DNA of 64,000 nt, taken from positions 62,001 through 126,000 of the forward strand of contig NZ_JAMXFC010000006.1 of NCBI RefSeq assembly GCF_025370755.1, read 5' to 3'. The notes below the pieces were generated by a model. It saw nothing but the letters and a program-made list of their open reading frames with translations, was not told where the DNA came from and ran no database searches. Numbering within the stretch: the stretch's first letter is position 1; each line of letters opens with the position of its first letter. The DNA comes from Laspinema sp. D2d. GTDB lineage: Bacteria > Cyanobacteriota > Cyanobacteriia > Cyanobacteriales > Laspinemataceae. Both the position numbers and the translations under genes were made by a program. Below, one piece after another: positions 1-64,000 of the stretch.

Positions 1-765
1 CATTCGTAACTGACAGGTCGCTAATCCACAAGCACGGGCTAGAGATAATAAATAGTCTCGTTCCAGTCGCCAATGGGGAATTTGATGATTCATGTGCATG
101 GCGGGATTGTACCAAATTTCCCACCCGGCTTTGTGCAGATAGAGCAAGACTTCGTAATCCTCACCTCGGACTAAAGCTTCTTTCTGAGTACCGGCAATTT
201 TAGGCGTATTGGGAACTGCATCCTGCCATGCTTGTCGGCGAACTACTAATCCGGCACTTGGGGGTAAATGTAAGTTGTCGGGGTCAAAAATAAAGGCTTT
301 GGGTCCATGTTCGCGAATGGCTAAAAATGCCGCAATTTTTTTAAAGTTTTCTGGGGGATTGACTTCAAATTCTCCATGAATTTGACCGCTGAATGCTCCA
401 GCTTGAGGATGGTTATTTCCAAATTCATAAGCCGATGCAATCCAATCCGGTGCTGGGATGTTATCATCATCTAAAAAAGCGACATAGTTGCCCTTAGCTT
501 CTTGGATGGCGCGCCCTCTAGCAAAGGCGGGTCCTTGGCGCTCTTCCAAATAGTATTTTAGGGGATAGCTTTGCTGCCAATTGCTTTGATAATCTTTAAT
601 AACTTGAGCCGTGTTGTCCCGACTATTGTTATCAATAATGATAATTTCCCAAGCTATTTGTTCGGTATTAATTTGATGACGCAGAGCTTCTAAAACCTGG
701 GGTAATCGAGTTGCACTGTTATAAGTGGGAATGGCTACGGTTAAATCTAACGCAGGGAGATTCAT
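1..765 (-). CDS. hpsE: HpsE-like family 2 glycosyltransferase (C-terminus cut by window edge)
   Basis: I read 255 codons from an ATG at 765 down to base 1 without a stop, so the C-terminus lies outside the window. The N-terminus has the GT-A nucleotide-binding strand (VAIPTYN, then IIIDNNSRDNT) and a metal-binding FLDDDNIPA, followed by LPPSAGLVVRRQAW and a GED motif, as in the cyanobacterial hormogonium-polysaccharide glycosyltransferase HpsE family. It would transfer a sugar from a nucleotide donor during exopolysaccharide synthesis at the cytoplasmic face. It lies 29 bases downstream of a paralogue on the same strand, so the two look like a tandem duplication in one operon. The acceptor cannot be told from sequence. 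Confidence 0.85.
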   Translation of the reverse strand, partial: MNLPALDLTVAIPTYNSATRLPQVLEALRHQINTEQIAWEIIIIDNNSRDNTAQVIKDYQSNWQQSYPLKYYLEERQGPAFARGRAIQEAKGNYVAFLDDDNIPAPDWIASAYEFGNNHPQAGAFSGQIHGEFEVNPPENFKKIAAFLAIREHGPKAFIFDPDNLHLPPSAGLVVRRQAWQDAVPNTPKIAGTQKEALVRGEDYEVLLYLHKAGWEIWYNPAMHMNHQIPHWRLERDYLLSLARACGLATCQLRM

Positions 766-794
766 AACTGAAGACTACAGTTTTAATAGGAATG

Positions 795-1826
795 TTACAA
801 GGTTATTTTTGCTTTAGAATTTGAGTCTGTATTCAGACTGATCGCCCTCTTATCATCAACGTCTATAACCTTCTTTTCGGGCTTTAAATATCCATTTCGC
901 CACAGATAAAAAAAGCTCTGCAAACTACTGACTAATAACTCTCGTTCACAAGCGGCGATCGCATCGGTTTTGTCAATCCCATATTTACCAAGATGTTGGA
1001 TCAGTTTGCGCAAGTCGTTGGCGAAGTACGCGCAGGTAAAAATTGGCCTCAATATCGGTTTCACTGGCACCATCCGGGTCACATACCGACTTAATCCAAT
1101 CCCTCTAAAAAACGGAATTAAATACTCCATTTCCAAGCGCCGACTAGGGATTTTATGGGTAATTTTCATCGCCGGATTATACCAAACTTCCCAGTTTTTT
1201 AGTTTAATATAAGCCAAAGCTTCTAAATCTTCTCCCGTTAGCATACTCCCCGGAGTTCGGCCACTGAGAATGCATTGTTCCGGAACACTTTGCTGCCATG
1301 CTTGAGTGCGGACTATCAATCCTGCCGACGGCGGCAATAAATTTTTATCCCGGCGATAAAGTAAGGGTTTTGACCCTCGCTGGGTAATAGCTAAAAAGGG
1401 CATTAGGCGCTTAAAATTCGGGGGCGGTTCTATTTCAAATTCCCCTTGAATGTAACTACCAATAGCACCGGCATGAGGATGTTCTTGCGCGAATTTGTAA
1501 GCAGCGGACACCCAATCTCGGGCTGGAATATTATCATCATCGAGAAACCCAATTAAGGGACTCCTCACCTCTTTAACAGCCCGTTTACGAGCGTAAGCAG
1601 CCCCCTGATTTAGTTCTAAACAAGAGCGTAAGGGAGCGATCGCATCCCATTTGGCTTGATAGTCTTCCAGAATTTGGGGAGTATTGTCGGTGCTATTATT
1701 ATCAACCACGAGAATTTCCCAAGTAAACTCTTCGGTATTGATTTGCATCTTAAGTGCCTCTAACACTTCCGGAAAACGCTTTTCCCCGTTATAAGTACAA
1801 ATGACAACTGTTAAATCGATCCCCAT
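795..1826 (-). CDS. hpsE: HpsE-like family 2 glycosyltransferase
   Basis: A complete 343-residue GT2 protein. It has VVICTYNG and VVDNNSTDNT for nucleotide binding, FLDDDNIPARDW as the DXD-type metal site, PPSAGLIVRTQAW and a GEDLE acid motif. This motif order matches the HpsE family used for hormogonium polysaccharide and gliding in filamentous cyanobacteria. It lacks membrane segments, so it probably works as a soluble or peripheral enzyme on lipid-linked or nascent glycan. It is paralogous along its length to the next gene downstream and is probably co-transcribed with it. The symbol is a family assignment. Which copy is the functional equivalent of characterised HpsE is not determinable here. 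Confidence 0.88.
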   Translation of the reverse strand: MGIDLTVVICTYNGEKRFPEVLEALKMQINTEEFTWEILVVDNNSTDNTPQILEDYQAKWDAIAPLRSCLELNQGAAYARKRAVKEVRSPLIGFLDDDNIPARDWVSAAYKFAQEHPHAGAIGSYIQGEFEIEPPPNFKRLMPFLAITQRGSKPLLYRRDKNLLPPSAGLIVRTQAWQQSVPEQCILSGRTPGSMLTGEDLEALAYIKLKNWEVWYNPAMKITHKIPSRRLEMEYLIPFFRGIGLSRYVTRMVPVKPILRPIFTCAYFANDLRKLIQHLGKYGIDKTDAIAACERELLVSSLQSFFYLWRNGYLKPEKKVIDVDDKRAISLNTDSNSKAKITL

Positions 1827-1875
1827 CTTTTGATACTCCCCTTGCCCTAGAAAATGCTACGGTTTCTCTGCCCTA

Positions 1876-4668
1876 TTATGGAATCGTCTCTCCCTTAACA
1901 TCGATCGCCTCATCAACAAATCGACTCAGCAGCGGTTCCGTTTTGATTTCGGGCACCGATTCAGTCGATTCCGGAGGATCTGGCGTTTCAGACTTTGGGA
2001 TTACAGGTGGTTCTTCCCGGGGGACCGGCGGTTTGGTATCAAACACCAATTTTGTCGGTCCTCGGTCAATATAAATCGTATCCCCTGCCACAAATTTCCC
2101 TTCTAATAACAGGGTTGCGATCGGGTTTTCCAATTCTCGTTGAATGGCCCGTTTGAGGGGTCTCGCCCCATAAACTGGATCATACCCAACTTCGGTCACA
2201 TAATCTAACGCCTCATCCATCAGATTCAGGGAGATTTTTTGGTCTGCCAACAGCTTATCTAAGCGCTTAACTTGAATCTTGACAATTTCGCTCAATTGCG
2301 ATCGCGTCAAAGCATGGAACAAAATAATCTCGTCTACCCGGTTGAGAAACTCCGGACGAAAATGCTTCCGTAGGGCCATCATCACCCGTTTCCGCATTTC
2401 CTCATAGCGCCCATCATCCCCGGCTAAATCCAAAATGTGGTCACTGCCGATATTGCTTGTCATCACGATGACGGTATTTCTAAAATCCACCAACCGCCCT
2501 TGGGAATCGGTGATTCGACCATCATCGAGCACTTGCAACAAAATATTAAACACATCGGGATGAGCCTTTTCCACCTCATCCAACAACACCACCGAATAAG
2601 GATTCCGGCGCACGACTTCCGAGAGTTGGCCCCCTTCGTCATAGCCGACATACCCCGGAGGCGCACCCACTAACCGCGAAACCGAGTGCTTCTCCATGTA
2701 CTCAGACATATCCAGACGCACGAGGGATTCCTCGGTGTCAAATAGCACCTGAGACAGAGCCCTCGCCAATTCGGTTTTACCCACCCCAGTCGGTCCCATA
2801 AACAGGAATGACCCGATCGGGCGTCCGGGGTCCTTCATCCCGGCCCTTGCCCGCCGAATGGCCGCTGCAACGGCTGAAACGGCTTCTTGTTGTCCAATCA
2901 CGCGCTGATGGAGGAACGATTCCATTTGCAGCAGTTTTTGCCGTTCCGATTCCAACAGGCGGTTAATGGGAATCCCCGTCCATTTGGCAACAATTTCGGC
3001 AATATCCGCTTCGGTGACTTGTTCTCGCAGTAAAGTAGAGCCACTGGCTTGCATCTTCAGCAGTTCCGCTTCCTTGGCTTCGCGATCGCGCTGTAACACT
3101 TCCAACTTGCCATATTTCAACTGCGCCGCCTTGTTCAAGTCATAGTTGCGTTCGGCCTTTTCAATCTCCACGCGCAACCCGTCTTCCTGTTCCTTCAGTG
3201 CATTAATGGCATTGAGCAAATCCTTCTCTGTCTGCCATTGATTGCTTAGTTTCTGCTGTTTCCCCGTCAGGGTGGCAATCTCCTGGGTAATCCGCCCTAA
3301 GCGTTCCTGAGAAGCGCGATAAGCACTGGTTCCCACCACCCCTGCGCCTTCTCCTTCCAAGGAGAGTTTTTCCATTTCTAACTGCATCAACCGGCGATCG
3401 GCAGCTTCTAATTCCGTAGGTTTGGAGGTAATCTCCATTTTCAGCTTGGCTGCTGCTTCATCTACCAGGTCGATCGCCTTATCTGGGAGGAAGCGATCGC
3501 TGATATATCGATTTGACAAACTCGCCGCTGCCACCAATGCCGCATCCAGGATTTTTACCCCATGATGCACTTCATAACGCTCCTTCAACCCCCGCAAAAT
3601 GGAAATCGTGTCATCCACCGTGGGTTGATCGACGACCACCTGCTGGAATCGACGCTCTAAAGCGGCATCTTTTTCGATATATTTGCGATATTCATCCAAG
3701 GTACTCGCCCCAATACAGCGCAATTCCCCCCGGGCTAACATCGGTTTAAGCAGATTTCCCGCATCCATCGTCCCTTGTCCTGCACCCGTGCCCACCACGG
3801 TATGCAATTCATCGATAAACAGGACAATTTGACCATCAGAGTCGATGACTTCCCGCAGAACTGCCCGAAGTCGGGCCTCAAATTCCCCGCGAAACTTGGC
3901 CCCAGCAATCAAACTGCCCATATCCAGGGAAATCAGTTGCCGATTTTTCAGAGATTCGGGGACATCGCCATTAACAATCCGTTGGGCCAGGGCCTCAGCG
4001 ATCGCGGTTTTACCCACCCCCGGTTCTCCAATTAACACCGGATTATTCTTGGTCCGGCGCGAGAGGACCTGAATTACCCGCCGAATTTCCTCATCTCGGC
4101 CAATTACCGGGTCGAGTTTACCTTGTTTGGCCTGTTCGGTGAGGTCCCTTCCATAGCGTTCTAAGGCTTGATATTCCGTTTCGGGACTTTGGTCCTTAAC
4201 TTTTGCACTCCCCCGAATTTCTTTAATAGCCAAATCCAGTTGTTGTTGCTCAAACGGGGTGCGGGCGTCCACAGTAGAGGCTTTCAGGGCGCGACGTCCG
4301 AGGCGATCGTCCTCGGCGAAGGCCAGTAAAATATGCTCAATGGAGATAAACTCATCTTCGAGATTTTGCCTTGCGGTTTCGGCTTTATCTAATAACTGAT
4401 CTAACCCGCGACCGAGGTAAAGTTGGCTGGTATTCCCGACTTTAGCTTGGCGCGAGGCAAAGGTACTAATTTGTTGTAAGAGTTTCTCTGGCAGGATTCC
4501 GGCTTTGGTGAGGATCCGCAGGGCGAGTCCTTCCGGTTGTTCTAAAAGGGCGATCGCTAAATGTTCGACTTCGAGTTGCTGATGTTTGTAGCGACGGGCG
4601 ATATCTTGGGACTTGACAATCCCTTCCCAAGCGCGGTCTGTAAATTTGCTGGCGTCAGTAGGCTGCAT
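1876..4668 (-). CDS. clpB: ATP-dependent disaggregase ClpB
   Basis: A 930-residue class I Hsp100 disaggregase that, with DnaK, pulls polypeptides out of aggregates through its central pore. The Clp N-domain repeats occupy about residues 1-150. NBD1 has Walker A GEPGVGKT at 213-220, a long coiled-coil M-domain follows (about 410-530, rich in Glu/Lys/Gln), and NBD2 has Walker A GPTGVGKT near 625. The M-domain and lack of a ClpP-binding loop separate it from ClpC/ClpA. It is about 50 residues longer than usual because of a Pro/Glu-rich C-terminal tail. An ATG start gives the conserved N-domain. The upstream 210 bases hold a palindrome and probably its promoter. Confidence 0.96.
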
Positions 4669-4820
4669 CTTTTAAGTGCTGTTGGCCTCCAAAGGTCGTC
4701 TTTTAAAATAAAGGGTTAACCGGCTGCAAATCGCATCCGGACTCTATAGCTATGGTATCTTATCGGAGTTTTTCGCTCCGGTCACCGTTCTTGGGAAGGA
4801 GGAATGGGGAAGATTGCGCG

Positions 4821-4855
4821 GTTCAACGTCACGACTCTCAGTCGTGACGTTGAAC
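4821..4855. repeat. Perfect 16-bp palindrome with 3-nt loop
   Basis: The two arms (4821-4836 and 4840-4855) are exact reverse complements around CTC. The hairpin lies upstream of clpB and 26 bases downstream of the gloA stop on the same strand, so it could end gloA transcription, but no T-tract follows on either strand. The ACGACT/AGTCGT core recurs in weaker form near 52.19 kb (GACTGAAGTC), so it may instead be a dispersed REP-like palindrome. Confidence 0.6.
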
Positions 4856-4880
4856 TTCACAGCAGAACTGAAATTGTTGA

Positions 4881-5270
4881 TTATGCAGGTTTGGTTTGAA
4901 TCAGTTCGATTTTATAACCATTGGGGTCTTCCACGAAGGCAATCACCGTGGAACCATGTTTCATCGGACCTGGTTCGCGGGTGACTTTCCCCCCTTGAGC
5001 TTTAATGCGATCGCAGGTGGCGTAAATGTCATCCACCCCTAGGGCAATATGACCATATCCCGTCCCAATATCATAATGGTCTGTATCCCAGTTGTAAGTC
5101 AGTTCGATCGCCGCTTCTTCCGATTCATCGCGATATCCGACGAATGCCAAGGTGAATTTTCCCCCGGGATAGTCTTTCTGCCGCAATAGCTTCATATTAA
5201 GAACGTTGCAGTAAAAATCCAGGGATTTTTCTAGGTTGCCCACTCGCAACATCGTGTGTAAAATTCTCAT
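4881..5270 (-). CDS. gloA: Lactoylglutathione lyase (glyoxalase I)
   Basis: A 129-residue vicinal-oxygen-chelate protein that converts the methylglyoxal-glutathione hemithioacetal to S-lactoylglutathione in the cytosol. All four metal ligands of the bacterial enzyme fall at the E. coli positions: His5, Glu56, His74 and Glu122. Two betaalpha-beta-beta-beta modules account for the whole length. The ATG is preceded by GGAGA at good spacing. The gene stands alone between clpB and eno; the nearby glycolytic enolase fits methylglyoxal arising from triose phosphates, but there is no operon. Confidence 0.97.
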
Positions 5271-5559
5271 GCTTTCTCCAAGTTTCCTGACTTTACTCTT
5301 ATTGTAAAGGGCCGTTGAGTTCCGGTCCGAAACCTGTTGGTATTCTGTAGGGGTAAGGGTTTGCTGACTCAGATGGGGTCGAACGACTGCCTCGAATCGC
5401 GATCGGGAAACTTTATTAAATCTGTGCCTCTACCCCGAAGTTCGCTGTATCGTAAAACGTTGAGGCAATGATTTGCTTTTTGGGGTTTGACGGTGAGGCA
5501 GAACTTAAAAACTCACCGAGGTTCAGCCCAGTGATATCTCAAATGTCAGGAAAGACTGA

Positions 5560-6861
<1,302 letters not shown>

Positions 6862-6871
6862 TCCTTAAAAT

Positions 6872-6905
6872 AACAAACCCCTGAGTTTTTAATCCCGGGT
6901 TTGTT
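6872..6905 (+). terminator. Hairpin after eno
   Basis: AACAAACCC (6872-6880) pairs perfectly with GGGTTTGTT (6897-6905) just past the eno stop. There is no uridine run after the stem, so it may work as a weak terminator or a 3'-end stabiliser. Confidence 0.5.
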
Positions 6906-7002
6906 GGCAGTGTTGCCAGCAGGTTGATTGTTTTAAATTGAACCATCAGGCGGGGGTTTATAACTCCCGTCTATTTTTTTCAACAGTCTTTGGGCCAAGG
7001 AA

Positions 7003-7036
7003 GCAAAAAATTACCGGGCTTAACACCCGGTAATTT
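7003..7036 (-). terminator. Rho-independent terminator for argC
   Basis: AAATTACCGGG (7008-7018) and CCCGGTAATTT (7026-7036) form an 11-bp stem. Read on the minus strand, the stem is followed by TTTTTT, the expected layout for a terminator of argC, which ends about 135 bases upstream on that strand. Confidence 0.75.
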
Positions 7037-7171
7037 ACAATAAATTCCTTAAAGCAATTATCCCCAGAGTTTCTGCATTTTAACAGTCAAAATTGACAAG
7101 ATTCTCATCAATGCAGTAGCCTAAACTGGATAATCTTTCCCCTGATATTACTGGGGATTTTGCCTTAATTC

Positions 7172-8230
7172 CTAGGGATAGAAACCGAGTTCGGGCAATC
7201 CAAGGGTTTCATCCCAACCCATCATAATGTTGAGACATTGGATGGCTTGACCGGCTTGACCTTTAAGGAGATTATCAATAGCGGAAATGACGATCGCGCG
7301 ATCGGTGCGTTGGTCAATTTCTACCCCGAGATAACACATATTACTGTTCATCGCCCACTTGGTTTGAGGGTAGACCCCTGCCGGGAGGACCCGGACCCAA
7401 GGACTATTGCGATAAAATGCCGTGTAAATGGTGACTAAATCTTCCCGAACTAGACCGGGATCTCGGAGGGTGGCGTAGACGGTAGAGAGGATTCCCCGGA
7501 CCATCGGCATTAGGTGGGGGGTGAACTGGACCAGGATATCCTGTCCCGCGAGATCACTACCAATGGACTCGATTTCTGGGGTGTGGCGATGACGCGCTAC
7601 CCCATAAGCAGCGACGGAGTTATCGGCTTCGGCGAGGAGGAGATTGGTTTTCGCTTGGCGTCCGGCACCAGAAATCCCCGATTTGGCATCAATAATGGCG
7701 CTATTGGGGACAATCATGCCTTGTTTGAGAAGGGGTGCCAAGGCAAGAATACTGGCGGTGGGATAGCAACCGGGACAGCCGACGAGTTGGGCATCCTTGA
7801 TGCGATCGCGATATAATTCCGGCAAGCCATAGACAGCCACCGCAGCGGTTTCAGCATCCGCGCGATCGCCACCGTACCAATTTTTATAGGTTTCTAAATT
7901 ACTAAATCGATAGTCGGCGGAAAGATCGAGAACCTTGCAGCCTTTTTCCAGTAACCGGGGGGCCATTTGGTAGGCTAACCCATTGGGTAAGGAGAGAAAA
8001 ACCACTTGACAGCGATCGGCGATCGTGTCAACATCCACTGACTCAATCATCAAGTCAGTGGCATGAGAAAGATGGGGATACAGATCCGAGAAGGGTTTAC
8101 CCGCACTGCTATCACCACCTAAGTACACTAAATCCAGTTGGGGATGATCTCTAATCAGTCGAACGAGTTGGACGCCACCATATCCTGATGCCCCAACAAT
8201 GCCAACCCGCATAGTTTCTAATTCACCCAT
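7172..8230 (-). CDS. argC: N-acetyl-gamma-glutamyl-phosphate reductase
   Basis: This enzyme performs the third step of arginine synthesis, NADPH-dependent reduction of N-acetylglutamyl phosphate to the semialdehyde. The N-terminal Rossmann motif is [10 protein letters not shown] and the catalytic cysteine is in GCPGCYPTA (Cys155 from the start chosen). HRHTPEIE carries the substrate-binding histidines. An in-frame ATG exists 18 bases upstream (8248), but cyanobacterial ArgC proteins usually begin MGELET, so I prefer the internal start and 352 residues. Convergent with eno; terminators for both lie between. Confidence 0.96.
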
Positions 8231-8689
8231 CACCTTACTCCACTCCAAATATAGAGATCTTGAGCGGTCTTGATCGCTCTAGCTGTTGCATTCTAGTACC
8301 AAACGGTAAAAGCGATCGTACAAATCCCTACAGCTTTTCCACTTTCAATGGAGGATGTCTGCTAACCTAACCCGAAAGGAGGTGACAGCCTCTATCCTCC
8401 TTGCAGTTTCCCAGGTAAAGTGACAAAAATTCCAATTAGGAAAATTTAGATCATAGGTAGAGTAAAAGGAAGCCAACCGGGTTTCTTGAAAAATCTCTGC
8501 AAAGAAAGCAACAAATATGGACGAGAAACCCGGTTTCTGGTCCTTTGTCAGTAGGTAGACCTCATTAATTACACCTACCTATCCTCCAGGACAAAAAAAG
8601 CCTAGATTCGTGTCGGGATGAGAATGACTGTCTTTTCCATAGGGCATCTATAGTCAAGTTATTGATGTCCATATCGGAGGGTGGATACC
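8231..8689. other. Gene-free stretch with palindromic repeats
   Basis: No supported gene. It holds two copies of the genome's AGAAACC(C/G)GGTTTCT palindrome: a partial one at 8475-8486 and a full one at 8524-8538. Because the arms face each other, they could also fold together. A weak GTAGGTAG/CTACCTA inverted repeat follows near 8552-8584. Confidence 0.6.
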
Positions 8690-9220
8690 CTATCGATTGG
8701 GATACCAAAACATTCCTTTAATGCCTTCGGGATCGGACATAAATCCCAAGGTTCGGTAGAACTCGACCACATGGGGATCTGCAAATAAGGTGATATTGCT
8801 AATATCTTCACTCCGAAGACGCTTGATGGTGTAATTCATCAAGGACTTGCCGAACCCTTTGCCTTGGAATTCGGGATGAACTACGACATCCCAGATGGTG
8901 GCATTAAAAGCATGGTCTGAGGTGGCGCGGGAGAAGCCGATTAAGCGACGAGTTTTCCCGCGCATTTCCCACATAGAAACCACGAGAAAACTGTATTGAA
9001 TTGCTTTTTTAACTTTACGCAGAGGGCGACGAGACCAGCCGACTGCATCACAGAGTTCTTCTAGTTCATAAAGGTCAATATCTCGATCTGTACTGAAATA
9101 GACACGAGGATTGGTGCCGGGGCGATCGCTAGTCCCGGCAGATTGATATCCCTCGATTTGCGCCGCGATCGGCGCAGAAGATGTATCAGAACCGCTAAAT
9201 AAATTTTTCCAAAAACCCAT
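8690..9220 (-). CDS. GNAT family N-acetyltransferase (Ycf52/plastid-GNAT type)
   Basis: A 176-residue acyl-CoA N-acetyltransferase. The core acetyl-CoA-binding signature is [17 protein letters not shown], preceded by the beta strands IGFSRATSD and TIWDVVV, and the fold ends with FYRTLGF. The motif set resembles the cyanobacterial/plastid Ycf52 group, related to plastid NSI/SNAT acetyltransferases; substrate (protein N-terminus, lysine or arylamine) cannot be inferred. I start it at MGFWKNLF; an upstream in-frame ATG (9256) adds 12 residues without similarity. Monocistronic. Confidence 0.85.
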
Positions 9221-9942
9221 GAAGGTTTGGTTAGGGTAGGAGAACGGGGTGGACAAGCGCTATCCCCCACCGAGGATAAGCATGGGATGCCAAGAGATCG
9301 CCCCAATTGGGTCGATCGCAAGGTTGAACAAACGATAAACTGCTGCCTGACGGTGCAACGGAATGGCGTACCCGTCTATGATTGTACAGTGGCAAGTCGC
9401 GACTTACGCCAATCGCCAGGAAGATGCTAACCCTTACCCCAGGAAAATGGCTAGACTGAAATCCCTTGGAGTCGGAGGGATGAATGGCCCAAAGTTTCAG
9501 CCAAAAGCCAGAGAGAATCGTAATCCCCCGTAGCGATCGGCGCAGTGTCCCCCATGATGGCATAGGATTAATATAGCAATCTACCTCAGCCCAGTTGATG
9601 TAACCCTGTCTTGAATTAGGCCCCCAATTGCGATCGGGAGCTGACGAGACCGGGTACGCCCCCTTTGTCCAGATTAGCCGAGGCTCAACCCGTCCCCCGA
9701 GATTAGCCTCGGCTTGAACTTGTCAACAGGCCCTCCTTGGGTTGGGGAGATGCAAAAAGAGCATATCGTTGCGAGTCGTGCATTGGCTCGGATCCCAGGG
9801 TATGACAGTTCCAGCCAGGGTTAAACATGACGAAACTATCCTAGCTTTCGCCATCCAATCATTGTTCTATCGGAAAGGACCCCGGGCTGCTGTCTTCCTT
9901 TGTGTTTTTGACAGGAGCTAGCGAGTTCTCCCACACCCCAAT
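9221..9942. other. Long divergent intergenic region
   Basis: About 720 bases between divergently oriented genes with no credible reading frame. It contains AGCCGAGGCT (9676-9685) and AGCCTCGGCT (9705-9714), a perfect 10-bp inverted repeat with a 19-base loop; each arm is also preceded by GATT, giving a short direct repeat. It could be an operator or leader structure upstream of the ACT-domain gene. Confidence 0.5.
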
Positions 9943-10668
9943 ATGGCACCGGGTTTAAAATCATCCACGATGGACCTGCTCAAACGCTTTAACCGAGCGT
10001 TTCCGCAGTTCTACGAACAATTTGTCAGCAGTGAAATTCAGCTCCAAAACCTCAAGCTCGCCTACCAGCTTTACCGAACTAAACAAGCGGTCATTGAACT
10101 CAGACCCGAAGGGACCAAAAGTGCTCTGCATTTTGCCTACCGCAATCAATCTTTTTTGCTGAGTGACATTTTTGGAGTTCTGGCTGCCTATGGACTCACG
10201 ATCCACAGTCTGAGTCTTTACGGCCAAATTTATCCACCGATGTTGGTCTTTATCAAGTTGGTGGTGTCTCGGGGGGGTAAAGCACTCACAGACAAGACCG
10301 CAGAAAATGTCTGTCGGGCTGTTCGTGAAGCCCTGGCGGGTCACTTTGAAGTGGAAGAGATGCTGGCTGTAGAATTCAATCTGGATGCCGGTTTAGAGGA
10401 CGTGGAAACCGAGTTCTACGTCGATCCGGTTTTCCATCTTCCCGCCCTTCTGATTGAAGCCGATAACCAGCCGGGATTGTTCTATAAAGTGATGTACGCC
10501 ATCTGGCAAGAAGATTTGCTCGTCGTCAATGCGAACTTACTGGTTTGGCGAGGACGAACCCGCCTGATTCTGTATTTACTGGGACCCAACGAAAGTCTGA
10601 TTCCCGAATACCTCGGACAAAAGATTGCTGAAGGCGTGCGGCAGCGATTGCTCGGGAGGCGCTTTTGA
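9943..10668 (+). CDS. ACT-domain-like protein, GlnD C-terminal type
   Basis: A 241-residue soluble protein. Residues about 65-125 (LLSDIFGVLAAYGLTIHSLSL) and 165-230 (NQPGLFYKVMYAIWQEDLLVVNANL) both have the ACT pattern: a turn with small residues, then a helix, then a buried strand. Paired ACT domains bind small ligands in GlnD and amino-acid enzymes; here no catalytic domain is attached, so a stand-alone sensor is plausible. An alternative start is the ATG at 9970 (MDLLKRF). No partner gene is obvious. Conserved in cyanobacteria as far as I recall, but with no known function. Confidence 0.7.
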   Translation: MAPGLKSSTMDLLKRFNRAFPQFYEQFVSSEIQLQNLKLAYQLYRTKQAVIELRPEGTKSALHFAYRNQSFLLSDIFGVLAAYGLTIHSLSLYGQIYPPMLVFIKLVVSRGGKALTDKTAENVCRAVREALAGHFEVEEMLAVEFNLDAGLEDVETEFYVDPVFHLPALLIEADNQPGLFYKVMYAIWQEDLLVVNANLLVWRGRTRLILYLLGPNESLIPEYLGQKIAEGVRQRLLGRRF

Positions 10669-10764
10669 GAAAGCACTTTGGCCCTCGCCATCCCCTAGCC
10701 TATCCCAACCTTGAGCCTGAAAACCCAAGGGTTTGATTCTCGATAAAACCGGAGGTGCTATTCT

Positions 10765-10839
10765 GTGCCCGGTACTCTGGTGGTCCCCTTGGACCGGCTG
10801 TGTCGATCGCTGGCTGCTCCCTCGTCTGCGATCGCCTAA
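10765..10839 (+). CDS. Possible 24-codon leader ORF
   Basis: A GTG-initiated frame (MPGTLVVPL...) of 24 codons is preceded by a perfect GGAGG at 10751-10755, nine bases before the start. It ends 40 bases before the alpha/beta hydrolase start, which itself lacks a clear ribosome site. It could be a leader peptide or a chance frame; only the ribosome site supports it. Confidence 0.2.
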   Translation: MPGTLVVPLDRLCRSLAAPSSAIA

Positions 10840-10879
10840 GTGATTGTATTCAGACGATTTCTTCGCTCTTGATAACAAC

Positions 10880-11737
10880 ATGGAAACGATTGACATCCTG
10901 GGGGTTCCTCACGCTTATGAACTCACAGATCCTCGCCCCTCTCCCCATGTTCTGGTTTTTATCCACGGTTGGCTCCTCAGCCGCCGCTATTGGCAACCCC
11001 TAATCGATCGCCTGTCGGTGGATTACCAGTGCCTCTCTTATGACTTGCGCGGATTTGGGGATTCTCAACCCTATGCCCACCCCACCCCCCAGTTCCATGC
11101 AGGCTACACCCCTAGCGCCTATGCTCGCGATTTAGAAGTCTTGCTGGACAAGCTCAATATCTCCACCGCATGGCTGATTGGTCACTCCCTCGGGGGCAGT
11201 ATCGCCTTGTGGGGCGCTTCTCAACTTCCCGCCAAGGTGCAAGGGGCGCTCTGCGTCAATTCGGGAGGCGGCATTTATATCAAAGAAGAGTTTGAACGCT
11301 TTCGGGCGGCAGGTCAGGTTTTTGTAAAAATGCGCCCTCGTTGGCTGTGCCATCTCCCGGGCATTGATTGGTTATTTACGCGCGATAGTGTCGCCAGTCC
11401 CCTCCCACGCCATTGGGCAAGGCAACGGCTGCTGGATTTTGTGATGGCTCACCCAGAGGCGGCGATCGGGGCTTTGCTCGATTCCACGACGGAAGTGGAG
11501 GTACACCGCCTTCCTCAATTGGTTTCCCAACTCACCCAGCCGGTTTATTTCATCACTGGCACCAAGGATAAGGTGATGGAACCGAAATATGTTCGCCATT
11601 TGGCAAGTTTTCACGCCCTCTTTGAAGATGAGGGGATGAATGTGATTGAAATTCCGGACTGCGGCCATTTATCGATGGTGGAGCAACCGGAGGTGGTGGC
11701 GACTGAAATGCTCCAGATTCTGGGTAATCATGGTTAG
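10880..11737 (+). CDS. Alpha/beta-fold hydrolase
   Basis: A 285-residue serine hydrolase. The oxyanion-hole motif is FIHGW near residue 28, the nucleophile elbow GHSLGG puts Ser103 at the active site, and Asp230 (TGTKDKV) and His263 (DCGHLSM) complete the triad. A cap region rich in aromatic residues lies at about 125-200. No signal peptide, so cytosolic. A TTG 36 bases upstream could extend it, but the ATG chosen begins the conserved fold. Substrate unknown; esters and lactones are possibilities. Convergent with tsaD. Confidence 0.85.
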   Translation: METIDILGVPHAYELTDPRPSPHVLVFIHGWLLSRRYWQPLIDRLSVDYQCLSYDLRGFGDSQPYAHPTPQFHAGYTPSAYARDLEVLLDKLNISTAWLIGHSLGGSIALWGASQLPAKVQGALCVNSGGGIYIKEEFERFRAAGQVFVKMRPRWLCHLPGIDWLFTRDSVASPLPRHWARQRLLDFVMAHPEAAIGALLDSTTEVEVHRLPQLVSQLTQPVYFITGTKDKVMEPKYVRHLASFHALFEDEGMNVIEIPDCGHLSMVEQPEVVATEMLQILGNHG

Positions 11738-11777
11738 TGCCCTGCTTGATCAGTTGTTGCTCTTGCAAAATAACGGA

Positions 11778-11822
11778 TTGATCTCCCCAACCCCCCTTAA
11801 GAAGGCCAATCGGCTTTTAGAA
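11778..11822. repeat. Degenerate remnant of the dispersed MITE-like element
   Basis: GATCTCCCCAACCCCCC followed by GGCCAATCGGCTT resembles the interior of the 120-bp elements at 30561-30680 and 51591-51710. The ends are not recognisable. Like the first of those, it lies between convergent genes. Confidence 0.5.
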
Positions 11823-11835
11823 TGTTGCAAGAGGT

Positions 11836-12891
11836 CTATGTATTGGTGTTCCCTAAATAAAGCTGGTGGGCATCGGTTAGGGCCATGCGGGATTGAGCGC
11901 CCAGGGTTAAGGGGCTGCGATCTCCTCGGTTGAGGCGATCGGCTGCGGCACAGGCAATCATCGCCGCGTTATCGGTGCAGTATTTTAAGGGGGGAAATAG
12001 CACTCGGAGATTGTAAGGGGTTGCATCGGCCAGCAGGTGTTCTCGTAGGGCGCTATTAGCTGCAACTCCACCCCCGACAACGATGGTATCCCGACTGCGA
12101 TCGCGGGCGCAGGCAACGGCTCGTTTGCTTAAGGCTCTCGCCACCGTATCCTGAAAACTGGCAGCAATATCGTTGACGGGGAGTTCTTCTCCGGTGGCTT
12201 TGAGTTTCTCTACTAAGCGCAGAACGGCGGTTTTTAAGCCACTAAAACTGGTGTCATAAGGATGATATCCCCCGGATGGTAGTCCAATTTTGCCTTCGGG
12301 GAGCTTAAATGCTTTGGGGTTCCCGGATTTGGCAAGGCGATCGATGATTGGCCCTCCGGGATACCCCAGCTTTAACAATCGCGCTACTTTGTCAAAGGCT
12401 TCCCCGGCAGCATCATCCCGGGTTTGTCCCAAGGTTTCATAAACGCCCCCGGCTTGGACATCAATTAAGCTGGTGTGACCCCCGGAGACTAACAGGCAAA
12501 TAAACGGGGGTTCTAAGCTGGGTTCGGTGAGGTAGGAGGCATAGAGATGTCCTTCTAGGTGATGGATGCCTAGAAAGGGTTTTTGATGCAGCATGGCGAG
12601 GGTTTTGCCAGCAGTGAGGCCGACTAAGAGAGCACCGACGAGACCCGGGGTGCAGGTAGCGGCGATCCCATCAATATCGGACCAACTGAGTTGGGCTTCC
12701 GCTAAAGCTTGGGCGATCGCCCCATCAATGACTTCTAAATGCGATCGCGAAGCCACTTCGGGTACTACCCCTCCATACTGCTGATGCACTGCAATTTGCG
12801 AGGAAACTACATTGCTGCTCACTTCACGATTCTTTACAATTGCTACGGCAGTTTCGTCACAACTTGTTTCAATTGCTAAAACGGTTGCCAT
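11836..12891 (-). CDS. tsaD: tRNA N6-adenosine threonylcarbamoyltransferase TsaD
   Basis: A 351-residue ASKHA-fold enzyme that moves threonylcarbamoyl from the AMP adduct made by TsaC onto A37 of ANN-decoding tRNAs. It has the N-terminal [13 protein letters not shown] signature, the metal ligands His111 and His115 (HHLEGH, same numbers as E. coli), VSGGHT for phosphate binding and [10 protein letters not shown] near the C-terminus. Length is typical. Its partners TsaB, TsaC and TsaE are not in the window. Confidence 0.97.
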
Positions 12892-13177
12892 TGGCTGGTA
12901 ATTTTTGGAATATTAGGTTAACTATTGCCTAGCTTAATCTTTACGAGGTTGTCTTAGCAGAGTATGATTTTCTGGAAGTTCCCAGAACTCACCTGCTCTT
13001 ACCCGATCGCGTTTTATCCTCGGTGTCACCCTCCTGTCCGGGGGAGAATGACTTCAACCCTCTTTCTCCCACAGCTTGAGCAAAAGAACCCACAGATCGA
13101 TAAACTAGATCGAGTAACAAAGCAGCCTCCGGTTTTGTTAACAATCTTGATGTTTCGTAACAAAAGGAAACAATTCT

Positions 13178-13660
13178 ATGGGACGATTGTTCGCGTTGGT
13201 TCTGACGATTTGCCTTTGGTTCAGCTTTGCCCCTGCTGCATCTGCTGACTTATACCAAAACCTCACTCCTTGTAGTGATAATCCGGCATTCGTTCAAAAG
13301 GCTAAGAATGCTAAAACTCCAGGCGCAAAAGCTCGCTTTGAGAAATATTCCACCTTGCTGTGCGGTCCAGAAGGTTATCCTCATTTGATTGTGGATGGCA
13401 ACTTGGCCCACGTTAATGAGTTTGGAATTCCTAGCTTGCTGTTTCTCTATATTGCAGGCTGGATCGGCTGGGCTGGCCGTTCCTACTTGATTGCAGTTCG
13501 TGACAGCGGCAGTGCTGAAGAAAAAGAAATTATCATTGACCTTCCTTTGGCAATTAAATGTTCTTTAGGTAGTGCAGTTTGGCCTTTGGCCGCTTTAGGC
13601 GAATTTACCAGTGGTAAATTAACCGCCAAAAACAATGAGATTACTGTCTCACCCCGTTAG
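13178..13660 (+). CDS. psaF: Photosystem I subunit III PsaF
   Basis: The 160-residue precursor carries a signal peptide ending ASA (about residue 23), giving a mature lumenal/transmembrane subunit starting DLYQNLTPC. Two cysteines (CSDN and [11 protein letters not shown]) mark the lumenal domain; one membrane span follows ([19 protein letters not shown]). PsaF helps dock plastocyanin or cytochrome c6 and contacts PsaJ. AAAGGA sits just before the ATG. It is followed by psaJ in the usual cyanobacterial psaFJ operon. Confidence 0.98.
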
Positions 13661-13684
13661 AAAAGCACCGTTGAAAGTGATTTT

Positions 13685-13714
13685 AGATTTTAGCTCAGCT
13701 AAGATCTAAAATCT
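13685..13714 (+). promoter_or_regulatory. Intercistronic hairpin psaF-psaJ
   Basis: AGATTTTAG (13685-13693) pairs with CTAAAATCT (13706-13714); the loop contains a further AGCTnnGCT self-complement. There is no T-tract and psaJ follows, so it probably sets mRNA processing or relative psaF/psaJ levels rather than full termination. Confidence 0.5.
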
Positions 13715-13750
13715 CAATATTAACCCTTGTTCAATTTAGGAGAAGCGTTC

Positions 13751-13876
13751 ATGGATTCTTTCGTTAAGTATCTATCGCTCGGACCCGTTGTCTTAATGGT
13801 ATGGTTGTCCTTAACAGCCGCTGTCTTGATTGTTGCCAACAAAATCTATCCTGATGCTTTGGTTCCTCCGTTCTAA
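13751..13876 (+). CDS. psaJ: Photosystem I subunit IX PsaJ
   Basis: A 41-residue single-span membrane protein: [13 protein letters not shown], a hydrophobic helix, then [12 protein letters not shown], the classic PsaJ C-terminus. It binds next to PsaF at the edge of the photosystem I core and holds chlorophyll and carotenoid. AGGAGAA precedes the ATG. It is the last gene of the psaFJ operon; a strong terminator follows. Confidence 0.97.
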
Positions 13877-13923
13877 GGTTGGCTAAAGAGGAATCAAGTC
13901 CAACTGGTTTGGATTGATTTAAA

Positions 13924-13971
13924 CAAAAAGCGATCGCCTCTCTTAAATTAGATAGAAGCGATCGCTTTTTG
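13924..13971 (+). terminator. Terminator of psaFJ (works both ways)
   Basis: CAAAAAGCGATCGC (from 13924) pairs with GCGATCGCTTTTTG (to 13971), ending in a T-run. The stem is built from two HIP1 octamers. The A-run on the other side lets it also serve gmk, which converges on it. Confidence 0.85.
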
Positions 13972-14014
13972 TTGAAGACCGATTTAGGGTAACGGCTCTC
14001 GAAGCTAATCAGGC

Positions 14015-14575
14015 TTAAGAAACTGCGGCAAATAAGGCCATTTCGATCGCCTCTAATGCCCGGTCAAAATCATCATTCACAATGGCAATATCAAACTCAT
14101 CGGCAGCGGCGATTTCAACTTGAGCACGGTGGAGACGACGGGCGATCGCCTCCTCAGAATCCTGACCCCTCACTCGAATCCGCCGTTCCAACTCCTCCGG
14201 CGACGGCGGTAAAATAAACAATTGCAACGCCCCGGGAAAGGTTTCGCGAACTTGCCTCGCCCCTTCTAACTCAATTTCCAATACCACTAATTTCCCCTGG
14301 GCGATCATCTCTTCCACCGGGGTTCGGGGAGTCCCATAACAATTCCCGGCAAATTCTGCCCATTCCAACAATTGACCCGTAGCAATTAACCCTTGAAATT
14401 GCTCCCGGTTCACAAAATAATAATGCCGCCCCTCTATTTCTCCCTCCCGAGGTGCACGAGTGGTCACCGAAATCGATAACTCCAGTTCCGGGTGACGTGC
14501 CAACAGCGATCGCAGCAAGGTTCCCTTCCCCACACCACTCGGACCCGTAAATACAATTAATTGACCCATCTGCAT
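14015..14575 (-). CDS. gmk: Guanylate kinase
   Basis: A 186-residue kinase that phosphorylates GMP to GDP with ATP. P-loop GPSGVGKG is at residues 11-18; the GMP-binding segment is [20 protein letters not shown]; the lid arginines are in [21 protein letters not shown] one codon upstream (14578) is an alternative start. It lies about 120 bases downstream of remA on the same strand, the same remA-gmk order as in Bacillus, so an ancestral operon is likely. Confidence 0.96.
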
Positions 14576-14697
14576 CACTTCCCTAACCCTTTACTAGACC
14601 CAAAAATTACTCAGTTCTCCGAAAACAGGCCGCCGGAACGTTAAACAACTCAAACGCCAACCTCTTGGAGAACCCATCAAATTTTTGCTAAATTTGC

Positions 14698-14949
14698 TTA
14701 ACTATCTTTACTGGAAACGAACCGATTGGCAACCGTCTCCGGCTGAATGGACGAAAGAATCACATGACTCGAATCCATAATAATTACTGCCCTTGTCCGC
14801 CTTCCGTAAGTCGCATCAATCAGCCGATTCCCCTCCCGCGCCTCCGTAACAATTCGCTTGATGGGGGCAGATTCTGGACTGACAATGGCAATCACTCGAT
14901 TAGCACAAATGATATTACCAAACCCGATATTAATCAGTTGAATATCCAT
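14698..14949 (-). CDS. remA: RemA/DUF370 family regulator
   Basis: An 83-residue protein of the RemA family: [32 protein letters not shown], then [21 protein letters not shown]. In Bacillus RemA is a DNA-binding activator of matrix and osmolyte genes that forms ring oligomers; the cyanobacterial role is not established. I chose the second in-frame ATG because the GAGG ribosome site lies about 11 bases before it; the first (14961) adds four residues. Upstream of gmk, as in firmicutes. Confidence 0.9.
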
Positions 14950-15456
14950 AAATAGGACCATCCTCGGGATGTAAAAGGTTTTTTCTTCTCAAAGCTGTTT
15001 GAACCCTAAAAATTTAGATCTGAGGAGATTTCGGGTCCGGTAACCCCCTCCGGTCCCCCGGTTGGGGGGAGGATTTTTGCTAAAAACGCTGAAAACCTTC
15101 TCAGCAGGCAGGTTTTTCAACTTGTGGGATAGGATAGCCGTTTTTAAGAGACAGCAGCGGGCATCGGAATTGAGTAACCGGGAATGATACCCTGAATAGG
15201 GGCAGAATGAGTATTCCCTCGCCGTCCCTGGAAGGAGCCAAATGGCGATCGCCACCCAGAGTCAGGAGCGATTTCAGACTCTTCCGTGATTAACCCCGAT
15301 CGCACTCTAATTTCCATAGTATCTACAAAATTTGGGCGAACTCGACAATCCCCTGCAATCGGCAAGGCAATTCATGGATTTTTGAGGGGTTTGGGGTGCT
15401 TTTTGAGAATTTGATGACTTGGATTGTAAATTTACGGGTATTTTGGACCATTAGCG
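14950..15456. other. Gene-poor region upstream of remA and rqcH
   Basis: About 500 bases between divergent genes. Two overlapping minus-strand frames (14989-15255 and 15144-15365) have no recognisable similarity and no ribosome sites. A C/G-rich CCGGTCCCCCGGTTGGGGGGAGG tract at about 15050-15072 can fold on itself. Confidence 0.4.
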
Positions 15457-17208
15457 ATGCAACCTGTTGACTTGACTACCCTGATCGCCTCCTATTGCGA
15501 GTTGCGAACCACTTGGTTACCGGCGCGACTCGAACAGGTTTATCAGCGCGATCGCCATACCATTTTTTTAGCCCTGCGAACCCTCACCGGGCGCGGATGG
15601 TTGGCGGTTTCCTGGCATCCCACCGCTGCCCGGTTGCATCTGAGTGACCCTCCCCCGCGCAAACCGGATACCTTTACCTTTAGTGATCAACTCCGCCATC
15701 AACTCGGGGGGTTGGCATTTGTGGCGATCGCCCCCGTCTCCCCCTGGGAACGCGCCCTGGACCTCCAATTTGCCAAACGTCCAGGAGACCCGATACTCTG
15801 GCATTTATATATCGAAATCATGGGCAAACGCAGTAACGCCATACTCGCTAATGCCGACAATCAAATCGTCACTGCCGCCCATCAAGTCAGCGAAAAGCAG
15901 TCCAGTATCCGCCCCATCCTCACCGGCGCACCCTACGCCCTGCCTCCCAGTTTGACGGACCCCATCCCCAGTCTGACGGAACCGCAATCGCGCTGGCAAG
16001 AACGGATTGCCCTGATTCCTGATGCTTTGGGACGGCAAATGCTCAAAAGTTATCAAGGTTTGAGTTCCCATCTGGTGAAAGCGGCGATCGCCTCTGCCAA
16101 ACTCGACTTTGAACAATCCACCCACAGTCTGACCCCAGAGGATTGGAACCGCCTCTTTGCCTCCTGGCAACAATGGCTAAACTTTATCCAAACCTGTCAA
16201 ACTGGCGATTTATCCGCAATCTATCCCCATTGGACAGAAACCGGATATCAAGTCATCAACTGGAACCACAACCCAGAACCCCCGGATTTCAAGTCAGTCC
16301 AAGACTTATTAAATCGGTATTATACCGATGAACTGAATCGGTTTGACTTTAAGCAACTGCGCCATCAACTCAGTCAAAAACTCTCTAATCTCTTAAATAA
16401 ATTGCGAGTCAAAGGGCAGGGATTTGAAAACCGCTTGCAAGAATCTTCCGAAGCGGACGACTATCGGGCAAAAGCGGATTTATTGATGGCAAACTTGCAG
16501 GAGTGGCAACCGGGAATGAAGGCGATCGCCCTTCCCGACTTTGAAACCGGCGAACCCGTCACCATTCCCCTGGAGTTAGAAAAAAATGCCGTCCAAAATG
16601 CTCAATCTCTCTACAAACGTCACCAAAAACTCAAACGGGCAAGGGGTGCAGTAGAACCCTTACTTGCTGCGGTTCGCCAGGAAATCGACTACTTAGAACA
16701 GATTGAAGTCGCCATTTCCCAAATCGACGACTATCGCGAACCCGCAGATTTACAAGCATTGGCTGAAATTCGCGAAGAGTTCATCCAGCAGGGATATCTC
16801 AGTGACCCCGAGTACAAGCGTCAAACCCAGGAATCTACCCCAGAGTTTTACCGCTTCGTCTCTCCCAGTGGGTTTGAACTCCTGATCGGGCGGAACAATC
16901 GCCAGAATGATGTGTTGAGTTTTCGGGTAGCGACGGATTATGACTTGTGGTTCCACACCCAAGAGATTGCCGGAAGTCATGGGTTGTTGCGCCTACCCCC
17001 GGGGGCCGTTGCTGATGAACCGGATTTACAATTTGCAGCAGACTTAACCGCTTACTATAGTCGCGCCCGTCACAGTGAGCAAGTCCCGGTAGTCTACACC
17101 GAACCGAAAAATGTTTATAAACCCAAGGGGGCGAAACCCGGAATGGTCATTTATAAGCATGAGCGCATCCTCTGGGGCTGTCCTCAACATTTTACCCCGC
17201 CGACTTAA
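15457..17208 (+). CDS. rqcH: NFACT-family protein RqcH (Rqc2/FbpA homologue)
   Basis: A 583-residue NFACT protein. The N-terminal NFACT-N half resembles a DNA-glycosylase-like clamp (MGKRSNAIL is the usual motif near residue 125). A Gln/Leu/Arg-rich coiled coil covers about 300-430, and the NFACT-R domain holds DYDLWFHTQEIAGSHGLLR and the C-terminal VYKPKGAKPGMVIYKHERIL. In Bacillus RqcH binds obstructed 50S-peptidyl-tRNA and recruits tRNA-Ala to add alanine tails to stalled chains. Older annotations as fibronectin-binding reflect surface copies in pathogens. Stands alone. Confidence 0.92.
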   Translation: MQPVDLTTLIASYCELRTTWLPARLEQVYQRDRHTIFLALRTLTGRGWLAVSWHPTAARLHLSDPPPRKPDTFTFSDQLRHQLGGLAFVAIAPVSPWERALDLQFAKRPGDPILWHLYIEIMGKRSNAILANADNQIVTAAHQVSEKQSSIRPILTGAPYALPPSLTDPIPSLTEPQSRWQERIALIPDALGRQMLKSYQGLSSHLVKAAIASAKLDFEQSTHSLTPEDWNRLFASWQQWLNFIQTCQTGDLSAIYPHWTETGYQVINWNHNPEPPDFKSVQDLLNRYYTDELNRFDFKQLRHQLSQKLSNLLNKLRVKGQGFENRLQESSEADDYRAKADLLMANLQEWQPGMKAIALPDFETGEPVTIPLELEKNAVQNAQSLYKRHQKLKRARGAVEPLLAAVRQEIDYLEQIEVAISQIDDYREPADLQALAEIREEFIQQGYLSDPEYKRQTQESTPEFYRFVSPSGFELLIGRNNRQNDVLSFRVATDYDLWFHTQEIAGSHGLLRLPPGAVADEPDLQFAADLTAYYSRARHSEQVPVVYTEPKNVYKPKGAKPGMVIYKHERILWGCPQHFTPPT

Positions 17209-17303
17209 TGTTTGATTATTGAAGTCAGAAGATTGGATAAAATTTACTGACTTATAGGGAAAAATACGGAAGAAAGCGATCGTGTCTTCTGTTACAATAC
17301 GCC

Positions 17304-17438
17304 TTGAGGAAAAGATTTAAGAATCAATCGCCTTCTGCAAGGTTGGGAACGCGCAGTTAGGATTTCCTCGAAAAGAAACGACAACGCAAAGGGTATTTTT
17401 TTATGCTGACCAGCTAGAATTTTAGCTGGTCTTTTTTT
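17304..17438 (+). ncRNA. Candidate small RNA with own promoter and terminator
   Basis: TACAAT at 17293-17298 is a good -10 box, though I see no clear -35. A transcript starting near 17304 would be about 135 nt. Its 5' part can fold by GAGGAAA (17306-17312) pairing with TTTCCTC (17363-17369), with a CTGC/GCAG helix inside, then an A-rich single-stranded stretch, and it ends in a textbook terminator. No reading frame of note lies within. I do not recognise it as 6S, SRP RNA, tmRNA, Yfr1 or Yfr2. Confidence 0.55.
17408..17438 (+). terminator. Rho-independent terminator
   Basis: GACCAGCTA (17408-17416) and TAGCTGGTC (17423-17431) form a 9-bp stem with six-base loop followed by seven T. It is 200 bases past rqcH, so it more likely ends the small RNA than rqcH. 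Confidence 0.9.
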
Positions 17439-17771
17439 CTTTCTAGGCACAACCCTACTTTCTAGCCGCTCACCTAGAGTCAGAAACCCGGTTTTTAGCC
17501 CCAATACCTTCGCGGATCTAATGGCCCTTGGGGCGAAAGCACTGGTGGTGAATACCGCCCAGACTGCATAAGGGTTTAAAAATCTGACTTAGTAAAACAG
17601 GGTCTTCCCTCGGCCAATGTAGAGTTCAATTGTAGCTGTGGTAAGCAACAAGTGTTCTAAAGTTAGCCTTCCCTCAAGTTGGCTAGGCAATTGGTTTAAG
17701 CTAAATGATATATCTATAAGTCTTAACAAAATATACTTAATTGATTTGGATAGAGTAGGTAAAATATAACT

Positions 17772-17814
17772 ATATAAGACTCACGGATTGGTAACAACTC
17801 CGTGAGTCTTATAT
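17772..17814. repeat. Perfect 16-bp inverted repeat upstream of ABC exporter
   Basis: Arms at 17772-17787 and 17799-17814 are exact complements with an 11-base loop. The structure ends 40 bases before the exporter ATG, so it would form in the 5' leader if transcription begins upstream. No T-run follows, so a simple terminator is unlikely. Confidence 0.6.
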
Positions 17815-17854
17815 CCTCAAAAATAACTCCTCCAGAACAAATTAAATAACCCCT

Positions 17855-19576
17855 ATGAAAAGGTTAAAACTTGACTTTAGTGCTTTTCAGCGTTTTTGGG
17901 CGGTAGCCAAGCCATACTGGTGGGATTCTCAAGAAAGGTGGAAAGCTATTAGCTTAATGTTATTTATGATGTTTTTATTAATGCTTCAAGCCAAGATGAA
18001 TATTCTCCAAAACGGCCAAAAAGGAGAGTTTACATCAGCCCTAGCGGAACAAAATGCAGGCAGATTTTGGCCAGCTGTCCTGACATATCTGGTGGCTTGT
18101 ATGCTTTTGACTACTTTGCAAACTTTTCGTCAGTATTTACAGGATAAAGCTGGGTGGTTTTGGCGCGGTTGGCTGACCAATTTTTATCTACAAAAATACA
18201 TGAAAAATCGCAATTTTTATTGGTTGGGTTTTTGGAGGGCAAAGATTGATAATCCAGACCAGAGAATTTCTCAAGATATTGAAAAATTTTGCTATATGTC
18301 TCTGGATTTGTTTATGCACTTTAGCTCATCTTTGGTTAATATTATTGCTTTTGGGGTCGTTCTTTGGTCAATATCTCACAATCTGGTGATTGTATTGATC
18401 GTGTATGCTTGTATGGGAATGGTGATCACGACGGTGGGATTTGGCAGGATTTTAATTCCCCTAAAAACCGAGCAACTCAAACGAGAAGCTAATTTCAGAT
18501 TTGGCTTGGTACGGATTCGGGAAAACGCTGAATCGATCGCATTTTATGGAGGAGATAATCGAGAGTTAAATAATGTTAAGGAGATATTTAAGGGGGTTTT
18601 AAGTAATTTTAACAAAATTATCCGCTGGGAGAGAAACTTAGAATTTTTTAGCAGTGGCTATCAAGTAATTACTTGGATATTTCCGGCTGTAATTCTCGGT
18701 CCAAAGATCTTATCTGGGGAAACTGAGGTGGGAATTTTGATCGAAGCAAGAGGGGCTTTTAACATTGTATTTACCTCTCTGATTGTGATTGTTAGAGAGT
18801 TTGGAGGTATAACTCATTTAGTGGCAGGACTTGAGCGGTTAGAGAGCTTAGAAAAAGTTTTAGAAGAACCCAAAGTATTACCCCTAGATGAAAATACGAC
18901 TATTGATACGATAGAAGATTTCAGTTTAAGCTTAGAACATATAACTTTGCAAACGCCCAATTATCAACGAACTTTGGTGAAGGATGTATCTATAGAAATG
19001 CAAGGGGGAGAAAGATTGCTAATTGTGGGGGTAAGCGGTTGTGGCAAGAGTTCAATTTTACGAGCGATCGCCGGTTTGTGGAACTCGGGAACTGGGACCA
19101 TTCACCGACCAAAATTAGGGGAAATTCTTTTTTTACCTCAACGTCCTTATATGATTTTAGGTTCTCTGCGCGATCAACTGCTTTATCCCAGCACAAACCT
19201 GAATATTTCTGACCTAGAAATATATGAAGTATTAAAACAGGTTAATTTGCCCGAGTTAGTGGAAAGGTTCGGTGGGTTAGATGCGATCGAAGACTGGGAT
19301 CATGTATTGTCAATAGGAGAACAACAACGAGTCGCTTTTGCTCGGTTGTTGCTGACTCATCCTCGTTATGCCATTTTAGACGAAGCGACGAGTGCTTTGG
19401 ATGTGAAAAATGAACAAAGTCTCTATCAGCATTTGCAAAAGCTATCTACAATTTATTTGAGTGTAGGACACCGCCCGACGTTGTTGCAATATCACGACAA
19501 AGTTTTGGAAGTCCATGACGATGAAACTTGGCGCGTGATTTCTGCCCAAGATTATAATTTTATGTCAATGAATTAA
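17855..19576 (+). CDS. ABC exporter of the SbmA/YddA-like type (permease-ATPase fusion)
   Basis: A 573-residue half-transporter with N-terminal membrane domain (about 30-300) and C-terminal ATPase. The membrane domain has the WFWRGWLTNFYLQKYM and NPDQRISQDIEKF motifs typical of the SbmA_BacA/YddA and ABCD families. Walker A GVSGCGKSS lies near 391, the signature LSIGEQQR near 485, Walker B YAILDEAT near 505, and the H-loop histidine in VGHRP. It should dimerise in the inner or thylakoid membrane. Related proteins move peptides, vitamin B12 or fatty acyl-CoA; the substrate here is unknown. A/T-rich codon use contrasts with its neighbours, suggesting acquisition. Confidence 0.9.
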   Translation: MKRLKLDFSAFQRFWAVAKPYWWDSQERWKAISLMLFMMFLLMLQAKMNILQNGQKGEFTSALAEQNAGRFWPAVLTYLVACMLLTTLQTFRQYLQDKAGWFWRGWLTNFYLQKYMKNRNFYWLGFWRAKIDNPDQRISQDIEKFCYMSLDLFMHFSSSLVNIIAFGVVLWSISHNLVIVLIVYACMGMVITTVGFGRILIPLKTEQLKREANFRFGLVRIRENAESIAFYGGDNRELNNVKEIFKGVLSNFNKIIRWERNLEFFSSGYQVITWIFPAVILGPKILSGETEVGILIEARGAFNIVFTSLIVIVREFGGITHLVAGLERLESLEKVLEEPKVLPLDENTTIDTIEDFSLSLEHITLQTPNYQRTLVKDVSIEMQGGERLLIVGVSGCGKSSILRAIAGLWNSGTGTIHRPKLGEILFLPQRPYMILGSLRDQLLYPSTNLNISDLEIYEVLKQVNLPELVERFGGLDAIEDWDHVLSIGEQQRVAFARLLLTHPRYAILDEATSALDVKNEQSLYQHLQKLSTIYLSVGHRPTLLQYHDKVLEVHDDETWRVISAQDYNFMSMN

Positions 19577-19587
19577 TCCGGAGATAA

Positions 19588-19689
19588 CGCTGAAACGCTA
19601 AACCGGGCTTTACCCAGGTTGATTAGTTTGTTTCCGAAAAATCGTCAGGTCATTTTGAAGTTAGCCGCCAAGAAACCCTGTTTCTGGGG
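19588..19689 (+). repeat. Orphan copy of the antitoxin 3' end (direct repeat)
   Basis: About 100 bases here match 20364-20466 with few changes: GCTGAAACG, then GGGCTTTAC, then TTGATTAGTTTGTTTCCGAAAAAT and the start of an AGAAACCC palindrome. The second copy is the end of the antitoxin gene plus its downstream flank. So the toxin-antitoxin pair is bracketed by direct repeats, one a dead gene fragment. Confidence 0.8.
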
Positions 19690-19881
19690 TTCTTGGGGTT
19701 CCTGGATGGGGGAAAGAAACCGAGGGCGGCGATCATCTTTGTATTCTAACCAAGATGTTCGGAAGAAACGCGGCTTCGGGGACCCGAGAGATAAGAAGCC
19801 TCGTTTTTGGGATAATTTATATATCCTACACCGAGATTTTCGTCAATTACCCGGTTTCTCAATTCTCCAAGAGGTGATGAT

Positions 19882-20160
19882 ATGCATTTGAGGTTTGAAT
19901 GGCATGAAGAAAAAGCCGAAAATAACCTCAAAAAACACGGAATTAGTTTTGAGGAAGCAAAAACCGTTTTCAATGATTCATTATCGATAACGATCGCTGA
20001 CACCCAGCACTCGGATAATGAAGAACGCTATATTGATATTCGTCGGTCTAGTCAAGGTCAGTTACTTGTTGTAGTTTACACAAAACGTCAAGCGAACATT
20101 CGGATTATTAGTTGTCCTCAAGCTACCAAAACCGAGAGAAAAATCTATGAACAATTATAA
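19882..20160 (+). CDS. brnT: BrnT-family toxin
   Basis: A 92-residue RelE-superfamily RNase toxin. The family signature is clear: FEWHEEKAENNLKKHGISFEEAKTVF, then EERYIDIRRSSQGQLLVVVYT and IRIISCPQATKTERKIYEQ. BrnT cleaves RNA when free of its antitoxin. AGGTGATG precedes the ATG. The stop overlaps the next gene's start by 14 bases, the usual translational coupling of toxin and antitoxin. The final ERKIYEQL is a normal C-terminus. Confidence 0.92.
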   Translation: MHLRFEWHEEKAENNLKKHGISFEEAKTVFNDSLSITIADTQHSDNEERYIDIRRSSQGQLLVVVYTKRQANIRIISCPQATKTERKIYEQL

Positions 20161-20434
20161 TTTTGATCAGCCAGATACCACCGATGATAAAATGCTTTCA
20201 GAATATGATTTTACCGGCGGTTTGCGCGGCAAGCATTACGAGGCATATCGCCGAGGACATACTGTCACCATTCATCAAACCGATCGCCCGGATATTGTTC
20301 AATATTTTACCCTGAAAGATGGAGCAATTATGCTCGATCCAGATGTGCGGGAATATTTCCCTGATGCTGAAACGGCGAACAGGGCTTTACGCACGTTGAT
20401 TAGTTTGTTTCCGAAAAATGGTCAGGTCATTTGA
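20147..20434 (+). CDS. Antitoxin partner of BrnT
   Basis: A 95-residue acidic protein starting inside the brnT reading frame. It has the EYDFTGGLRGKHYEAYRRGHTV segment typical of small antitoxins paired with BrnT in cyanobacteria, followed by a DPDVREYFPDAETANRALRTLI helix. It should neutralise BrnT and repress the shared promoter. Its last 15 residues are duplicated in dead form upstream of brnT. Function is inferred from position and length. Confidence 0.85.
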   Translation: MNNYNFDQPDTTDDKMLSEYDFTGGLRGKHYEAYRRGHTVTIHQTDRPDIVQYFTLKDGAIMLDPDVREYFPDAETANRALRTLISLFPKNGQVI

Positions 20435-20484
20435 AGTCAGCAGGAAAGAAACCCGGTTTCTGGGGTCGCGAAGAAACTGGGTTT

Positions 20485-20904
20485 TCATTTTAAATCCGTA
20501 AAAATCAGAGTAAAACCTTCTTGAGCAAAATGTTTATCGTGAGTCAGAACTTCTGTGATGCCCATCTGTTTCATCACTATCATGGAAATGCAATCCGTTA
20601 GACTCTAACCTTTGTCTAAACGCTGACCAGACAAGCTCAGTCCTAACTCGCGGATTTCTGGTGTATAAGCAATCACTTCGATGGTTTGCTCTCGCCGCAT
20701 TTGTAAACATATAGCAAGTCCTTTTTGTCGCATTAGGCTACCTTTAGAGGCGGCGTGGGCTAAAATCTCATCAATTACACCATCGGTTGTAATGATTGGT
20801 ACCTCTGGATAGTTTTGCGCATAATTTAGAGCGACTTGATGCCAGTTATCTCATGGGTTCAACAGAGCTATCCCATAAAAGGTATTCCCAAAAACTCGCT
20901 TCAT
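20485..20904 (-). pseudogene. Broken PIN-domain (VapC-type) toxin
   Basis: Reading 140 codons from an ATG at 20904 gives a PIN-domain protein interrupted by TGA at 20853-20851 and TAG at 20607-20605, with no frameshift. The intact blocks include IITTDGVIDEILAHAA, KG*SLTDCISM and VLTHDKHF, all typical PIN RNase segments. The first active-site Asp also seems lost (FGNTFYG where FADTFYW is usual). The start overlaps the antitoxin stop as ATGA. Toxin activity must be gone. Confidence 0.88.
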
Positions 20905-21149
20905 AATTCACGCTTGGGAGTTCCATAAATATAATGATCGTGTTGTTCAGCTCCAGCGGTCGGTAAGGTGGCTAAAATATCTGGAGGAATATCAGAAACA
21001 AGCTCTTGAATAAATGAGCCAAATGGCTTGGATTGTTCTTGTTGGCGGTGATATTTCAATTTAGCCAATAATAAAAAGTCAAAAACTTTTTCAATGACGA
21101 TATCAGGAGATTGTTCAATTTCGTGAATCAGTTGTTCTTTTATTGTCAT
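20901..21149 (-). CDS. Antitoxin left beside a dead PIN toxin
   Basis: An 82-residue protein: MTIKEQLIHEIEQSPDIVIEKVFDFLLLAKLK is the usual start of the DUF2281-like/VapB-type cyanobacterial antitoxins, and the acidic C-terminal tail would wrap the toxin. The frame is intact although the downstream toxin is not. It overlaps the toxin start by four bases. It may persist as a solitary antitoxin that still binds related toxins. Confidence 0.75.
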   Translation of the reverse strand: MTIKEQLIHEIEQSPDIVIEKVFDFLLLAKLKYHRQQEQSKPFGSFIQELVSDIPPDILATLPTAGAEQHDHYIYGTPKREL

Positions 21150-21206
21150 AAATTTATGTTTTTTGATTTAAGCATCAGTTATCCTCTGAGATAGTATAAC
21201 TTATAA

Positions 21207-21412
21207 AGAAACCGGGTTTCTAACCTCTCCCACTTCGGCAAAGAAGAAACCGGGTTTCTATGACAGGTCTTGCTGGGTAGCAAAGGTTGTCTGAAGAAAC
21301 CCGGTTTTTGGACCTAGGTTTTGGGGTTAATTGACGCAGGCAAAGAAGAAACCGGGTTTCTTTCCCAAATCTGTGGCAAGCACGCCAAAATATAGGTAGA
21401 AACCCGGTTTCT
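21207..21412. repeat. Cluster of five AGAAACC(C/G)GGTTTCT palindromes
   Basis: Copies begin at 21207, 21245, 21295, 21347 and 21398. Four are perfect 7+1+7 palindromes and the third has one end changed. Start-to-start spacing is 38, 50, 52 and 51 bases, with unrelated spacers. Other copies lie at 8475, 8524, 17482, 19671, 20447 and 20472. No cas gene is nearby and the repeats are too short for CRISPR. They separate the antitoxin gene from the glycosyltransferase. Confidence 0.85.
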
Positions 21413-21427
21413 TGTCCCTTGATTTCT

Positions 21428-22708
21428 CTAAGCGGCGAGGACTGGGGAAGTCATGGGAACGAGGGGTTCGGACAGGAGTTGGTTATAAACGAGGGCGAGT
21501 CGATTGGCGACACTCTCCCAGCTAAAGGCTAATTCTACTCGCAGGCAACCGGAACCTCCGAGTTCGTCTCGCCATTCGGGATTGCTGAGGATGCGGTCGA
21601 TCGCCACTGTAAAGGCGCGTTCATCTTTGGTAGGGGCCAAGAGTCCGGTGATTTCCGGGACGACGGTGAATTTTAATCCGCCGACATCGCTGGCAACGAC
21701 GGGAGTCCGACTCGCCATTGCTTCGATCGCCACTAATCCAAAGGGTTCATAATGACTGGGTACGACGCAGACATCGGCAGCGGCATAGTACAGATGTAGA
21801 TTCGTTTTACCTAACTGTCCGGGGAAGGTGGTAATATCATCAATTCCCAGTTCTTTAACGATCCCATGAATGCGATCGCGTTCGATGCCATCACTTTGAC
21901 CCGGACGATAACCGCCTCCGATAATCAGTTGCAGGTTATCACGATCGCTTTCTAATAAGGTAGACTGTCCAACTGCACGAACCAGGGTCTCAATTCCTTT
22001 ACGGCGATCAAATCGACCCACATAAAGTACAACTTTCGCATCAGGTTTAATCCCTAATTCTGCACGCGCTTGTGCCCGACTAACACTGCCAAATCGGTGG
22101 ATATCCGTGCCACAGGGAATCACTTCGATTTGACCCTTGGTTGAAACGAGTTTCCTCATGTGTTGTTGTTCTTGAGGACTGGTGGCAATGATGCGATCGG
22201 CTGTTTCTAAACAAGCTTTTTCTGTTGCCAGTCGGGTGGTGGCGATCGCTGGTTTATCCGTGACAGATTGATACTTAACCGCACCCAAGGAATGATAGGT
22301 ATGCACCAGTTTTAGGGGTTGATGCTTAGATAGTTCCATTCCCACCCAGGAAGATAACCAGTAATTGGTATGAATCAGTGAATATTGAATACCTTCTCTG
22401 CGTTGGAATTCCTGGAACGCTTTTACAAACTCAGGCAGATATTCAAATATTTTATCTCGACCAATAAACCGCGCAGGTCCTGCATTGAGTCGGATAGTTT
22501 GACAATTAGGATGATGATGCACAATTGCCCCTTGTTCAGGATGGTTTCGGCGGGTAAACATATCCACTTTCCATCCGAGTTTGGCAAGGGCCAAGCCGAC
22601 TTGGAGAACGTACACGTTTTGGCCTCCGGCCTCTTCCTTACCGATTTCTGCAGCGGGGTCGCCCGTAACAGAAATTAAAGCAATCCGATTTTTGTTTAGG
22701 TTTAGCAT
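21428..22708 (-). CDS. GT4-family glycosyltransferase (sucrose-phosphate-synthase-like)
   Basis: A GT-B fold transferase of about 426 residues. The N-domain has the EEAGGQNVYVLQVGLALAKLGW loop shared with sucrose synthase and sucrose-phosphate synthase; the C-domain has VVLYVGRFDRRKGIETLV and the donor-binding HYEPFGLVAIEAMASRTPVVA (E-X7-E). It may use UDP-sugars in sucrose or polysaccharide formation; the acceptor is not decided by sequence. I place the start at MLNLNKNR because GAGGTGA lies just before it; an upstream ATG at 22792 would add 28 unrelated residues. Confidence 0.85.
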   Translation of the reverse strand: MLNLNKNRIALISVTGDPAAEIGKEEAGGQNVYVLQVGLALAKLGWKVDMFTRRNHPEQGAIVHHHPNCQTIRLNAGPARFIGRDKIFEYLPEFVKAFQEFQRREGIQYSLIHTNYWLSSWVGMELSKHQPLKLVHTYHSLGAVKYQSVTDKPAIATTRLATEKACLETADRIIATSPQEQQHMRKLVSTKGQIEVIPCGTDIHRFGSVSRAQARAELGIKPDAKVVLYVGRFDRRKGIETLVRAVGQSTLLESDRDNLQLIIGGGYRPGQSDGIERDRIHGIVKELGIDDITTFPGQLGKTNLHLYYAAADVCVVPSHYEPFGLVAIEAMASRTPVVASDVGGLKFTVVPEITGLLAPTKDERAFTVAIDRILSNPEWRDELGGSGCLRVELAFSWESVANRLALVYNQLLSEPLVPMTSPVLAA

Positions 22709-23364
22709 AACTTTGATCTTCACCTCATGCCTTGCTAGATTGCTGAATTGCTCAATGGAATTGATTCCATGAGGTTCAGACAAACCGAACAAATTACTCG
22801 TCTAAGGACACTAATGAGATCGCGCAAATGAATAAAGTTTACCGATCTTTCAGTCTCGTCTCAATGCCGACGGGGTTAGCTGATGGGCGAGGATTGAGAG
22901 ATATCCCTTTTCTAGGCTTAGAAAATAAGCCCCGGAGTTGGTTCCCCCGCTTCAGTTGTTAGATAGGATTAGTAGCGCTTATCTCGATGATTAAACCGAG
23001 TTATGCAAACCCCCAACTGGATTAGGCTGACTTATTTGAACTACGGGTAATATAACCTACTCCTCTGGAAATTTTCCATACCTCTGTAGATAGATTTGAT
23101 AAACGGCTTTAAGGACTCTGATACATCTATCTAAAGATAGAGGTAGAGGTCTGTCTATGGGCATAAATGAGGCGTTTAATGCGGAAATGGAGTAAGGGGC
23201 GATCGCTCACCATAGAGCAGCCCCTAGAATTAAATCACTGATGCCCTAACTCTGGCCTATAGCCCCTCCAGGATTTCTAGGATTTGAGGTATAATGTTAA
23301 GGATTGATGCTGTCTGGGACACAAATTTCGGAGACAGTATTTTAACTTTATTATTTTGTTTCTT
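22709..23364. other. Divergent intergenic region, no gene seen
   Basis: About 650 bases between the glycosyltransferase and DedA genes. The only structure I see is TAGATAGAT (23087-23095) paired with ATCTATCTA (23125-23133). Promoters for both flanking genes must lie here. Confidence 0.4.
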
Positions 23365-23961
23365 ATGCTAGATTGGATTACCAACACCATTACTGCGCTT
23401 AACTACTGGGGCATTGCTTTATTAATGTTCCTAGAGAATATTATTCCGCCCATTCCTTCGGAACTGATTATGCCATTGGCTGGATTTACAGTATTCCAAG
23501 GTAAACTCGTCTTTTGGGGGGTAGTTGTTGCGGGGACAATCGGCTCTCTTTTGGGGGCATTACCTTGGTATTCTGTGAGCAGAAAGCTAGGGGAAACTCA
23601 ATTAAAAGCCTGGATAGACAAATATGGAGGCTGGCTAAAATTGACCAATGAAGATATTAATAAATCTCAAGATTGGTTTAGAAAATACGGGGCCATAGTT
23701 GTTTTGTTTGGACGACTCATTCCAGGGATTCGTACTTTTATTTCGATTCCAGCGGGTTTGCAAAAGATGCCTTTTATTGAATTTTTAGGGTACTCGTTGA
23801 TTGGGTCACTTTGCTGGAATCTTTTGCTGACTTATGCGGGCTTTGTATTGGGTCAGAATTATGGGCTAGTTGAGAAGTTTTTAGGTCCAGTTGCAGCAGT
23901 GGTGCTGGTGGCGGTGGCACTTTTTGTGATTGTTTGGGTAGTCCATCGGAAAAAGCCTTAG
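23365..23961 (+). CDS. DedA-family membrane protein
   Basis: A 198-residue polytopic membrane protein of the DedA/VTT superfamily. It has the FLENIIPPIPSELIMPLAG motif with the acidic residue and prolines, and the FGRLIPGIRTFISIPAG arginine motif, both needed for activity in characterised members. Such proteins flip lipid carriers or phospholipids and support membrane energetics. A TTG nine bases upstream (23356) is a less likely start. Monocistronic. Confidence 0.93.
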   Translation: MLDWITNTITALNYWGIALLMFLENIIPPIPSELIMPLAGFTVFQGKLVFWGVVVAGTIGSLLGALPWYSVSRKLGETQLKAWIDKYGGWLKLTNEDINKSQDWFRKYGAIVVLFGRLIPGIRTFISIPAGLQKMPFIEFLGYSLIGSLCWNLLLTYAGFVLGQNYGLVEKFLGPVAAVVLVAVALFVIVWVVHRKKP

Positions 23962-24211
23962 CAGGATAGGGGTTTGCGCTGTTATGAACAGGACTTAGGG
24001 AGAGTCTCAAAACTGGACAGGTGTGGAGTAGATTAGTCTCAAACCCCAGGGACAGGGGGTCTGGGTGAGGCGGAAATCATGTAGGAACAAGCTGAGGATG
24101 ACCAGGAACAGGAGGGCAGTTTAACCCCCGATCGCCAGTTCCTGGTATTTTCTTGTGTAGAAGTCAGGGGGTATGATATATTAATTGATTGTGCTGAATT
24201 AATGGAAGTCC

Positions 24212-24409
24212 ATGCCTAAACTGAAAACCAGAAAGGCTGCTGCCAAGCGCTTTAAAGCCACAGGCAGTGGTAAGATCAAGCGTCGGAAAGCCTACAAAAG
24301 CCACCTACTCGAACACAAATCGGCTACTCGCAGAAATCGGTTGTCCAAGAGCGCCCTTGTCAGCGAGCAGGATGAAAAAAACGTGCATTTAATGATGCCG
24401 TATTTGTAA
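24212..24409 (+). CDS. rpmI: 50S ribosomal protein L35
   Basis: A 65-residue basic protein with the standard start [15 protein letters not shown], then [20 protein letters not shown] and an ending near MMPYL. It binds 23S rRNA in the large subunit. It is followed 163 bases later by rplT, the universal rpmI-rplT pair; infC, often upstream in other bacteria, is not here. The spacer may carry an L20-responsive structure, but I cannot demonstrate one. Confidence 0.98.
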
Positions 24410-24572
24410 AAAGTTAGACGCTCGATTTGTGGCGACAGAAGTCAGTAAACTTTCAGACCCCTCTAAGGTTGGATAACCTCTGGCTTCCTAGCCCGGTAGC
24501 GGGGTAGAACCCTTCTCCAATCGAGAGAATTGATTCAGTGTTCAGATTTGTACAAATAAAGGAAAGTAACTC

Positions 24573-24929
24573 ATGACACGGGTAAAACGCGGGAACGTTG
24601 CTCGCAACCGCCGCAAAAAGATACTGAAAATGGCGAAGGGATTTCGGGGTTCGCACTCGAAACTATTCCGGACAGCCAATCAGCAGGTTATGAAAGCCCT
24701 GCGGAATTCCTATCGCGATCGCCGCAATCGCAAGCGTGATTTTCGCCGTCTGTGGATCGCCCGGATTAATGCCGCCTCTCGGATGCATGGCATGAGCTAC
24801 AGCCAATTGATTGGTAATCTCAAGAAAGCCAATATTCAGCTGAACCGCAAGATGCTCTCTCAAATGGCAATTTTAGACCCGGCGAGTTTTGCCAAAGTTG
24901 TAGAACTGGCCGCTCAAGCCAAATCATAA
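24573..24929 (+). CDS. rplT: 50S ribosomal protein L20
   Basis: A 118-residue protein beginning [33 protein letters not shown], an unmistakable L20 N-terminal tail, followed by the globular RNA-binding domain ([16 protein letters not shown]). It is needed early in 50S assembly and represses its own operon in other bacteria. The next gene begins immediately after the stop. Confidence 0.98.
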
Positions 24930-25784
24930 ATGATGATGCAGCCAGAGGGCAAAAGGATCAAGGGTTTTTTGCTTGTTGTTGCCTTTTGCCTTTGGCCCTG
25001 GGGCCAAGTGGTCCAAGCGGCGGAATTCGCTGCAATTCAGCAACGGGGTCAACTGATTGTGGCGGTGAAAGATAATGTCCGCCCAATGGGATTTAGAGAG
25101 GGCAGCGGCAATCTGCAAGGCTTTGAAATCGATATTGCCCGACGATTAGCCCAGGAGTTGCTGGGGAGTCCCGAGGCGGTGGAACTGGTCCCGGTAGAGA
25201 ATCGCGATCGCCTTGCGGTGGTGATGTCCGGTGAAGTGGACCTGGCGATCGCCCGAGTAACGGCAACGCCATCGCGATCGCGGGTGGTTTATTTCAGCCC
25301 GCCCTACTACCTAGATGGGGCCAAAATTATCACCCGAGACCCCTCAATTCGTCAACTCTCCGACCTAGCCGGTCAAGCGATCGCTGTCCTGAATGCCTCC
25401 AGTACCATTCCCCAGTTGGAGTTTCGACTTAGACAAGCCCAGTTAGTCCCCGTAGACTCTTACCAAGAGGCACAACGGCTACTCGAATCCGGTAACGCCC
25501 GCGCCTTCGCCGCCGATGCCAGTATTTTGACCGGATGGGTGCAGCAATATCCCCAATACCGACTGCTGCCAGTCCAGTTGTCTACTCAACCCCTGGCGGT
25601 GGTGATGCCGAAAGGATTGCAATATGCCCAACTGCACTCCCGAGTCAATCAGGCGATCGCCCAGTTGCATCAAGAAGGCTGGCTACAAGAACGGGCCGAA
25701 TACTGGGGTTTACCCGTGGTAGAAGTCACCCCGAGTCGCCTCTCAAGTGAGGGTCAACCCCTCATTCCGGAACCCTCAAGATAA
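24930..25784 (+). CDS. Periplasmic amino-acid-type solute-binding protein
   Basis: A 284-residue family 3 extracellular binding protein. A signal peptide (KRIKGFLLVVAFCLWPWGQ, cleavage near VQAA) leads to the two-lobe fold: LIVAVKDNVRPMGF, GFEIDIARRLAQELLG, DLAIARVTATPSR and VYFSPPYY. These bind polar amino acids for ABC uptake. No permease or ATPase is adjacent. The ATG directly follows the rplT stop without a ribosome site of its own, so translation is probably coupled to L20, an odd pairing. The C-terminal tail is Pro/Ser-rich. Confidence 0.85.
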   Translation: MMMQPEGKRIKGFLLVVAFCLWPWGQVVQAAEFAAIQQRGQLIVAVKDNVRPMGFREGSGNLQGFEIDIARRLAQELLGSPEAVELVPVENRDRLAVVMSGEVDLAIARVTATPSRSRVVYFSPPYYLDGAKIITRDPSIRQLSDLAGQAIAVLNASSTIPQLEFRLRQAQLVPVDSYQEAQRLLESGNARAFAADASILTGWVQQYPQYRLLPVQLSTQPLAVVMPKGLQYAQLHSRVNQAIAQLHQEGWLQERAEYWGLPVVEVTPSRLSSEGQPLIPEPSR

Positions 25785-25843
25785 TCAAAATAAACAAGAT
25801 AATCAAACTTCTAGGGCAGTTGAATCAGTCAATTTAAAACGGC

Positions 25844-26377
25844 ATGGATACCTCTCTTCCGCTTCTTTACCTCTCGATTTTGCTGGGATTACTCGCAGTT
25901 GCGGCTTGGGCTGTGGTGCGTCAAGTGCTTAGAACTCGCCAGATTGAACTCAACCTGGCTCGATTGCAACAAACCCTTTCCAAAGACAAAGGAACTGCCG
26001 AAGAATATTATGAACTCGGCAGTATTTATTTGGATAAGCAACTCTATACCCAAGCCCTTGTTCAGTTCCAAAAGGCTTTAAAATCTAAAGCCCCGATTGA
26101 TGAGGAAAGTAAAGCGCTCATTTACAATGCTTTAGGGTATAGTTATGCTGCATTGGAGCAGTATGATTTAGGGATTCGTCAATATAAAGAAGCATTAAAG
26201 CTGAATCCTGAATATGTCACCGCCTGGAATAATCTCGGCTTTGCTTTTGATCGCAAAGGGTTAACTAATCAGGCATTAGAAGCTTACGAAAAAGCCCAGG
26301 AACTTGACCCTAACAATAAAACTGCTACGAAACGAGTAGCTTCCCTTCGCAAGCGATTACCAACGGCAACCTCATAA
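25844..26377 (+). CDS. ycf37: TPR protein, Ycf37-like photosystem I assembly factor
   Basis: A 177-residue protein with one N-terminal membrane helix (LLYLSILLGLLAVAAWAVV) and three tetratricopeptide repeats: AEEYYELGSIYLDKQLYTQALVQF, ALIYNALGYSYAALEQYDLGIRQY and VTAWNNLGFAFDRKGLTNQALEAY. This size and architecture match Ycf37, a thylakoid factor for photosystem I assembly. Generic TPR anchoring proteins share the plan, so the symbol is likely rather than certain. About 60 bases after the binding-protein gene on the same strand. Confidence 0.75.
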   Translation: MDTSLPLLYLSILLGLLAVAAWAVVRQVLRTRQIELNLARLQQTLSKDKGTAEEYYELGSIYLDKQLYTQALVQFQKALKSKAPIDEESKALIYNALGYSYAALEQYDLGIRQYKEALKLNPEYVTAWNNLGFAFDRKGLTNQALEAYEKAQELDPNNKTATKRVASLRKRLPTATS

Positions 26378-26398
26378 ACGCGGCTCAGTCTAAAGTGA

Positions 26399-26432
26399 GA
26401 GGGAAGAGCGGCATCGTTCGCCCTCTTCCCTC
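26399..26432 (+). terminator. Hairpin after ycf37
   Basis: GAGGGAAGAG (26399-26408) pairs perfectly with CTCTTCCCTC (26423-26432), 20 bases beyond the stop. No T-run follows. A second small stem, CCAGTG/CACTGG (26460-26482), comes next; together they may form a structured 3' end or the leader of the following gene. Confidence 0.55.
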
Positions 26433-26670
26433 AGACGGGTAATTCTAGCCGCCTCTTGTCCAGTGGTTCGGCGCGTCACTGGGGGATTAAAGGAGAGCTG
26501 GGTGGGTTCCCTGACTCAAGGGCCGAAATATATTGTTTTATTAAAAAAAACCATACTGTGGAAGGTGTCCTATAAAAAAAGGGTACGTTATGATCTCAAG
26601 AAGTGCCGTGTAAATCAATCCCCCTACAGGGGAGAGATTATTTAACCTTGCTCGGTTTGGAGAATCATTC

Positions 26671-27072
26671 ATGACCAACGTACCATCGAATCATACGCCC
26701 CTGTACCGGAACGCCCTTGAACCCCTCGTAGTTGAAGAATCACAACGGCAATTGCGGCAACTCCCGCCGAAAATGCTGGGGTCTCTGAAGCCTGAGCGAG
26801 TTTTAGCTCAGGTTGTGGCTTATGCGCTGAATCGACTCCCGGCGTTGTATGCCACGAGCGATCGCGGCTGGCAATTTCAACAACATCAGGCCCAAAAGTT
26901 AAGGCCCCAAATTGTGATGGCCGTCCGTCAAGGATTTGCGGCTGTTCAACGGGATCCGCTGACCCCGGTTTGGAATGATGCTCCCGAACCCGAACCTGAA
27001 GCTTCTGATACCAATGAAAAGCGTGCACAAGCTAGACGTCGGATCGCTTCATACCGCTCTTTTAATGTTTAA
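26671..27072 (+). CDS. comFB: ComFB-family protein
   Basis: A 133-residue protein with the ComFB domain: LEPLVVEESQRQLRQLPPKM, then VLAQVVAYALNRLPALYATSDRGW and AVRQGFAAVQRDPL. Proteins of this family have been reported as cyclic-dinucleotide receptors, with roles in cyanobacterial natural competence and motility; which ligand this copy binds is not readable. The acidic-then-basic C-terminal tail is variable. A GGAGA ribosome site precedes the ATG; a CCCCTACAGGGG hairpin lies in the leader just upstream. Single gene. Confidence 0.88.
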   Translation: MTNVPSNHTPLYRNALEPLVVEESQRQLRQLPPKMLGSLKPERVLAQVVAYALNRLPALYATSDRGWQFQQHQAQKLRPQIVMAVRQGFAAVQRDPLTPVWNDAPEPEPEASDTNEKRAQARRRIASYRSFNV

Positions 27073-27932
27073 AAACCCGAGAAATCGCACGGAATAAGTG
27101 CTAAATTTTAAGATCATCAATTCCTTAGCGACTGTCTAAAAAGGAAGAGTGTATTCAGTAACAAAGTCAAAAAATTGGAACATTGGATAGAGTGGCGATC
27201 GCATCAGGGGTCATCTATATAAAGCCGTCGTCAATGATTTAGAACGAAGCCAGCGAGCAAGATGTGATGCATCCGTCACCCTATTCCATTTAGCGATCGC
27301 AAAGCCTGGGCTTGATGCCTGTAAGCGTTGCCTACTTGCTTGAAGCGCTTACCAGAAATTGAACAGGAAATCCATAACATTCCGGATTAAGGAATGCGAT
27401 AGAGTGGCCTCAATAATTCCCGATGATGAGAAAGGCCATTGGTTTTTTAATTGATTTGAAAGGACTAGATGCAACTGCGGCTCGATTTTGGGTGCATCCG
27501 ACCCGGCGATCGCACAGTTTCTCTGGCTGTTTATCCGACCCACTCCGCTTTTTAAATCTTCCCCTTTTCCTCTCCAACTCTTGATACTCGTGGGTTTAAA
27601 AACTTAAGGGAGAGCCTGCCAAATTTCTATCCAGGGATAGAGGAGACCCAGAGTATCCTAACAATAGCTTTGTGGTATTATAACAGCACAGGGGATCGGA
27701 ACTTTGGGCCAAAATGGGGACTCCATAAAACCCTCTCCATTCTCAACCGAGGGGAGGACCGAGGAAGCCGTCAATAAAAATTTAGAATCGCTCTATGAAC
27801 TCCCTAATATTAGTCATATTAGCGCCGAGTTTTCCTAAGCCTAGTCTGAATTATCCCCTGACCCATCGAAACCGACCTCAAACGTCAGTCAAAAAATGTC
27901 AGGCCAACCCATCATAAACAGAAAAAGCACTC
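27073..27932. other. Gene-free stretch of 860 bases
   Basis: No frame here has a recognisable product. The phrase ATAGAGTGGC occurs twice (about 27188 and 27400), and a small CTATCC/GGATAG hairpin lies near 27633. The region may be decayed coding DNA plus the histidine-kinase promoter. Confidence 0.4.
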
Positions 27933-30560
27933 ATGAGATCGGACCTATCCTGGAAATCGGCAGGCTCGCGCCGGACATGGATCCCGTATTTCGTGTTAGT
28001 CGTGACGTTGCTGCTGACTGCCCTGGCTTCTTATACGGTGGACCGAACTTCCCAATCTAAAGAGCAGTTGCGATTCCAGAATGCAATCGAGCGAACCACG
28101 GATAGCATTAACAAGCGGCTGGACACTTACCTAGCTTTACTGCGTGCGGCGCGGGGATTATTTGCCGCTAATCCGACGGTGAGTCGAGAGCAATTCCATC
28201 AATTTATTGATAATCTGGAACTACCCGAACGGTATCCAGGAGTCCAGGGGGTTGGCTTTTCTGTGCGGGTCACACCGGAAGAAACCCAGCAGATCCTGGC
28301 AGAAATTCAAAGCTACAATCCAGGGCGTTTAGCGATTAGCCCCGAGTATGAGCGATCGGAATATCATGCAATTTTATATCTTGAACCGTTAGATGCCCGG
28401 AACCGAGGGGCGCTCGGATACGATATGTTCAGTGAGCCAGTGCGTCGCGCGGCAATGGAACGAGCAAGGGATACGGGAGTAGCGGCAGCATCGGGTCCGG
28501 TGACGTTGGTGCAGGAGGTTGAGGAATATAAACAGGCGGGATTTTTGATCTATCTGCCGATTTATCGCAGTGGCGTCATACCTCAGAATGTGGACTCGCG
28601 CCGATCGCAATTGCGGGGTTTTATCTACAGTCCCTTTCGCGCCGATAATCTCCTCACGGGAATTTTTGCTAAAGAGCAATATCCCACGGTAGATTTTGAA
28701 ATTTATGATGGAAGTCAGCTCAACCCGGAATTTTTGCTGCATTCCTCCCACCAATACCAAGGAAGAAATAGCCAATCCCATCGCCCCACATTTAGAGGAA
28801 TGCGAACCCTGGATGTGGCGGGACGAACCTGGACGATCGCCTTTGTCTCCACTCCCGAATTCGACCAACTTTCCGGTAGAAACCTCGTTCCCTATATCTG
28901 TGGCAGTGGATTGATCATCGCTTCTATCTTATTTCTCGTCACGCGATCGCAAGCCCAAGCTCGTTATGCGGCTGAACGAGTCGCCATGCAACTGCGTGCT
29001 TCCCAAACGGCTCTCCAGGAAAGCGAATTGCGACTCCGCCGCCTCGTGGATGCCAATATTATCGGCATTATCATCCACGATACCCAAGGCAACATTGTCG
29101 AAGCTAATGATGCCTTTCTCAACCTTTTGGGATACGCCGATACCGCCGTCTCCCAATTGAATTGGTGGGAGATTACCCCCTTGGAATATCGCCCCACCGA
29201 TGAAGAGGCGATCGCAGAAATGAAAGCTACAGGGTCTCATCCCCCCTTTGAGAAAGAATATATCCGCCAAGATGGCAGTCGAGTTCCCGTACTCCAAGGC
29301 AGCGCCTATTTAGGTGGGACCGATGAATTAGCCGTGAGTTTCGTCCTCGACTTGAGCGAAAATAAACAAGCCCAGCTTTCTCTGAAAAATTCTGAAACCC
29401 GTTTCCGAACCTTAATTGAGCAGTCTCCCTTAAGCATCCAAATCTTCTCACCCCAGGGTCAGACACTCCAGGTAAACCGCGCCTGGGAAGAACTCTGGGG
29501 CATCACTTTAGCTGAACTGGGAAATTACAATATTCTCCAGGATCAGCAACTCGTCGAAAAAGGCCTCATGCCTTATATCAAAAAAGCTTTTGAGGGAGAA
29601 GGAGTCGCGATTCCCGCAGTCCTTTATGAACTCCATAAAACCTTACCTGAAACGGTTCCGGATCCCACTAAAAAGTATTGGGTTCAAGCCTATATGTATC
29701 CCGTCAAGGATCGGGACGGCAATATTCGCGAACTGGTGATCGTCCATGAAGATATTACGGAACGCCAGAATTTAGAGGCACAATTGGCCGCAAGAGCCGA
29801 ACAACTGGCCCAAGCGAATCGGATGAAAGATGAGTTTTTGGCGACTCTATCTCATGAATTGCGAACTCCGCTGAATTCTATGCTGGGGTGGAGTCAGTTG
29901 TTACAAATGCGGAAATTAGATCTGACTACTACGGGAAGAGCCCTGGAAAGCATTGAGCGCAATACCAAGGTCCTGACTCAATTGATTGAGGATTTGTTGG
30001 ATGTCTCGCGGATGATGACGGGTCAGTTTCGGATTCAAGTGCGTCCGGTGGACTTGACTGAACCGATTGAAAATGCGATCGCCTCGGTGCAACCGGCAGC
30101 AGATGCTAAAAAAATTTCCATTTGTGCGGCTTTTGCGCCCGAAGTCACCCCGGTTGCCGGAGATCCCATGCGCTTACAGCAGGTGGTGTGGAACCTGTTG
30201 TCTAATGCGATCAAGTTTACTCCCATTGGAGGACGGGTGGATGTGGTTTTACAAGGCGATCGCACCCAGGCTCAAATTATTGTTCGGGATACGGGTTCAG
30301 GAATTGCACCGGAGTTTTTACCCTATCTATTTGAACGATTTCGCCAAGCGGATAGCGCGATTACCCGATCTCATGGGGGTCTAGGCATGGGATTGGCGAT
30401 CGTCCGTCATTTAGTGGAACTCCACGGGGGCACGATCGCCGCTGAAAGTCCTGGACTGGGACAGGGTGCAACCTTTCAGGTTACCCTTCCCAAAGCGGCG
30501 ATCGAGCCTTCCCCCCAGGGCCTGTCCGGGGAAAATTTTAGGACCTCCGAGGGCTTTTAA
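27933..30560 (+). CDS. CHASE-PAS-PAS sensor histidine kinase
   Basis: An 875-residue membrane kinase. A transmembrane helix at about 18-38 and another at about 322-342 enclose a periplasmic CHASE domain (LRAARGLFAANPTVSREQFHQF, ending GYDMFSEPVRRAAM). Two PAS domains follow (about 365-480 and 485-610). HisKA carries the phospho-accepting His641 in LSHELRTPLN, and the ATPase has NLLSNAIKFTP, DTGSGI and GLGMGLAIV. There is no receiver, so it must signal to a separate regulator. The REC-GAF protein at 32.7-33.7 kb is near but on the other strand. CHASE ligands are small extracellular molecules. Confidence 0.95.
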   Translation: MRSDLSWKSAGSRRTWIPYFVLVVTLLLTALASYTVDRTSQSKEQLRFQNAIERTTDSINKRLDTYLALLRAARGLFAANPTVSREQFHQFIDNLELPERYPGVQGVGFSVRVTPEETQQILAEIQSYNPGRLAISPEYERSEYHAILYLEPLDARNRGALGYDMFSEPVRRAAMERARDTGVAAASGPVTLVQEVEEYKQAGFLIYLPIYRSGVIPQNVDSRRSQLRGFIYSPFRADNLLTGIFAKEQYPTVDFEIYDGSQLNPEFLLHSSHQYQGRNSQSHRPTFRGMRTLDVAGRTWTIAFVSTPEFDQLSGRNLVPYICGSGLIIASILFLVTRSQAQARYAAERVAMQLRASQTALQESELRLRRLVDANIIGIIIHDTQGNIVEANDAFLNLLGYADTAVSQLNWWEITPLEYRPTDEEAIAEMKATGSHPPFEKEYIRQDGSRVPVLQGSAYLGGTDELAVSFVLDLSENKQAQLSLKNSETRFRTLIEQSPLSIQIFSPQGQTLQVNRAWEELWGITLAELGNYNILQDQQLVEKGLMPYIKKAFEGEGVAIPAVLYELHKTLPETVPDPTKKYWVQAYMYPVKDRDGNIRELVIVHEDITERQNLEAQLAARAEQLAQANRMKDEFLATLSHELRTPLNSMLGWSQLLQMRKLDLTTTGRALESIERNTKVLTQLIEDLLDVSRMMTGQFRIQVRPVDLTEPIENAIASVQPAADAKKISICAAFAPEVTPVAGDPMRLQQVVWNLLSNAIKFTPIGGRVDVVLQGDRTQAQIIVRDTGSGIAPEFLPYLFERFRQADSAITRSHGGLGMGLAIVRHLVELHGGTIAAESPGLGQGATFQVTLPKAAIEPSPQGLSGENFRTSEGF

Positions 30561-30680
30561 GGGATTTCCATAAATAAAGTGGGGCATTAGAAGTAATGCC
30601 GAATTATTCAAGCCGATTGGCGTTCTCTTTTGGGGGGTTGGGGGGATCTCTCCGAGAAAATTTTATTTGTTGGAATACCC
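30561..30680. mobile_element. 120-bp MITE-like element, copy A
   Basis: Matches the reverse complement of 51591-51710 over its full 120 bases with few differences. The ends are imperfect inverted repeats (GGGATTTCCA and TGGAATACCC) and TAA flanks both sides as a 3-bp target duplication. It contains no gene. It lies exactly between the stop codon of the histidine kinase and that of the convergent DUF445 gene. Non-autonomous; the 3-bp target duplication is compatible with an IS5-type transposase, but none is present here. Confidence 0.85.
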
Positions 30681-31909
30681 TAACGCAACAGCAGAATCAC
30701 CGTTTGTAACATCCCGATCGCCAATCCGAGGATTCCCCCTAAATTCACGATCGCCTGTAACTCACTTTTGACAATGCCTTGAATCGCGCTTTCCAGTTCT
30801 TCGGCGGAAGTATTCCGCACCCGTTCCACAATCACGCGATCGATATTCATAATCGGAATAGCTTTGGCAACCAGGGTTTCTAAATCTCGTTCCAAATACC
30901 GCTCTAAAATTAAAGCTAATTCTTTGCTAACCAATCCTAACGAAGCATTCACCACCGAAGAGGCTTGCAGACGCTTCAGAATTAAAGTAGCCACATTTTC
31001 CCAGTTCACAGAATGAGTCAACCCCTGAATTAAGTCCCCCCCGCGCGTTTGGACATAAGTGCGGATACTTTCTTTCAGGGTTTTTCTCAGTTGGCGGACG
31101 GTAGAAACGGGTAAATTTTGCAGGGAAAGATTGTGTAACCATTCCTGCAAACGACCGCGTATCCCCAAAGTCTTGATTAATTCAGCAATTCTCGCATTAG
31201 CATCTTCTTTCTCATCTAGGCAAAAGGTCCGCAGACGAGTTAGGGTATTGCGCAACCCCAATAAATTGGCAACCACCCAGTAAGTCCCGCTACTTTTTTC
31301 TCGAAACCCCTCGTCGATCGCCGTAATATTGCGATCGGTCAGAAAATCAACCAAAGTTTGCCGAACCACATCCGCAGGCAGAACCGCCGTGAGTAACCAG
31401 TCTGACAGTTGCTGGGCTTGATTTTCAGTGAGTTGAAACTCCAGCAGCACCAGGTCGAAAATTTGGTTAATCTGGGGTTCTAGGAAATCTTCTGATCGGG
31501 CTAAGACGCGAATCATGCGCGGGAAGGATTCTCCCAGCAAATCCCGCAGGATGCCGGAGAGGATTTTAGCCGTTTTCTGTTCCGTATCCGATTTGAGTTG
31601 CGTGAGGGCCAGTTCCAGTAACCAGAGAATCGCCGCCTGGATTCGTTCGGTTTCCAGCAGTCGTTTTGCCAACTTTTGCAACTCTGTTGGCGTCAGCAGG
31701 GACCCCATAATCGTATCGGCAATCCGTTCAGCTAATCGTTCTTGGTTGCGGGGAATCAAACCGGGGGTAAACGGAATTCGCCGTCCCTTGAAAGAATAGG
31801 CACGGTAGGGACGGAAGAGCATTTTGATGGCTAAATCATTGGTGAAATAACCAATAATTCCCCCGGCGATCGGGGGTAAAAGGTAAGGCCAAAGAGTCAA
31901 GAGATCCAT
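30680..31909 (-). CDS. DUF445-family membrane protein
   Basis: A 409-residue protein starting with a membrane helix and the family signature [20 protein letters not shown], then [19 protein letters not shown] long helical, probably membrane-peripheral middle domain leads to a C-terminal hydrophobic segment ([19 protein letters not shown]). DUF445/YheB-like proteins have no settled function. The last base of its stop codon is the first base of the MITE-like element, so the C-terminus abuts a mobile sequence. Monocistronic or first of a short transcript. Confidence 0.88.
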
Positions 31910-31985
31910 TCGCTATCAGCGTTTACTCGTCAAGCATCGTGAGTTAACGGGTAACAGTGAACGGTTAACCCCTCCTCCTCAACAC

Positions 31986-32714
31986 TCAACTCTGACGTTT
32001 AGTGACGACTAATACTCCCATGATGCCACCTGAGATGGGGTAATGTGTGGCTTGGGCAAATCCAGCTTCTTGTGCCAGCCGGATTTGTTCAGGTCCCTGG
32101 GGGAATTTTTCCAGACTGGGGAGGATGTAGGCATATTCATCCTGGAGTCCATTGGCAGTGGCAACGGGGACAACGATGGTTTGAAGAATCCACTGCTGAA
32201 CGGCGTAGAGGGTGGGATTGCTGGGGCGATGGAAGTCCAAAATAGCTGCGGTTGCACCGGGTTTGAGGACGCGATGGAGTTCTCGCAGACTGCGTGGGAT
32301 ATCGGTGACGTTGCGCAATCCATATCCCATTGTGGCGGCATCAAAAAAGTTGTCGGCAAAGGGGAGATGGAGGGCATCGGCTTCAATCCAGTGGATGGTT
32401 CGAGGGGGGTAGTGGTTTTCCCCTCGCTGACGGGCGATTTCCAGTTGAGCACAGGAGAAATCCACGCCGAATACTTGTCCAGTTTTGCCGACTTGTTCCC
32501 CCAGCAATTGAGCGAGGTCCCCACTGCCACAGCAGAGATCTAAGCAGGTATCGCCGTCTTGGGCTTGACTCCATTTGACGGCCATCAATTTCCAGATCCG
32601 GTGTTGTCCCACGCTTAACCAATCGTTGAGGCGATCATAAACGGGGGCGATCCGGTTAAAGAGGGCTTGAATGCGATCGGCGTCTGTGGTTGTTTCAACA
32701 GTAGGAGAGGTCAT
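31986..32714 (-). CDS. menG: Demethyl(phyllo/mena)quinone C-methyltransferase
   Basis: A 242-residue SAM-dependent methyltransferase of the UbiE/MenG family. Motif I is CLDLCCGSGDLAQLL, motif II includes EADALHLPFADNFFD, and the family motif YGLRNVTDIPRSLRELHRVLKPGA is intact. In cyanobacteria it methylates 2-phytyl-1,4-naphthoquinone, the last step to phylloquinone, photosystem I's A1 cofactor. The start chosen overlaps the upstream gene's stop as ATGA, so translation is coupled; an ATG six codons earlier is less likely. Confidence 0.93.
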   Translation of the reverse strand: MTSPTVETTTDADRIQALFNRIAPVYDRLNDWLSVGQHRIWKLMAVKWSQAQDGDTCLDLCCGSGDLAQLLGEQVGKTGQVFGVDFSCAQLEIARQRGENHYPPRTIHWIEADALHLPFADNFFDAATMGYGLRNVTDIPRSLRELHRVLKPGATAAILDFHRPSNPTLYAVQQWILQTIVVPVATANGLQDEYAYILPSLEKFPQGPEQIRLAQEAGFAQATHYPISGGIMGVLVVTKRQS

Positions 32715-33658
32715 GGATGATATCGAGTACAAGTGAGGGCCAGGGCCACCTGTTGGGCGGAAAGATGCAACAGTTCTAGTTCATCCTCGCGCAGGATCGA
32801 GGGTTCTTTCCATTGCAGGGATAAAACGGCGATTTGCTCGTTGCGGTAATCAATGGGGATGGCGAGATGAGCTTGGATCCCAGAACTTTGGTAGTGGGGG
32901 ACTTGGGCGAGAGTGGGGTCTTTAGCAATATCGACGGCGATCTGAACATTTCCCGTGGCGATCGCCTGCTGAATCAACGGGTCATCCTGCAACCAGTTCT
33001 CTACAATGCCATCTTTACTGTAGGTGCTTTGGGCTGGGGCTAAGGCATTTTTCTCCACCAACTGTAAAATACAGTAATCTGGAGAAAAGTTCTCCCCAAA
33101 TGCCTGAGCTAAGGGGGGTAGACAAGCCTCTAAACTGTTAGCAGAGCGAGCAACCCCGACAATGGTCATCAGGAGATTGGTTTGCGCTTGAGCACGCCGC
33201 AGTTCCTCTGTCCGTTGTTTGAGGAGTTCGTAGGTTTCTGCCGCCCGTTGAACTACGGTTTTGAGTTCATTGGGGTCCCACGGTTTAGTAATGTATTTAT
33301 AGACTTGTCCGGAGTTGATCGCTTCAACGAGATCCTCAATATCCGTGAATCCGGTGAGGATAATCCGCACCGTATTAGGAAACTGGGGGACCGTTTTACT
33401 GAGAAACTCAGTTCCCTTCATTTCCGGCATCCGCTGATCGGAGATGATTACCGCGACTTCCCCTTCTTGAGAGAGGATTTCTAAAGCACTGGCTCCACTA
33501 TCCGCCTTCAAAACCTGAAACTCTCGCCGGAACGTGCGATAGAGCAAATCCAGGTTGTCTGGTTCGTCATCGACGACCAGCATTTTCGGTTTTTTTCTTC
33601 GCTCTCGACTTTTCAATTGACTCTTAATGTTATCTAGTTCAGGGATTGCGTTATCCAT
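32711..33658 (-). CDS. Response regulator with REC and GAF domains
   Basis: About 315 residues. An N-terminal receiver domain (MLVVDDEPDNLDLLYRTFR, phospho-acceptor Asp74 in ISDQRMPEM, TGFTD and KYITKPWDP) is joined by a coiled coil (TYELLKQRTEELRRAQAQ) to a GAF domain ending LSAQQVALALT. It has no DNA-binding or cyclase output, so it may act by protein contact. The start is placed at MDNAIPEL, which has AAAGGAG upstream; the longer frame to 33748 is unlikely. Co-transcribed with menG. Confidence 0.9.
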   Translation of the reverse strand: MDNAIPELDNIKSQLKSRERRKKPKMLVVDDEPDNLDLLYRTFRREFQVLKADSGASALEILSQEGEVAVIISDQRMPEMKGTEFLSKTVPQFPNTVRIILTGFTDIEDLVEAINSGQVYKYITKPWDPNELKTVVQRAAETYELLKQRTEELRRAQAQTNLLMTIVGVARSANSLEACLPPLAQAFGENFSPDYCILQLVEKNALAPAQSTYSKDGIVENWLQDDPLIQQAIATGNVQIAVDIAKDPTLAQVPHYQSSGIQAHLAIPIDYRNEQIAVLSLQWKEPSILREDELELLHLSAQQVALALTCTRYHP

Positions 33659-33987
33659 AACACTACAATAAACTCCTTTCGCCCCACAGTCCGGGTAACA
33701 GCCCTCAATCAATAGTACCCAATCTGGGTCAGGGGGTAGAAAATCCAACGGAAAAGTTGCGATCGCCCTGGGAGGAGAGTCCCTTTTCAGTGCGCTGATC
33801 CCTTGATTTGTCTTGGGGTTACCCGTTTAACCTGGGGTTGCTTACGCCTGTCCCCACCCGTGATCGGGATCCCTTGCCCGGATTCCTGTGGCAGGTGTGC
33901 AGGGGCGATCGGCTCAAATCTCTTCCTTTCACTTTCTCCACAGAACCAAATGCTAAACTAATAAATTGACCCTTACTCGTCATGCTT
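33659..33987. other. Divergent promoter region for REC-GAF and ssb
   Basis: About 330 bases with no supported gene between divergent units. Promoters for both should lie here; no repeat or clear operator was seen. Confidence 0.35.
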
Positions 33988-35830
33988 ATGAGTTTAAATG
34001 TAGTCACCTTAGTTGGTCGAGCAGGCCAAGATCCAGATGTCAAATATTTCGAGTCTGGGAGTGTGGTTTGTAACTTAACCCTCGCGGTGAATCGTCCTAC
34101 TCGGAATAGTGATGCCCCAGACTGGTTTAATTTAGGTGTGACCCGTTAGTTAGAAACCTTATTTTACAAAAATAAGGGGGATTAACTACAAGGAAATGGG
34201 AAAAATTCCCAAAGCCTTGATAACTGAATGTTCATGTTGGTGAGAGTTATTAATATGCCGTTGAAGAGAAAATAAAATCCTTCAACCCCTCAAGTCCAAC
34301 CCTCTCGGATGCAAGAGTGAAAGCATCCTCCTCATCTTTGAAACTAGCACATTCAACGGTGGAAGCAAAGGAGGAAACGGAGGTCATTCGGACCCTTACC
34401 GAAAATCCCTTCTAGCAAGAGGTTATGGGTAGCTGAATGCAAAGGTATGTAACCGTCGTTAACCAGTCCCAGCGAAAGAGGTTGATACGCTGGCGTCAAA
34501 ATGACCTAGGGTTAAACTGTCATCTTCAACCGAAGTTCGACCGCTTGGAATTGCTCATCTAAATGGAGCAATTTGCATCCCCCACACCCTCGGCGGATAG
34601 TACCACCCTAACGCCTCAAAACAATGAACATTCGGAACGGGGAGTCTATGACATTTCTTAAAATCGGTCGATATTTTAAGTAGGTGCTAACCGGATAATG
34701 TCATCAGACGAGGATTGAGACCCAAGCCAAAGCCTAACTGTAATGGTTATGGATATGCTAATAGTCTCACGGTGATTTGGAGATAAATTCATCAACTGCA
34801 ATGCAAATGTCTAAAACCAGTCAATTGACTCGGGTGGAATGGAACAAACTCAACTGGCGTAAGCTAGAACGAGCCGTGTTTAAGTTGCAAAATAGAATTT
34901 TGAAAGCCGCTCAACGGGGAGATACAAAAGCCGTTTGTAAGCTGCAAAAAACCCTGACACGCTCTTGGTCCGCAAACTATCTGGCGATTCGGGAGAGAAT
35001 CACAGCCGAAAAGCAGCAAGGCTCACCTAAATTAGCCTCTAAGATTTCCCAGGTTAAATCTAGTGTTACCCCGGCTAAAATTAGTTCATGTTCTGATAGG
35101 AAGTCTCGGCAAAATCAACAGAAAGGGATAGGCAAGGCTTGTGGCGCGAAACCGGGCGATCGCGTTTTAACCTCTGCCGAAAAGAGTCGGAGTTGTACCC
35201 AAATTCTCTCTTTTCTACTTAAGGCCAATAAAACCGCCAAGCTAGAAGATTTAATCCCAAAAATCAACCAGATAATTCATACTTGGCTCACCCATAACCA
35301 ACATCAATGCAATAGCAAACTCCTTAAGAGAATCTATCATGATTTACACCAAATCATTATGCATTGGGGACGCCGCAGGACCGGGAGTTATCACAGAGCG
35401 TATCATCTCTACTGGCAGCAGCTAAATGGCAAAATTAAACAGGGAAAAAAACCCAATTACGGGCATTCCTTAACCGAAAATTGATCCAGAATAGAGGCTT
35501 TCTATCTCATTAAACCCAATCACTGAGGAGCCGTATGAGGGGAAACTCTCATGTACGGTTTTGAATCAGCGGTTAGCAAGGTGACTGGCTAATCGACTGT
35601 AACAAATCTGGGGTAAAACGGCAGAAATTGCCGCTCAATATGTCCGAAAAGGGAGTTTAATCGGTGTTAGCGGAAGTTTAAAGTTTGAATATTGGAATGA
35701 CCGTTCCACCGGCACTCAACGTTCTAAACCCGTCATTTCTGTTGAACGCCTCGACTTGCTCGGTTCTAAACAGGATAACGAGCAGGGGGGAGGAAATATG
35801 AGAGGGGGTTATCAAAACGATGAATTCTAA
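33988..35830 (+). CDS. ssb: Single-stranded DNA-binding protein, split by a group II intron
   Basis: The gene reads as join(33988-34135, 35604-35830): 375 coding bases, 124 residues. Exon 1 gives MSLNVVTLVGRAGQDPDVKY and on to DWFNL; exon 2 resumes with IWGKTAEIAAQYVRKGSL, GVSGSLKFEYW, SVERLDLLGS and ends NDEF. The junction restores the conserved DWFNLEIWGKTAE of cyanobacterial SSB, with Glu50 split after its first base (phase 1). The OB-fold is complete only after splicing. An ATG two codons upstream (33982) is possible. Unspliced mRNA would stop within the intron and yield about 55 residues with no function. Another ssb elsewhere in the genome cannot be excluded. Confidence 0.93.
34801..35484 (+). 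CDS. Truncated intron-encoded protein lacking the reverse-transcriptase core
   Basis: About 227 residues in domain IV of the intron. The N-terminus (RVEWNKLNWRKLERAVFKLQNRILKAAQRGD, then KLQKTLTRSWSANYLAIR) is the RT-0/N-terminal RNA-binding region of cyanobacterial group II proteins. The palm with YADD and the preceding RT blocks are missing. The C-terminus (INQIIHTWLTH, then LHQIIMHWGRRRTGSYHRAYHLYW) resembles maturase domain X. The frame is open, so it may still be made and aid splicing; the linker between is Ser/Lys-rich and unrecognised. A TTG start at 34777 is less likely. Confidence 0.75.
   Translation: MQMSKTSQLTRVEWNKLNWRKLERAVFKLQNRILKAAQRGDTKAVCKLQKTLTRSWSANYLAIRERITAEKQQGSPKLASKISQVKSSVTPAKISSCSDRKSRQNQQKGIGKACGAKPGDRVLTSAEKSRSCTQILSFLLKANKTAKLEDLIPKINQIIHTWLTHNQHQCNSKLLKRIYHDLHQIIMHWGRRRTGSYHRAYHLYWQQLNGKIKQGKKPNYGHSLTEN
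35528..35599 (+). other. Intron domains V and VI
   Basis: Domain V is the 34-nt hairpin 35528-35561 with the AGC triad at its 5' side, a GAAA tetraloop, and GTACGGTTT on the returning strand. Domain VI is 35567-35599: CAGCGGTTAGC pairs with GCTAATCG-CTG (one G-U), leaving A35596 bulged seven bases before the 3' splice site, exactly where the branch-point adenosine belongs. Confidence 0.93.
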
Positions 35831-35906
35831 GTGCTAAAAAACACAGGTTAGGACAGGGTAAATCCTTGTCCTGCCTGCCTAATTTAATAACAATCGAGGA
35901 GGGATC

Positions 35907-36479
35907 ATGGCGGTTACTTTAAATTTACAACCTGCGCTAAAAATGACCGTGGAAAAGTTCGCAGAATTAGCGCAAATTAATCAAAATTTACAGTTAGAAC
36001 TAACAGAAACTGGAGCGTTAATCATTATGCCACCAACGGGAGGAGAAACAGGCGATCGCAATTTTGAATTAAGCGGCCAATTGTGGGATTGGAACCGTCA
36101 AAAACGCCTGGGGAAAGCCTTTGATTCCTCCACTGGGTTTCGGTTGCCCAATGGTGCAGTGCGATCGCCTGATGTCAGTTGGCTCAAACTAGAACGATGG
36201 CAGGTATTAACCCCAGAACAACGCAAGAAATTTTTACCCTTATGTCCCGATTTCGCCGTCGAATTAGTTTCCGAAACCGATGAGATTCAAACCACCCATT
36301 TAAAAATGCAGGAATACCTCACCAACGGATTGCGCTTAGGGTGGTTAATTGACCCCGAAACCAAAACCGTTGAGATTTATCGTCAAAATCGTCCAGTAGA
36401 AGTCTTGCAGTCTCCTTTAACTTTATCCGGGGAAGAAGTCTTACCCGATTTTATTCTAACTTTACAACCGATTTGGTAA
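35907..36479 (+). CDS. Uma2-family (DUF820) endonuclease-like protein
   Basis: A 190-residue restriction-endonuclease-fold protein. LTETGALIIMPPTGGETGDRN begins the fold, and the nuclease core is visible as SPDVSWL, then DFAVELVSETDE (E-x-K-like position with Ser) and MQEYLTNGLRLGWLIDPETKTVEIYR. The family is hugely expanded in cyanobacteria and its biological role is unsettled; a PD-(D/E)XK catalytic site is predicted. GAGGAG precedes the ATG. It is only distantly related to the two Uma2 genes that follow. Confidence 0.85.
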   Translation: MAVTLNLQPALKMTVEKFAELAQINQNLQLELTETGALIIMPPTGGETGDRNFELSGQLWDWNRQKRLGKAFDSSTGFRLPNGAVRSPDVSWLKLERWQVLTPEQRKKFLPLCPDFAVELVSETDEIQTTHLKMQEYLTNGLRLGWLIDPETKTVEIYRQNRPVEVLQSPLTLSGEEVLPDFILTLQPIW

Positions 36480-36530
36480 ACCGTAACTCATAAAAAATTG
36501 AAATAAAGCATCAAACCTTAGGAGGATATC

Positions 36531-37103
36531 ATGATTACCAATCCAGACCGGAATTATATGAGACCCGAGGAATACTTAGAATGGGAGGAAAACCAACCCC
36601 TCAAACATGAATATATGAATGGCGAAGTCGTTGCCATGACTGGGGGAACAATTGCTCATAATGAAATTGCCGTTAATTTAACCACAACACTCAAAAATCA
36701 CCTCAGAGGAAAAGGGTGCAAAGTATTAATGGCAAATGCCAAATTAGGGGTGTCTGAATCTGGACCTTTTTACTATCCCGATGTCATGGTCACCTGTAAT
36801 GAACAGGATAAACTTGCCAAAACTATGATTAACTTTCCTTGTTTAATTGCCGAGGTTCTGTCTCCAGGAACTGAGGCATTTGACCGAGGCCAAAAATTTC
36901 AGAACTATCGGCAGATTTCCACCTTACGCGAGTATCTGCTAGTGAGCGCAAACCAAAAAATGGTGGAGTGTTTCCGATTGAATGAAAAAGGGTTATGGGA
37001 ACTCTCAATTTATGGAGAAGGAGAGGAGATAGAACTGGAAAGTGTAGAGTTTCGGGTTCCCGTAGACTTGATTTATGAAGATGTTATATTTAGTGTTAAT
37101 TAA
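36531..37103 (+). CDS. Uma2-family endonuclease-like protein, duplicate 1
   Basis: 190 residues. YMRPEEYLEWEENQPLKHEYMNGEVVAMTGG is the standard Uma2 start, YYPDVMV and CLIAEVLSPGTEAFDRGQKFQNY hold the acidic and Glu active-site positions, and LREYLLVSANQKMVECF ends the core. AGGAGG lies close before the ATG. The next gene is nearly identical except in residues about 44-75. Likely transcribed with its neighbours. Confidence 0.88.
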   Translation: MITNPDRNYMRPEEYLEWEENQPLKHEYMNGEVVAMTGGTIAHNEIAVNLTTTLKNHLRGKGCKVLMANAKLGVSESGPFYYPDVMVTCNEQDKLAKTMINFPCLIAEVLSPGTEAFDRGQKFQNYRQISTLREYLLVSANQKMVECFRLNEKGLWELSIYGEGEEIELESVEFRVPVDLIYEDVIFSVN

Positions 37104-37169
37104 TCCTATTTCACTCGAAATATAAAAATATCGACTTTAAAAGAAATTTTCAAAACCCAGGAGAATATC

Positions 37170-37742
37170 ATGATTGCCAATCCAGACCGGAATTATATGA
37201 GTCCAGAAGAATACTTAGAATGGGAGGAAAACCAACCCCTCAAACATGAATATATGGATGGCGAAGTCGTTGCCATGACTGGGGGAACAATTGCTCATGC
37301 ACTGGTGGCTAGTAATTTATTTTATCAGTTAAAAACTCATTTGAGAGGGGGGTCTTGTCGTCCGTTTATTTTTGATGCCAAAGTTGGTATTTCTGAATCA
37401 GGCCCCTTCCACTATCCCGATGTCATGGTCACCTGTAATGAACAGGATAAACTTGCCAAAAATGTGATTAACTTTCCTTGTTTAATTGCTGAGGTTCTCT
37501 CTCCAGGAACTGAGGCATTTGACCGAGGCCAAAAATTTCAGAACTATCGGCAAATTTCTACCTTACGCGAGTATGTCCTAGTGAGCGCAAACCACAAGAT
37601 GGTTGAATGTTTCCGATTGAATGAAAAAGGGTTATGGGAACTCTCAACTTATGGAGAAGGAGAGGAGATAGAACTGGAAAGTGTGGAATTTCGGTTTCCT
37701 TTAGACTTAATTTATGAAGAGGTTGTTTTCAGCGAGACCTAA
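37170..37742 (+). CDS. Uma2-family endonuclease-like protein, duplicate 2
   Basis: 190 residues, tandem paralogue of the gene 66 bases upstream; start-to-start distance is 639 bases. Residues 1-43 and 76-190 are almost the same, while about 44-75 differ strongly (ALVASNLFYQLKTHL against NEIAVNLTTTLKNHL, and RPFIFDAKVGI against KVLMANAKLGV). The active-site segments HYPDVMV and CLIAEVLSPGTE are kept. The pattern suggests duplication followed by replacement or conversion of one block. Confidence 0.88.
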   Translation: MIANPDRNYMSPEEYLEWEENQPLKHEYMDGEVVAMTGGTIAHALVASNLFYQLKTHLRGGSCRPFIFDAKVGISESGPFHYPDVMVTCNEQDKLAKNVINFPCLIAEVLSPGTEAFDRGQKFQNYRQISTLREYVLVSANHKMVECFRLNEKGLWELSTYGEGEEIELESVEFRFPLDLIYEEVVFSET

Positions 37743-37890
37743 CCAAACCTCACAATTTAAAAACATTGGCTTGGATACAGTATTTATTATAAACCATAAA
37801 ATAAATTGCTATTTATAGTATTATTCTATTCCAGGCTTTTTAACCCCTTAAAATTTCGTTGTTCCGGTCTTGATGATAACGAGGTGACTC

Positions 37891-39540
37891 ATGAAACGCT
37901 TAAAGATGGGGAACATTTGCAGTATCATTTTATCCGGATTCAGTATTCTGGTCACCACTCCCGTTCTTGCTGAAATTGTTAACCTTAACTTGCTTCATCT
38001 CAATGACATCAATGAAATCACTCCTCCTCAGAATGAAAATGGGCGGGGGGGATTGGCAAGAGTGGCGACTTTAAGGCAACAATTACTAAGGGAAAATCCC
38101 CATACTTTTACCCTATTGGCAGGAGATTTATTGAGTCCTTCTGGACTTGGAAATGCTCAAATCGAGGGACAGGCGATCGCAGGTCAGCAAATGATCGCCG
38201 TAATGAATACCCTCGGACTCGACTATGCCACCTTTGGCAATCATGAATTTGACCTCAGAAAAGAACAATTTTATGCTCGTTTGCAAGCGTCTAATTTTCA
38301 GTGGGTTTCTACGAATGTTTCCACTGAATCAGGAGAACCCTTTGAGCAAGTTCCTCGGTCTATCATCTTTGAAATAGCGGGGGAACAAGGTACAGTGGTT
38401 AGAGTTGGATTAATCGGGTTAACCCTGGATTTCAACCAGAGAAATTATGTAACCTATGCTGACCCTATCCAATCGGCAAAAACTCAAATTCAGCAACTTC
38501 AAGGCCAAGTTGATATTTTAGTCGCTCTCACTCATCTTTCCCTAGAACAGGATAAACAATTAGCTGACGCTATCCCAGAAATTGACTTAATTCTCGGGGG
38601 TCATGAACATGAAAATATCCAGGTCTGGCGCGGTGCTAATCTCACCCCAATTTTTAAGGCGGATGCCAATGCTAGAACTGTTTATGTCCACCGTTTAAGC
38701 TATGATACGACTACGCAACAGCTCAATATTGTTTCCGAATTATTTCCTATTACTCAAGCCATTCCTGAAGATTTAACTGTTAGACAAATTATTAATGAAT
38801 GGCTAGAAAAAGGATACCAAGCCTTTCGAGACAATGGATTTAATCCTGATGAAGTGATTGCCACCCTCACGGAATCCTTGGATGGGTTAGATAGTCGCAT
38901 TCGCCATCAACCCACTAACTTAACAAGATTACTCACCCAATTTCTGCTGAATGAAGTAGAGACTGCTGATTTAGCTATTTTGAATAGTGGCGCAATTCGG
39001 ATTGATGATGTGATTGAACCGGGTCCGATTACTCAATATGATATCTTGAGACTTTTGCCCTTTTCCGGTATTGTGAGGGCAGTTGAAATGAAAGGAAGTC
39101 TCTTAGAACAAGTTTTGACCCAAGGAATAGAGAATAAAGGGACTGGCGGTTATTTGCAAACAGCCAATGTTAAGCAAGATATTGATAATAATTGGATGAT
39201 AGCCGATCGCCCTTTAGACCCCAATCAAACTTACACCGTAGTTCTCCCTCAATTTTTAGTGGAAGGCAGAGAACAAAACTTAGAGTTTTTAACCTGTGAA
39301 CACCATGAAATTCGCTGTGGGGAAGAACTCAGAGATATCCGGTTGATTGTAATTGAACAATGGAAAAAACTGTCTTCAGTGACGTTTAATTCTCCGTCAA
39401 GACGATCGCCTTTAGAAACACTAATGGGAACTAGGGGCGATCGCCTGTTGAGAGGTAACCTAGGAGTGAGTTTTTTACCAGTTGATGTAGGGTTGCATCC
39501 CATTCATGACCTTTGGACTTCTGTAGCAACACAATCATGA
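37891..39540 (+). CDS. Secreted metallophosphatase/5'-nucleotidase
   Basis: A 549-residue UshA-like enzyme with a signal peptide (cleavage near VLA, residue 27). The metallophosphatase domain shows HLNDINEI, AGDLLSPS, FGNHEFDLR, VALTHLS and LGGHEHEN; the first motif is the NDxYE variant rather than NDxH. The C-terminal nucleotidase domain has NSGAIRIDD and LLPFSGIVRAVEMKG. It would dephosphorylate nucleotides in the periplasm for phosphate or purine salvage. Its stop TGA overlaps the ATG of hsdR, which is unusual. Confidence 0.9.
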   Translation: MKRLKMGNICSIILSGFSILVTTPVLAEIVNLNLLHLNDINEITPPQNENGRGGLARVATLRQQLLRENPHTFTLLAGDLLSPSGLGNAQIEGQAIAGQQMIAVMNTLGLDYATFGNHEFDLRKEQFYARLQASNFQWVSTNVSTESGEPFEQVPRSIIFEIAGEQGTVVRVGLIGLTLDFNQRNYVTYADPIQSAKTQIQQLQGQVDILVALTHLSLEQDKQLADAIPEIDLILGGHEHENIQVWRGANLTPIFKADANARTVYVHRLSYDTTTQQLNIVSELFPITQAIPEDLTVRQIINEWLEKGYQAFRDNGFNPDEVIATLTESLDGLDSRIRHQPTNLTRLLTQFLLNEVETADLAILNSGAIRIDDVIEPGPITQYDILRLLPFSGIVRAVEMKGSLLEQVLTQGIENKGTGGYLQTANVKQDIDNNWMIADRPLDPNQTYTVVLPQFLVEGREQNLEFLTCEHHEIRCGEELRDIRLIVIEQWKKLSSVTFNSPSRRSPLETLMGTRGDRLLRGNLGVSFLPVDVGLHPIHDLWTSVATQS

Positions 39541-42209
39541 GTAACGAATCTGAATCTATCACCCGACGCGATCGCATTAACAAAAAGCTGAAGGCACTCA
39601 ATCCCCCTTGGCAGATTATCCCCTATCGGGATGGGTTGGATACCCGCCAATTGGGATGCCATGCCGTTGAGGAATATCCGACGGCGAGTGGTCCTGCGGA
39701 TTACGCTTTATTCGTGCAGGGTCGGTTGTTGGGATTCATTGAGGCTAAACGGGTTAGCGTCGGGACTGAGGGGGTTTTAAAGCAAGCAAAGCGGTATTCT
39801 AAAACAACATTTCAGGGGGTGGGGAATTGGCGCGGGTATCGAGTGCCGTTTTTGTTTTCCAGTAATGGAGAATTGATTTATTTTCTCGATGTGCGCCAGG
39901 AAAATAATCTGTCTCGTCAGATTAGCACCTTTCATTCTGCCGATGCCTTGGCGGAGTTATTCAAGCGGGAGGATGAAAGCTGCGATCGCTGGTTTTTGGA
40001 GAATTCTATTGCTGAAAATACCCGGTTGCGTCCCTATCAGGAAAAGGCGATCGCAACAACGGAACAGGCGATCGCCCGAGGGTTGCGCCATTTATTGATT
40101 GCGATGGCAACTGGAACCGGGAAAACTTTTTGCACCGTGTCTCAAATTTATCGGTTGTTGGCATCCAAAAAAGCTCGCCGGATTTTATTTTTAGTCGATC
40201 GCCGTGCTTTGGCGGCCCAAGCTGTCAGAGAATTTGCCTCATTTGATACCCCTCGTGGCAACAAATTTAATAAAGAGTATGAAGTTTACAGCCAGCAATT
40301 TCGGCGAGAAGATTTTGAGGAAGAGGAATCCTTTAAGCCGGAAGTTTTACCGAGTGCTTACTTAACAAATCCGAACGAAACTCATACCTTTGTCTATGTC
40401 TCTACCATTCAACGGATGACTATCAATCTGTTTGGGAAAGGGACAGGTGCAGCTGGGGAAACGGGGGATATGGAAGAGGAAAGCGATGCGGAAAAACTGG
40501 ATATCCCCATTCATGCCTTTGATTTAATTATTGCGGATGAGTGTCATCGGGGATATACCTCTAGCGAGGTGGGTTCTTGGCGGAAAACCATTGACTATTT
40601 TGATGCGATTAAGATTGGCTTGACTGCCACCCCTGCGGCGCATACGGTGTCTCTGTTTCGTGAAGTGGTATATCGATACACGACTCAACAGGCAATCCAA
40701 GATGGCTGGTTAGTGGATTATGAGCGCATCGATATTCATTCCGATGTCCGGTTAAATAACACCTTTCTTCAAGCGGGAGAAATGGTGGGGCGAATTGACC
40801 GAGAAACGGGAGAAGAGGTTTATGATGAACTGGAAGATGAGCGAGAATTTACTACGACTGACATTGAGCAGCAAATCACCATACCCGATAGCAATCGCAA
40901 GATTATTGAGGAGATTGCCAAATATGCCGATCGCCATGAACAAGAAACTGGGCGGTTTCCTCGAATTTTGATATTTGCGGTGAATGATTTAGCCCATATT
41001 TCCCATGCAGACCAAGTAGTGAGAATTTGTAAAGAAGTCTTTGCCCGAGGGGATGACTTCGTGCAGAAAATCACCGGGAAAGTGGATCGACCTTTGCAAT
41101 GTATCCGGGAGTTTCGCAACCGTCCTCAGCCTAAAATTGCCGTTACCGTGGATATGCTCAGTACCGGGGTAGATATTCCGAGTTTAGAGTTTATTGTTTT
41201 TATGCGTCCGGTGAAATCTCGCATTCTTTGGGAGCAAATGTTGGGACGGGGAACTCGCTTATGTGGGGATATTCATAAGACTCATTTCAAAATTTTTGAT
41301 TGTTTTGGTGGGTCATTAATCGAGTATTTTGCCGACGTGAGTCATTTTAAAATCGAGCCACTGCGTCAGCAGACTGTTTCCGTGAAAAAAGTGATGGAAA
41401 ATATCGTTAATAATTGCGATCGCCCCTATTATCTCAAAGCCTTTACCAAACGGCTGCATCGCATCCATCGCGGCATGAGTGAAGAGGCGAGACAGATGTT
41501 TGCTGACTATATCCCGGATGGGGATATTGGGGGATTCGCCCGCAGTCTGCCGGAACGGATGGAAACCGACTTTGCCAATACCCTGAACTTGCTGCAAAAC
41601 CCAGGGTTTCAGGATGTTTTGGAGAATTACCCGAAAGCCAAACAGACCTTTTTAGTGGGGTATGAGGTTGAGGATCAAGTCTCCTCTCAAGTGGTGATTC
41701 AAGGCAAAAAACCTGAAGACTATCTGGATAGCTTTTCTCGGTTCGTCCAGGAGAATAGTTCCCAAATCGAGGCGATACGGATTTTGCAGGAACGTCCCCA
41801 GGGTTGGAATACCCAGGTCCTGGAGGAACTGCGGCAGGTTTTGCAGAAAAATCAGTTTCCTGAAGCGCAACTTCAACGCGCACACCAATTGGTGCATAAT
41901 AAAGCCTTGGCGGATATCATCTCAATGGTGAAACACGCCAACCGCCCAGAGGAACCGATTTACACCGCACAGGAACGGGTAAACCGGGCATTAGCGCGGG
42001 TAATGGCAAGTAAGGATTTTAATCCGGAACAGTTGCAGTGGTTGGGTTACATCGGCGAATGTCTCGTGCAAAACTTGACAGTTGAGATAGATGATTTTGA
42101 AGAAGTCCCGATTTTCGCGCGTTCGGGCGGATTGAGGAAGGCCCTAAAGGTGTTTCCGGGACAGTTAGAGGCGTTAATTGCCGAAATTAATCGGGAAATT
42201 GCCGTTTAG
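39537..42209 (+). CDS. hsdR: Type I restriction enzyme R subunit
   Basis: 890 residues. An N-terminal PD-(D/E)XK-like nuclease domain (PADYALFVQGRLLGFIEAKR) precedes the SF2 translocase: Walker A MATGTGKTF near residue 189, ADECHRG near 333, GLTATP, and motif VI-like QMLGRGTRLC. The C-terminal helical part should bind the M/S complex. It moves DNA past the enzyme and cuts at a distance when host methylation is absent. The ATG overlaps the preceding nucleotidase stop. A TTG start at 39513 would extend it by eight unlikely residues. Confidence 0.95.
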   Translation: MSNESESITRRDRINKKLKALNPPWQIIPYRDGLDTRQLGCHAVEEYPTASGPADYALFVQGRLLGFIEAKRVSVGTEGVLKQAKRYSKTTFQGVGNWRGYRVPFLFSSNGELIYFLDVRQENNLSRQISTFHSADALAELFKREDESCDRWFLENSIAENTRLRPYQEKAIATTEQAIARGLRHLLIAMATGTGKTFCTVSQIYRLLASKKARRILFLVDRRALAAQAVREFASFDTPRGNKFNKEYEVYSQQFRREDFEEEESFKPEVLPSAYLTNPNETHTFVYVSTIQRMTINLFGKGTGAAGETGDMEEESDAEKLDIPIHAFDLIIADECHRGYTSSEVGSWRKTIDYFDAIKIGLTATPAAHTVSLFREVVYRYTTQQAIQDGWLVDYERIDIHSDVRLNNTFLQAGEMVGRIDRETGEEVYDELEDEREFTTTDIEQQITIPDSNRKIIEEIAKYADRHEQETGRFPRILIFAVNDLAHISHADQVVRICKEVFARGDDFVQKITGKVDRPLQCIREFRNRPQPKIAVTVDMLSTGVDIPSLEFIVFMRPVKSRILWEQMLGRGTRLCGDIHKTHFKIFDCFGGSLIEYFADVSHFKIEPLRQQTVSVKKVMENIVNNCDRPYYLKAFTKRLHRIHRGMSEEARQMFADYIPDGDIGGFARSLPERMETDFANTLNLLQNPGFQDVLENYPKAKQTFLVGYEVEDQVSSQVVIQGKKPEDYLDSFSRFVQENSSQIEAIRILQERPQGWNTQVLEELRQVLQKNQFPEAQLQRAHQLVHNKALADIISMVKHANRPEEPIYTAQERVNRALARVMASKDFNPEQLQWLGYIGECLVQNLTVEIDDFEEVPIFARSGGLRKALKVFPGQLEALIAEINREIAV

Positions 42210-42250
42210 AACCCCTTTCCCCGCGTTGTCAGCCAAGTGGATATTTAAGA

Positions 42251-43660
42251 ATGGATGTCGTAAATAAACTCTGGGGATTTTGCAATACCCTACGCCATGA
42301 TGGGATCGACTATGGCGACTATATCGAACAATTAACCTATCTGCTGTTTCTGAAAATGGCGGATGAGAAAGGGATTGCGATTCCCCAGGGGTGTGAGTGG
42401 GACAATCTCAAGTCCTATTCCGGGACGGATTTGGCTGACTATTACTTGGATATCCTGCGGCAATTGCGGGAGGAACGGGGATTGCTGGGAGATATTTTCG
42501 CCCAGGCGATGCCTCGGTTTAACAATCCGGTAAACCTCAAGCGCCTGATTGCCATGATTGATGAGGAAGAGTGGACCTCCCTTGATGTGGATGTGAAGGC
42601 GCAGGCGTTTGAGGGATTACTGGAAAAGGCGGCAAGTGAAGGGAAAAAGGGCGCGGGACAGTATTTCACCCCTCGGGTACTGATTCAATCCATCGTCCGG
42701 TTAATGAAACCAGACCCTCGGGTGAGTCCCCATTTCAAGATTTGTGACCCTGCCTGTGGCACCGGGGGTTTTTTGGTAGCGGCATATCAGTGGTTGATGG
42801 AACAGACGGGGGGTGTTTTTGACCGCAAGGACCTGAAGCGCATCAAATCTCAAACCTATTACGGCCAAGATTTGGTCCCTCGTCCCCGACGTTTGGCCCT
42901 GATGAATCTATTTTTACAGGGGTTAGAACCGACAATTTATCTCGGGGATGCGATTTATGAGAGCGATCGCGCCGAGCGGTATGATTGCATTTTGACCAAT
43001 CCCCCTTTTGGCACGAAAGGGGCCAATCAAGTGCCGGGACGGGATGACTTTACCATTGAGACGAGTAACAAACAGTTAAATTTTATCCAGCACGTTTTGA
43101 CGACCCTCAAACCCGGGGGACGCGCCGCGATGGTGTTGCCAGATAATTGCTTGTTTGAGGATAAGGCGGGGGAAGTCTTTAAAATTGTGATGCAGGATTG
43201 CAACGTGCATACGGTGTTACGCTTGCCTCGCGGAACCTTTACGCCTTATTCTCAAGGGGTAAAAGCGAATGTGGTCTTTTTCCAGAAGGGATTACCGACT
43301 CAGGCAGTGTGGATTTTTGATGCTCGTTCCAATGTACCGGGGGTGACAAAGAAAGAGCGCCCTTTGACATTTCAGCATTTTGCTGAATTCGAGCGCTGTT
43401 ATGGGGATGACCCGGATGGGAATGGCAAGCGGGAAGATTTGGGACTGGAGGGGCGCTTTCGTCGGTTTTCCCTGGCGGAAGTCAAGGAACGGGATTACAA
43501 ACTGGATTTGACTTGGCTCAAGGATGAAAGTTTAGAGGATCCGAACAATTTGCCAGAACCGCAAGACTTGGCAAGTGAGGCTATTACAGAGTTAGAAGCA
43601 GTGGTAGATGATTTAAAAGATATTTTAGCCTTGATGGAATTGGATGGAGATGAATTGTGA
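42251..43660 (+). CDS. hsdM: Type I DNA methyltransferase M subunit
   Basis: 469 residues. The N-terminal helical bundle (DYIEQLTYLLFLKMADEKG) is the HsdM_N domain; motif I is DPACGTGGFLVAAYQ near residue 166 and the N6-adenine catalytic NPPFGTKGA near 250. A C-terminal Leu/Glu-rich coiled tail (AITELEAVVDDLKDILALMELDGDEL) mates with HsdS. Spacing to hsdR is 41 bases. A fragment of this gene is repeated at 44.07-44.21 kb just before hsdS. Confidence 0.96.
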   Translation: MDVVNKLWGFCNTLRHDGIDYGDYIEQLTYLLFLKMADEKGIAIPQGCEWDNLKSYSGTDLADYYLDILRQLREERGLLGDIFAQAMPRFNNPVNLKRLIAMIDEEEWTSLDVDVKAQAFEGLLEKAASEGKKGAGQYFTPRVLIQSIVRLMKPDPRVSPHFKICDPACGTGGFLVAAYQWLMEQTGGVFDRKDLKRIKSQTYYGQDLVPRPRRLALMNLFLQGLEPTIYLGDAIYESDRAERYDCILTNPPFGTKGANQVPGRDDFTIETSNKQLNFIQHVLTTLKPGGRAAMVLPDNCLFEDKAGEVFKIVMQDCNVHTVLRLPRGTFTPYSQGVKANVVFFQKGLPTQAVWIFDARSNVPGVTKKERPLTFQHFAEFERCYGDDPDGNGKREDLGLEGRFRRFSLAEVKERDYKLDLTWLKDESLEDPNNLPEPQDLASEAITELEAVVDDLKDILALMELDGDEL

Positions 43661-43755
43661 TAAACCTTTGATGAGGATGGATAAATCCAACCCGTTAGAT
43701 AAAATCGCTCTATAATTTTTTTCAAATTCTATAAATTAAACAGGAAAAATATAGG

Positions 43756-44010
43756 ATGGAAATTCTAAAACTCAAAATCCGGGCTGATGGTGAAGGCAAA
43801 GTAATTTTACAAGTCCCTCAAGATTTAGCAAATCAAGAGTTAGAAATAGCTGTTATTTATCAACCCGCTTTTCCAACCCCCGTAACTCAAACCCCAGAGG
43901 AATTAGGCTGGCCTCCGGGTTTTTTTGAACAGACCGCAGGCTGTTTAGCAGAGGAGCCGTTGGTCAGATATGACCAAGGGGAATATGAGTTTAGGGAGGA
44001 AATTGATTGA
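43756..44010 (+). CDS. VapB-like antitoxin inserted between hsdM and hsdS
   Basis: An 84-residue protein: MEILKLKIRADGEGKVILQVPQDLANQELEIAVIYQP forms a small beta-rich DNA-binding start, and the C-terminal RYDQGEYEFREEID is the acidic toxin-binding tail seen in cyanobacterial VapB-like antitoxins. The following toxin frame begins inside its stop codon region but is cut short. Probably a passenger toxin-antitoxin unit that has lost its toxin. Confidence 0.75.
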   Translation: MEILKLKIRADGEGKVILQVPQDLANQELEIAVIYQPAFPTPVTQTPEELGWPPGFFEQTAGCLAEEPLVRYDQGEYEFREEID

Positions 44011-44099
44011 TTTATTTACTGGATACAAATGTTTGTATTCTCTACCTAAATCGGCGCAATCCTGTTTTCCAGAAGGGTTTACCGACTGGGGTGATGTAG
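44007..44099 (+). pseudogene. VapC toxin fragment joined to hsdM debris
   Basis: A TTG-initiated frame overlapping the antitoxin stop reads IYLLDTNVCILYLNRRNPV, the exact start of a PIN-domain toxin including its first catalytic Asp. After about 20 residues the sequence switches: TTTTCCAGAAGGG(A/T)TTACCGACT at 44065-44087 is shared with hsdM at 43278-43300. The frame ends at TAG 44097-44099. The toxin is dead. Confidence 0.85.
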
Positions 44100-44212
44100 T
44101 CACTTCTCTGAAATCGCAAGACTTAACAAGTAAGGCGATCGCTGAGTTAGAAGCAGTGGGGGAGGATTTAAAGGATATTTTAGATTGGATGAAGTTGGAC
44201 GGAGATGAGTAA
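44065..44212 (+). pseudogene. Rearranged hsdM 3'-end remnant
   Basis: Two pieces of hsdM are juxtaposed here: the FQKGLPT segment (44065-44087, matching 43278-43300) and, after a short unrelated stretch, the C-terminal tail LTSKAIAELEAVGEDLKDILDWMKLDGDE (about 44116-44212, matching about 43565-43655). Some 250 bases of hsdM between them are missing. The remnant's TAA overlaps the hsdS ATG (ATGAGTAA), which looks like the original hsdM-hsdS junction. Confidence 0.85.
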
Positions 44213-45695
44213 TTCATTTATTACTTTCAATAGCAAAGAATTACCGTCAGGATGGCTTAAAGTTAAGCTTCCTACGATTGCCGATATTATTATGGGTCAA
44301 TCACCACCATCATCTACTTACAATGAATTTTGTGATGGTTTACCTTTTTTTCAAGGTAAAACAGAATTTGGCAAACTTTATCCTTCTGTAGTAAAATATT
44401 GCACGCAACCTAAAAAAATTGCTGAAACTGGAGATATACTCATTTCGGTTCGTGCGCCTGTTGGCCCAACTAATCTTTGCCAAGACAAAGCAGCGATTGG
44501 AAGAGGTTTAGCCGCTATTCGGCCTCTTACAGTTATTTCAACATTCTATTTATTGTTTTACCTAAGAAGTATAGAAGAATCGCTGTCTGAACAGGGAACA
44601 GGTTCAACTTTTACTGCTATCAGTAAATCCCATTTGAACAACTTAGATATAATCATTGCCCCCCTCAAAGAACAACGGCGCATGGTTGCCAAACTGGAAA
44701 AGCTACTAGGAAAAGTGGACACCTGCAAACAGCGACTAGAGAAAATCCCCACCATCCTGACTCGCTTTCGTCAATCGGTCTTAGCTGCGGCTTGTTCCGG
44801 TCGCCTCACCGCAGATTGGCGCGAACAAAATGAGAGTAACGATTTTGAAGAAGACGTTCCTTGGCACTGGAAAAAAGTAAACTTAGATGATGTAGTAGCC
44901 TCTTTACACCAAGGGTGGAGTCCTAAATGTGAACTTCATCCCTCTCCTTCCGAAGAGATTTGGGGCGTAATTAAAACAACGGCTGTTCAACCACTCGTTT
45001 TTGTAGACCAAGAAAATAAACAACTACCCGACTATTTAGAACCTCGACCCGAATTAGAAATTAGAGAAAATGATATCCTAATTACACGCGCTGGCCCTAG
45101 AGTTAGAGCGGGAGTTTCCTGTTTGGTATCTTCAACCCGTTCAAGGTTAATAATTTGTGATAAAGTATATAGACTGCGAGTTAAAAAAAATAAGATATCT
45201 GCGGCTTATTTAGTTTATTTTTTAAATTCTCCATCTACAATTTATATAATTGATGAATTAAAAACGGGAATATCTGACAGTGGTGTTAATTTAACTCAAA
45301 AAAAATTCTTAGCTCTTACATTATGGATACCCCACCTCGCTGAACAACAAGAAATAGTGCGGCGCGTGGAAGCGCTATTCCAAAAAGCCGATCGCATCCA
45401 ACAACGCTACGAAAAAGCTAAAGCGCATATTGACCAACTGACCCAATCCATTCTCGCCAAAGCTTTTCGGGGTGAACTCGTCCCCCAAGACCCCAACGAC
45501 GAACCCGCCTCCGTACTCCTCGATCGCATCCGCGAGGAACGCGCCAACCAACCCCAAGCCAAAACCGCTAAAAAATCCACTGAGAAAACCCCCAAAGCAA
45601 CAGGAAAGCGGGGACGGAAGAAAGCACAACCGCCAGAACCCCCCGAATCGGACAACGCAGAACCGATTCAGTTAAAGCTACCGGGAATCGAGTAG
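44205..45695 (+). CDS. hsdS: Type I restriction specificity subunit
   Basis: 496 residues with two target-recognition domains. TRD1 covers about 12-165 (LPSGWLKVKLPTIADIIMGQSPPSSTYN to IIIAPLKEQRRMV), followed by a conserved helix (LEKLLGKVDTCKQRLEKIP, FRQSVLAAACSGRLT). TRD2 covers about 220-385 (VNLDDVVASLHQGWSPKC to LWIPHLAEQQEIV), followed by the second helix (VEALFQKADRIQQRYEKAK). The C-terminal tail is Lys/Pro-rich. The two halves differ, as expected for a bipartite target. It should set methylation and cutting specificity with HsdM and HsdR; translation now seems coupled to the hsdM remnant. Confidence 0.95.
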   Translation: MSNSFITFNSKELPSGWLKVKLPTIADIIMGQSPPSSTYNEFCDGLPFFQGKTEFGKLYPSVVKYCTQPKKIAETGDILISVRAPVGPTNLCQDKAAIGRGLAAIRPLTVISTFYLLFYLRSIEESLSEQGTGSTFTAISKSHLNNLDIIIAPLKEQRRMVAKLEKLLGKVDTCKQRLEKIPTILTRFRQSVLAAACSGRLTADWREQNESNDFEEDVPWHWKKVNLDDVVASLHQGWSPKCELHPSPSEEIWGVIKTTAVQPLVFVDQENKQLPDYLEPRPELEIRENDILITRAGPRVRAGVSCLVSSTRSRLIICDKVYRLRVKKNKISAAYLVYFLNSPSTIYIIDELKTGISDSGVNLTQKKFLALTLWIPHLAEQQEIVRRVEALFQKADRIQQRYEKAKAHIDQLTQSILAKAFRGELVPQDPNDEPASVLLDRIREERANQPQAKTAKKSTEKTPKATGKRGRKKAQPPEPPESDNAEPIQLKLPGIE

Positions 45696-45769
45696 GGTGG
45701 GGATTTTCCACGCTCAACCGCTTAAAATACTAATTGGGTGAATGATTCGTTTTTATTGGAGATTCCTTC

Positions 45770-46681
45770 ATGCCTAGAATTACTATTGCAGTCCCAGACG
45801 AACGTTCGGGACCAGCGAGACCCCTCAGCAATATTCAGCCGACCTATAGAACCCAGTCTAGCGATACTAATATCAATGCCGAACTCCATCAGTTTAAGTT
45901 GTGGCGATCGCTGCCTTTATGGAAAAAAGCGGAGATAGTCAGCGGTTGGACAAAAGGAGTTTGGGAAATGTCTCTCATGGCGATTCAAAACCGCTATCCT
46001 CAAGCGAGTCTATTAGAAATTCGTCATCAATTCGCACTTCGCACCCTAGATGATGAAACCGCTTTAAACGTTATTCGCCAAAACTTAAATCAACCCGTTA
46101 TGATTACTGACCCAATTTCTCTGGTACTTGTGGTAACCGCAATTCTGGACGAACTGGGTATCCCTTACCTCATCAGGGGTTCCGTTGCCAGCAGTTTATT
46201 AGGAGAACCTCGCAGCACTCAAGATATCGATTTGGTGGCCGACTTAACCTTACCCCAAGTTAAACCCTTAGTAGCCGCATTGCAACCTAGATTTTATGTG
46301 GACGAAGAAACCGTCAAATCGGCAGTCTGCTATCAAAGCTCATTTAATATTATCGACAATGAATCGATTGTTAAATTTGACATTTTTATTTTAAAAAATA
46401 ACCCTTTTAGCCAATCTGAATTTGAACGGCGTCAAGTGCAAATCGTTCGCACCAACCCAGAACAAACCGTAGTTTTACCGACTCCTGAAGATATTATTTT
46501 ACAAAAGTTACTGTGGTATAGAGATACCAATTTTAGCTCAGAAAAACAGTGGAGAGATATTTTAGGGGTGATGAAGTTACAAGGTGCTACCCTTGATTTT
46601 GAGTATCTGCGATATTGGGGAGAACAACTCAAGTTAGTAGAAAATCTTGACCGAGCTTTAGGCGAATCAGGATTATTATAA
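45770..46681 (+). CDS. Chimeric nucleotidyltransferase-fold protein
   Basis: 303 residues. The middle has a nucleotidyltransferase core: LGIPYLIRGSVASSLLGEPRSTQDIDLVADL (GS, then DxD), FDIFIL as third Asp strand and a helical end (PEDIILQKLLWYRD). This matches AbiEii/MNT-like families. The first 15 residues (MPRITIAVPDERSGP) do not belong to that fold; they copy the start of the 116-residue gene one kilobase downstream. A basic segment (LWRSLPLWKKAEIVSGW) links them. Toxin or tRNA-modifying activity is possible but no antitoxin partner is adjacent. Confidence 0.7.
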   Translation: MPRITIAVPDERSGPARPLSNIQPTYRTQSSDTNINAELHQFKLWRSLPLWKKAEIVSGWTKGVWEMSLMAIQNRYPQASLLEIRHQFALRTLDDETALNVIRQNLNQPVMITDPISLVLVVTAILDELGIPYLIRGSVASSLLGEPRSTQDIDLVADLTLPQVKPLVAALQPRFYVDEETVKSAVCYQSSFNIIDNESIVKFDIFILKNNPFSQSEFERRQVQIVRTNPEQTVVLPTPEDIILQKLLWYRDTNFSSEKQWRDILGVMKLQGATLDFEYLRYWGEQLKLVENLDRALGESGLL

Positions 46682-46793
46682 GCGAGCGATCGCAAACTCT
46701 AGGACTGGTAAAGCAGATTTTTAGAAAGGCGATCGCAGGTTCTCCACTCCCAAATTGCTATAATCAAGTAACTATTTTCTTAGAGGTTCTCCA

Positions 46794-47144
46794 ATGTCTA
46801 TCATTACCATTGAAGTTCCAGACGAACTTTCGGGACAACTGACACAAATGGGCGATCGCCTGCCTGAACTGCTGGCCCAATTTCTCCAACAACCGACAAT
46901 CCCGGTCCATATTTATCGCTATATCCTCAATTTTCTCGCCAGCACACCCACTCCAGAAGAAATTGCAGATTTTAAACCCACACCTGAAATGCAGGACCGC
47001 TTACAAACGTTGCTATCTCGTAGCAAAATGGGGCAACTGACACCCGCCGAACATCAAGAATTGGATGAGTACGAACAAATTGAACATCTAATAATTATGC
47101 TGAAAGCTGGCAATCTTCATTATTTAAACCCGGTAAATGAGTGA
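46794..47144 (+). CDS. Unrecognised small protein paired with HNH nuclease
   Basis: A 116-residue acidic protein. MSIITIEVPDELSGQLTQMGDRLPELL resembles the N-terminal beta strand and helix of ribbon-helix-helix-like antitoxins; a TPEEIADFKPTPEMQDRLQTLLSR segment and a Glu-rich helix follow. The stop overlaps the next gene's ATG by eight bases (ATGAGTGA). That arrangement, with a nuclease as partner, suggests an antitoxin or immunity role, but this is inference. Confidence 0.65.
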   Translation: MSIITIEVPDELSGQLTQMGDRLPELLAQFLQQPTIPVHIYRYILNFLASTPTPEEIADFKPTPEMQDRLQTLLSRSKMGQLTPAEHQELDEYEQIEHLIIMLKAGNLHYLNPVNE

Positions 47145-47529
47145 AAACTATATCAGCGCATCACTTCGCCGTTTGGTTGAAAAACGAGCAAATTATCGCT
47201 GTGAATATTGCTTACTTCCGGCAAATGTTGCATTTTTTTCTCACGAAATCGACCATATTATTGCCCAAAAACACGACGGTATCACCGAGGCAAATAACCT
47301 GGCTTTGACCTGCTGGCGTTGCAATCGCCACAAAGGTAGCGATCTGGGTTCTTTCGATCCAGAAACTGGGGAATTCAGTTTTCTATTCAATCCCAGAACC
47401 CAGGAGTGGATAGAACACTTTACTCGGGAACAAGTGACAATTTTGGGGATGACTCCCGAAGGACGCACTACAGTTAAACTACTTCAAATGAATACCCAGG
47501 AACGACTGACAGAAAGACGGCGATTGTAA
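47137..47529 (+). CDS. HNH endonuclease
   Basis: 130 residues with a full HNH/McrA-like site: CEYC (Cys22, Cys25), HEIDHI (catalytic His near 40), an Asn-Asn-Leu helix, and CWRC (Cys59, Cys62) with NRHKG. The cysteines bind structural zinc; the site cuts DNA with one metal. No target domain is attached. Translation is coupled to the 116-residue gene before it. Likely part of defence or a nuclease toxin pair. Confidence 0.9.
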   Translation: MSENYISASLRRLVEKRANYRCEYCLLPANVAFFSHEIDHIIAQKHDGITEANNLALTCWRCNRHKGSDLGSFDPETGEFSFLFNPRTQEWIEHFTREQVTILGMTPEGRTTVKLLQMNTQERLTERRRL

Positions 47530-47718
47530 AATAGCTAAGACTTGATTTGATGGATTTCCAAGGTAGCATTTTCGCCAACAGCGCCGCAAATCGCCCACCG
47601 CGCATGGCCGTTTCTCTATGTGCAACATAAGGAGGTAATTCGTTGAAGATTCGCCTTGATGACAAGAATATGTCAACGGTGACAAATGACAAATAATGTG
47701 GAAACCGACAATAAAAAA

Positions 47719-47789
47719 AGCGGGCAGCGAGAATCGAACTCGCATCAATAGCTTGGAAGGCTATGGTTTTACCACTAAACTATGCCCGC
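47719..47789 (-). tRNA. tRNA-Gly (anticodon UCC)
   Basis: The minus strand gives a 71-nt cloverleaf: acceptor GCGGGCA/TGCCCGC, D-arm TAGTTTAGTGGTAAAAC, anticodon arm with loop CTTCCAA (anticodon TCC), and T-arm GCGAG-TTCGATTC-CTCGC. CCA is not encoded. It marks the right edge of the defence-like island, a common insertion border. Confidence 0.96.
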
Positions 47790-48010
47790 AGTTGGCAACG
47801 TTAGCTACATGATCCAATATAGCATGAGTTTTCTAAATTGCAACATATTTTGTTAACAAAGGCTGAAATTATCTCGGGGAGGGGGTTTCGGTTGTGGTAA
47901 CTGGATTAAAGGGGCCAGACAACCTGGGTTCGATTTGGTGGGGTGATTCCACAGTGGACTAAGGAGCGTGTCACTATAGAGGGGTAAGCATTCAGGACTA
48001 TTCCAGGATC

Positions 48011-48643
48011 ATGGATACGGATCCTCTTTATAAGCGCTTTCCTAAAGTTGAGATCCCTCGACGGGGGGCGGCTTTTGTGATTGATTATTGGATTGTGTGG
48101 CTGTTGAGTTCCCTGGGGGCCGATCGCACCGTTGAAGGGATGTCATGGGGTCAATCTTTCTGGTTCCTTCTCCTGTGGGTGGTACTGCGGGTGTTCCTTC
48201 CCGGGCGCAATCACGGCCAAAGTGTAGGACGCTGGGCGCTCGATATTACCCTGGTTGGGTTGCGATTTGGGCGCACCCCGTTATTGCTGGATTTATTTAA
48301 GCGGGAGGCGATCGCCGGTATCGGTGCCGTGTTGGTGGCGATCGGGTTGAGTCACCTGAATCCCGGGCATGGTGTGGGGATGCTCTTGCTCGTTCCCTTG
48401 GCGATCGACTGTAGCGCGGTTTCCTCGGACCCTTTTCGCCGACAAGCGTTTCACGATCGCATTGCCAATACCATGATTGTCGGGACCCTGCGAGGATTTT
48501 CCCTCGACATCAAGTTAAAACGAGCCTATCGCCAACTCCGACGAGCCTACCAAGAATTTAAGCAAAATCGCGGCAGTCGCTCCTTTGAGGATACTCGCCA
48601 ATATCGAGGCGATCGCGATAACTTTGATGACTTCGAGGACTAG
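48011..48643 (+). CDS. RDD-family membrane protein
   Basis: 210 residues. IPRRGAAFVIDYWIVWLLSS is the RDD signature (Arg-Arg-Asp pattern), a second hydrophobic pair follows, and GRNHGQSVGRWALDITLV is the conserved cytosolic loop. It ends with a charged tail (EDTRQYRGDRDNFDDFED). RDD proteins are small transport-like membrane proteins of unclear function. The gene precedes rpmG and is on the same strand. Confidence 0.85.
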   Translation: MDTDPLYKRFPKVEIPRRGAAFVIDYWIVWLLSSLGADRTVEGMSWGQSFWFLLLWVVLRVFLPGRNHGQSVGRWALDITLVGLRFGRTPLLLDLFKREAIAGIGAVLVAIGLSHLNPGHGVGMLLLVPLAIDCSAVSSDPFRRQAFHDRIANTMIVGTLRGFSLDIKLKRAYRQLRRAYQEFKQNRGSRSFEDTRQYRGDRDNFDDFED

Positions 48644-48808
48644 ATTTAGCCGGAGTCGGGAGAGCAAATCCCCGTGGGTTAACGATTGTTAACCGAGAGT
48701 CTGACTGATAAGAAAACTTAATTTAGGGAAAATGGGCGAAATAGCCGATTCTATGAGATAATCATAAATCGTGTCTAAATCTGTCCTTATTGGGAGCGGG
48801 GAGACCTA

Positions 48809-48997
48809 ATGGCTAAAGGTGTCCGAATCATTATTACCTTGGAATGTACCGAGTGCCGGACTAATCCGGACAAGCGCTCTGCTGGAGTGTCTCGGTACAC
48901 CACTCAGAAAAACCGTCGAAATACGACTGCACGGTTAGAACTTAAAAAATTCTGCCGCTACTGTAACAAACCGACGGTGCATAAAGAAATCAAATAG
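48809..48997 (+). CDS. rpmG: 50S ribosomal protein L33
   Basis: 62 residues: [39 protein letters not shown], ending [17 protein letters not shown]. The two CxxC pairs make this the zinc-binding (C+) form. GGAGA precedes the ATG. It heads the rpmG-rpsR-RNase cluster commonly kept in cyanobacteria. Confidence 0.98.
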
Positions 48998-49107
48998 ATG
49001 AGGCGTTTATCCTCAAGGCAACAACTGGGGCTTTGAGGTGGCGTCTCCAAATTTGTTAAGAGTCCCTGACTTGTCCATTCAAAAAACTGTACAGAGATTG
49101 AACTGCT

Positions 49108-49323
49108 ATGGCATACTACCGTCGGCGTGTTTCGCCAATTAAACCGGATGAACCCATCGACTACAAAAATGTAGAACTGCTGCAAAAATTCATCACCGAG
49201 CGCGGAAAGATTCTGCCTCGGCGGATTACAGGCTTAACCGCCAAGCAGCAGCGGGAACTCACCCAAGCAATTAAGCGCGCCAGAATTGTCGCCTTGTTGC
49301 CATTTGTGAACCAAGAAGGATAA
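49108..49323 (+). CDS. rpsR: 30S ribosomal protein S18
   Basis: 71 residues: [43 protein letters not shown], then [21 protein letters not shown], a full match to S18. It binds the 30S platform with S6. Its gene follows rpmG and is followed by an RNase gene; a TTTTAGATTTTAG/CTAAAGTCTAAAA hairpin lies in between (about 49343-49383). Confidence 0.98.
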
Positions 49324-49404
49324 AAATAGTGGCACTGAAGGCTTTTAGATTTTAGGTGCGATCTGATATCTAAAGTCTAAAACCTAAACGCTGGGGTATC
49401 GATC

Positions 49405-51420
49405 GTGGAAAAGGGAACGCTGCTCGAATATCGGCTGAACGGGGACCGACGTCTAGCCGTAGCCGACCGTCCGGATGGCAAAAAGAACTGGGTTGTGGTG
49501 GATGAACATGGTCAAGCCAATAGCATTCCACCCAGACAAATCGCCTACGAAATCGGTGGAGGTTCCTATAAACCCTCCGATATCCCGAATTTCCGCAAGG
49601 AAGTAGAGAAATATCTCGACCCGGATAGCTTAGAGGTGGCGTGGGAAATCTTGGTTGAAGAAAACCGGGGGGTTGACCCCGGGGAAATGGCGATGTTGCT
49701 CTTTTCAGAAAATGAGCCGCCTAATCGCTATGCCTCATACTTGTTGCTGTCTGAGGATAAGCTCTATTTCAAGCAAAAAGGGGACCGTTATGAGCCGCGA
49801 TCGGCCAGCCAGGTTGCGGAACTCAAGCACCAACAGGAAGTAGAAACCCAACGACAGCAAGAGTGGGGCAATTTTGTAGCCCGGGTGCAGCAACGACTCG
49901 CCGGGGATCTGGTGGAGTGGGAAAATAGCGATCGCATCCGCATCGAAGCCCTAGAAAAGTATGCAGCCTTGGCAGAAGAAGCGCGAGAACGCAATCAGGC
50001 CAAGGAAACTCTCTCATCTCTAGGCCGGACCGACACGCCCCAAGCTGCCTTTAAGCTTTTGGTAGAGTTAAAGGTATGGTCTGAACACGAAAATCTATTT
50101 TTACGGCGAACTCAGATCCCAACTCATTTTTCTACCAAGGTACTGGAAGTGGCCCACCGGTGTTTGAATTTTCCGCCTCCTGATCCCGATGCGAACAACC
50201 GCCTCGATTTAACTCATCTCAAGGTTTATACCATCGATGATGAAAGCACCCTAGAAATCGATGATGGGGTGAGTTTGGAATATCTCGAAGATGGGCGGCA
50301 ACGGCTGTGGATTCATATCGCAGACCCCACACGCTTACTGTCTCCGGGAGATGAATTAGATTTAGAAGCTCGTCGGCGCAGCACAACGGTTTATTTGCCG
50401 ACGGGGATGGTGCCTATGTTTCCCCATGAATTGGCAACAGGGCCGATGAGTTTGGTGCAGTCGCAACTTTGCGCGGCCCTGAGCTTTGCGGTGATTTTAG
50501 ATGACCTGGGGGCGGTAGTGGAATCCAGCATTCATGTCACCACAATTAAGCCTACTTATCGACTGACTTATGATGATGTCGATGAGATGTTGCAGTTGGG
50601 GCTACAAGCGGAACCGGAAATTAGCGCGATCGCGGCTTGGTCGAAACGTCGCCATGCTTGGCGGGTCTCCCAAGGGGCCATTAGTATTTCCATGCCGGAT
50701 TCTTCCATAAAGGTAGATGAGAATGAGGAAATCACCGTTCAACTCTTGGAAGATTGCCCGTCGCGGCAATTGGTAGCCGAAATGATGATTTTAGCCGGGG
50801 AAGTGGGAGCACGCTACGCTCAAACCCACAATATTCCGGTCCCTTTTCGGGGCCAACCTCAGCCCGAATTGCCCCCGGAAGAGGAATTGCTCATTTTGCC
50901 TCCGGGTCCGGTGCGATCGAGTGCAATCCGGCGCTGTATGCCAAAAAGCGAGATGGCAACGACTCCCTCCCGTCATGCCAGTTTGGGATTGGATGCGTAT
51001 ATCCAAGTTACGTCTCCCATTCGCCGGTATAGCGATTTGTTAGCGCATTTCCAGATTAAGGCTCACCTGCGAGGGGACCCGCTGCCGTTGGCTGTTTTGG
51101 AAGTGCAGGAAATTGTCCAAAGTATCGGGATGGCAGTGAAAGAGGCGTCTTTGGTGGAACGCCAAACCAACCGCTATTGGATTTTGGAATATCTGCGCCG
51201 TCATTCTGGGGAAGTTTGGCAGGCGGTGGTATTGCGGTGGTTGCGTGAAGATGAAAACCTGGGTTTGATTCTGCTGGAAGATATCGGAATCGAGTTAGCA
51301 TGGCGGTTCCCTCGGGCAGTGTCCCTGGGCGATCGCCTGGATTTGCAAGTTGCTTATGCCGACCCCCGTGAGGACCAGATCCATTTCCAAGAAATGGTCT
51401 ATCAAACGGCTCAATTGTAA
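49405..51420 (+). CDS. RNase II/R family exoribonuclease
   Basis: 671 residues from a GTG start; no earlier ATG fits. The RNB catalytic domain (about 250-590) has IDDESTLEIDDGVSLE with the metal-binding Asp cluster, then WIHIADPTRLL and, near the end, HASLGLDAYIQVTSPIRRYSDLLAH. A cold-shock-like domain precedes and an S1-like fold may follow. It degrades RNA 3' to 5' processively. Position after rpmG-rpsR is conserved in cyanobacteria and links it to translation and RNA turnover. Confidence 0.95.
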   Translation: MEKGTLLEYRLNGDRRLAVADRPDGKKNWVVVDEHGQANSIPPRQIAYEIGGGSYKPSDIPNFRKEVEKYLDPDSLEVAWEILVEENRGVDPGEMAMLLFSENEPPNRYASYLLLSEDKLYFKQKGDRYEPRSASQVAELKHQQEVETQRQQEWGNFVARVQQRLAGDLVEWENSDRIRIEALEKYAALAEEARERNQAKETLSSLGRTDTPQAAFKLLVELKVWSEHENLFLRRTQIPTHFSTKVLEVAHRCLNFPPPDPDANNRLDLTHLKVYTIDDESTLEIDDGVSLEYLEDGRQRLWIHIADPTRLLSPGDELDLEARRRSTTVYLPTGMVPMFPHELATGPMSLVQSQLCAALSFAVILDDLGAVVESSIHVTTIKPTYRLTYDDVDEMLQLGLQAEPEISAIAAWSKRRHAWRVSQGAISISMPDSSIKVDENEEITVQLLEDCPSRQLVAEMMILAGEVGARYAQTHNIPVPFRGQPQPELPPEEELLILPPGPVRSSAIRRCMPKSEMATTPSRHASLGLDAYIQVTSPIRRYSDLLAHFQIKAHLRGDPLPLAVLEVQEIVQSIGMAVKEASLVERQTNRYWILEYLRRHSGEVWQAVVLRWLREDENLGLILLEDIGIELAWRFPRAVSLGDRLDLQVAYADPREDQIHFQEMVYQTAQL

Positions 51421-51429
51421 ACACTTTCT

Positions 51430-51458
51430 CCCTGAATCCATATCCAATGGATTCAGGG
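51430..51458 (+). terminator. Terminator after RNase gene
   Basis: CCCTGAATCCA (51430-51440) and TGGATTCAGGG (51448-51458) form a perfect 11-bp stem with seven-base loop, ten bases past the stop codon. Only a short T-rich tail (TATTTA) follows. Confidence 0.7.
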
Positions 51459-51590
51459 TATTTAGGTTAGAGTTGCTAATTGTTAACTGATGATTTTAAG
51501 AAAAGCAACACCCTAACCTAGACCTCAGAACCCTATTTCGTCTATTTCGATTGTTTCGTTTATTTCACTATTTGAGCAATTTTTCTGTTA

Positions 51591-51710
51591 GGGAACTCCA
51601 CAAAATAAAATCTTCTATCAGAGATCCCCCCAACCCCCCAAAAGAGAACGCCAATCGGCTTGAATAATTCGGCATTACTTCTAATGCAGAAGTTTTTTTA
51701 TGGAAATCCC
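51591..51710. mobile_element. 120-bp MITE-like element, copy B
   Basis: Reverse-complement match of 30561-30680, same length. Ends GGGAACTCCA and TGGAAATCCC are imperfect inverted repeats; TTA flanks both sides, equal to the TAA duplication of copy A read from the other strand. The CCCCCCAACCCCCC core and GCCAATCGGCTTGAATAA segment are identical to copy A. Confidence 0.85.
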
Positions 51711-51839
51711 TTATTCTTATTAATAAAGACTTAGACAATCTATTCAAACCGAGGAGGTTGTAGAGACTTTAGTTTGAAACCGACCGATAGGGAGGGATCT
51801 GTAAATCTCACTAGATATGAACTTGATTTCGGCGAGGGC

Positions 51840-52151
51840 TTACCCGATCCAGGCGATCGCCACGTTTTAGCGGCGGCGATTCGTTGCGGTGCGGAAATTA
51901 TTGTGACCTTTAATTTCTCTGATTTTCCTCCAGAGTCCCTGGAACCCTACGAGATTGAAGCGATGCATCCTGATGATTTTATTGTTAATTTAATTGATAT
52001 CAGCCCGAAAGCCGTATGCAAAGCGTTGGAAACTCAACGCTGTAGGCTGAAAAACCCACCCAAAACCCCCGAGGAACATCTGAATACTCTGCTTGAACAA
52101 GGACTCGCACAGACTGTTACTTTGCTTCGTGAACTGTGTTATGAATTTTAG
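51840..52151 (+). pseudogene. PIN-domain protein lacking its N-terminal half
   Basis: From LPDPGDRHVLAAAIRCGAEIIVTFNFSDFPPESL to the end (LLRELCYEF) this is the C-terminal half of a PIN-domain toxin of the roughly 190-residue type. The open frame extends upstream to a TTG at 51774, but those residues (KPTDREGSVNLTRYELDFGEG) do not resemble the missing half with its first catalytic Asp. The MITE lies about 130 bases upstream. A 5'-truncated pseudogene is the best reading. Confidence 0.75.
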
Positions 52152-52331
52152 AAAAGGCTAGAGTAGAGGACTCATGAAGACGGGGGGAGAATGACTGAAG
52201 TCGTTACTACAAACTGAAGAGGGGGCTGGGGGTGGTTGGGGGTTGTGACAGTTTATGAATTTGGCTCTGGGCGATCGTCTAATTGAGAAAAGATGGCGCA
52301 TAATCTTGATAAGCGCTATGAGGGCCTCCCC

Positions 52332-55300
52332 ATGTCTTCTGACTTTGAGCTGTTGATCGAACTTGAAGTAAAACTCCGACTCCGTGAACCTGGTCTCTTG
52401 GGAAAGCTCGATGCTTTAGTGAGTCTGGGTTTGGTCTCTGATGCACAGGTAAAAGTGCTGTGCCGAACCTATCTGAGCGAACCGTTACCGGAACCCCAGG
52501 TGATTGTATCACCGATCGCTCAGAAGGTGGAGGAGGAAGAGTGGGCTCCAGAGCCTCTACTCCCTCCGGTTTTATCTCCTGTAGTCCCAACTCCCACCCC
52601 AACTCCGCGTCAACCTCAATGGATACAGTCTCTGATGGCGGAACTTAGTGTTCGCTGGTTACTGTTTCTTGGGGTCTTTATGGTGGTGCTCTCCTCGGGG
52701 GTCCTGGCGGCGACCCAATGGGAGCGATTTCCCCCAGCCGGTCAGTATTTGGTCTTATTTGCCTATACGATGATTTTTTGGGGGGTGAGTGTTTGGGCGC
52801 AACGGCAGTCTCAATTACGGCTGACGGCTCAAACCTTGCAATGGGTGAGTCTGTTGTTGCTGCCGGTGAATTTTTGGACAATGGATGGCTTTGGTTTGTG
52901 GGAGTCGCCCTTGGGATGGGGGGCGATCGCCGTTGCCACACCTGTTCTGAGCTTCATCGCTTGGCAGGTTCTTCCCCTGGTGTTGGGGGAGCATCGCCCA
53001 TCCCGACAGACCCTGTTTCCCCTAGGGGTTTACCCCGTCCTGTGCTATCTCCATTGGGGATGGTCATTCCCGGGATTGCCGACGATCGCGGTTTATCTAG
53101 GAACCATTGCCACCGCTTTAGCTACCGTGTATCCCGGGAAGAAAAAATCAGGGGTGAACGCTGAATCCCTCTCACCCTCTACCCTTCAGCTTTTTAATTC
53201 TTTTAAGATTTTCCTGTTTTGTTATGCCCTAGCCATTCTCTTTGGACGGGCAATTTTTGGAGTTGGGGTGCCGATCGCTCAGTTAGGATTGGCGATCGCT
53301 GTTGGGGGTTGGATTATCTTGGAATCGAGCCTCACCAAACCCATGCCCAAGGTGAGAGACCCCATATCCCCAGTTATCTCTCAAGAGGAGGTAGATATTC
53401 TGGCGTGGGAAGTGAGTGCGAATCCCCCTCAACTCTTCGGTTATCTGGGGGGATGGTTGATGTTTGCCGGTTGGTTAGTGTCCCTGGGAGACCAACCCGG
53501 GCAGGCGATCGCCGTTAGTGTTCTAGCCTTATGGTGGCTGAGTCGTCGCCTCCCCCGATTTTTCCACTTGTTTGATACGATTGCAATTTTTACAATCACG
53601 TTACAAGGCTATTGGTTAATTCGCGATATTATTCCCCCAACTGTTCGCACCAGCGCGATCAACACCGGGGCACAACTGGCTCAGGCTCAACAGAGTCCTT
53701 GGGCATTACTGGGCTTAACCTTCTTTCCCTATCTACTCTTTGTCGTCTGGCTCACTGACTGGTTGCATCGTCGCACACCGGCTCAGTTAGCGCAGGGAGC
53801 GAAAGTTTCAGCCCAAGCCGGGGATATCTGGTCTTTGGGATTTGGGGTTATTCTCACCCTGTTGAGTGTGCCAGTCTCTTCCATGCGATCGCTGAATTTA
53901 TTAGCTTCTACCCTCACTTTGGCGGTGGTGACCGATCGCCGGTTAAGCTGGCGAACTCACAGCCCCACGCCTCCTCGCGCCCTCCGTCCCGGAGAGTTGG
54001 GGCGGTTTGAATTTTGGGTTTATTTGAGTCATTTGAGCGGATTGCTGGCGCTCTTTTCCTTTGTGCATTGGGGATTTCCCCGCTTACCAATTTCCCTTTG
54101 GGGGCTAATTTTCTTAGCCTTAGCCCTGGTAGAATGGGCAGTTTCTCTCACTTTAGAATTAAGGCCCGATTTGGCTTTGAATCTGCGAATTGCAGCCTGG
54201 ATTGAAAGTTGTTGGCCCCTTGGTTTAGGATTGGCGAGTTTAAGTTATGTATTCTGGTTGGGAAATTATGAGGGGTTATCGACCCTTAATGCCGCATATT
54301 GGGGAATTCTCTGGTTTGCGACTCCCTTGGCATTGACGGCGATCGCACATTTTTCTCCCGATCGTCGCGCTGTGGCAACGGGCTTGAGTATCACTACGTT
54401 AATTTTGGCCCAACTTTTAGTCTTCTTGAACCCGGGAACCTTGTTATTGGGATTGGGAATCGCCACAGTGTTGATGGTGGTGAATACCCGGTTATTGCGA
54501 TCTACTGCTGTGGCGGCGATCGCCATTGGGTTTGGATTAGGTTTTGGGGTTCATTTATTAAACATCGGGGGATTTGGGTTACCGTCCGTTGCTGGAGAGG
54601 GTTGGTTTGTTGTGAGTGCGATCGCCGTTGGTACTTTGTGTGTCAGTTATGCCGTGACGAGTCAGCGTTCCAGTTCTCTGGCTCAAATTTATGCAAAAGC
54701 CTCTCAAGGATGGGCGATTGGGTTGGGAGGTTTAGGATTAACGGCAATTTCTACTCATGCCTCTAGTTTATATTATTTCCGGGGATTTCTGGACTCCTCG
54801 GTGCCGATTTTAATTGCCACGATTTTAATCGCGCTCACCCTCACCTATCGGATGTGGTTATCTCCGGCGGCTTGGACATTTTATGCCTTGGGTTGGGCGG
54901 TTGAATTAATTGCGGCTGAAACCTTGCTATTTTTCGGACGATCACTGATTAGTTTGGCGATCGCTAACCTGATTCTCGGACTGGTTGCCGCCTTAGCCGG
55001 TGAGTGGTGGATTCGTCGGACGGGTAGACCCCTTCGCACCAGTTGGAAGGTAATTCCCTTAATTTATGGGGTGTTAGGACAGGCATTACGCTGGGGAACT
55101 TTGACCAGTTGGAGTGGATTTACTACCTTGACATTGGTGGTAATTGCCTTAACCATTGGACGCCGCAGCCGGGAAATGAAACCCTTGGTTTATTTAGCCT
55201 TAATTGGCATTTCTGTTTCGGCTTATGAGTTTCTTTATTATCAAATTTCGGGGTTACCCGATTCGGCTCAATTCCTAGCCATTGCAACTTTAGGTGTAGG

Positions 55301-56423
55301 GATTGTTTATAACTATCGCTGGTTAGAACCTTGGTTAACGGATTACCTGAATTTGACCAAAAAGGAAGTCGAATTTTTTGCTCACACTCACTGGGGTTTG
55401 AGTAGTTTTATCTGGTTAAGTGCGATTCTACTGTTCTCCACAAGTGAGACAGGAACCAGTTCTCTCGGGTCAATTGACCTGATTGGAGTGGGAACGGGGG
55501 TATTTTTAACCAATTATGCCCTCCTCCAGGGACGGTTCCCAGAATTCAAAGAGGGTGAAACCGATCCTCGCGATCGCCGCGAAGCAGTTCAAACCGCTGA
55601 AACTTGGGTATATATCAGCATGGCTGAAGCTGCCGCCGTCGGCTGTTATGTGTTTGGATATCTTCCTAGTAATTTACAGGAAATGTTCATCGCTTGGGGG
55701 GGTGCGATCGCCTGTGTTGCGGCTTACTTCTTAGATGTTTTCCCCTGGGACCGTTGGGGATGGCCCCTGAGACCCTGGCGGCTGATGGCGCGACTCCTCC
55801 CCGGATTGGCAATTATTGCCACGGGAATGGGGTTTTTCGGGGGCATCAATCAAGTGTGGTCCGTTTCTGCACTGATTGTCGCGGCTTTTTATGTGTACCT
55901 CAGCTATATCCATCGTCAAATTCGGTTGACTTATTGGAGTGCTATCCTACTCAATTGGGTGATTCTGCTGAGGCTTGTGGAGGCATTCGTCACTGAACCG
56001 ATCGCCTATATTATTCCGATGGCTGCCGCCGTTTTATACTTTGCTCAGGTAGAACCGACACTCCAAACTCCCGATCGCAAAGCAATCCGTCACGGAGTCA
56101 GGGTCCTGGCGATCGGCAGTATTAGCTTTACCTCCTTAATCACCAATCACTGGCTGATTTCAGGGATTGTTAGTTTATTGATAGGTGTGGCTGGGTTAAG
56201 CTTGAGAATCCGCGCCTTTCTCTATGTTGGAACCGTCACCTTTTTAGTCAATGCCATCTATCAATTGATCATTCTCAACGCCCTTTATTCATTTCTGCGA
56301 TGGGTAATTGGATTATTGGTGGGGATTGGCTGTATTTGGATTGCCGCCACCGTAGAAACGCGGCGAGAACAACTGGTTACCCTGCTCCAAAATTGGCGCG
56401 TAGAGTTAGAATCCTGGGATTAA
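52332..56423 (+). CDS. Very large multi-span membrane protein of unknown function
   Basis: 1,363 residues from the ATG chosen (MSSDFELLIELEVKLRL); a start at 52293 adds 13. A short cytosolic head with a Pro/Thr-rich linker (PTPTPTPRQPQ) is followed by what looks like over 25 hydrophobic helices running to the C-terminus, with only short loops. The first span (WLLFLGVFMVVLSSGVLAATQWERFPPAGQYLV) resembles the start of DUF2157/DUF2339-type proteins. No catalytic motif recognised. Probably in the plasma or thylakoid membrane. It stands before a PlsC-type acyltransferase, with which it might act on lipids, but this is inference. Confidence 0.8.
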   Translation: MSSDFELLIELEVKLRLREPGLLGKLDALVSLGLVSDAQVKVLCRTYLSEPLPEPQVIVSPIAQKVEEEEWAPEPLLPPVLSPVVPTPTPTPRQPQWIQSLMAELSVRWLLFLGVFMVVLSSGVLAATQWERFPPAGQYLVLFAYTMIFWGVSVWAQRQSQLRLTAQTLQWVSLLLLPVNFWTMDGFGLWESPLGWGAIAVATPVLSFIAWQVLPLVLGEHRPSRQTLFPLGVYPVLCYLHWGWSFPGLPTIAVYLGTIATALATVYPGKKKSGVNAESLSPSTLQLFNSFKIFLFCYALAILFGRAIFGVGVPIAQLGLAIAVGGWIILESSLTKPMPKVRDPISPVISQEEVDILAWEVSANPPQLFGYLGGWLMFAGWLVSLGDQPGQAIAVSVLALWWLSRRLPRFFHLFDTIAIFTITLQGYWLIRDIIPPTVRTSAINTGAQLAQAQQSPWALLGLTFFPYLLFVVWLTDWLHRRTPAQLAQGAKVSAQAGDIWSLGFGVILTLLSVPVSSMRSLNLLASTLTLAVVTDRRLSWRTHSPTPPRALRPGELGRFEFWVYLSHLSGLLALFSFVHWGFPRLPISLWGLIFLALALVEWAVSLTLELRPDLALNLRIAAWIESCWPLGLGLASLSYVFWLGNYEGLSTLNAAYWGILWFATPLALTAIAHFSPDRRAVATGLSITTLILAQLLVFLNPGTLLLGLGIATVLMVVNTRLLRSTAVAAIAIGFGLGFGVHLLNIGGFGLPSVAGEGWFVVSAIAVGTLCVSYAVTSQRSSSLAQIYAKASQGWAIGLGGLGLTAISTHASSLYYFRGFLDSSVPILIATILIALTLTYRMWLSPAAWTFYALGWAVELIAAETLLFFGRSLISLAIANLILGLVAALAGEWWIRRTGRPLRTSWKVIPLIYGVLGQALRWGTLTSWSGFTTLTLVVIALTIGRRSREMKPLVYLALIGISVSAYEFLYYQISGLPDSAQFLAIATLGVGIVYNYRWLEPWLTDYLNLTKKEVEFFAHTHWGLSSFIWLSAILLFSTSETGTSSLGSIDLIGVGTGVFLTNYALLQGRFPEFKEGETDPRDRREAVQTAETWVYISMAEAAAVGCYVFGYLPSNLQEMFIAWGGAIACVAAYFLDVFPWDRWGWPLRPWRLMARLLPGLAIIATGMGFFGGINQVWSVSALIVAAFYVYLSYIHRQIRLTYWSAILLNWVILLRLVEAFVTEPIAYIIPMAAAVLYFAQVEPTLQTPDRKAIRHGVRVLAIGSISFTSLITNHWLISGIVSLLIGVAGLSLRIRAFLYVGTVTFLVNAIYQLIILNALYSFLRWVIGLLVGIGCIWIAATVETRREQLVTLLQNWRVELESWD

Positions 56424-56582
56424 ATCCTCCCCTGCCTTTCGCTCTACTTTTCTTCGGTAGAATTCAGATAAAGGATTGCACTGTTCCTCTGGTTCTCTAA
56501 CGGTTGAGTTGGTACAACTGACGAGGAACAGACTCATTTCAGACCCATCTCCCACTTTGAATTGCGGCTTGTTTCTAACCTC

Positions 56583-57965
56583 ATGATTAAATCCATTGAT
56601 GGCGCTCACCCCCCTTTAGAATTTATTCCCCCCAATTTTAATCCCTTGGTGTTGCAAGTAGCAAAATTTGGGATGCCTTTGTGGAGAAAATTTCGCACGC
56701 CCATTACGCAAATTAAAGCAGAAAATGTCGAACAGTTGGTGGAACTGTATCAGAAGTTTCAAGGGGATAAAGTTCGGTTTTTGATGGCATTTCGCCATCC
56801 GAGTACCTACGATCCCTTTCCCATTGCCCACTTAATTTGGCAGGAAGTTCCGCAAATGGCGCGGTGCAAAAATATTGCCCTCGCTTCTCCAGTGCATTTT
56901 CATTTTATGTACGATCGCGGCATTCCGTTATGGGCGGGAAAATGGTTGGAATATCTCTTACCCAACTTGGGAGGGACTCCCATTGTGCGGGGCAAAATAG
57001 ACCGCCAAGGGTTGCGATCGGCCCGGGAACTGTTTGCTAAAGGTCAATTTCCTCTAGCTGCTTCTCCGGAAGGAGGGACGAATGGACATAATGAAATCAT
57101 TAGTCCTCTGGAACCGGGAATTGCTCAATTAGCCTTTTGGTGCATGGAGGATTTACAGAAGGAAAATCGCGGCGATCGCGTGGCAATTCTACCGATTGGA
57201 ATTCGCTACAAATATGAAAAAGAAGAATGGGAGGCGGTAGCGGCATTACTGACTAAAATGGAGTTAGATTGTGGTTTATCTTCTCTCCCCATTCCTGGAG
57301 AACCTCCGGGTGAGGTTTTGCCGCCTGCTCTCCCCTCCCTTTATCCGCGTTTAATTCGATTGGGACAACATCTATTGTTGTTAATGGAAGATTTTTATCG
57401 CCGCTTTTATCATCGAACCTTACCGGAAAAAGCAGGAGAACCCAACGATTTAACCACCCGACTTCCTGCACTGCTGGATATGGCATTACAGGTGGCGGAA
57501 GACTATTTTAAGCTACCGTCTAAGGGAACAGTCATTGACCGATGTAGACGGTTAGAACAAGCGGGATGGGATCGGATTTATCGAGAAGATATAGAGAATA
57601 TTGAGGCATTGTCTCCCTTGGAACGCGGACTTGCCGATCGCGTGGCGGAAGAAGCGAATTTGCGGATGTGGCACATGAGATTAGTGGAATGTTTTGTGGC
57701 AGTTACGGGACAGTATGTGCGCGAAAAACCCACCTTTGAGCGGTTTGCCGAAACAACCCTCTTGGTGTGGGATACCATTGCGCGGATTAAGGGAGAACGT
57801 CCCCCTTCTCGTCCCGAATTAGGCAAGCAGTCGGTTCAGTTAACCATCGGTGAACCGATTTGGGTGAGCGATCGCTACGATTCCTACAAAACCAGTCGGC
57901 GATCGGCTATTTCTGACTTAACCCAAGACTTGCGATCGGCGTTAGAACAAACCCTTGCTGGTTAA
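56583..57965 (+). CDS. PlsC-type glycerolipid acyltransferase
   Basis: 460 residues. The acyltransferase site is FRHPSTYD (His72, Asp77, HX4D) and a later SPEGGTNGHN, corresponding to the EGT block; GGTPIVRGKIDRQG supplies the arginine motif. A C-terminal extension of about 250 residues is not catalytic. It probably acylates lysophosphatidate or a related acceptor using acyl-ACP in the membrane. A TTG start at 56562 would add seven residues; the ATG is more likely. Strong terminator follows. Confidence 0.85.
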   Translation: MIKSIDGAHPPLEFIPPNFNPLVLQVAKFGMPLWRKFRTPITQIKAENVEQLVELYQKFQGDKVRFLMAFRHPSTYDPFPIAHLIWQEVPQMARCKNIALASPVHFHFMYDRGIPLWAGKWLEYLLPNLGGTPIVRGKIDRQGLRSARELFAKGQFPLAASPEGGTNGHNEIISPLEPGIAQLAFWCMEDLQKENRGDRVAILPIGIRYKYEKEEWEAVAALLTKMELDCGLSSLPIPGEPPGEVLPPALPSLYPRLIRLGQHLLLLMEDFYRRFYHRTLPEKAGEPNDLTTRLPALLDMALQVAEDYFKLPSKGTVIDRCRRLEQAGWDRIYREDIENIEALSPLERGLADRVAEEANLRMWHMRLVECFVAVTGQYVREKPTFERFAETTLLVWDTIARIKGERPPSRPELGKQSVQLTIGEPIWVSDRYDSYKTSRRSAISDLTQDLRSALEQTLAG

Positions 57966-57967
57966 GT

Positions 57968-58003
57968 AAAAACCCGACACTCTATGCAGGGTGTCGGGTT
58001 TTT
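57968..58003. terminator. Bidirectional terminator
   Basis: AAAAACCCGACAC and GTGTCGGGTTTTT form a 13-bp stem with A-run and T-run on either side. It serves the acyltransferase gene and the convergent Nif11 gene. Confidence 0.92.
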
Positions 58004-58027
58004 GGAAACCTGGGAATCTGTGAAAAA

Positions 58028-58261
58028 TTACCGGCGAATTAGGTGTTCCCGAGGGGCAATGCCTGGATTGATCATGCGGGATAACTCTTGTGTAGATAAT
58101 TGGCTGATTTCATGATTTAATTCTTCATCGGTGAAGCTATAGCCTCGTTCTTGAGCCATTTTTTTGATAGCTGCTGGATCTTTAGCCGCTTGCATTTGTT
58201 GTTGAAGTGCTAAATCTTGTTTAACGGCTTTGAAAAGGGCTGCTGCGTTTTTCTGAGTCAT
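58028..58261 (-). CDS. Nif11-domain peptide (orphan)
   Basis: 77 residues: MTQKNAAALFKAVKQDLALQQQMQAAKDPAAIKKMAQERGYSFTDEELNHEI is the Nif11 leader-like domain, ending SRMINPGIAPREHLIRR. Nif11 peptides are often RiPP precursors with a GG-type cleavage site; this one has no GG/GA site and no Cys/Ser/Thr-rich core, and no modification enzyme is near. It may be a stand-alone regulator or a precursor modified elsewhere. An ATG at 58285 would add eight residues. Confidence 0.85.
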   Translation of the reverse strand: MTQKNAAALFKAVKQDLALQQQMQAAKDPAAIKKMAQERGYSFTDEELNHEISQLSTQELSRMINPGIAPREHLIRR

Positions 58262-58692
58262 AAATCTAAACTCCGGGTTAATCAAGTTTTAAAAAGTGGC
58301 CGTCCAGCAGAGTCTCTATCCCCTCAAATCAGGGTGGGTAAAAGAGGGTAGAAAATACCCATCCTCTTCAGATAAGTATCTTTACCCTCTTGACTTAAGA
58401 TGTCGGCTGAACGACTGATGTAGTGACAGCATAAACGATTTAAACCAAAAATTCATGATTCCTTGACAAAAATTAAAGATTTTCGAGAGAATTTAACATA
58501 ACTTAAATATTGGCTGTGATAAAATACAAAATTTTTTGAAACCCCTCCCCAGATTCTGACTCATTTTGAGCAAAACTGCGGACTGACTCAGGGGACCCAC
58601 CAGGTAGGCGTAGGAAAACCGGGATCACCTCTGTTAAGAGGGAGACCAAAGAATTTATAGTGGAGGGGCAGAAAATCATAAAAATTAAGATT
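58262..58692. other. Divergent intergenic region upstream of dxr
   Basis: No gene. It holds promoters for the Nif11 and dxr genes. I saw no conserved motif. A GTG at 58660 is an alternative dxr start within it. Confidence 0.4.
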
Positions 58693-59928
58693 GTGAAAGC
58701 GATTACTCTCCTCGGATCCACTGGTTCAATTGGGACTCAGACATTAGATATTGTGGAACACCACCCCGATCGGTTTCGGATTGTGGGGTTGGCAGCTAGG
58801 GGGAATGTGGAACTGTTGGCGCAACAAATTCGCCAGTTTCGCCCAGAAATTGTCGCCATCTGTCAGGAAGACAAGCTGCCGGAACTGAAAGCGGCGATCG
58901 CCGATTTGGACCCGCAACCGATCCTCCTGGCGGGAGAACAGGGGGTGGTAGAAGTGGCACGTTACGGCGATGCCGAAGCGGTTGTCACGGGAATTGTCGG
59001 TTGTGCTGGGTTACTTCCTACCATCGCGGCGATCGAAGCGGGTAAAGATATCGCCTTGGCGAACAAAGAAACCTTGATTGCTGGGGGACCTGTAGTCAAT
59101 CCCCTGATCGAAAAGCATGGGGTCAAGTTACTCCCAGCAGACTCGGAACATTCGGCCATCTTTCAATGTTTGCAAGGGGTCCCGCCTGGGGGGTTACGTC
59201 GGATTATTTTAACCGCTTCTGGAGGGGCTTTCCGGGATTGGCCGGTAGAGAAATTAGCCACGGTGAAAGTGGCGGATGCACTGAAACATCCTAACTGGTC
59301 AATGGGTCGTAAAATTACCGTTGATTCCGCCACTTTAATGAATAAAGGCTTAGAAGTTATTGAGGCGCACTATTTATTTGGAATGGATTATGATGATATT
59401 GATATTGTGATTCATCCTCAGAGTATTATTCACTCTTTAATTGAGTTACAGGATACTTCGGTTTTAGCCCAATTGGGTTGGCCGGATATGCGGTTACCTT
59501 TGCTTTATGCATTGTCTTGGCCGGAGCGAATTTATACGGATTGGGAACGGTTAGATTTAGTGAAAGCGGGAGATTTGACCTTCCGATCGCCAGATCATGA
59601 CAAGTATCCCTGTATGCAATTAGCTTATGCTGCGGGTCGTTCCGGGGGTTCCATGCCTGCGGTTTTAAATGCCGCCAATGAGCAGGCCGTTGAGTTATTT
59701 TTAGATGAGAAAATAGAGTTTTTAGATATTCCTCGGGTGATTGAACGGGTTTGCGATCGCCATCAGGCGGATAACTGTGCCGAACCCGGTTTAGAGGACA
59801 TTCTAGCTGCCGATCGCTGGGCTAGACAAGCCGTTTTAGAGGCAAGTGCTACCCTGAAAGCTGAGGCTAAATCCTTCACCAGTGAAGTTAAGCCCTTGGG
59901 GAGTGTGACTCCGGCAACCGCTGGATAG
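58693..59928 (+). CDS. dxr: 1-deoxy-D-xylulose 5-phosphate reductoisomerase
   Basis: About 411 residues. The NADPH-binding start is [30 protein letters not shown] and [15 protein letters not shown] hold the metal and substrate ligands, followed by TASGGAF and the [27 protein letters not shown]-type block. It turns DXP into MEP, the committed MEP-pathway step for carotenoids and phytol. The start is the GTG giving the conserved MKAITLLG; an upstream GTG (58660) gives 422 residues. A hairpin follows the stop. Confidence 0.95.
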
Positions 59929-59947
59929 TCAAGTCTCCGCCGGAAAA

Positions 59948-59973
59948 AGCCCCACCCGTTCCGGGTGAGGGCT
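59948..59973 (+). terminator. Hairpin after dxr
   Basis: AGCCCCACCCG and CGGGTGAGGGCT pair with one irregularity around TTC, and GAATTTT follows. Reasonable intrinsic terminator. Confidence 0.6.
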
Positions 59974-60057
59974 GAATTTTCAATCCGGTAAAGGATAAAA
60001 GAGCGAGTAAACTCATACCATAGGCGTAGCCATTTTTTTCTGGAATCCAAGTAAGCT

Positions 60058-60741
60058 ATGAAGACCCTTTATCCGAACATTGCTCTGTTAGGACTCCTCG
60101 CGGTTTTAGGCGGAATTTCTCCGGTTTTGGGGACAACAGTACCCCCCAGAGTAATCGCCCAAAATAATGCTCAGAATTGGCTGACTTCCGCACAGCAAAA
60201 AGCCAATCAGGGGGATTTCCAAGGGGCGCTTCAGGATTATGCGCAGGCGATCGCCCTAAATCCCAATAGTGCGGAAGCCTATATTAGTCGGGGAAATTTG
60301 CTGTCACGCACAGGAGATCAAGCCGGGGCGATCGCTGATTATACCCAAGTATTGCGGTTAAATGGCAATAACATTGATGCCTATATTGGACGCGCCAGTG
60401 CCCATTCTGTGATGCAAAATTATGATGCAGCCTTGGAGGATTATGATGCTGCATTACGGCTCAATCCCAATTATGGTGAGGCTTATATTGGTCGCGGTGG
60501 GGTGTATGCTTTCCGGGAAGATTATAAAAAGGCAATGGATGATTTTAATCAAGCCTTACGCCTAAATCCCGCTGAAGCTGCGGCCTATTATAATCGCGGT
60601 GGAGTCCAGTTGTTGCAGCAAAAAAACCAAGAGGCGATCGCGGATTTTCAACAAGCCGCCGAACTGTTTCGCGCTCAAGGCAATCAGGCTTTAGCCCAGC
60701 GTTCAGAAGCCATTGCTCGTCAAATTCAAGAAGGTAATTAA
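60058..60741 (+). CDS. Exported TPR-repeat protein
   Basis: 227 residues. A signal peptide (LYPNIALLGLLAVLGGISPVLG) is followed by five 34-residue TPR units whose typical pattern is A-Y-x-x-R-G-x-x-x-x-x-x-x-x-A-x-x-D-Y-x-x-A-L-x-L-N-P (for example AEAYISRGNLLSRTGDQAGAIADY). It should be a lumenal or periplasmic protein scaffold. Partner unknown. 20 bases before a small membrane-protein gene, so the two are probably co-transcribed. Confidence 0.85.
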   Translation: MKTLYPNIALLGLLAVLGGISPVLGTTVPPRVIAQNNAQNWLTSAQQKANQGDFQGALQDYAQAIALNPNSAEAYISRGNLLSRTGDQAGAIADYTQVLRLNGNNIDAYIGRASAHSVMQNYDAALEDYDAALRLNPNYGEAYIGRGGVYAFREDYKKAMDDFNQALRLNPAEAAAYYNRGGVQLLQQKNQEAIADFQQAAELFRAQGNQALAQRSEAIARQIQEGN

Positions 60742-60761
60742 CCTCGCATAGTGGTCAGGTC

Positions 60762-61001
60762 ATGTCCATTGATTTACTCATTCTGATTGCGGCAATCGTG
60801 GTTTCTTGGCTGATTTTTACTTGGCTGGTCACCGTCCTCAAAGCCACGGTCAAAACTGCGATTTTGATTGCCCTGTTCGTGTTAGGATTGCAGCTTATTT
60901 TTGGCATTGGTATGAGTGAGTTATGGGGTCCGTTTCAAGGCTTTTTATCTCAAACCTGGGAGAAAGGCGAAAAAATGTTAGCCCCATTTTTGGGAAAATA
61001 A
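60762..61001 (+). CDS. Small two-span membrane protein
   Basis: 79 residues with two hydrophobic helices (LLILIAAIVVSWLIFTWLVTV and TAILIALFVLGLQLIFGIG) and an amphipathic C-terminus (LWGPFQGFLSQTWEKGEKML). Not recognised; small cyanobacterial proteins of this layout are common. Follows the TPR gene closely. Confidence 0.7.
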   Translation: MSIDLLILIAAIVVSWLIFTWLVTVLKATVKTAILIALFVLGLQLIFGIGMSELWGPFQGFLSQTWEKGEKMLAPFLGK

Positions 61002-61329
61002 AATCGGGGTTGTTGACAACCTAAGCCGTTTCTTCTGTTGAGGGGGATAATCAGGGTGCGGGATTAATGACAACTGCACCACTTCAGAGATTCCCTCTCC
61101 GGCTTATTTCTACAGGGTTAAGATCCCCAGAGGAACGAGAGTCATTTCCGGGCGAAGGCTGGGTTGATCGCGCAATTTGAAGATGATCCGGTTCAACTCT
61201 CCAAGTGAGGGTAACATCATTTAACTCCCTTCGTCAGTCCATTTCATCTCATTCAGGGCAAGCATTTACAGGTCATCTTATCCTACTGATTCCGGGTTTA
61301 ATTATCCCTTATTGACGCCTTTAATTATT
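61002..61329. other. Intergenic stretch, nothing recognised
   Basis: About 330 bases with no gene, repeat or clear hairpin. It should contain the promoter of the next gene. Confidence 0.4.
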
Positions 61330-62730
61330 ATGATTAATTTAGTTTGCCCTACCCTCGATCTATTTGTGTATCATCTCCAAGAAGGATGGTTTAGGGATGC
61401 AACCCACCCTGAATACTGCGGTTTAAATATTGTAGAACAATTTACCCAAACCCTGGGGCAGTATTGCGGAGATCTCAGCAGTCGATATCAGTCCAAACCC
61501 CTTGATTTTTTAGAAGTGACCCGTTTTGATAAATCCCTTGTTGAATTTGAGGGGAAGTTAAAAACACTCAACCGGATTAATGGATCGCTTCGTCAATTTG
61601 CCCTGGATGAAAATTACGGATTAGCTTTAAATATAGCCATTGAAGGCAAGTTTATGGGCGCGGAATTAGTCCAATGCCTGGAGGTGATGTTGACCTTGAT
61701 TCCAGAACTGAGTAATTTACCAGGTAAATTAGGCCAAACTTTAATGGTATCGGGTTGGGTGGAAAATCCTGAGAAGGATGATCGCGAGATTTTAGCCCAT
61801 GATGTTTACAAAACCTTAATTAACCAAGGATGGCAATATCAAGAAAAAGGTCAATTTTTAGGAGGAACAGTTTTTGAGTTTTGGCGTTCTTTCCCCCAAC
61901 GTTGGGAAAAAATGGAAGCTGAAAGTCATCTGGTCCTGATTCTATATCCTAATCAAAAAGCAATGGAAACTGGGGCTGAATTTCATCAAGATTGGAAAGC
62001 GTTATTTTGCTACCGAAATAAAATCCTTTGGGCTTACGGTCAAAGCCGGGAATTGAAAGAGCAAATGGTTGATGAATTTAATGAAATGTCTACTTCTATT
62101 AAAGGATTATATAATTTAGAGCTACCAGAACTAAAATTAGCGTTGCAAAATAATTCATTAGCTTTATCAAACTTTGTCAGAAATATTAATAGTATTGAAG
62201 TGAGACAGCATGAAATTGAGCTAAATTTGCATCAGTATGAAAAATCGGTTCAATCCATTGCTAAAAAAGCAGGGAATGTGTTTCAAGTGAGTAACGATTT
62301 TAAGTTTTTACAAGAGTTTAGTGCCATTGTCAAAGCTAAGTATCAAAAGCAAATTGAACAAGATTATGCCAGTTTGCGTCCGTATTTGAATATCCTAGAA
62401 AATCTGCGGGGGACAATTACCTCCATTGTGGAGATATCCCAAGCGCAAAGCGATCGCGATTTTCAAACCTTTGCTTGTCTCGCCGGGACCGGAATCGGGA
62501 CTGCCGCTTTAGTTGCTTCTTCGTCATCGTCTTGGGTGATTCCCCTCAAACAGTCTCCCACGATCGCCGCGACTCTGGATCGGTTACAAGTCCCCGAACC
62601 CTGGACCAATTTTAGCCTCGCTTTGTCCTTAAGTGCGATCGCCGGGTTGCTGGGATGTCTTGTGGCATCGGTTTGTATCGCTTGGTTTTGTCCCAAACGT
62701 CTTGTGATTAAAAGCGATCGCCTGCGGTGA
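61330..62730 (+). CDS. Unrecognised protein with coiled coil and C-terminal membrane pair
   Basis: 466 residues from the ATG giving MINLVCPTLDLFVYHLQEGWF; an upstream TTG (61312) is possible. The N-terminal half is soluble (FWRSFPQRWEKMEAESHLVLILYPN is a notable stretch). A Glu/Lys/Leu coiled coil lies at about 245-350, and two C-terminal hydrophobic segments (TFACLAGTGIGTAALVASSS and FSLALSLSAIAGLLGCLVASVCIAWF) anchor it. I know no family. It is convergent with a GTPase gene 34 bases away. Confidence 0.75.
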   Translation: MINLVCPTLDLFVYHLQEGWFRDATHPEYCGLNIVEQFTQTLGQYCGDLSSRYQSKPLDFLEVTRFDKSLVEFEGKLKTLNRINGSLRQFALDENYGLALNIAIEGKFMGAELVQCLEVMLTLIPELSNLPGKLGQTLMVSGWVENPEKDDREILAHDVYKTLINQGWQYQEKGQFLGGTVFEFWRSFPQRWEKMEAESHLVLILYPNQKAMETGAEFHQDWKALFCYRNKILWAYGQSRELKEQMVDEFNEMSTSIKGLYNLELPELKLALQNNSLALSNFVRNINSIEVRQHEIELNLHQYEKSVQSIAKKAGNVFQVSNDFKFLQEFSAIVKAKYQKQIEQDYASLRPYLNILENLRGTITSIVEISQAQSDRDFQTFACLAGTGIGTAALVASSSSSWVIPLKQSPTIAATLDRLQVPEPWTNFSLALSLSAIAGLLGCLVASVCIAWFCPKRLVIKSDRLR

Positions 62731-62764
62731 GTCTAACGGATTCTTCTCATCCCTAAACCCACAT

Positions 62765-64000
62765 TTACCAATCATCCCGTCGGCGATCAACTTGCCAATC
62801 ATCCTCGGGTTCATCTCCTAAGTAACGAACCAACGGTGCTCGTTCTGGATAATCTGGGCGATCGCGAATTACAGGGATTTTATCATAATCTCGGTCATAA
62901 TCCCGGTCATAATCCGGTTCATACCCTTTGGGTTCATTATCATAATTGTCATCATCCTCGGACTCCAATGCCTCTTTTAACGGATCAACCACCCGGGCGA
63001 TCGCATCTTTGACAAATACCTTGACAAACTCTTCTTTTTTCGTCAATTGAAATTGTCGCTGCACCACTTCGGTGATTCCCCCATCCCCCCAATCTTGGTC
63101 ATGGCGGAAATATTCAATAAAACTTTTTCCGGCAATTCGGGTTAAATAAGCTGCTGTTACCCCTTGAATGGCTTTGCCTACCACAAACGTTCCTAAATTC
63201 AACTGTAGGGCGGCGGTTACTAACTTTATCGCCCCTTCGACAATCCCTAAACTTGCCAAAGTTTTGCCCAAAGATAAGGCTAATTCTCGTCCCCGATCCA
63301 AATTAATTTCACAGCCGTAAATTTTACCAATTTCTACCACCATTTGAGCATTAACTGCGGCAGTGGCGAGGACATCAATCACCGGGACGGGAGTACAAGC
63401 AATTACCCCTGCGCCAATCCATTGAAAGCGATCGACCACTTTTTCGGCTTGGCGGCGACGCTGGGAATCAATTAACCGTCGCGCTTCTTCCCCCAGGCGT
63501 TGAGATTGTAATAAAATATTATCGGCTACTAAATCCTCCCCTTCTGCCCGCAAAATAGCCGCCATGCGACGAATTAAAGGCATGATATCCGGGTCCGCTT
63601 GGAAAACACCCCCATTATCTAAGGGAACCGCTTTGGGATTAGCGGCGATCGCCACCACATCCATTGCGGAAATAAATCCCGTCACGCGTTCCCGGAGTTT
63701 GGCTAAAATATATTCTCGTTCTTCGTCGGGATAGAGGTCAATTTTATTTAAAACCACAATGGATCGTTTGCCAATTTGGGCTAAAACTTCCAAAGGTTGA
63801 TGTTCTGATCGCGTTAAATCATTATCAACCACAAATAATAATAAATCCGCTTCTGTTGCCAGCGATCGCGCCAATTTTTCCCGTTCAGTTCCGGCAATTC
63901 CTGCCTCTAAAATTCCCGGCGTATCTGTAATTACAATTTCTCGTTCTAGTCCTTGCAGTTGTAACCGATAGGTTTCTCCTACCTCCGTTGTCCCCATCGG
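62765..64000 (-). CDS. DUF697-type GTP-binding protein (N-terminus cut by window edge)
   Basis: The frame is open to the last base, so the Walker A/G1 motif lies beyond the window. Visible are G3 DTPG, G4 NKID, then a hydrophobic DUF697-like domain (WIGAGVIACTPVPVIDVLATAAVNAQMV) used to sit on or in membranes. The C-terminus is low-complexity with Tyr-Asp-Arg repeats (YDRDYDRDYD). Related proteins are Era/Der-like GTPases of cyanobacteria and plastids with unknown targets. Confidence 0.9.
   Translation of the reverse strand, partial: PMGTTEVGETYRLQLQGLEREIVITDTPGILEAGIAGTEREKLARSLATEADLLLFVVDNDLTRSEHQPLEVLAQIGKRSIVVLNKIDLYPDEEREYILAKLRERVTGFISAMDVVAIAANPKAVPLDNGGVFQADPDIMPLIRRMAAILRAEGEDLVADNILLQSQRLGEEARRLIDSQRRRQAEKVVDRFQWIGAGVIACTPVPVIDVLATAAVNAQMVVEIGKIYGCEINLDRGRELALSLGKTLASLGIVEGAIKLVTAALQLNLGTFVVGKAIQGVTAAYLTRIAGKSFIEYFRHDQDWGDGGITEVVQRQFQLTKKEEFVKVFVKDAIARVVDPLKEALESEDDDNYDNEPKGYEPDYDRDYDRDYDKIPVIRDRPDYPERAPLVRYLGDEPEDDWQVDRRRDDW

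Follow-up and report, generated by a model that had tools for sequence, protein, structure and literature searches.

What holds a group II intron in the middle of a core gene of a free-living bacterium, and how far does the cell come to depend on its splicing? The locus that raises the question lies in a window of 64,000 nt from Laspinema sp. D2d, the whole stretch of DNA analysed here, where an ssb gene appeared from its letters to be split by such an intron. The original prediction placed the junction within Glu50, took the unspliced transcript to give a useless stub and supposed that, if this were the only ssb, replication would depend on ribozyme splicing. As set out below, the intron, the junction and the stub have stood, and the dependence of replication has not. 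The reading that we consider probable is that a retro-homing intron has here turned into a fixed, immobile, splicing-only one, whose small maturase, devoid of a reverse transcriptase (RT), is kept by selection.

An ssb gene split within Glu50

Joined by script, the two exons (Table 1) give a single open frame of 124 aa that contains DWFNLEIWGKTAE. The interruption falls in phase 1 of Glu50 and the join neither gains nor loses a base: exon 1 ends ..TTT AAT TTA G at 34135, the intron runs from GTGTGACCCG at 34136 to ..GACTGTAAC at 35603, and exon 2 then begins AA ATC TGG. The predicted 34135/35604 junction is thus exact and, as it recurs identically in 8/8 Laspinema genomes, it reflects neither chance nor an error of assembly. 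Left unspliced, the frame meets a stop four codons into the intron (GVTR*), just the stub that had been expected. Against the NCBIfam SSB equivalog NF005674, which describes the tail-less cyanobacterial type, the spliced protein scores 197 bits, above the cut-off of 161; it ends GGYQNDEF and has no acidic C-terminal tip of the kind found in All4779. Across the eight Laspinema genomes the spliced gene has a dN/dS of 0.20 (from codon ~24), which is purifying selection and implies that the spliced product is needed.

Table 1. Features of the interrupted ssb locus (window coordinates, all on the plus strand).
Feature	Position	Strand	Remarks
ssb exon 1 (codons 1-49 and first base of Glu50)	33988..34135	+	alternative in-frame ATG at 33982
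putative IBS1, ATTTAG (3'-terminal hexamer of exon 1)	34130..34135	+	identical in 8/8 genomes
group II intron, 1,468 nt	34136..35603	+	5' GTGTG.., 3' ..AC; single copy in genome
putative EBS1, CTAAAT, in hairpin loop, complementary to IBS1	34559..34564	+	identical in 8/8 genomes
RT-less intron ORF: RVT_N, linker and maturase X domain	34807..35484	+	225 aa from the start common to 8 species; stop included
RVT_N domain	34840..35064	+	PF13655, E 1.4e-18
maturase X domain, under purifying selection	35209..35412	+	PF08388 GIIM, E 5.4e-6
intron domain V	35525..35565	+	RF04357; hairpin fold predicted
intron domain VI	35567..35603	+	branch-point A at 35596 predicted to bulge, eight nt before 3' end
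ssb exon 2 (remainder of Glu50 through stop codon)	35604..35830	+	spliced frame

The intron itself exceeds the gathering thresholds of two Rfam families, RF00029 (group II intron; 35526-35603, 57.7 bits, gathering 40) and RF04357 (domain V; 62.1 bits, gathering 53), and it has the 5' GUGYG and 3' AY ends of its class together with a predicted bulged A in domain VI. A putative EBS1-IBS1 pairing, found by eye and without covariation within the genus, runs to six of six pairs in 8/8 genomes. Invariant across the genus are 564/671 positions of the 5' part and 80/89 of domains V and VI, as against 378/675 in the ORF. Judged by its sequence, then, the ribozyme is strongly conserved, 84-90% invariant in its core parts, and the intron is catalytically complete; it is presumably spliced in the cell.

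The interrupted gene is not the only ssb

A genome search for a second ssb, which had been proposed as a check, found one: on another contig of the same genome lies an uninterrupted gene for an SSB of 176 aa with an acidic tail ending DDPEDEIPF, and the idea that the interrupted copy stands alone was rejected. The product of the interrupted gene is a tail-less OB-fold SSB of the kind encoded by Anabaena alr0088. For Anabaena, the acidic-tailed All4779, and not the tail-less Alr0088, has been proposed as the major SSB (available portions of PMC3976300). Since the second, tailed SSB is uninterrupted, a dependence of replication on splicing is not supported. The same portions of PMC3976300 describe the two types as found throughout the cyanobacteria, ssb was present in all 76 cyanobacteria studied in a review (PMC5101192, in the part available), and the tail-less gene is near-universal in our own survey, with matches at E <= 0.001 in 379/388 Cyanobacteriales genomes, a few of them weak. 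The interrupted ssb is therefore a core gene, yet not the sole SSB of its genome.

The intact second SSB could be taken to mean that the interrupted locus is dead, an unspliced pseudogene with the acidic-tailed protein doing all the work; we find this scarcely credible, as the exons are open and constrained in 8/8 genomes, to the degree given above, and the core parts of the ribozyme show the 84-90% invariance already noted.

The intron is shared by the genus

In 8/8 Laspinema genomes a full-length intron occupies one and the same base of ssb, the 7/7 others being 84-89% identical to that of the window, whereas ssb is uninterrupted in 6/6 genomes of other genera of the same family. Comparison of sister strains, suggested at the outset as a way to tell a shared intron from a recent one, thus shows it to be shared, and a recent insertion in a single strain is rejected. 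Nor has the intron spread recently, for its divergence is close to or above that of its neighbours: mean interspecies p-distance is 0.102 for the intron, 0.056 for the upstream gene (7 genomes) and 0.100 for the downstream gene (8 genomes). In this sample of eight species the trees of the intron and of the flanking genes conflict, so descent need not have been strictly vertical, and the intron may have been exchanged within the genus. The portions of PMC9500459 available to us give no figure for the age of Laspinema.

That the intron is fixed throughout the genus might also suggest a regulatory switch, in which conditional splicing (under temperature, stress or DNA damage) would set the amount of SSB, and the Anabaena relative alr0088 has been reported to bear on tolerance of UV and mitomycin (PMC5101192, in part). 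The sequence holds no feature that we could recognize as regulating splicing, and splicing alone would explain the conservation. We regard a switch as quite improbable, although it would be compatible with a selected mini-maturase rather than exclusive of it.

A small intron protein without a reverse transcriptase

The intron ORF encodes an RVT_N domain, a linker and a maturase X domain, and a Pfam search finds in it no match to RVT_1, the RT core that a mobile form would carry; alignment with full-length relatives likewise finds neither the RT motifs nor the HNH end. What remains is the combination known from MatK, an X domain retained (GIIM above its cut-off, and constrained, as described below) with RT function lost. 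The same outline emerges from a solved group II maturase RT, 6me0, which the profile matches over residues 17-78 and again over 338-407, with nothing between them, and these segments correspond exactly to the two parts kept in the small protein. An AlphaFold model of the small protein is weak (pLDDT 62.6, pTM 0.38), and a Foldseek search with this low-confidence model gave 0 matches at E <= 0.001 and 65 at E <= 10.

The arrangement appears to be peculiar to the genus as far as our searches reach. With a profile run against a sample of 291 Cyanobacteriales genomes, a match in one piece was seen, among the best matches listed, in the 8 Laspinema loci only, others matching one part; a scan of named genomes gave 66 loci, of which five, all from Laspinema, span almost the entire query, while the others reach no further than roughly half-way from its start. 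In a plasmid collection only partial similarity to intron proteins was found, every record falling short of 80% coverage of the query. For one genome, G005, a Pfam search at E 0.01 did not pick up the X domain.

The frame is open in 8/8 Laspinema species, at 200-225 aa, and so is neither absent nor broken as in ORF-less introns; the sole internal length difference in the alignment consists of whole codons and lies within the linker. In neutral simulations under a simple model with substitutions only, its rate fitted for each part of this small alignment of eight species, 0/1000 runs keep all eight ORFs open, and on average 6.66 of the eight are broken. By the same model the X domain, with a pN/pS of 0.36, lies below the whole neutral range (0/300 simulations as low), whereas the linker (0.98; 240/300 as low) behaves neutrally and the ORF tail has the same value (0.98; 225/300). 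The ORF as a whole stands at 0.70 (17/300). Protein-level selection on the X domain is clear from these sequence comparisons. The RVT_N domain (pN/pS 0.89; 198/300) is a different case, silent and replacement changes being equally rare in it, and its constraint may act on the RNA, on the protein or on both. Across the eight species, the stretch 34840-35064 is nearly without silent changes, with a pS of 0.068 as against 0.27-0.31 further on; an RNA element, for example a stem to which the protein binds, is perhaps the reason.

Possible help in trans or decay

The window's genome (G000) has four further copies of domains V and VI, of two kinds, each lying exactly at a contig end (L106, L107, L108, L109), which suggests multi-copy introns that were lost or collapsed in assembly. 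The same contig-end pattern is seen in G007, and in the six other Laspinema genomes full-length group II proteins are present. The idea that the small protein is the only maturase of its genome was dropped on account of these copies. The assembly of the window's genome itself has one GIIM and one RVT_1 match, the latter presumably belonging to a diversity-generating retroelement, judged by its neighbours: in L082 (1306-3617 of G000:C38), as in L083 of G007, the RT has as neighbours a small ORF and one that resembles a formylglycine enzyme. Full-length proteins missing from the assembly may act in trans on the ssb intron. Selection on the X domain nonetheless argues that the local small protein is still used.

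It is in this light that the small ORF could be seen as a decaying remnant, with the ssb intron splicing by itself or being spliced in trans by full-length proteins, as the contig-end introns and the presence of such proteins in 6/8 genomes would allow. Indeed, the ORF-less introns of Thermosynechococcus elongatus keep N- and C-terminal remnants around a deletion (PMC2882425, in the part available). The frames there are broken, however, whereas that of Laspinema is open in every species, which none of the neutral simulations reproduces, and its X domain is constrained at the level of the protein. Decay thus seems to us unlikely, although it is the strongest of the competing explanations.

Probable origin in a lineage that homes to ssb

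Where the small protein came from is indicated by its full-length relatives. A search for ORFs of at least 400 aa that match both of its parts gave 78, reduced to 46 by removing identical cores, and seven proteins of ssb introns were added by hand for the tree. Among the 46 non-identical full-length proteins, the X domains nearest to that of the small protein are those of G109, G271 and G189 (E 1e-19 to 1e-22; the next is at 1.6e-6), and in the tree these three, together with the eight small proteins, split from the rest with 94% ultrafast bootstrap support. The introns of G109 and G271, which belong to genomes of other families, occupy the identical ssb base, phase 1 of Glu50; for G189, the copy that encodes the protein shares its last 139 nt identically with the intron end at the ssb site, the copy's own ssb context not being shown. 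In G109 and G271, moreover, the 5' part of the ribozyme aligns with the Laspinema intron over its length. The nearness of the X domains, the common ssb site, the tree and the aligned 5' ribozyme together make it most likely, as far as sequence can tell, that the Laspinema intron derives from a lineage homing to this site.

G109 and G271 accordingly resemble Laspinema in the base of insertion, in the 5' part of the ribozyme and in a related protein, but differ from it in that their proteins are complete (RVT_N-RT-X, in 567-aa frames, with a C-terminal part that aligns with the HNH region) and in that their introns, unlike that of Laspinema, are not genus-wide as far as seen.

We would picture the course of events as follows. 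A lineage that retro-homes in cyanobacteria into exactly this ssb site would have placed a catalytically complete group II intron in an intact tail-less ssb, and deletion of the RT core and of the DNA-binding/endonuclease end would have followed before the known Laspinema species diverged, leaving an intron no longer able to move by itself and presumably immobile. The 200-225 aa that remain would comprise the N-terminal and X domains, which in full-length proteins help the intron RNA to fold, and selection would keep this small protein, probably a maturase still, for its help in cis in splicing the ssb transcript. Whether such a minimal RT-free maturase (an N-terminal RNA-binding part, a loose linker and an X domain) splices the ssb intron alone in living bacteria is a narrower proposition, on which we are evenly divided.

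ssb as a recurrent target of group II introns

Laspinema is not alone in carrying introns in this gene. At least 24/388 Cyanobacteriales genomes have group II introns in the tail-less ssb, namely the 8 of Laspinema and 16 others (G109, G271, G189, G085, G133, G238, G299, G272, G201, G157, G176, G224, G368, G241, G230 and G030). An intron was counted if both of its ends, or a domain V/VI end, were found at an exon, and the number is a lower bound, as the 35 of the 388 genomes that were re-examined are those in which the ssb match was weak, absent or supernumerary. One of the searches dropped matches below 45% identity or with E >0.5. Outside the 24 are G262 and G246, with a 5' junction only, and G258 and G236, with contig breaks or a damaged gene; in G189, G176 and G002 the two intron ends lie on different contigs. 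Four sites are used: A (Glu50), B (the first base of Glu22), C (one base before B) and D (Glu58). In the tree, the 11 proteins from site B group together as a single clade (100% support). A conserved gene for a DNA-binding protein is thus a repeated home for site-specific introns.

In some genomes the gene holds more than one. The ssb of two Laspinema genomes, G002 and G006, has introns at both site B and site A, the second, full-length one lying in exon 1 (L035/L295 in G002; L039 4413-6840, on G006:C364, in G006), and the site-B intron of G006 encodes a 583-aa RVT_N-RT-X-HNH protein. G241 (L279) has introns at site B and Glu58, and G224 (L283) has, besides an intron at site B, the 5' end of one at site A where the contig stops. 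In G230:C724 (L243/L248; L243 2188-4614, minus strand) two ssb introns are separated by a single exon base, in the order TTC, site-C intron, G, site-B intron, AATCTGG, an arrangement that could be an assembly error; if it is real, the upstream intron would have to splice out first, giving the second its 5' exon pairing.

Relation to known systems

A close parallel is the chloroplast trnK intron with its protein MatK. That intron is immobile, as the Laspinema intron presumably is, and like it lies in a conserved gene, has a protein that lost RT function while keeping the X domain and has been retained for long (available sections of PMC4424553). In MatK, RT motifs 5-7 can still be aligned and the N-terminal part is long, whereas the 200-225-aa Laspinema protein is without the whole RT core; moreover, the MatK system is organellar and that of Laspinema is bacterial and in a protein gene. 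By analogy, the small protein would work like MatK, and no descent from MatK is claimed. The same sections of that 2015 review list, besides MatK and further RT-less maturases of organelles, a single degenerate bacterial protein, that of O.i.I2 in radC of Oceanobacillus iheyensis. O.i.I2 is of the ML class and lacks YADD and other motifs; in Laspinema, by contrast, the RT core is deleted, the form is common to eight species and selection on the X domain has been measured.

Two cyanobacterial systems are also comparable. TeI3 of T. elongatus has a central ORF deletion and N- and C-terminal remnants (PMC2882425, in part), but these remnants are frame-disrupted, and the intron is multicopy and mobilised in trans, whereas that of Laspinema has an intact frame and is single-copy. 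The Trichodesmium twintron (Tery_4732) likewise sits in a conserved cyanobacterial protein gene and is kept in its genus, with splicing shown there (in the part of PMC4649490 available); it differs in being nested, in having two ORFs for intron-encoded proteins and in its host gene. The remark in the same part of that paper that intron proteins often retain nothing but the maturase domain lowers the novelty of the present case. A literature search for group II introns in cyanobacterial ssb, with most subscription papers outside its coverage, found no report, and the word ssb does not occur in the available portions of PMC8919778 or PMC4649490. In keeping with the original prediction, bacterial group II introns are described as lying mostly outside housekeeping genes, and such genes are among their hosts in cyanobacteria (both in the available sections of PMC4424553).

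Were the small protein to splice the intron alone, Laspinema would offer a snapshot, in a free-living bacterium, of a mobile retroelement turned into a fixed intron that can only splice and has a protein splicing factor of its own. The spliceosome and the introns that it removes are held to descend from group II introns, and the step from a mobile element to a fixed intron with a protein helper has been seen mostly in organelles. As eight free-living genomes share the intron and close mobile relatives occupy the same site in other families, before and after could be compared, and the intron would be a small experiment of nature on which parts of a maturase are enough for splicing.

Two further observations concern the rest of the window. 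Downstream of ssb, three successive ORFs occupy 35907-37742, the first of the Uma2 family and the second almost identical to the third. A c-di-AMP riboswitch lies on the minus strand at 22850-22987 (RF00379, 54.4 bits).
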